A stretch of DNA of 21,013 nt from Lithacetigena sp037446255 [NCBI: Coprothermobacterota bacterium]. Lineage in GTDB: Bacteria; Coprothermobacterota; HKB111. The position numbers and the translations under genes were made by a program. Shown here piece by piece: positions 1 through 21,013 of the stretch. The stretch lies in the NCBI GenBank assembly GCA_037446255.1, contig JBBIIY010000007.1, positions 37,750-58,762 of the forward strand, written 5' to 3'. Under the pieces are notes generated by a model, which was not told where the DNA came from, searched no databases, and was given only the letters and a program-made list of their open reading frames with translations. How positions within the stretch are numbered: the stretch's first letter is position 1; each line of letters begins with the position of its first letter.

Positions 1-472
1 TACCCGGGTTAATAGTCAGGCTGGTGGCATTGGTAGTGGCCCAGCTTAAAACCGAAGATTGACCTGTGTAAATAGTGGAAGGGTTCAAGTTGGCAGTAAT
101 AATGGGAGCAGCGATGTTATTATTTCTAATAGTGGAGTGAATTTCAGATATTTGGGCCAAAGTAGAAGCATCATAGAAGCGAACGGTTATATTTTTTAAG
201 TAAATGTCACCGCTTTGATCTTGAATTATTTCATATCGGAATCTATTATCCAAAGGATAGGCTCGCTGGGAAATACCAAAATTTGTATTAAAAGAACTGT
301 TTACTATCATTTCCAATTCTTTTTGAGAGTAAGAATAAGCCAAAAGCTTCATTTCCACCGGGGCATCGCTTCTTAAGGATATAGCGAAGGCATAAGATAA
401 TCCGCTAACAATTACTGAAAGGATGGTCATAGCTATAATTACTTCAATCAGAGTATAGCCCTGGTTTTTCAT
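1..472 (-). CDS. Type IV prepilin-like protein with Ig-like C-terminal region, partial
   Basis: The gene starts with ATG at 472 and stays open to the left edge (157 codons visible), so its 3' end is missing. The N-terminus reads MKNQGYTLIEVIIAMTIL. This is a short basic leader, the prepilin peptidase site G|Y, Glu at +5 of the mature protein and a hydrophobic helix, as in PilV/PulI-type minor pilins. From about residue 123 (PIITANLNPSTI, then SSVLSWATTNATSLTI) the sequence matches the Ig-like stalk domains common in bacterial surface proteins. The start codon overlaps the stop of the upstream PilX-like gene as ATGA, so translation is probably coupled. Likely role: a minor pilin exposed at the pilus tip, possibly adhesive (inference). 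The exact subfamily is uncertain because the C-terminus is missing. Confidence 0.8.
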   Translation of the reverse strand, partial: MKNQGYTLIEVIIAMTILSVIVSGLSYAFAISLRSDAPVEMKLLAYSYSQKELEMIVNSSFNTNFGISQRAYPLDNRFRYEIIQDQSGDIYLKNITVRFYDASTLAQISEIHSTIRNNNIAAPIITANLNPSTIYTGQSSVLSWATTNATSLTINPG

Positions 473-945
473 CGTCCCTTGGTATTATCCTCCCAGTAGA
501 TTAACTTGTAGGTGGAAAAATTATAAATTACCTTTAAAACTCTTTTTGCCTGACGGGGCTGGTTTAGTGGGACAGTAGCTTCCGAAATCAGAGTGGTTTC
601 GTTTCCCGAAGCAGTTCTGCTAACTGAAATACCCCCCTGGTAAGAACCGGGTTGTCCCGGGAAAAAAGTTTGGCTTTCTGAATAAGGGTTAGCCACAGTT
701 TCATTATTACGCAATTTTTGAATAACTTTGTTGATTCCGGATTCCGCCAGGTATAACGCCTGCATTCGGTAGGCTTCCACTTCCGAAGTAAGCGCTGCAG
801 CCTGGTAATAGGTTATTAAGGCTATAGCAAGGACAGATGAAATTACCAAGATCAAGGTTACCAGTATTAAAGTAACCCCTTGCTGGTTATTTCCAAGTTT
901 ATTTATTTTATTTTCCCTGCTTTCTTCAAAATTATATATCACCAT
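469..945 (-). CDS. PilX/GspK-like minor pilin component
   Basis: A protein of 158 residues. A hydrophilic leader of about 22 residues ends in QQG, followed by VTLILVTLILVISSVLAIAL and then an AYRMQALYLAESGINK segment. The helix followed by 'A-x-x-LAESG' is typical of the PilX N-terminal family and of GspK. The mature helix has no Glu at +5, as in GspK, which caps the pseudopilus tip. The start is ATG at 945, preceded by only a weak GGGTG Shine-Dalgarno-like sequence and by 19 bases after the pilO stop. It overlaps the next prepilin by 4 bases. Likely role: part of the minor-pilin complex that initiates pilus assembly at the inner membrane. The length is short for GspK and fits PilX better. 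The family is fairly sure, the exact orthology is not. Confidence 0.75.
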   Translation of the reverse strand: MVIYNFEESRENKINKLGNNQQGVTLILVTLILVISSVLAIALITYYQAAALTSEVEAYRMQALYLAESGINKVIQKLRNNETVANPYSESQTFFPGQPGSYQGGISVSRTASGNETTLISEATVPLNQPRQAKRVLKVIYNFSTYKLIYWEDNTKGR

Positions 946-964
946 ACACCCGAGTTAAAAATTG

Positions 965-1531
965 TCAATCAGGAAGGCTGTAAGGAATTAGCAAAACCAG
1001 GTTTACAAAGTAGTTATTTCTATCAAAGACCAAGTTGATAGAGATTAATTTGATTTCTTTCTGCAGGGTGTTTTCCAGGTATTTAGCAAAAGCCAGGAAA
1101 GAATTTTCTGAACCCCTTAGAGATAAAGAAAGCTTTTGATAGGCAATTTCAAAGCTTCCAGGCTCAGGGGCTTCTTCTGGTCCAATTGCCACATTGGTTA
1201 CTGTAAGACCTAAATTGATTAAAGTTTGAGGAAGCGTTTTCTGGAAAAAAGCTACCTCATTTTTAGTGAATAATTTTTTTCTGGAGTTTTCTATGGAGTC
1301 TTGAATTGAAGGGATAGTATCCTTCATAGATTGTAGGGCTTGAAGTTGTTGTTCTTTTTCTTTAAGGGAGGATGCCAAAGTGTTTAACCTGGTTATATCT
1401 CTAAAGTAAATGAAGGTTAAACTTCCCACTGAAATTAACCCGATTATGATTATGCCCAGAATCGCCTGGAGTAAAAATTTATGTATTTTAACTAAAGGTG
1501 AAATAAATTCTTTATTATTATCCATCTTCAC
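965..1531 (-). CDS. pilO: Type IV pilus assembly protein PilO
   Basis: A protein of 188 residues with a short cytoplasmic N-terminus and one membrane helix at about residues 19-45 (FLLQAILGIIIIGLISVG). A coiled coil follows at about 50-90 (SSLKEKEQQLQALQS), and then a compact alpha/beta domain. This is the PilO/GspM layout: a bitopic inner-membrane protein that dimerises with PilN and aligns the pilus platform. The position directly after pilMN, with a 4-base ATGA overlap (ATG at 1531), supports the call, because pilM-pilN-pilO is a conserved order. Sequence conservation in PilO is low, so the call rests on topology and context. Confidence 0.8.
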   Translation of the reverse strand: MKMDNNKEFISPLVKIHKFLLQAILGIIIIGLISVGSLTFIYFRDITRLNTLASSLKEKEQQLQALQSMKDTIPSIQDSIENSRKKLFTKNEVAFFQKTLPQTLINLGLTVTNVAIGPEEAPEPGSFEIAYQKLSLSLRGSENSFLAFAKYLENTLQKEIKLISINLVFDRNNYFVNLVLLIPYSLPD

Positions 1532-2958
1532 TTGAGAATCAACTCCATAGATGATAAATATTTAGCACCCACCTGAGAAAAGTCCCTTATAACTACTGTA
1601 GTAAAAAAGTTAGTGTTAATTAAAGCATCTCTATACTGGTAAGCAGGTTCAAAACCTGGAGAAGAAATAGTAAGGTATATATTTTTTTCTCCATCAAAGG
1701 AGAAGCTTTCAATAATAATTCCTTTGGTCAACTTGGCAAAAACCCCTGAAAACTGTTTATATACCTCTTTCCTGGAATATTTATTTATTAAAACTTTCCA
1801 GTCATCATCCTGCTGTTTGAGATGGTTAAATTCGTTTTCCACGGGTAGATACTCAGTTAAAGATTCAGATAAGGCAGAAATGTTGGTGGTGGTAATCTCA
1901 ATGTTAGAGGTGGTAACCTCTCGGTTAGTTTGCAGGTAATAACCCAGAAAGGAAAAACCAGCCAGCAAGGATAGGGTTATCAGGGAATAGGCACATACTT
2001 TAAAAATATTTTTTCCTTTATTTTTTATATCTTCCGGTATCAAGTTGATAAGTATTTTGCTGTCAATCTTGCTTAAAGTAAGGCCCAAAAGTGAACTGTT
2101 TTGGAAAGCACTATCGGCTAAATTTACATTGGAATAGTTTAACTGGGCGCAACTTTCGAGGTTAATAAATTCCGAGCTGATTCCAGTTGAGTTTTTTAGA
2201 GATTCCAGGAGGTTGGACCGAAAATCAGGCAGTTTATTAATAAAGGTTTTGCATATACTGCCAGCAAATTCTTTGGAAAAGAAGGAAAAGGTGTTGTTGA
2301 TTTCCCTTAACCATTGATGGAGACTTTCGCTTTGAGAGAGGTCCTTTTCACCGAAATTGAAAGAACGGTAAAATAATAAATCCTCACCCTGGGAAATAAA
2401 GATAGCGGTTTCATCGTGGCTTACATGAATATAGCACCACTGTTTATCACCTGGATATTCTTTGTATAAATATCTCACTGCCCGATAAGCGGCTACGGAG
2501 GAGTCTTCCAGAATAATAGTTTTTAACCCGGATCTCTTCAGTATACCGAGCCACCTGAGGATAACACTTCTTTTTGAACCAACTGTTAGATACTTTATCC
2601 TGTCATCCCTGATAGACACGGGGGTATAGGAGATAACTGCAAAATCATCTTTAAAAGCACGGTAAGTGTAAAACTCGTCCCTGATGATTTTATAGGTGTC
2701 TTTAGCGGGCATGCGGGGTAATTCTATGATACGGGTAACTAAATCTTCATTGGGTAAGCCCACTATAGCCTTACGAGCCTTGAACTTACCTGATTTTAAC
2801 AGGTCTTTAATAAGTAAAACCATTGAAGGGTCGTCTAAGGTATTGGGAGTAGAGGTCTCGGAAAAGTTAATAATTTCAATATTTTCAGCGCTTTTTATCA
2901 AGGCTTCCAGAGCTTTTACCTGGTTTTTTTCAATTTCGATAACCAAGATTTTGTTCAT
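1528..2958 (-). CDS. pilMN: Fused PilM-PilN type IV pilus assembly protein
   Basis: A protein of 476 residues. Residues 1-295 resemble the cytoplasmic actin-like PilM, with VGLPNEDLVTRIIELP at 66-81 matching the PilM signature. Residues 302-476 look like PilN: the motif INLIP at 304-308, a membrane helix at about 320-341, a coiled-coil stretch and an alpha/beta domain. In most species the PilN N-terminal INLLP peptide docks into PilM as a separate protein. Here the two are one polypeptide, the layout of GspL in type II secretion. The usual actin-type phosphate loops are poor: position 6-12 reads VIEIEKN where D-x-G is expected, and 178-183 reads HVSHDE. ATP binding may therefore be lost (inference). 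It overlaps pilO by 4 bases. No clear Shine-Dalgarno precedes ATG 2958. Fused pilMN genes are reported in some Clostridia. Confidence 0.85.
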   Translation of the reverse strand: MNKILVIEIEKNQVKALEALIKSAENIEIINFSETSTPNTLDDPSMVLLIKDLLKSGKFKARKAIVGLPNEDLVTRIIELPRMPAKDTYKIIRDEFYTYRAFKDDFAVISYTPVSIRDDRIKYLTVGSKRSVILRWLGILKRSGLKTIILEDSSVAAYRAVRYLYKEYPGDKQWCYIHVSHDETAIFISQGEDLLFYRSFNFGEKDLSQSESLHQWLREINNTFSFFSKEFAGSICKTFINKLPDFRSNLLESLKNSTGISSEFINLESCAQLNYSNVNLADSAFQNSSLLGLTLSKIDSKILINLIPEDIKNKGKNIFKVCAYSLITLSLLAGFSFLGYYLQTNREVTTSNIEITTTNISALSESLTEYLPVENEFNHLKQQDDDWKVLINKYSRKEVYKQFSGVFAKLTKGIIIESFSFDGEKNIYLTISSPGFEPAYQYRDALINTNFFTTVVIRDFSQVGAKYLSSMELILK

Positions 2959-2979
2959 AATATATATTATTTTACAATA

Positions 2980-3423
2980 TTACTCTTCTTTTACAACCAC
3001 ACTGCCATCTATAAATAAATGAATAAAAGCGTAGTTGTTTTTTCGGGAAAGAGTTATTTTGCTTTCATTTTTAAAATTTCCACCACTTAATACCGTTATC
3101 TTTTCCTCAATATATATGTTTATATTCTCAAAAAATGGTGATTCTTCGTAAATAACTTCATCGGTAGTTAAATCAATGACTTTAAATCTGGTGTTATTTT
3201 CCGAAACCAGAATTAGATAATCTTTCCCCCTGATGATAGCCTGAATCTGGATATATTTTATCTCGGTGGCCATCCTCATAGCACTGGCGTAGAGATAAGT
3301 TTTTTGCACTTTCCTTTCCAGAGAAAGAATGCCGGTTATGGTTAAAGACAATAGAACAAAGATCAGGACGATAAGAAAAGAAGCTCTTATTTTGTAAGCG
3401 AGAAATGATTTATGCTCTTTCAT
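2980..3423 (-). CDS. GspH/FimT-like pseudopilin without a recognisable cleavage motif
   Basis: A protein of 147 residues. One membrane helix (about residues 13-32, ASFLIVLIFVLLSLTITGIL) is followed by a helix ending in EIKYIQIQAIIRGKDYLILV. That matches the 'LRLARSEAIRRG' segment of GspH/FimT minor pilins, and a beta-rich domain follows. The N-terminus lacks the G|F-x-x-x-E prepilin peptidase site. It is either a pseudopilin that stays in the membrane or one processed differently. It begins 10 bases after the terminator that follows the major pilin gene and ends 21 bases before pilMN. No Shine-Dalgarno is seen at ATG 3423. Expression probably depends on read-through of that terminator. Confidence 0.6.
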   Translation of the reverse strand: MKEHKSFLAYKIRASFLIVLIFVLLSLTITGILSLERKVQKTYLYASAMRMATEIKYIQIQAIIRGKDYLILVSENNTRFKVIDLTTDEVIYEESPFFENINIYIEEKITVLSGGNFKNESKITLSRKNNYAFIHLFIDGSVVVKEE

Positions 3424-3433
3424 CGGGAGATAA

Positions 3434-3462
3434 AAAAAGGGGGTTTATTAAACCCCCTTTTT
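3434..3462 (-). terminator. Perfect-stem Rho-independent terminator after the major pilin gene
   Basis: Arms 3434-3446 and 3450-3462 pair perfectly over 13 bp around a 3-base loop. A GGGGG/CCCCC core is flanked by A and T runs, so the hairpin can act in both directions. It lies between the major pilin stop (3473) and the next gene (3423). It probably trims most transcripts after the abundant pilin and lets a fraction continue into the assembly genes. Confidence 0.9.
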
Positions 3463-3472
3463 AGTCTAAGGT

Positions 3473-3838
3473 TTAAGGATGTCCTGTTCCGGTTATAACA
3501 CCAGAAGTTGCGTTGTAAACCCATAGTACTTTAACGCCGGTAGTTGGAAGCCCATTACATTCTATAGATGAATTTGCAGGATAGTAACTCCAACCTGCTG
3601 GAGTTTCATGGAGGGTGTTAGCAAAGAAGTTGGCGTTGTTAGGTGGGAAGACCTTATTCTTGGCAAAATAGGTCATAACCCCTGCCCTTATGGAACCAAT
3701 AACAGCTGCATCAGCTGCTATGTGCGCATCGTCCCTGAGTTCCTGGTATCTGGGGAAAGCTACAGCAGCTAAAATACCCAGAATAACAATAACGATGGCT
3801 AATTCAATCAAAGTAAATCCTTTTTGGTTTTTTCTCAT
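3473..3838 (-). CDS. pilA: Major type IV pilin (PilA-like)
   Basis: A protein of 121 residues. [27 protein letters not shown] gives a 7-residue leader, the cleavage site before Phe, Glu5 and the conserved hydrophobic assembly helix. A short globular domain of about 85 residues follows ([11 protein letters not shown]...), ending in TGTGHP. The start is ATG 3838 because AAAGGAG lies 8 bases upstream. The TTG at 3856 in the same frame would overlap this ribosome site and is rejected. Its own promoter and 5' hairpin lie upstream and a strong terminator downstream, as expected for the abundant fibre subunit. Only one cysteine is visible, so the usual C-terminal disulfide loop is absent. It is assembled into the pilus by PilMN/PilO and by motor proteins encoded elsewhere. 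Confidence 0.92.
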
Positions 3839-3866
3839 TTTTCTCGCTCCTTTCAATAAATAATAT

Positions 3867-3890
3867 TATAGGGGAATAAATTTCCCTATA
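3867..3890 (-). promoter_or_regulatory. 5'-end hairpin in the pilA leader
   Basis: Arms 3867-3873 and 3884-3890 (TATAGGG/CCCTATA on the minus strand) form a 7-bp stem with a 10-base loop. It starts about 5 bases after the predicted transcription start and ends 18 bases before the AAAGGAG ribosome site. A hairpin at the extreme 5' end is a known way to protect mRNA from decay; that role here is inferred. Confidence 0.6.
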
Positions 3891-3901
3891 AAATTAGAAA
3901 T

Positions 3902-3931
3902 ATTTTAATGTATAATCCTGATAGTTGTCAA
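3902..3931 (-). promoter_or_regulatory. Sigma-A type promoter of the pilus operon
   Basis: On the minus strand a perfect -35 box TTGACA (3926-3931) and a -10 box TAAAAT (3902-3907) are separated by 18 bases. Transcription should begin near 3895, leaving a leader of roughly 57 bases to ATG 3838. No competing promoter is evident for the pilin gene. Confidence 0.75.
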
Positions 3932-3947
3932 TAGGAATCAGGAAAAT

Positions 3948-4043
3948 GGGGTCAGGCCTGACATTCTTAACATTCTCCATGTTAGTAATTGTAGGACAAA
4001 AAGATAAAAAGGTATTGATAAATGTATAATTCAGGTTTGACCC
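3948..4043. repeat. MITE/REP-like element, copy A
   Basis: The left end GGGGTCAGGCCTGACATT and the right end (read inward on the minus strand) GGGTCAAACCTGAATTATAC are imperfect terminal inverted repeats sharing GGGTCA..CCTGA. The left end holds a perfect 12-bp palindrome at 3951-3962. A small hairpin lies inside (3968-3973 with 3979-3984). About 45 bases from the right end (including an unbroken 24-base match, 4020-4043 to 8726-8749) recur at 8725 in the opposite orientation. It encodes nothing. Ends of this GGGGTCA..CCTGA type are often seen near REP-associated Y1 transposases (from memory), but no transposase is in the window. Confidence 0.75.
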
Positions 4044-4352
4044 TGATGGTACTTAATTGATGATTTATAAACGAGACCCTGAATCGCGGTTCTAGGTGAC
4101 AGAGGAGTAGGAGACTACGGATTGGTGTCCAGAATGATATTCAAAGAAACACGAGATTACCACCCCTGTCTTCGGCAGGTCCATTAGGACCCTTTTTTGT
4201 CTCTGTGAGGGATGAAATCCCACGGTAGTCTAATCTATTTGGCGGCCCCTCTACCGGGCAGGGAGAGGAGGCATATTGTCAGATGACATCTAATGAAGGG
4301 TAGGGGAAAACATTAGATTGCCAAAAACCCTTCGGTTCTTCGTAATGATTAA
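4044..4352. other. Non-coding hairpin-rich stretch
   Basis: No credible gene is seen. Inverted repeats include 4112-4118 with 4225-4231 (AGACTAC/GTAGTCT) and a hairpin around CCTGTCTTCGGCAGG at about 4168-4182. Others are TGTCA-GA-TGACA at 4277-4288 and a 7-bp stem, 4289-4295 with 4311-4317 (TCTAATG/CATTAGA). The segment ending CCCTTCGGTTCTTCGTAATG (about 4327-4346) resembles the REP-like hairpins scattered in many anaerobe genomes. It is most likely a nest of decayed repeat elements. A structured RNA is possible but matches no family I can recognise. Confidence 0.5.
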
Positions 4353-4355
4353 CTC

Positions 4356-4400
4356 AAAAAGGGACAGTTCCCATCAGGAATTTAAAGGGACTGTCCCCAG
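4356..4400. repeat. GGGACAGT inverted repeat
   Basis: GGGACAGT at 4361-4368 and ACTGTCCC at 4390-4397 are perfect inverted copies with 21 bases between them. Each half is itself an imperfect palindrome (GGGACAGTTCCC and GGGACTGTCCCC). The 'AAAGGGACTGTCCCC' motif is familiar from small dispersed repeats of Clostridia-like genomes. It lies about 85 bases upstream of the FG-GAP gene, so an operator role cannot be excluded. Confidence 0.55.
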
Positions 4401-4442
4401 GGTGGAGAACGCAATAATTATCTCTGACACCATATTAACCTT

Positions 4443-4448
4443 TATAAT
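4443..4448 (+). promoter_or_regulatory. Possible -10 box for the FG-GAP/rsmE/mtaB operon
   Basis: A perfect TATAAT lies 36 bases before ATG 4485. No good -35 box sits 16-18 bases upstream (CTGACA is only 13 bases away), so the promoter is tentative. Confidence 0.35.
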
Positions 4449-4484
4449 TAATAGAGAAATAATTTTTGAGGGCAGGTTATATTT

Positions 4485-6002
4485 ATGAAGAAACCAAGTA
4501 ATGGTAGAAAAAGATTGTTTTTTCTGATTACAACCGTTTTTCTTGTAATGTCTATTATTCTATTTCCCACCGAACAGGTTTGGGGACGGAGTTTATTAAA
4601 AACCATCGTAAACCCCATTCCCGTATCCTACGCACTTTTTGGTCAAACCCTAACTTACGGGGATTTGGATGGTGATGGAAAAATTGAAATAATGGTTGGA
4701 GCCGAGAAACAAAGTGTTGGCGATATGACAGGTCAGGGCAGGGTTTATGTTTTTGACAGTGAAGGAAAACTGATGTTTAATCTTACTACTCCCACTCCCA
4801 GCAAAGAAGCTTTTTTTGGCTCCCTGATTGTAATCAGCGACCTTGATAGCGATGGCAAAGCAGAAATCCTCATATCTGCGCGGGGAGAAGATATTGCCGA
4901 TAAAACAGGGGCAGGCAAACTGTATCTATTTAATAACTCAGGAACACTTTTACATACTTTCACCAGCCCCAATCTTAAAGAGTTCTCTTCTTTTGGCCAT
5001 TCCCTTTTAGTTACAGATTTTAACCAGGACGGATATATAGATATTGTGGTGGGATCTCCTTTTGAAAATACTTCTTCCACTGTGGGTGCTTTAGGTGGGC
5101 CAAAACCCGGAAAAAAAGCTCACGGCAGGGTGTATATTTTTAGCGGTAAGGATTACCAGCTTTTAACTACCATAGAACCAGAAAATAAAGATAGGCAACT
5201 TCACTTTGGTATTTCTTTAGCCTCGGGAGACCTTGATAAGGATGGCCAAAAAGAATTAATTGTTGGAGCTACCGGTGAGGAAGCAGGTAGTGAATGGGAG
5301 TTTTTATCCCAGGGAGAAATCTATATTTATGAAAATAGTGCTAAAGGTTGGGGATTGATAAAATCCTTAACCACCCCTAACCCCGAACATTATGCCTACT
5401 TTGGTTCGTCCGTTATGGTTTCTGGCTCCTCTTTAATAATCAGTTCACCAGGGGAGATGGTGGGGAAAAATATAAATCAGGGAAGGGTATATATTTATGA
5501 TTGGAATAAAGAAACCTTTGCCCATATTCTCACCGCTCCCAAGAATGCTCCCAAAGCGGGGTTTGGTCAATCCCTGGTCTTGGGTGATGTGGATAGAGAT
5601 GGAGTTCTTGATTATATTATCGGAGCTCCTCTGGAGAACATTGAAGATAATATCAAGCAGGGAATGGTATATGTATTTTCGGGTGTTAGTAAATCACTAT
5701 TATACTCTTTTACTACCCCTTCACCTGAAAATAATGCTAACTTCGGTTTCTCCTTGTTGTTTTTAGCTGGTAGTAGTGGAAATAAATTATATGTGGGTTC
5801 CCCCGGGGAGAACTTTCTTGAAGGCAAAGTGTATCTTTATAATCCAGAATTTGGTTTTCCCTGGTGGGGTTATATGCTGATCATTATCTTTTTAGCCCTG
5901 CTGGCTATTTATACCACCATTCTTATCAAAAAGTTTATAAGAGCAAGGAACACCTATCTTTACCTTATGAGCCAGAGAAAAAATAAAGAAACTGGAAAAT
6001 AA
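4485..6002 (+). CDS. Membrane-anchored seven-bladed FG-GAP (integrin-alpha-like) propeller protein
   Basis: A protein of 505 residues. A basic N-terminus and hydrophobic helix (about 10-27) form a signal peptide or anchor. Seven repeats follow with an FG motif near residues 52, 111, 170, 241, 306, 360 and 420. Calcium-loop motifs of D-x-D-x-D-G type are clear in blades 1 (GDLDGDGKIE), 2 (SDLDSDGKAE), 3 (TDFNQDGYID), 4 (GDLDKDGQKE) and 6 (GDVDRDGVLD). Blades 5 and 7 have lost them. Each blade carries a G-x-V/L-Y-x-Y/F strand, and blades are joined by T-P-x-P-like linkers. A membrane helix (about 461-483) and a basic tail of about 22 residues close the protein. The propeller therefore probably sits outside the cell with a C-terminal cytoplasmic tail, like an integrin alpha chain in miniature. 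Ligand and role are unknown. rsmE follows 19 bases later. Confidence 0.85.
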   Translation: MKKPSNGRKRLFFLITTVFLVMSIILFPTEQVWGRSLLKTIVNPIPVSYALFGQTLTYGDLDGDGKIEIMVGAEKQSVGDMTGQGRVYVFDSEGKLMFNLTTPTPSKEAFFGSLIVISDLDSDGKAEILISARGEDIADKTGAGKLYLFNNSGTLLHTFTSPNLKEFSSFGHSLLVTDFNQDGYIDIVVGSPFENTSSTVGALGGPKPGKKAHGRVYIFSGKDYQLLTTIEPENKDRQLHFGISLASGDLDKDGQKELIVGATGEEAGSEWEFLSQGEIYIYENSAKGWGLIKSLTTPNPEHYAYFGSSVMVSGSSLIISSPGEMVGKNINQGRVYIYDWNKETFAHILTAPKNAPKAGFGQSLVLGDVDRDGVLDYIIGAPLENIEDNIKQGMVYVFSGVSKSLLYSFTTPSPENNANFGFSLLFLAGSSGNKLYVGSPGENFLEGKVYLYNPEFGFPWWGYMLIIIFLALLAIYTTILIKKFIRARNTYLYLMSQRKNKETGK

Positions 6003-6021
6003 GGGCAAACAGGCATATTTA

Positions 6022-6744
6022 ATGACTATTCCCCGCATTTTTGATGATCAAGTTTCAGGTAACGAAGCAGTCATAGTAGGTGAAGAATGCCACTATGCCA
6101 CCAGCGTACTTCGGCTGAAAAAAAACGAGGAATTTTATCTACGAACTGGTGAAAAAGAATATCTGGTTAAAGTAACCTCTATAAGTTCCCGGGAATTACG
6201 GGGTGAGATACTTAAGGAGGTCTATTTAAAAAAAGATTTACCTGTAAACATTATTTTAGCTATCGGGCTTCCAGAAAAGGATGCTTTTACCGATGTTCTT
6301 TATATGGCTACCGAGTTAGGTGTTCGGGAGTTTTATCCCATTATTACTGAAAGGGTTCAATATAAAATAGATAATAGCCAGCGGTACGAAAAAATAATTA
6401 AAGAAGCTATCAGGGTTTCTGGAAGAAAAACCATTCCAGCATTGTCTAAACCTCAAAAATTAACGGAATTTATGGCCAACCTACCGGAAAATGATTTATT
6501 TATCGTTTTTTACGAAGAAAGCCAAACCCCCATAAAGCAGGTTTTAGCAGAAGTATCCCCAGAAAATCCCATAAAGAAAATCGTAGTTTTTGTAGGTCCA
6601 GAGGGTGGTCTGGAGAAAAAGGAAGTTGAATTATTAAAAAGCATTGGTGCCAGAGAAGCCAATCTGGGTGAAGTTGTTTTCAAAGTTAGAACTGCCGTAG
6701 CAGCCTCACTGGCTATCATTGCTCATCATTTCAGCAATCAATGA
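6022..6744 (+). CDS. rsmE: 16S rRNA (uracil1498-N3)-methyltransferase RsmE
   Basis: A protein of 240 residues, the usual length. It should methylate N3 of U1498 in the 16S rRNA decoding region using S-adenosylmethionine. An N-terminal PUA-like domain (about 1-70, with H24 and the VLRLK segment) precedes a SPOUT trefoil-knot domain (about 73-238). The SAM-binding VGPEGGLEKKE is at 191-201 and the second knot motif LGEVVFKVRTAVA at 215-227. The second motif usually reads LG..ILR.ETA; here the Glu before TA is Arg, a variant worth noting. The neighbour mtaB overlaps by 4 bases (ATGA). rsmE-mtaB is a conserved pair in Bacillota. The Shine-Dalgarno is weak. Confidence 0.93.
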   Translation: MTIPRIFDDQVSGNEAVIVGEECHYATSVLRLKKNEEFYLRTGEKEYLVKVTSISSRELRGEILKEVYLKKDLPVNIILAIGLPEKDAFTDVLYMATELGVREFYPIITERVQYKIDNSQRYEKIIKEAIRVSGRKTIPALSKPQKLTEFMANLPENDLFIVFYEESQTPIKQVLAEVSPENPIKKIVVFVGPEGGLEKKEVELLKSIGAREANLGEVVFKVRTAVAASLAIIAHHFSNQ

Positions 6745-8051
6745 ACTCTTTCTCCATTAAAACCTTTGGCTGCAAGACCAATCAGTACGAAGGAGAAGCC
6801 TTAAGAGAGTTATTAACTTCACAGGGATTAGAAGAGGTTCCTGAAAAAGCAGACTTCTTTATAGTTAATGCCTGTTCGGTAACTGCTAAAGCAGAGAAAG
6901 ATTGGTTAAAATTTTCCCGGAAACTTAAAGAGAGAAGTCCTGAATCATTTCTGGTTCTTACAGGTTGTTTTCCACCTGAGTCAACTCAATTGGAAGAGCT
7001 AAAAAAATATTTCCACCTGATTATGGGTTTCGGTGAAAGAAACTATCTTCCGGAGTTCTTGAAATCTAAAACCAGGGGTTATTTTAAGAGTAATTTAACC
7101 ATTTTTGAACCGCTTAGTGTTAAAGCCCATAAGGAGCATACCCGAGCTTTCCTGAAAGTAGAAGATGGCTGTCATCTTAACTGCTCTTACTGTATTGTTC
7201 CACTTCTTCGGGGAAGCCACATTAGAAGTAAGCCCATGGAGATGGTTAAGGAAGAGTTTTTACGACTGCTTGAAGGTGGTTTTTACGAAGTGGTACTTAC
7301 CGGTACCCATTTGGGTGTTTACGGTTTAGATTATGGACTTCAACTTACCGACCTCGTTGAAGAACTTCTTAATATTTCCTATCCCTTTCGGTTAAGACTC
7401 AGTTCTATTGAACCGCAGGAGGTTCAGGACGAGTTATTAGCACTGATGAAAAACGACCTGAGGATAGCCCGGCATCTACACCTGCCTTTGCAATCGGGTT
7501 CCGCCTCCATATTAAAAGCGATGAAAAGACAATATTCCCCTGAAGACTATCTCCACCAGATAGAGAAAGCCAGGGTTTACCTTCCTGATATGGGTATTTC
7601 CACCGATGTAATTGTTGGCTTTCCCGATGAAAAGGAGGAGGATTTTGAAAAAACTCTCCTGATGCTGGAAAACCTCAATCTGGTAAAAGTTCATCTATTT
7701 CCTTTTTCACCCCGTCCGCATACCTTAGCTAACCACCTGCCCCAGATTAACCAGGCAATAATTAAAGAAAGAATGAAACAAGCGCAAACAGCAGCAGACC
7801 GGTCGTTAAATAGGTTTGCCAGCAGTTTTGTGGGGAAAACGTTAGAAGTGTTAACAGAAAAAAAGGTAGGCCATTTCTATGAAGGGTATTCTTCTCAATA
7901 CCTTAAGGTGCGTTTCCCGATGTTAAATAAGGAAAAGGTGGTGTCTGATGGTGGAGATGAAGATAAGATAGAAAAAAAATTGGGTAAGGTTTATAAGGTG
8001 ATAATTAAAAAAAATATTGGCAACTATTTAGAGGGAGTGGCCCAAGTCTAG
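6741..8051 (+). CDS. mtaB: tRNA t6A37 methylthiotransferase MtaB
   Basis: A protein of 436 residues, the family length. It is a radical-SAM enzyme converting t6A to ms2t6A at position 37 of ANN-decoding tRNAs. The N-terminal MTTase domain has its cluster cysteines at C11 (FGCKTNQYE), C45 (NACSVT) and C76 (TGCFP). The radical-SAM domain has C144-x3-C148-x2-C151 (CHLNCSYC). The later segments LRLSSIEPQEV, HLHLPLQSGS and TDVIVGFPDE are conserved in the family. A TRAM-like RNA-binding C-terminus begins near residue 362 (FVGKTLEVLTEK). ATG 6741 overlaps the rsmE stop, so the two are co-translated. It meets the thermonuclease gene tail to tail with 7 bases between and no visible terminator. The FGCK(T/V)NQYE form favours MtaB over MiaB or RimO. 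Confidence 0.93.
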   Translation: MNSFSIKTFGCKTNQYEGEALRELLTSQGLEEVPEKADFFIVNACSVTAKAEKDWLKFSRKLKERSPESFLVLTGCFPPESTQLEELKKYFHLIMGFGERNYLPEFLKSKTRGYFKSNLTIFEPLSVKAHKEHTRAFLKVEDGCHLNCSYCIVPLLRGSHIRSKPMEMVKEEFLRLLEGGFYEVVLTGTHLGVYGLDYGLQLTDLVEELLNISYPFRLRLSSIEPQEVQDELLALMKNDLRIARHLHLPLQSGSASILKAMKRQYSPEDYLHQIEKARVYLPDMGISTDVIVGFPDEKEEDFEKTLLMLENLNLVKVHLFPFSPRPHTLANHLPQINQAIIKERMKQAQTAADRSLNRFASSFVGKTLEVLTEKKVGHFYEGYSSQYLKVRFPMLNKEKVVSDGGDEDKIEKKLGKVYKVIIKKNIGNYLEGVAQV

Positions 8052-8058
8052 CGCCACT

Positions 8059-8652
8059 TCATTTCCATAAACCCCGGCCCTTTTCCCGGGCTTCCCGTTC
8101 AAAGGTCAAAAAATACTCTTGATATTTTACATTGGGAGGAACCGTCATAACCTGACCATATCCTGAAAGCAGAAGTTGAGAGTTAAACATATCAGACCTT
8201 ATCTCTTCCAGTAATGGTAAATCGTAGTTTCGGGGCGGTTTAAACCAGATATAGGCTAAGTACCTCTGGTACCTATCTTTCTCGGCTACATCAAACTCCA
8301 GGTAAACCTGTTTACCCAGTAGTTTTTCTTTGGTATAGGCTGTGCATTCAGCAAAATAAGGGCTTCCTTTCTCGGGAGTGTTTACCCCAATCAAGCGTAT
8401 CCTTCCTGTTTTACCATTTTCCAGTAAAACATCAATGGTATCACCATCAATAATTTTGATCACTTCAATTGCAGAGACATTAGAATCAAGCTGATTCATA
8501 TCCGAAAATAATAAGAAAAAAGCTATAACTGAAATAAGGAGGACTAAGGTAATCCAGCCCCTGCCTTTACCTTTATTTAATGAGCTTAAAACATCAATAA
8601 GTTGATTTTTTACTTTCTTTGAAGTTTTCTTCAATTTCCCTGTACTTCTCAT
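8059..8652 (-). CDS. Membrane-anchored thermonuclease (SNase-like)
   Basis: A protein of 197 residues. A basic N-terminus and one membrane helix (about 33-50) place the nuclease domain (about 62-197) outside the membrane. The catalytic pattern of staphylococcal nuclease is intact: IDGDTIDV (metal-binding Asp, 69-74), RIRLIGVNTPE (R86 and E94) and DRYQRYLAYIWF (R130). The C-terminal EREAREKGRGLW is typical of the family. It should cut DNA or RNA with calcium. A good promoter lies 37 bases upstream. There is no clear Shine-Dalgarno before ATG 8652. Possible uses are nutrient scavenging or processing of DNA near the surface; a link to pilus-driven DNA uptake is speculative. Confidence 0.9.
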   Translation of the reverse strand: MRSTGKLKKTSKKVKNQLIDVLSSLNKGKGRGWITLVLLISVIAFFLLFSDMNQLDSNVSAIEVIKIIDGDTIDVLLENGKTGRIRLIGVNTPEKGSPYFAECTAYTKEKLLGKQVYLEFDVAEKDRYQRYLAYIWFKPPRNYDLPLLEEIRSDMFNSQLLLSGYGQVMTVPPNVKYQEYFLTFEREAREKGRGLWK

Positions 8653-8669
8653 TTCGTTTATTTTTATAG

Positions 8670-8688
8670 AAAACCACCAGCTGGTTTT
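8670..8688. promoter_or_regulatory. Dyad at the predicted start of the nuclease transcript
   Basis: AAAACCA (8670-8676) and TGGTTTT (8682-8688) form a 7-bp inverted repeat with a 5-base spacer, containing the palindrome ACCAGCTGGT. It directly abuts the -10 box, so it could be a repressor site or a 5'-end hairpin. Confidence 0.5.
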
Positions 8689-8717
8689 ATTTTATAGTGA
8701 TAACAGGTTTATGTCAA
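8689..8717 (-). promoter_or_regulatory. Sigma-A type promoter of the thermonuclease gene
   Basis: On the minus strand, TTGACA (8712-8717) and TAAAAT (8689-8694) are separated by 17 bases. Transcription should begin near 8682, giving a leader of about 30 bases to ATG 8652. The boxes are the same two hexamers as at the pilA promoter. Confidence 0.75.
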
Positions 8718-8724
8718 TATCTTT

Positions 8725-8824
8725 GGGGTCAAACCTGAATTATACATTTTCAATGCCCTTTTTATCTTTCTGATCACCAGGACTAACCCGGATAACGAAT
8801 GTGTAGATTATCAAGCCCGACCCC
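8725..8824. repeat. MITE/REP-like element, copy B
   Basis: This is a second copy of the 3948-4043 element, in the opposite orientation. The first ~45 bases (GGGTCAAACCTGAATTATAC, then a match through TTTTTATCTTT) are nearly identical. The inner part has diverged but keeps a CTAAC...GAATGT pattern. The ends GGGGTCAAACCTGA and, read inward from the other side, GGGGTCGGGCTTGA are imperfect inverted repeats. An internal GATAA/TTATC stem is present. It fills most of the gap between the nuclease promoter and the nudix stop. Confidence 0.75.
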
Positions 8825-8879
8825 CCTTTACCCCCTACAATCAACCGTATTTTTAAGCTTATTATTCAAATTTTTTATT

Positions 8880-9305
8880 TCAGAATATCTTTTCCCTGTC
8901 TGTTATAAATTGATATGCTTTCTTCAAAACACCTCGGGCGTTTTTATAAGTAAGCTTTTTCATAGCTTCCTCATATTCATACCAGCTAAAATCAATATGT
9001 TCGTGGGAAATCTTAACTTCCCGGGTTTCCACCTGGGTTAAATAAAAGACCACTTCTTTTAAAACTCTTTCACTGCCTAACTTATATACATAGGTGATTC
9101 TTTCTTTAAAATCGTCAAATAGCTTGGCGTCCTCCAGACTGGTTTCTTCTTTTAATTCCCGAAGAAGGGTCTCCCGGCTTCTTTCACCTTTTTCTCTTTT
9201 GCCTTTGACGAAATCCCAATAACCTGCTTCGTATTGAAGAAGTAAGAATTCAAGCCGTTTACTTTTTCTAAAAACTATGGCTCCAACCGAGCGTTCATCC
9301 AACAT
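8880..9305 (-). CDS. NUDIX hydrolase, diadenosine-tetraphosphatase-like
   Basis: A protein of 141 residues. The Nudix box spans residues 35-57: G35, x5, E41, x7, R49-E50-L51-K52-E53-E54. The final Gly of the consensus is Ser56; metal-binding glutamates are intact. VGAIVFRK and AGYWDFVKGK before the box match the small Ap4A-hydrolase (MutT/NudF-type) branch. Probable reaction: hydrolysis of a nucleoside diphosphate-linked substrate such as Ap4A; substrate not proven. ATG 9305 has AAGGA 13 bases upstream, and the gene follows mobA by 14 bases at the end of the priA operon. Confidence 0.85.
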   Translation of the reverse strand: MLDERSVGAIVFRKSKRLEFLLLQYEAGYWDFVKGKREKGERSRETLLRELKEETSLEDAKLFDDFKERITYVYKLGSERVLKEVVFYLTQVETREVKISHEHIDFSWYEYEEAMKKLTYKNARGVLKKAYQFITDREKIF

Positions 9306-9319
9306 ATAACATTAATCCT

Positions 9320-9982
9320 TTATAAATTATCATAATACAGGATATTTTCAGCCTTTTCAAGGTCATCGGGTCGGTTTATATTAAAAATACTCAGGTAGTT
9401 AGGGTCAAATTTAACTATCTCATTTTCCTTAACATAATTAACGGACAGAGAATTAAGAATATCGCTTACTTTAAAATCTCCCTTAAGGATTGATTTTTGA
9501 AAATTTGACAGGCATTCCCGGGAAAAAATAGCGTGCAAAGGTTCAATAAATCCGTTAATCTGAGGCACCAACGCGTCATAGTTTTCTATTTTACCTGCCA
9601 TATAGTTTATTAAATCCAGGTTTAGAAAAGGCATATCGCAGGCAACTATGAAAGAGTGGCTAAAATTAGAGTTTTTAAGACCGGTATAAATACCCACCAG
9701 GGAACTTCTATCAACCTTATCCGATAGGTATTCATCCTTGATTATGCGAGTTCCTGTTAAGTCTTTCTTGATGAGGTTGAGATAACCGGGGCGGTTGGTA
9801 ATTATTAACAGTTCACCAAAAAACGGTTGAAGCTTGCAAACCACATGCAAGATTAAGGGAATGCGGGCAAGTTTTTTGAGAGCTTTATAACCCCCGATAC
9901 GTCTTCCCTCTCCACCAGCGAGAATTATGCCGGACAGGTTTTTAAGTAGAGGATAATTGGTAGAGATGTTTGACAAACTCAC
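9320..9982 (-). CDS. MobA-like molybdenum cofactor guanylyltransferase
   Basis: A protein of 220 residues. The nucleotidyltransferase loop is at 21-36 (LAGGEGRRIGGYKALK). The metal-binding ACDMPFLN is at 114-121 and FNINRPDDLEKAE at 200-212, all as in MobA. It would transfer GMP from GTP to Mo- or W-molybdopterin. The loop lacks the Asp of the usual GG-x-DK, so another sugar-1-phosphate-type nucleotidyltransferase (MobA-like fold) is an alternative. The start is GTG at 9982, inside the end of rpe (41-base overlap), with AGAAG-like purines before it. TTG 9976 is a possible second choice. A molybdopterin formate dehydrogenase is encoded at 17713-20412, which makes a cofactor role plausible. Confidence 0.75.
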   Translation of the reverse strand: MSLSNISTNYPLLKNLSGIILAGGEGRRIGGYKALKKLARIPLILHVVCKLQPFFGELLIITNRPGYLNLIKKDLTGTRIIKDEYLSDKVDRSSLVGIYTGLKNSNFSHSFIVACDMPFLNLDLINYMAGKIENYDALVPQINGFIEPLHAIFSRECLSNFQKSILKGDFKVSDILNSLSVNYVKENEIVKFDPNYLSIFNINRPDDLEKAENILYYDNL

Positions 9983-10598
9983 TTCTTTTGGGATTCAGAT
10001 AAAAGGATGCTCCCAGGACAAGTATGTCTGCTCCCTCAAGCACGAGGGTGGGAGCTGTGGTTTCGTTTACTCCGCCATCTACCTCAATCAGGAGATGAGG
10101 ATTTATTTCTTTAAACCAGGCTTTAGAATTTTTTACTTTTTCAGGAAGGTAGGGAACCATTTGCTGTCCGTGGAAACCGGGATTAACGCCCATTAAAAGT
10201 AGAATATCAATATTTTTAACCACCTTTTCCGCTACCGCGATGTTGGTTGCAGGATTCAGGGCTATACCGCAAATTAAATCCAGGTCCTGGCATTGTTGAA
10301 TAAATTTATCCAGGTGTGGAGAAGCTTCATAGTGAGCAATCAGGGAGTTTGCCCCGGCCTTATAGAAAGACTCAATCCACCTTACGGGGTCTTCAACCAT
10401 CAGGTGAACTTCCAGGGGAAGAGAAGTATGTTTCCGGATGTCTTCTACTGTCTTGGGACCAAAGGTTATATTAGGCACGAAGTGACCATCCATAACATCT
10501 ATTTGTAAAGCCGATACCCCTGCTTCTTCAGCCAAAAGGATAGCTTCGCGGAGGCAGGTTAAGTCAGCAGCCAGCAGGGAAGGATGGACTCTGATCAT
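9942..10598 (-). CDS. rpe: Ribulose-phosphate 3-epimerase
   Basis: A protein of 218 residues, full length. It interconverts ribulose 5-phosphate and xylulose 5-phosphate in the pentose phosphate pathway. Motifs: HPSLLAAD at 5-12, IDVMDGHFVPNITFGP at 33-48, HLMVEDP at 65-71, GIALNPAT at 111-118, VNPGFHGQ at 138-145 and EVDGGVN at 172-178. Metal and catalytic residues D34, H65 and D174 are present. The His usually two residues before D34 is Gln32. ATG 10598 is preceded by AGAGGGG and starts 2 bases after the PASTA gene stop. In Bacillota rpe often follows prkC-rsgA; here those genes are absent and a PASTA lipoprotein sits just before it. Confidence 0.93.
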   Translation of the reverse strand: MIRVHPSLLAADLTCLREAILLAEEAGVSALQIDVMDGHFVPNITFGPKTVEDIRKHTSLPLEVHLMVEDPVRWIESFYKAGANSLIAHYEASPHLDKFIQQCQDLDLICGIALNPATNIAVAEKVVKNIDILLLMGVNPGFHGQQMVPYLPEKVKNSKAWFKEINPHLLIEVDGGVNETTAPTLVLEGADILVLGASFYLNPKRSEFVKHLYQLSST

Positions 10599-10600
10599 AC

Positions 10601-11281
10601 TTAATTGCCCCTCTTCACTTTTAAATGCACCATAGACTTGGTGGGTATTTTCTGGCCTTCCTTAGGGAATTGTTCAGTTATCAGGGCAGTTTTATCTTTA
10701 TTAAGTTCATCAGGAGTAATAATTCCTAATTGCAAATCATATATTTTTAATATTTTTTCAGCTTCCTCCACGGTTATGCCGGTTAATAAAGGTACTTCCA
10801 CCCATTTGCCCAAACTGATGGTCAGGGTTATCCCTTCACCCCGGTAAGCAACAGTTTTAGGTAGGGGCGATTGCCCAAGAATGATGCCGGAAGGAGTTTT
10901 TTCGTTTTCTTCAAAAAAAAGGTCCTTGACAACCAAACCTGATTTTCTCAGGGTTTTTTCCGCTTCTATGTAAGGTAACCCCAGGAGGTTAGGAATTTGC
11001 ACCTCCGAAGTACCTAATCCCACTACCACATAAACTACGCTTCCCTTTCTGGCTAACAGTTTGCTACGAGGATTCTGGTTGAGAATCCTGCTTTCTGAAG
11101 TATCTCCCAGGTCAATACTCTCCTTTATTTCCATGGAAAGGCCAACCAGGGATAATCTTTGCCTGGCTTCGCTTAGAGAAAGTCCTTCAATTTCCGGAAC
11201 CATTACCTGTTCGGTGGAAGTTATACAACCAGATAATGACAAGATGAAAACCAGGGCTAAAACTATGCCGATTTTACTCAT
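10601..11281 (-). CDS. PASTA-domain lipoprotein without a kinase domain
   Basis: A protein of 226 residues. A lipoprotein signal peptide ends in LSLSGC with the lipid-bearing Cys at 19. Three PASTA domains follow at about 24-91 (VPEIEGLSLSEARQRL), 92-156 (IPNLLGLPYIEAEKTL) and 157-225 (VPLLTGITVEEAEKIL). PASTA domains bind muropeptides or beta-lactam-like ligands in PrkC/StkP-type kinases and PBPs. Here there is neither kinase nor transpeptidase, so it is probably a membrane-anchored cell-wall binding protein. It overlaps the end of fmt by 8 bases and lies 2 bases before rpe. That is the place where many Bacillota carry rsmB-rlmN-stp-prkC-rsgA. It may derive from the PASTA part of a lost PrkC (inference). 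Confidence 0.88.
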   Translation of the reverse strand: MSKIGIVLALVFILSLSGCITSTEQVMVPEIEGLSLSEARQRLSLVGLSMEIKESIDLGDTSESRILNQNPRSKLLARKGSVVYVVVGLGTSEVQIPNLLGLPYIEAEKTLRKSGLVVKDLFFEENEKTPSGIILGQSPLPKTVAYRGEGITLTISLGKWVEVPLLTGITVEEAEKILKIYDLQLGIITPDELNKDKTALITEQFPKEGQKIPTKSMVHLKVKRGN

Positions 11282-12221
11282 TTTGAAATAACCTTTCAGT
11301 TTCCCGAAAACCTTTCAGAAAAGGAGCCATAAGTAAAGCTTTTTTCCCGGGTCTTTGAACCTCTAATATTTCCACCCACCCTTCACCGCTTTTAACCAAA
11401 AATTGTTCCTGAGTTATCAGGAAATAACCGGGTTTAGTGGGTAATATGGAACTATTTACCTCACTCAAATTTATATCCCCGGTAAAAGCCCTGGCTTTTA
11501 ATATTTTCCATTCTTCTTTATTATAACGGGCAATTGCCCCTGGTTGATAACTGAGGGCTCTTACCAGGTTAACAATATCTTTAGCGTTTTTATTCCAATT
11601 AATATATCTTTCTTCTTTTTCAATACGGGTAGTATAGGTGGACTGGCTGTGGTCTTGTGGTTTTGCCTTGATTGCAGATTTTTCTATTTTCTTTATGGTT
11701 TCTATCAAGAGTTTTGCTCCCACATCTGCTAACTTCTGGCTCAAGGAACTATAATTATCATCATCATTTATGGGAACTTCTAACTGACTCAGGATTTCAC
11801 CCTCGTCATAATTTAAGGAGACAGTATGTATGGTTACCCCGGTTAAGGTTTTACCTTCCATTATTGCCCGGCGAATGGGTGAGGCTCCCCGATAACAGGG
11901 AAGCAATGATGGGTGAAGATTAATCTCACCCAGGGGAAACCGATTGATAAATTCCTGGGGAATCTTTAGTCCGAAAGCTACGCAGACCAGCAGGTCAATT
12001 TCCTGCAAGAAGGGCATGGTAAAACTTCTAAGGGTTTCCACCTCATAGGATAAAATATTCATGGTTTGGGCTTCTTTGCCCACTACTGTCTGTTCAATTT
12101 TTTGACCGCGCCCTTTTATTTTTTCTTTGCGGGTAATAACCGCTTTTAGCCATCCTTCCTGATAAAGGCGTCTTAAGGGAATAAGGGCGAATTTATCACA
12201 ACCAAGGAAAAGTATTTTCAT
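11274..12221 (-). CDS. fmt: Methionyl-tRNA formyltransferase
   Basis: A protein of 315 residues, normal length. It formylates initiator Met-tRNA with 10-formyl-THF. The catalytic Asn-His-Asp set is N101, H103 (INLHPSLLPCYRGASPI, 100-116) and D139 (LNYDEGEIL). FGLKIP (83-88) corresponds to the usual FGQ-x-(I/L)P. A C-terminal OB-like domain starts near residue 205 (ERYINWNKNAKDI). The N-terminal GTP-x-FA motif is replaced by GCDKFA (7-12), a divergence that leaves the active site intact. It sits between def and the PASTA gene. No good Shine-Dalgarno is seen at ATG 12221, which is 37 bases after the def stop. Confidence 0.93.
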   Translation of the reverse strand: MKILFLGCDKFALIPLRRLYQEGWLKAVITRKEKIKGRGQKIEQTVVGKEAQTMNILSYEVETLRSFTMPFLQEIDLLVCVAFGLKIPQEFINRFPLGEINLHPSLLPCYRGASPIRRAIMEGKTLTGVTIHTVSLNYDEGEILSQLEVPINDDDNYSSLSQKLADVGAKLLIETIKKIEKSAIKAKPQDHSQSTYTTRIEKEERYINWNKNAKDIVNLVRALSYQPGAIARYNKEEWKILKARAFTGDINLSEVNSSILPTKPGYFLITQEQFLVKSGEGWVEILEVQRPGKKALLMAPFLKGFRETERLFQNE

Positions 12222-12258
12222 ATTATTTTATTCGGAGAAAATTCTCAATTTATAACTA

Positions 12259-12759
12259 TCAAGTGGCAAATAATTCAGGATGATCTTCATGAAAAAGTTG
12301 GGTAGGGTCTTCCATCCTGTCCACAAATAAGATACCATCAAGGTGGTCTATTTCATGCTGAACCACCCTGGCTGGTAATCCTTTTAAATCCATTACCAAA
12401 GATTCGCCTTTTTCGTTCAAGGCTTTGAGTTTTATTTCCCGATACCTCTTTACTTTTCCATAAAGTCGGGGAAGACAAAGGCATCCTTCGTAGTCTTCTT
12501 CTTCCCCCCGGGAGCTTACTATTTGAGGGTTAATCAGGGAGATAATTTCTTCAGATTTCGTGTCCTTCAAAAGAACAATAATTACCCTTAAGTTTACTCC
12601 CACCTGGGGAGCGGCCAGGCCAACTCCTTTTACGGGTGAGGTTTTCAATGTATCAATCATATCGTTAATTAAAATATGAATTTCAGGAGTTATTCTGGTA
12701 ACTTCCTGACTTACTGTTCTTAAAACTGGGTTTCCTGCGTTAATTATTTCTCTAACCAT
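12259..12759 (-). CDS. def: Peptide deformylase
   Basis: A protein of 166 residues. It removes the N-formyl group from new proteins using a catalytic metal. All three motifs are present: GVGLAAPQVG (45-54), EGCLCLP (91-97, metal ligand C93) and QHEIDHLDG (134-142, ligands H135 and H139, catalytic E136). The second motif has Cys-Leu where Ser-Val/Ile is common. It is encoded one base after the priA stop and just before fmt, the paired enzyme of formyl-Met metabolism. Confidence 0.95.
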   Translation of the reverse strand: MVREIINAGNPVLRTVSQEVTRITPEIHILINDMIDTLKTSPVKGVGLAAPQVGVNLRVIIVLLKDTKSEEIISLINPQIVSSRGEEEDYEGCLCLPRLYGKVKRYREIKLKALNEKGESLVMDLKGLPARVVQHEIDHLDGILFVDRMEDPTQLFHEDHPELFAT

Positions 12760-12760
12760 T

Positions 12761-14986
12761 TCACCAGGCCATTAATCCCGAAGGGTCAGGTATAATTGTT
12801 ATCCTGTCTCGCACAGACTTAAGTATATCAAAAAGCCTTAAACTTTCGCTTATTTTTATATCTCCTTTGAGAAGAACCACGCTCAAATACTTCCCTTCTC
12901 TTTTTAAATGGAACAGATAGGTGTTGATGGTTTGCTCGAACTCTCTATCAAGCCAGCTTTTAATTAAAACTGCCTCTTTTTTAACAGTTTCTTTATCTAC
13001 AGAGGTAAGTGTCAGCATAATCAGCCTGGTGTAAGGTGGGTATTCAAAATTTCGGTATTTATCCAGGATTATTCCAGGCCAATCATTAGCAGTTTCTTGA
13101 ACATCTTGAGCATTTTTGTAGGTTAATAGATGAATTGGCTGACTGCTCCAGCTTGTTAAAAGGGAAATGTTTCTATACACCACTTCTTCTCCCTGGAAAT
13201 CGGGAAGGCTAAAGTTTAAATCGGGGTTACCATAAACACAAAAATCGGGCTTATAATCGTAAAAAAAAGAGAAAACCGCGTCAGTTCCTACCACCAATAG
13301 GGGTCGGACATTTTGAAGTTTATTTAAAATTTCCCTTCGGCCAATTTCATTAAGGGAATCAGCATCAATCCTGAGAGTGTCAACCTGAAAGAAGTTCTTA
13401 AGTTCTTCAGATATTCTCTGGGTGCCCACGCCCAATAAAACCATATCACCCTCAAAACATTCAGGACATTTTTCCTTTATGGTGGTGGAAAAGTCGCAGG
13501 TATGGCAATGGAGCTTACCGGTTTTAAGATGATAAACCAGGTTAGTCTGACAGTTAGGACATTTTGTTTGATAATTGCATTTACCACAGAGATAAACTGT
13601 ATAAAAACCCCTTCTATTCTGAAAATATAGTACACTTCCATGATTATCAAGGGTTTCTTTTATTGTGTTAAGGGTATCTCCTGGATAATAAGAATCTCTT
13701 TCTCTTGTTGGGATGATCAGGAGAGGTTCTTCAGGGTTAGTGGAAGTTTTGAAATACTGATATTTTGCGGTTTGGTGTAAATATAATAGGAGTGGAGTTT
13801 CCAAAGAAGAGGTAATTATTGTTGAGCATAAATTATTAGACTGAATAAACTCCAGGCAAGAATAAGCGTCAATACGGGGAGAGGTAAAGGTTTTAAAATT
13901 TCCGCTGCCAATCTCATCAAAAACAACTAACTGCAGATTTTTATAGGGAAGAAATAAAGACCTCATTCCTCCCACGATGATTTTTTTTGCTCCTAACCTG
14001 ATTTCTTCCCAATCTTTTAACTTCTGGTCGAGGGTTTTATACTCTGACCAGTGAAGAGGTTTTCTGCCAGTTTCTGTAAATAACTTTTTTTTCCAGTAAT
14101 AGGAGTGATACAAGCGTGAAGACAAAAATAACACCTGACCACCCTGCTTGATGGCTTTCCTGATTTTTTCCAGTACCAGAGATTCGCGTTCAGCTGGTGT
14201 TCCTTCAATTATCAGGTATTCTGGCTCGGGCTTAGGTATGGTTATTTTTTCCAAAGAAACTTCCTTGAGGAAAAGTTTCCCAGTTTCTACAAGTTTTTGG
14301 GTATCTTCAGGATGAGTAGGACTCCTCAACCTGGAAAAAGGGTTAGGAAAAGGTATCTCTATCTGCTTTTCCGTATCTTCGTAATAAAATATTTTAGCTT
14401 TCTGAAAAACTGTTTTCCGATAGGTGTATTGAAGGGGGTATATTTTAATTAACCCTTTATGGCTCAGGGCTTTTAATGTGGTTGAAACTCGGGTTTTAAA
14501 TTTTCTTTTTAAAGTATCCATGGTAGTTATCGGGTGTTCAATAAGGTATTCCAGCACATCTCCTTGAACGAAAGCACCTTTTTCTCTAATTTTTTTAAGG
14601 GTTTCCACAGCTGATTCCAGGTCTAATAATAACTTAACCATCTCTACCCCTTTCCCATATAAGGGGTGGGGCAGGGTAAATCTCAACGCTTGAAAAAAGG
14701 TGGTCAAATAATAGGCAGATGACCAGATCAGTAACTGGAGGAGAATCGGGGTAATCAGGGGTTCTTCGTCTATCACTTCCAGGATAGGTTTGACCTCTAA
14801 GGAATAATCTTTCTCATCGGTGGTTCCTAAAACCAACCCTACTGTGGGTTTGTCCCGAGGTCCAAAAGGTACCAGCACCCTACCACCAACAGGAGGTTCT
14901 GGCTGGGTTGACTGGTAGGAATATATAGATCTATGAAAGCTGTCCCCGGTATCAACAGCAACTCGTATTTGTTTATGATTGGCCAT
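12761..14986 (-). CDS. priA: PriA-family primosomal protein with degenerate helicase motifs
   Basis: A protein of 741 residues from ATG 14986 (a TTG at 14989 just precedes it). Residue numbers here count that TTG as 1. It keeps the PriA N-terminal DNA-binding region (PVGGRVLVPFG, 33-43), the winged helix and the whole zinc module. C468, 471, 477, 480, 495, 498, 508 and 511 have exactly the E. coli spacing. The ATPase is degraded: Walker A GVTGSGKT reads EGTPAERE (262-269), DEEH reads DEIG (358-361), and GSATP reads TSSLE. The motif V KG and the motif VI QVAGRAGR are absent. NRRGF (458-462) and GTQ (522-524) remain. Actinobacterial PriA is also helicase-dead, so this is probably a fork-binding loader scaffold rather than a motor. 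The reading frame is intact, which argues against a pseudogene. It heads the operon with def and fmt. A TATACT ends 7 bases before ATG, so the message could be nearly leaderless. Confidence 0.88.
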   Translation of the reverse strand: MANHKQIRVAVDTGDSFHRSIYSYQSTQPEPPVGGRVLVPFGPRDKPTVGLVLGTTDEKDYSLEVKPILEVIDEEPLITPILLQLLIWSSAYYLTTFFQALRFTLPHPLYGKGVEMVKLLLDLESAVETLKKIREKGAFVQGDVLEYLIEHPITTMDTLKRKFKTRVSTTLKALSHKGLIKIYPLQYTYRKTVFQKAKIFYYEDTEKQIEIPFPNPFSRLRSPTHPEDTQKLVETGKLFLKEVSLEKITIPKPEPEYLIIEGTPAERESLVLEKIRKAIKQGGQVLFLSSRLYHSYYWKKKLFTETGRKPLHWSEYKTLDQKLKDWEEIRLGAKKIIVGGMRSLFLPYKNLQLVVFDEIGSGNFKTFTSPRIDAYSCLEFIQSNNLCSTIITSSLETPLLLYLHQTAKYQYFKTSTNPEEPLLIIPTRERDSYYPGDTLNTIKETLDNHGSVLYFQNRRGFYTVYLCGKCNYQTKCPNCQTNLVYHLKTGKLHCHTCDFSTTIKEKCPECFEGDMVLLGVGTQRISEELKNFFQVDTLRIDADSLNEIGRREILNKLQNVRPLLVVGTDAVFSFFYDYKPDFCVYGNPDLNFSLPDFQGEEVVYRNISLLTSWSSQPIHLLTYKNAQDVQETANDWPGIILDKYRNFEYPPYTRLIMLTLTSVDKETVKKEAVLIKSWLDREFEQTINTYLFHLKREGKYLSVVLLKGDIKISESLRLFDILKSVRDRITIIPDPSGLMAW

Positions 14987-15068
14987 CAAATAAAGTATAC
15001 ACCAAACCCCCAGGTAAAGGTATTTTTCTTTCTGCCAGGTTTTTGGTATCTTTTCTGACGACTGTGAT

Positions 15069-15094
15069 GATTGGGGATAGCGATTGGGGGCAGT
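15069..15094. repeat. Short tandem GATTGGGG repeat
   Basis: GATTGGGG occurs at 15069-15076 and 15082-15089, a 13-base period (GATTGGGGATAGC then GATTGGGGGCAGT). It lies about 80 bases before priA in the divergent gap. Function unknown. Confidence 0.5.
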
Positions 15095-15120
15095 CCTTTT
15101 TTGAATCTTGAATAAGTGAT

Positions 15121-15143
15121 TAATTCAGAAACGGTCAGAATTA
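15121..15143. promoter_or_regulatory. Palindromic operator-like repeat, copy 1
   Basis: The 23-base unit has arms TAATTC and GAATTA around AGAAACGGTCA. Inner G-A/T-C pairs extend the dyad past one mismatch. A copy with one difference lies 76 bases downstream. It lies 135 bases upstream of priA and 225 bases upstream of the cyclophilin gene. The form suits a dimeric DNA-binding protein; no regulator is encoded nearby. Confidence 0.6.
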
Positions 15144-15196
15144 CACACTGAATTACGCAATGACAAATATAGATGAATACTTAATATTTAATCAAA

Positions 15197-15219
15197 TAAT
15201 TCAGAAACGGTCCGAATTA
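15197..15219. promoter_or_regulatory. Palindromic operator-like repeat, copy 2
   Basis: It is identical to the 15121-15143 unit except for one base in the loop (C for A at position 17). It has the same TAATTC/GAATTA arms. Start-to-start spacing is 76 bases, about seven helical turns. It ends 53 bases before the -35 of the predicted cyclophilin promoter. Confidence 0.6.
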
Positions 15220-15272
15220 TTCCTATTATATATTGATGTATCCTATATTTCTTAACCCTGGAAGATGTCCTT

Positions 15273-15301
15273 TTAACTGAATAATAAGCATCAGATAAAA
15301 T
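15273..15301 (+). promoter_or_regulatory. Possible promoter of the cyclophilin gene
   Basis: TTAACT (15273-15278) and TAAAAT (15296-15301) are separated by 17 bases. The -35 is weak and the -10 good. The start would be near 15308, leaving a leader of about 60 bases ending in AAGGAG (15352-15357). Confidence 0.4.
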
Positions 15302-15367
15302 ATTAGCCAAAAAGAGCTCCTATACCTTAAAATATTAATTGATCATTAATCAAGGAGTAAAAAGACT

Positions 15368-16060
15368 ATGAACAAGAAAAAGCAAGTAACACCTGCCAAA
15401 AACAGTTTTAATCAAGGCACTAACCTGATATTTATACTAACTGTTTTATTAATTTTATCTTTCATATTAAATATTTATTTATCATTTACTTACAAAGACC
15501 TGAAACAAAAAACTGCTGACTTAGAAACAGAAATAGAAAATCTTAAGAAAACTCAAAAAGGAGAAACTAAAATGCCCGATTCCCAAAACCCCCTCGTAAA
15601 AATGGAAACTTCCAAAGGTAATATTATTATTGAATTATACCCGGATATAGCCCCTGAAACGGTCAATAACTTTTTAGAAAATGTAAAAGCAGGAAACTAT
15701 GATGGTTTAGCTTTCCACAGAATTATTAAAGGATTCATGATTCAAGGAGGGTGCCCTAAAGGTGATGGAACAGGTGGAAACCTTTTACCGTTTGAGGGGT
15801 CCAGTTTAAAACACACCCCTGGAGTAATATCTATGGCTGCTACTCAGGGAGGCAAGAACCAATCGGATAGCCAATTTTTCATCATGCATGGAACCTCGCC
15901 TCATCTTGATGGACTTTATACCGCTTTCGGGAAAGTTACTGAGGGTTGGGAAGTAGTAGAGATTATTGCTAATTCACCAGTAAAAACCAGTAGTTCTGGA
16001 GAAAATTCTACTCCTGTAGAAAAGATTATTATTATAAAAGCGGTAGAGCTAACCCTTTAA
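15368..16060 (+). CDS. Membrane-anchored cyclophilin-type peptidyl-prolyl isomerase
   Basis: A protein of 230 residues. A basic N-terminus, a membrane helix (about 18-41) and a short coiled coil (about 43-62, DLKQKTADLETEIENLKK) lead to a cyclophilin domain (about 77-230). It catalyses cis-trans isomerisation of Xaa-Pro bonds. Active-site motifs FHRIIKGFMIQGG (R117, F122, Q125) and SQFFIMHG, plus HLDGLYTAFGKV, are intact. His is at the place of the human Trp, as in most bacterial forms. The longer frame puts the enzyme outside the membrane. ATG 15368 has AAGGAG 10 bases upstream. A second in-frame ATG (15572, Met69) has its own strong ribosome site and would give a cytosolic 162-residue isomerase. 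It meets the Na/Pi gene tail to tail with 4 bases between. Confidence 0.9.
   Translation: MNKKKQVTPAKNSFNQGTNLIFILTVLLILSFILNIYLSFTYKDLKQKTADLETEIENLKKTQKGETKMPDSQNPLVKMETSKGNIIIELYPDIAPETVNNFLENVKAGNYDGLAFHRIIKGFMIQGGCPKGDGTGGNLLPFEGSSLKHTPGVISMAATQGGKNQSDSQFFIMHGTSPHLDGLYTAFGKVTEGWEVVEIIANSPVKTSSSGENSTPVEKIIIIKAVELTL
15557..15563 (+). promoter_or_regulatory. Internal Shine-Dalgarno for a second cyclophilin start
   Basis: AAAGGAG lies 8 bases before the in-frame ATG at 15572 (MPDSQNPLVKM). Starting there skips the membrane helix and coiled coil but keeps the entire isomerase domain. It is as good as the ribosome site of the first start. The same bases encode Lys-Gly of the longer form, so chance from codon content is possible. 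Confidence 0.55.
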
Positions 16061-16064
16061 ACTA

Positions 16065-17681
16065 CTACAGTATTCCTAAAACCACATCAGCGATATTTTC
16101 TGAATGGTCTGATATTCTTTCCAGGTTAGATATGAGGTCAACTAAAATTATACCGGAATAAGGTTTAATCTTTTTTTCGTTCAGGCGGGTTATATTTACC
16201 GCTACAAAACTCCGGGTAAGCTTATCGGTTTCCTTTTCCATAACCTTGGCATTTTTTGCCTTTTCTACATCATAATCCTGTAGAGAATCAAGAGCCATTT
16301 TGAGCGTCTTAAGGACCTGTTCAAAGGTGGCTCGGGCGTCTCTAAGAGATTCCTCAGGATAAATAAGATTTTGGTCGCGTTTAATCTCAATAAGTTCAAC
16401 TATATTTTCCGCGTGGTCACCTATTCGCTCGATATCATTCACCGCATGCATAAGAGCCAGAGCCCGTGCACTTTGTTCCTCAATCAGGTCATGTTCGGTA
16501 ATTCTGGTCAGGTAGGTAGTGATTTCTCTTTGCAAAATATTCACCACTATTTCTCTTTCCAGAATGGTAGTTAAGGAGTTCAACTTGTTGTCAAAAAAGG
16601 AATTCTGGCAGGCAGCAACCATTTTATAGGTTATTTCTCCCATCCTCACGAGTTCTTTTGTTGCCTGGTCCAGGGCAACCGTGGGAGTTGAAAGTATCCG
16701 ATTATCAAGATAGACAGCTTTCCTTTCTTCCAGTTCTTCCACCTCGGTAGGCAAAAGAGACACTACCAACTTTTCAAAAGGTTTGATAAGAAGCACGGCA
16801 AATAGTGCCATGGAAACATTAAAAATGGTATGGGCGTTAGCTACCTGCCGGGGGAGATAGTCTGATGTCATAAGAACCAGCTCAGTAAACGGTTTTAAAA
16901 AAGGTAGGATTATTATAACCCCTATAAAATTAAAAAGAAAATGAACCAGAGCTGCCCTTTTGCTGGAGACATTAGCTCCTGCGCTCGCTATAACTGCGGT
17001 TACCGTGGTACCGATATTAGCTCCCAATATTAGGGCAATGGCTGAAGGTAAAGGTATTATTCCCTGCAGGGACAGAGCTATTACTAAACTGGTAGTCACC
17101 GAAGAACTCTGGATTATACCGGTGAAGATAGCGCTGGCTAAGATACCCATATAGGGATGTTTACCAAAACTTACCAGGTAATTGATTAAGGTTTGGTCGG
17201 TGCGAAGGGGAGCCAGCGCTCCGGACATATGGTATAAACCAAAAAAAAGAATCCCAAAACCCAGAAGTGATTCGCCCAAAGCCTGATAACTTTTTTTCTT
17301 GGTAAAGAAATAAATTAAAGCTCCCGCAGATAAGAATAACCAGACCCATTTGTCTAATTTGAATACAATTATTTGGGCAGTTATTGTGGTTCCTACATTA
17401 GCCCCAAAGATAACCCCCATAGCTTGTATAAGGCTCATCAAGCCAGCATTAACAAAACCAACCACCATCACCGTGGTAGCAGAACTGCTTTGAAGAATGC
17501 TGGTTAAGCTTAATCCAACCAGAAGAGCATTAAAAGGGTTGCTGGTGAGCAATTTCAGGATTCTACGCAACGAATCACCAGCGGTTTTCTGCAAACCATC
17601 TCCCAACAACTTCATACCGAATAAAAATAAAGCTAAACCGCTGGCTAATCCGGTTACAAGAAGAAAGGTTTCTTTGGTCAT
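16065..17681 (-). CDS. Na/Pi-cotransporter family protein with C-terminal PhoU domain
   Basis: A protein of 538 residues. Two homologous membrane halves each carry the substrate motif QSSS-x-TT (64-70 and 191-197), followed by GAN(V/I)GTT (93-99 and 220-226). This is the inverted repeat of the NptA/PF02690 transporters. A cytoplasmic helical PhoU-like domain fills about 345-538 (RMGEITYKMVA..., AVNDIERIGDHAENI near the centre, NLERISDHSENIAD near the end). It probably imports phosphate with sodium; PhoU-linked members may instead respond to phosphate or nucleotides. ATG 17681 has TAGGA upstream and starts 31 bases after the formate dehydrogenase stop, so it may be co-transcribed with it. Confidence 0.9.
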   Translation of the reverse strand: MTKETFLLVTGLASGLALFLFGMKLLGDGLQKTAGDSLRRILKLLTSNPFNALLVGLSLTSILQSSSATTVMVVGFVNAGLMSLIQAMGVIFGANVGTTITAQIIVFKLDKWVWLFLSAGALIYFFTKKKSYQALGESLLGFGILFFGLYHMSGALAPLRTDQTLINYLVSFGKHPYMGILASAIFTGIIQSSSVTTSLVIALSLQGIIPLPSAIALILGANIGTTVTAVIASAGANVSSKRAALVHFLFNFIGVIIILPFLKPFTELVLMTSDYLPRQVANAHTIFNVSMALFAVLLIKPFEKLVVSLLPTEVEELEERKAVYLDNRILSTPTVALDQATKELVRMGEITYKMVAACQNSFFDNKLNSLTTILEREIVVNILQREITTYLTRITEHDLIEEQSARALALMHAVNDIERIGDHAENIVELIEIKRDQNLIYPEESLRDARATFEQVLKTLKMALDSLQDYDVEKAKNAKVMEKETDKLTRSFVAVNITRLNEKKIKPYSGIILVDLISNLERISDHSENIADVVLGIL

Positions 17682-17712
17682 AATTCCTACCTATTAATAA
17701 TCAGTCTAATAA

Positions 17713-20412
17713 CTAACACACACTGCCTATTAAGGTTTCGCCATCCTTCAACTTTTTAATCCTTACGGCAGTCACTTTGGTTTCTGGTGTTTTAGATACC
17801 GGGTCAAGCGCCAGATTGGTCAGCATATTGGTCGGTGTGTCGGCAAAATGAAAAGTCATGGATACTATACCCACAGGTGAAATACCGGTAACTTTTACCT
17901 TCACCACGATATCGCCTCTTCTTGAAATAATTTTAACATAGTCACCATCATTAATTTCCAACCTGAGAGCATCTAGGGGGTTTATTTCCAATAACTCTTC
18001 CTTCATCAACTGGTTTAACCCTTTTACTTTTCGGGTCATAGCAGCATGATAGTGGTACAAACTTCTTTTAGTGGTCAGGATAAAAGGAAAGTCGCTATCG
18101 GCTTCTTCAGCTGGCGGCCGGTAATCAAGAGGGGTAAATCTGGCCTTTCCACTGGGAGTTAAAAACTTATCTTTGTGTAAGTAGGGTGTACCGGGATGTT
18201 CGGGTGAGGGACAGGGCCACTGGATACCATTTTCTTCCAATCTCTGGTAACTTATACCACCATAGGAAGGTACCAGAGTGGAAATTTCTTTCATTATTTC
18301 TTCATTGTTCACATAATCAAAGATAGAAGCGTTCATTCTTTTTGCCAAATGGATTATGATTTCACTATCAGAAAGAGAATCTCCGACATGGTTAATAGCC
18401 TTTCTTGTTCTTTGTACCCTTCTTTCAGTGTTAGTAAAGGTGCCCTCTTTCTCGGCAAAACTGGAAGCTGGGAGAATAACCTGAGCATACTTTGAAGATT
18501 CGTTGAAAAATATATCTTGCACAATGACCAATTCTGCCCGGGAAAGAGCCTCGTGAACAACCCTGCTGCAGGCTACATTTACAGCTGGGTCGGCCCCAAT
18601 TAGATACAGGGCTTTGATTTTACCTGCAGAAATCGCTTCCAGAACCTCGGTCATGGTAAGCCCGGGGGTTTCATTTAATTCCACACCCCAGGCAGTGGAG
18701 AATTTTTCTCTAATAACCGGGTCGGCTACTTTTTGGTATCCTGGATAAACATTAGGCAGGTTACCCATATCGCAGGCGCCCTGAACATTATTCTGACCCC
18801 TTAGAGGGTTAAGCCCAGAGGAAGGCTTACCAATATTACCGGTAAGAAGTACCAAGTTGGCCAGTGCCAGAACATTGTCGGTTCCATGAGTATGTTGAGT
18901 AATTCCCATGGAATACAGGATAGTTGATGGCTTGTTAGTAGCATAAATCCGGGCAGCCTCTTTAATCTTCTCTTTACTTACCCCGGTTAATGTTTCAACT
19001 TTATCCAGGTCAAAATAAGCCAGTGATTTAACAAAATTCTCAAAATTTTCCGTTCTTTCCCTGATAAAATCAGCATCTTCTAACCCTTCATCCACAATAA
19101 CCCTGGCCATTCCCATAATCAAGGCCACATCACTACCGGGTTTCATGTTTAGCCAGCAATGAGCATTTTCCACCAGTTTTATTTTCAAGGGGTCAGCTAC
19201 AATTAATTTAGCTCCCTTTCTTACAGCTTCCCTAACCCGAGAGCCAATAACCGGATGGGCATCAGTAGTATTAGAGCCAATAACGAATATACATTCAGCA
19301 TCAGCTATTTCATCAATAGTGTTGGTCATTGCTCCACTTCCGAAAGCAGTGGCCAGACCGGCCACCGAAGGAGCATGGCAGAGACGGGCACAGTGGTCTA
19401 TGTGATTGGTTTTGATAATCCCCCGCGCGAATTTTTGTATCAGATAAGCTTCTTCATTGGTAAGTTTGGCCGAGGTAAAAAAAGCTACTTCATCACTTTT
19501 ATAGGATTCTAATTTACGGGCAACATAATTCAAAGCCTCATCCCAGGTGGCTTCCTCCAGGGTATCTCCCTTTCTCAGCAAGGGTTTTTTAATTCTCTCC
19601 GGGCTGTTAATAAACTCAAAACCATAACGGCCCTTTACGCAAAGTCTTCCTTTATTGGATGGGTTCTCTCCATCACCTCTTACAGAAACCACTTCCCTGC
19701 CTCTTACGCCTAAATATATGCCACAACCAACTCCGCAGTAAGGGCACACAGTTTTTACTTCTCTGGAAAAAACCTTATCATTCTTGGAGTATAAAGCTCC
19801 CACAGGGCATCTAACCACACATTCCCCGCAGGATTCGCACCTGGATTGGGCTATGGGTTTATCCGCAAAAGTTCCCACCAGGGTATTAAAGCCCCTGAAG
19901 GTAAAGTCTATGGCATTAGCTCCCTGTATTTCCTCACAGGTTCTAATGCAAATACCGCAAAGTACACACCGGTTATGGTCCCTTATAAAGAAGGGATTGG
20001 AATCATCGAGTGGCAAATCACGGGTAATTTTTCTGAGTTTATTGATTCTTTCTTCATCAATTCCCAGGTAATGGGAAATTTTTTGTAATTCACATTTAGT
20101 ATCCCTGGGACAGGAAAGACAATCAGCGTGATGGTTAATTATCATCAACTCCGTGGCTGTTTTCCTTATTTGAGTGAGAACGACGCTTTCAGTAATAATC
20201 TCCATTCCTTCTTCTGCTGGAGTCATACAGGAGATAGTTACCCTTCCGTTTATCTCCACCACACAAAGGCGACAACCACCAAATGGTTTCAACTCGGGAT
20301 GAAAACATAAATGAGGCAGGTATATTCCGTTTTCCAATGCTGTTTCTAATACAGTTTTTCCTTTTCTGGTTTTAACACTGAAGCCATCAAAATTTATAGT
20401 AATCGTTTCCAT
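17713..20412 (-). CDS. fdhA: Formate dehydrogenase alpha subunit, NuoG-like multi-cluster type
   Basis: A protein of 899 residues. It oxidises formate to CO2 (or the reverse) at a bis-MGD Mo or W centre. In order: a 2Fe-2S domain (C36, C47, C50, C62); a His-ligated 4Fe-4S (H94, C98, C101, C107); two 4Fe-4S ferredoxin clusters (C149/152/155/159 and C192/195/198/202). A further 4Fe-4S precedes the catalytic domain (C223, C226, C230, C258). The active-site segment is CARLCHAPSV with Cys345 where many homologues have selenocysteine, so no UGA recoding is needed. NPLRGQNNVQGACDMG is also conserved. The start is ATG 20412 because AAGGAGG lies 6 bases upstream; a TTG at 20439 is rejected. The NuoF-like partner ends 10 bases before. 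Together they fit a cytoplasmic NAD-linked, possibly bifurcating, formate dehydrogenase (HylA-like). Confidence 0.9.
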   Translation of the reverse strand: METITINFDGFSVKTRKGKTVLETALENGIYLPHLCFHPELKPFGGCRLCVVEINGRVTISCMTPAEEGMEIITESVVLTQIRKTATELMIINHHADCLSCPRDTKCELQKISHYLGIDEERINKLRKITRDLPLDDSNPFFIRDHNRCVLCGICIRTCEEIQGANAIDFTFRGFNTLVGTFADKPIAQSRCESCGECVVRCPVGALYSKNDKVFSREVKTVCPYCGVGCGIYLGVRGREVVSVRGDGENPSNKGRLCVKGRYGFEFINSPERIKKPLLRKGDTLEEATWDEALNYVARKLESYKSDEVAFFTSAKLTNEEAYLIQKFARGIIKTNHIDHCARLCHAPSVAGLATAFGSGAMTNTIDEIADAECIFVIGSNTTDAHPVIGSRVREAVRKGAKLIVADPLKIKLVENAHCWLNMKPGSDVALIMGMARVIVDEGLEDADFIRERTENFENFVKSLAYFDLDKVETLTGVSKEKIKEAARIYATNKPSTILYSMGITQHTHGTDNVLALANLVLLTGNIGKPSSGLNPLRGQNNVQGACDMGNLPNVYPGYQKVADPVIREKFSTAWGVELNETPGLTMTEVLEAISAGKIKALYLIGADPAVNVACSRVVHEALSRAELVIVQDIFFNESSKYAQVILPASSFAEKEGTFTNTERRVQRTRKAINHVGDSLSDSEIIIHLAKRMNASIFDYVNNEEIMKEISTLVPSYGGISYQRLEENGIQWPCPSPEHPGTPYLHKDKFLTPSGKARFTPLDYRPPAEEADSDFPFILTTKRSLYHYHAAMTRKVKGLNQLMKEELLEINPLDALRLEINDGDYVKIISRRGDIVVKVKVTGISPVGIVSMTFHFADTPTNMLTNLALDPVSKTPETKVTAVRIKKLKDGETLIGSVC

Positions 20413-20422
20413 CTTATCCTCC

Positions 20423-21013
20423 TTAGGTCCTTTCTGCAATTTCGTTTATTGTAGTGGCGGTTAAGTCTTTATTACCTGATAAACATTCCACAGCCCCAAA
20501 ACGAGCAGGACATACTTCCAGGCAGATACCGCACTTTATACAATCGTCCTGATTGATTTTATGAACCTGCTTTAGTCCGCCAGAAATAGCTGAAACCGGG
20601 CATTTCTTGAGGCAAATCATACAGGCTTTACACTTCTCTTCATTAATTTTATAGGTAATAAGCGCTTTGCAAGCTTTGGCAGGGCATTTATTTTCTCTTA
20701 TATGAGCTTCGTATTCATCACGGAAATATCTGATAGTAGTGAGTACCGGGTTAGGAGCAGTTTGCCCTAAACCGCATAAAGAACCTTTCTTGATAGATTC
20801 TGCCAATTCAACCAGTAAATCTATATCTTCTTCTTTACCTAACCCATTAATTATATCTTCCAGAATGGTTAACATTTCTTTGGTACCTAAGCGGCAGGGA
20901 ATACATTTACCACAGGATTCTTTCTGGGTAAAATCAAGGAAATATCGGGCTACATCAACCATACAGGTATCTTCGTCCATCACCACCATGCCACCGGAAC
21001 CCATAATAGAACC
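20423..21013 (-). CDS. NuoF/HydB-like NADH-binding subunit of formate dehydrogenase, partial
   Basis: Only the C-terminal 196 residues are in the window, open to the right edge ([16 protein letters not shown] is the usual NuoF segment). The N3-type 4Fe-4S ligands are in [13 protein letters not shown] and the later SLCGLGQ. Two extra 4Fe-4S ferredoxin motifs form the tail ([12 protein letters not shown] and [12 protein letters not shown]), as in HydB/HylB rather than NuoF of complex I. The missing part should bind FMN and NAD(H). The stop codon lies next to the GGAGG of fdhA, so the two are translated together. A NuoE-like subunit is expected just upstream, outside the window. Confidence 0.9.

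What the first reader, a model, noticed from the sequence alone, without database searches (positions are those of the whole stretch)
12761..14986. Full-length PriA that has lost its helicase motor but kept its zinc module
Aligned by eye to E. coli PriA, Walker A GVTGSGKT is EGTPAERE, DEEH is DEIG, GSATP is gone, motif V lacks its KG and motif VI QVAGRAGR is replaced. All eight zinc cysteines keep exact E. coli spacing, and NRRGF is conserved. The frame is open for 741 codons, so the protein is retained without ATPase. Helicase-dead PriA is known from Actinobacteria. In a Bacillota-like gene order it would be an independent loss and would imply replication restart by a fork-binding scaffold only.
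Basis: partly seen in the sequence, partly recalled or inferred. Interest (0 to 1): 0.7.

Follow-up and report, generated by a model that had tools for sequence, protein, structure and literature searches.

The report
PriA restart protein without its motor
A protein that restarts stalled DNA copying has lost the ATP-driven motor that most bacteria keep in it but has kept its DNA-gripping zinc part, and the same loss turns up in several other bacterial phyla, so the motor seems to be the dispensable half of this protein.

Summary
Confirmed. ORF 12761-14989 (-), 742 aa, is a PriA in the priA-def-fmt position with its ATPase/helicase motifs destroyed: 6 of 21 motor-motif residues kept against 13 of 13 in the zinc module. 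All eight cysteines have the E. coli spacing, and no helicase motif lies in another frame of the window.

Motor-dead PriA is a known kind: Deinococcus radiodurans PriA is a published pseudohelicase, and Actinobacteria have divergent PriAs. New is its spread. By motif reading the motor is lost in 30 of 30 Atribacterota PriAs read, 14 of 14 Aerophobota, 18 of 34 Bipolaricaulota, 8 of 26 Thermotogota, 1 of 21 Omnitrophota and 5 of 32 Actinomycetota (biased samples). All 76 keep all eight cysteines; 12 sampled pairs show purifying selection. One single origin is rejected on a 48-row set (p-AU 0.0004).

Whether the window's own loss is independent stays open: grouping it with Atribacterota, Aerophobota or Actinomycetota is not rejected, and no genome of this organism is held. 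Most likely role: an ATP-independent scaffold that recognises forks, holds lagging-strand ssDNA and recruits DnaB.

The parts
12761..14989 (-). priA, motor-dead primosomal protein N' (742 aa, TTG start; ATG at 14986)
14669..14962 (-). 3'-DNA-binding domain, residues 10-107
   Evidence: Pfam PF17764, 5e-18; coordinates
14447..14569 (-). probable winged-helix segment, residues 141-181
   Evidence: inferred from its place between the 3'BD and lobe 1 in the alignment; coordinates
14183..14206 (-). erased motif I (Walker A): EGTPAERE, residues 262-269
   Evidence: alignment; coordinates
13907..13918 (-). degraded motif II: DEIG, residues 358-361 (D-E kept)
13793..13813 (-). degraded motif III: TSSLETP, residues 393-399
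13604..13618 (-). conserved NRRGF, residues 458-462
13457..13588 (-). cysteine-rich zinc module, residues 468-511, eight Cys in E. coli spacing
13265..13288 (-). erased motif V: GTDAVFSF, residues 568-575 (GT kept, KG lost)
13139..13162 (-). erased motif VI: LLTSWSSQ, residues 610-617
12764..13057 (-). C-terminal domain with the conserved YPP, about residues 645-742
   Evidence: alignment; Pfam PriA_C only sub-threshold (0.065)
12259..12759 (-). def, peptide deformylase (positional marker)
   Evidence: NCBIfam TIGR00079 above cut-off
11274..12221 (-). fmt, methionyl-tRNA formyltransferase (positional marker)
   Evidence: NCBIfam TIGR00460 above cut-off

Best explanation
This is the organism's PriA, turned into a pseudohelicase. 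It cannot bind or hydrolyse ATP in the normal way, because the P-loop lysine and the motif VI arginines are gone (inferred from sequence). It still recognises abandoned forks through its 3'-binding and winged-helix domains, holds lagging-strand ssDNA with the cysteine-rich module, second lobe and C-terminal domain, and recruits DnaB (probably through a DciA-type loader). It can therefore restart only forks that already carry lagging-strand ssDNA, or that another helicase has opened. Shown: motif loss, conservation of the zinc module, place beside def-fmt, and purifying selection in sampled motor-dead PriAs of other genomes. Inferred: loss of ATPase, the scaffold role, the partners.
For: Motor 6/21 against zinc module 13/13; zinc spacing, and no strict motif in any frame; PriA domain matches; place beside def and fmt, an order also seen with PASTA in 7 of 7 Atribacterota stretches (rpe too in 3), though there with about 2 kb between fmt and PASTA. 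In 76 other motor-dead PriAs: eight Cys in 76 of 76; G429, G490, P310 and P631-P632 at 100% (rounded); K230 15%, G229 3%, R587 5%. dN/dS 0.11-0.26 in 12 hand-picked pairs. D. radiodurans PriA lacks measurable ATPase, unwinds negligibly, yet binds forks within about twofold of E. coli PriA and interacts with DnaB (PMC4504706: abstract, passages, part 1 of 2 of the Results read). In E. coli, PriA ATPase is stated not to be required for PriA-PriB restart in vivo, and the CRR, HD2 and CTD frame an ssDNA pore (PMC10175261, passages).
Against: No ATPase, binding or restart test exists for this protein. By one alignment the window also lost positions that the other motor-dead PriAs keep at 100% (rounded), P253 and R625, so it is unusually degenerate. 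The C-terminal domain is below Pfam's cut-off. The AlphaFold model failed (mean pLDDT 36), so there is no fold evidence. No genome of the organism is held, so DnaB, the loader and a second PriA could not be checked. DciA was found in 75 of 80 genomes, motor-dead and motor-intact alike, so it does not discriminate.
Confidence: 0.8

Rival explanations
1. The window's motor loss is not a separate event but one old loss shared with Atribacterota and perhaps Aerophobota.
For: priA-def-fmt-PASTA order in 7 of 7 Atribacterota stretches, with rpe in 3; AU tests do not reject window+Atribacterota (p 0.41, 0.29, 0.22) or window+Aerophobota (p 0.30); all 30 Atribacterota and 14 Aerophobota PriAs read are dead.
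Against: Neither the PriA tree nor the MtaB tree joins the window to them; identity is no higher to them than to intact PriAs (19-25% over); the same order as far as PASTA also occurs beside an intact PriA (L242).
Confidence: 0.45
2. It is a diverging paralogue and an intact PriA is encoded elsewhere in this genome.
For: Cannot be excluded: no genome is held; very long branch (2.81).
Against: It sits beside def and fmt. In 76 genomes chosen because their phylum or own PriA was motor-dead, the listed matches show two long PriAs in one genome only (G087; one copy read, dead); all other second matches listed are short or fragments; the list is cut at weak matches.
Confidence: 0.1
3. It is a decaying pseudogene.
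For: Loss of catalytic motifs and a long branch.
Against: 742 codons open; zinc module 13/13; dN/dS 0.11-0.26 in 12 pairs of other motor-dead PriAs (not the window itself).
Confidence: 0.03
4. It is no longer a restart protein but a repurposed ssDNA/zinc protein.
For: More degenerate than other motor-dead PriAs at some scaffold positions.
Against: 3'BD, zinc module, lobe 2 remnants and the C-terminal PP are recognisable.
Confidence: 0.08

Closest known systems
Deinococcus radiodurans PriA pseudohelicase (Deinococcus-Thermus; PMC4504706)
   Same: PriA with degraded Walker A and B, no measurable ATPase, negligible unwinding, DNA binding and DnaB interaction kept
   Different: There the lysine of GKT is an arginine in a poor but recognisable motif; here motifs I, V and VI are erased outright. 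The passages I saw describe logos of 100 PriAs from 18 phyla and name Deinococcus-Thermus as the exceptions.
Actinobacterial PriA (PMC1193525, one passage: smaller and very divergent)
   Same: Motor motifs lost, zinc cysteines kept in 5 of 5 dead ones read
   Different: Different residues at the lost motifs; 27 of 32 Actinomycetota read are intact, but these were the best scorers, and 32 of 60 genomes fall below the helicase model's cut-off.
Atribacterota / Aerophobota / Bipolaricaulota / Thermotogota motor-dead PriAs (found here)
   Same: Same pattern of erased motor and fixed zinc cysteines; Atribacterota also share priA-def-fmt-PASTA
   Different: Mostly 20-30% identical to the window over long stretches, up to 40% over the short 3'-binding domain; def and fmt were not seen beside priA in the six stretches of Aerophobota, Bipolaricaulota and Thermotogota looked at.
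E. coli PriA (PMC10175261, passages)
   Same: Domain plan and zinc spacing
   Different: Active helicase; its ATPase is stated there not to be required for PriA-PriB restart in vivo

Membership tests
PriA (primosomal protein N') | 3'-DNA-binding domain | tested here: met
   PF17764 5e-18, above its cut-off
PriA (primosomal protein N') | Cysteine-rich module with eight zinc cysteines inside lobe 2 | tested here: met
   PF18319 above its cut-off; identical spacing
PriA (primosomal protein N') | C-terminal domain | tested here: inconclusive
   PF18074 0.065, below its cut-off; aligned YPP and terminal P kept
PriA (primosomal protein N') | Position beside def-fmt, as in many bacteria (that it is common is my knowledge) | tested here: met
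   also in 7 of 7 Atribacterota stretches and L242
PriA helicase (TIGR00595 and other NCBIfam PriA models) | Score above the curated cut-off | tested here: not met
   TIGR00595 172 bits against 230; all 14 PriA models below cut-off
PriA helicase (TIGR00595 and other NCBIfam PriA models) | Walker A lysine and motif VI arginines | tested here: not met
PriA pseudohelicase (D. radiodurans type) | No ATP hydrolysis or unwinding, fork and DnaB binding kept | not testable with these tools
   sequence prediction only
PriA pseudohelicase (D. radiodurans type) | PriA domain plan with degraded Walker A/B | tested here: met

The most novel reading that the evidence does not exclude
PriA has lost its motor repeatedly across bacteria: on these data once inside Thermotogota, at least once inside Bipolaricaulota, in all Atribacterota and Aerophobota PriAs read, in part of Actinomycetota, in Deinococcus-Thermus (published), and in the window's own deep lineage. 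In large parts of bacterial diversity the conserved core of PriA would then be an ATP-independent fork-recognising, ssDNA-threading scaffold, with the helicase an optional module, and many genes now named 'replication restart helicase PriA' would not be helicases.
Probability: 0.75. Interest if true: 0.65.

Novelty: new member of a known kind. Interest (0 to 1): 0.5.

Why it matters
Why PriA carries a helicase that E. coli can do without is an old question. Lineages that erased the motor while fixing the zinc module are natural experiments that separate fork recognition and DnaB recruitment from unwinding. The finding also shows an annotation trap: of 76 genomes chosen because their phylum or own PriA was motor-dead, 45 hold a match above the cut-off of the 'replication restart helicase' model TIGR00595, and the PriA of each of those 45 was read here as motor-dead.

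Tried and rejected
Placing the organism: no genome held. The PriA query found no relative in genome contigs. In plasmids it found 71 records, the best at 29% identity. Window PriA was searched in the genomes of 44 of those 80 loci and in whole or sampled phyla: at best 34% over a stretch that includes the zinc module and 42% over the short 3'-binding domain. MtaB searches and one MtaB tree left the window unresolved; in that tree I labelled L339 (genome G136) plain Bipolaricaulota, before one search showed its PriA to be dead. A guess that the window is Bacillota or Atribacterota could be neither shown nor refuted.

Structure: AlphaFold on the window protein alone gave mean pLDDT 36 and was not used for a fold search. 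I did not hand in genome-search loci, which that tool's text does not list.

AU test on 100 rows did not finish. It was redone on 48 chosen rows under a simpler model; that p-value rests on the smaller set, counts the window among the dead rows, and was asked after the first tree had been seen.

DciA as an explanation for tolerance of motor loss: present in 75 of 80 genomes, dead or intact, so uninformative.

Sampling limits: the loci read were mostly the best-scoring against the window PriA (or against TIGR00595 for Actinomycetota), and the 20 extra loci were mostly chosen next to known dead handles, so the fractions are not prevalence estimates. Rows dropped before counting: L174-L178, L204, L208 (same genes as other rows) and frames under 380 aa (L153). 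Two Atribacterota rows (L083, L137) do not cover motif I and were called by motif VI. L179 (Thermotogota, truncated, motifs II-VI present) is counted as neither. 'Intact' needed only K, DE and RxxR: several Bipolaricaulota rows so classed have DEEG and other variants. Of the 76 dead rows, 12 keep one and 2 keep two of G229, K230, R587.

Literature: eight searches of the open PMC library; from their listings, and passages of six papers, I saw no report of motor-dead PriA outside Deinococcus-Thermus and divergent Actinobacteria. Most subscription papers are not in that library.

Full report
WHAT IS THERE. The ORF 12761-14989 on the minus strand encodes 742 aa from a TTG, or 741 from the next ATG. 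Pfam finds the PriA 3'-DNA-binding domain (5e-18) and the PriA zinc ribbon (1.7e-7), both above their cut-offs, and the PriA C-terminal domain only below its cut-off. Fourteen NCBIfam PriA models match, the best at 191 bits, all below their own cut-offs; the 'replication restart helicase PriA' model TIGR00595 gives 172 bits against 230. Solved PriA structures match at 6e-32. The gene is followed by def and fmt, then a PASTA-type protein, rpe and mobA (those three names are mine from sequence).

THE MOTOR IS GONE. In an alignment with full-length E. coli PriA and 11 relatives, motif I is EGTPAERE, motif II DEIG, motif III TSSLETP, motif V GTDAVFSF and motif VI LLTSWSSQ. I listed by hand 21 motor-motif and 13 zinc-module positions that are at least 90% conserved in 122 intact PriAs. 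The window keeps 6 of the 21 (D and E of motif II, T and P of motif III, G and T of motif V) and 13 of the 13 (Fisher p 4e-5). All 122 PriAs classed intact have G229, K230 and R587. Strict patterns for Walker A, DEEH, motif V and motif VI match in no frame of the window, so a shifted register is excluded for those patterns. The eight cysteines have the same spacing as in E. coli.

IT IS NOT ALONE. I read the same motifs in PriAs from other genomes with E. coli as the register. After removal of duplicate rows the counts are: Atribacterota 30 dead of 30 read (46 of 50 genomes had a match); Aerophobota 14 of 14 read (14 of 17 matched); Bipolaricaulota 18 of 34 read (82 of 100 matched); Thermotogota 8 dead, 17 intact and 1 truncated of 26 read (97 of 103 matched); Actinomycetota 5 of 32 read (60 of 60 matched); Omnitrophota 1 of 21 read (138 of 193 matched); Spirochaetota 0 of 20 read (140 of 149 matched); E. 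coli and 21 others 0 of 22. The loci were mostly the best-scoring, and many of the extra ones were chosen beside known dead ones, so these are not prevalences.

WHAT THE MOTOR-DEAD ONES KEEP. In 76 dead PriAs without the window, all eight cysteines are present in 76 of 76; G429, G490, P310, P333, P631 and P632 stand at 100% (rounded); K230 at 15%, G229 at 3%, R587 at 5%. None has all three of these catalytic residues, 2 have two and 12 have one. 'Dead' was defined by motifs I and VI, so the low motor figures are partly by definition; the zinc figures are not. Twelve hand-picked pairs of dead PriAs (66-94% identical) give dN/dS 0.11-0.26 over the gene, so these proteins are maintained; in two pairs dS exceeds 1 and the ratio is rough. 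In the zinc region the ratio was at most 0.28, with one pair saturated. The window itself departs from this set at two positions that are 100% (rounded) in the 76, P253 and R625.

HOW OFTEN THE MOTOR WAS LOST. With motif columns removed, a 100-row PriA tree needs at least five changes of state, and forcing all dead PriAs, the window included, into one clade is rejected on a 48-row set (p-AU 0.0004; simpler model, and asked after the first tree was seen). Within Thermotogota the eight dead rows form one starred clade nested among intact ones. Within Bipolaricaulota 17 dead rows form one starred clade with intact rows outside it, and one long-branched dead row stands apart. In the MtaB tree the two Thermotogota and three Bipolaricaulota genomes with dead PriA that were included under that label lie inside their phyla. 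Aerophobota and one Atribacterota group may share one loss (p 0.59).

THE WINDOW'S OWN HISTORY IS UNRESOLVED. Its PriA branch is 2.81 changes per column and no starred set holds it. Grouping it with either Atribacterota group (p 0.41, 0.29), both (0.22), Actinomycetota (0.34) or Aerophobota (0.30) is not rejected. MtaB also leaves it unplaced. Of seven Atribacterota stretches, priA-def-fmt-PASTA was seen in all seven and rpe too in three, but with about 2 kb between fmt and PASTA, which adjoin in the window. The order as far as PASTA was also seen in a genome titled Spirochaetota whose PriA is intact (L242), and def and fmt were not seen beside priA in six stretches of Aerophobota, Bipolaricaulota and Thermotogota.

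NO SECOND PRIA WHERE IT COULD BE TESTED. TIGR00595 was searched in 76 genomes chosen because their phylum or own PriA was motor-dead. The match list is cut at weak matches. In it only G087 has two long PriA matches, on two contigs, of which one was read (dead, L123); other second matches are short or fragments. The best match was 481 bits, against 495-652 for the 25 motif-intact Actinomycetota PriAs L199-L223, a thin margin and one phylum only. Seven of the 76 genomes have only weak matches and one (G195) a 255-aa fragment; they are probably incomplete. In 45 of the 76 the best match is above the helicase cut-off, and in each of those 45 the PriA was read here as dead, so the standard name misleads. 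The window's own genome could not be checked.

MECHANISM. D. radiodurans PriA, in which the Walker lysine is an arginine, shows no measurable ATPase and negligible unwinding, binds ssDNA and forks within about twofold of E. coli PriA, and interacts with DnaB (PMC4504706; abstract, introduction passages and part 1 of 2 of the Results read). In E. coli the cysteine-rich region, lobe 2 and the C-terminal domain frame a pore around lagging-strand ssDNA; an ATPase-inactive PriA is used in the in vitro DnaB loading assay, and ATPase is stated not to be required for PriA-PriB restart in vivo (PMC10175261, passages). The parts kept here are those parts. I therefore infer an ATP-independent scaffold that recognises forks with exposed lagging-strand ssDNA and recruits DnaB; duplex lagging arms would need another helicase or be ignored. 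DciA, the likely loader, has a match in 75 of 80 genomes of these phyla, dead and intact alike, so it fits but does not prove the model. A structure prediction without alignment failed (pLDDT 36).

NOVELTY. Motor-dead PriA is a known kind (Deinococcus-Thermus; divergent Actinobacteria, PMC1193525 passage). The window is a new and extreme member. Its recurrence in Atribacterota, Aerophobota, Bipolaricaulota and Thermotogota was not seen in print in eight searches of the open PMC library (listings, and passages of six papers).

Noticed in passing
window 10601-11281 (-): A PASTA-repeat lipoprotein-like protein without a kinase domain (my reading) lies between fmt and rpe, where Bacillota carry a PASTA kinase (my knowledge).
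   Followed up: no
window 1528-2958 (-): Looks like a PilM-PilN fusion in a type IV pilus cluster (2-3856), by sequence reading only.
   Followed up: no
window 17713-20439 (-): NAD-type formate dehydrogenase alpha subunit, up to 64% identical over a 331-residue core to genes of Dehalococcoidia; homologues scattered over many phyla suggest a mobile gene.
   Followed up: partly
L273 / L335 (genome G648): A genome drawn from the Omnitrophota phylum has a motor-dead PriA, and both its PriA and MtaB lie near the Atribacterota/Aerophobota rows: a mixed bin, mislabel or separate lineage.
   Followed up: partly
L355 (genome G136): A Bipolaricaulota PriA with motor motifs lost in another way, apart from the main dead clade and on a very long branch.
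   Followed up: no
L119 (genome G074) and other loci: TIGR00595 accepts motor-dead PriAs as 'replication restart helicase' at up to 481 bits: an annotation trap.
   Followed up: yes
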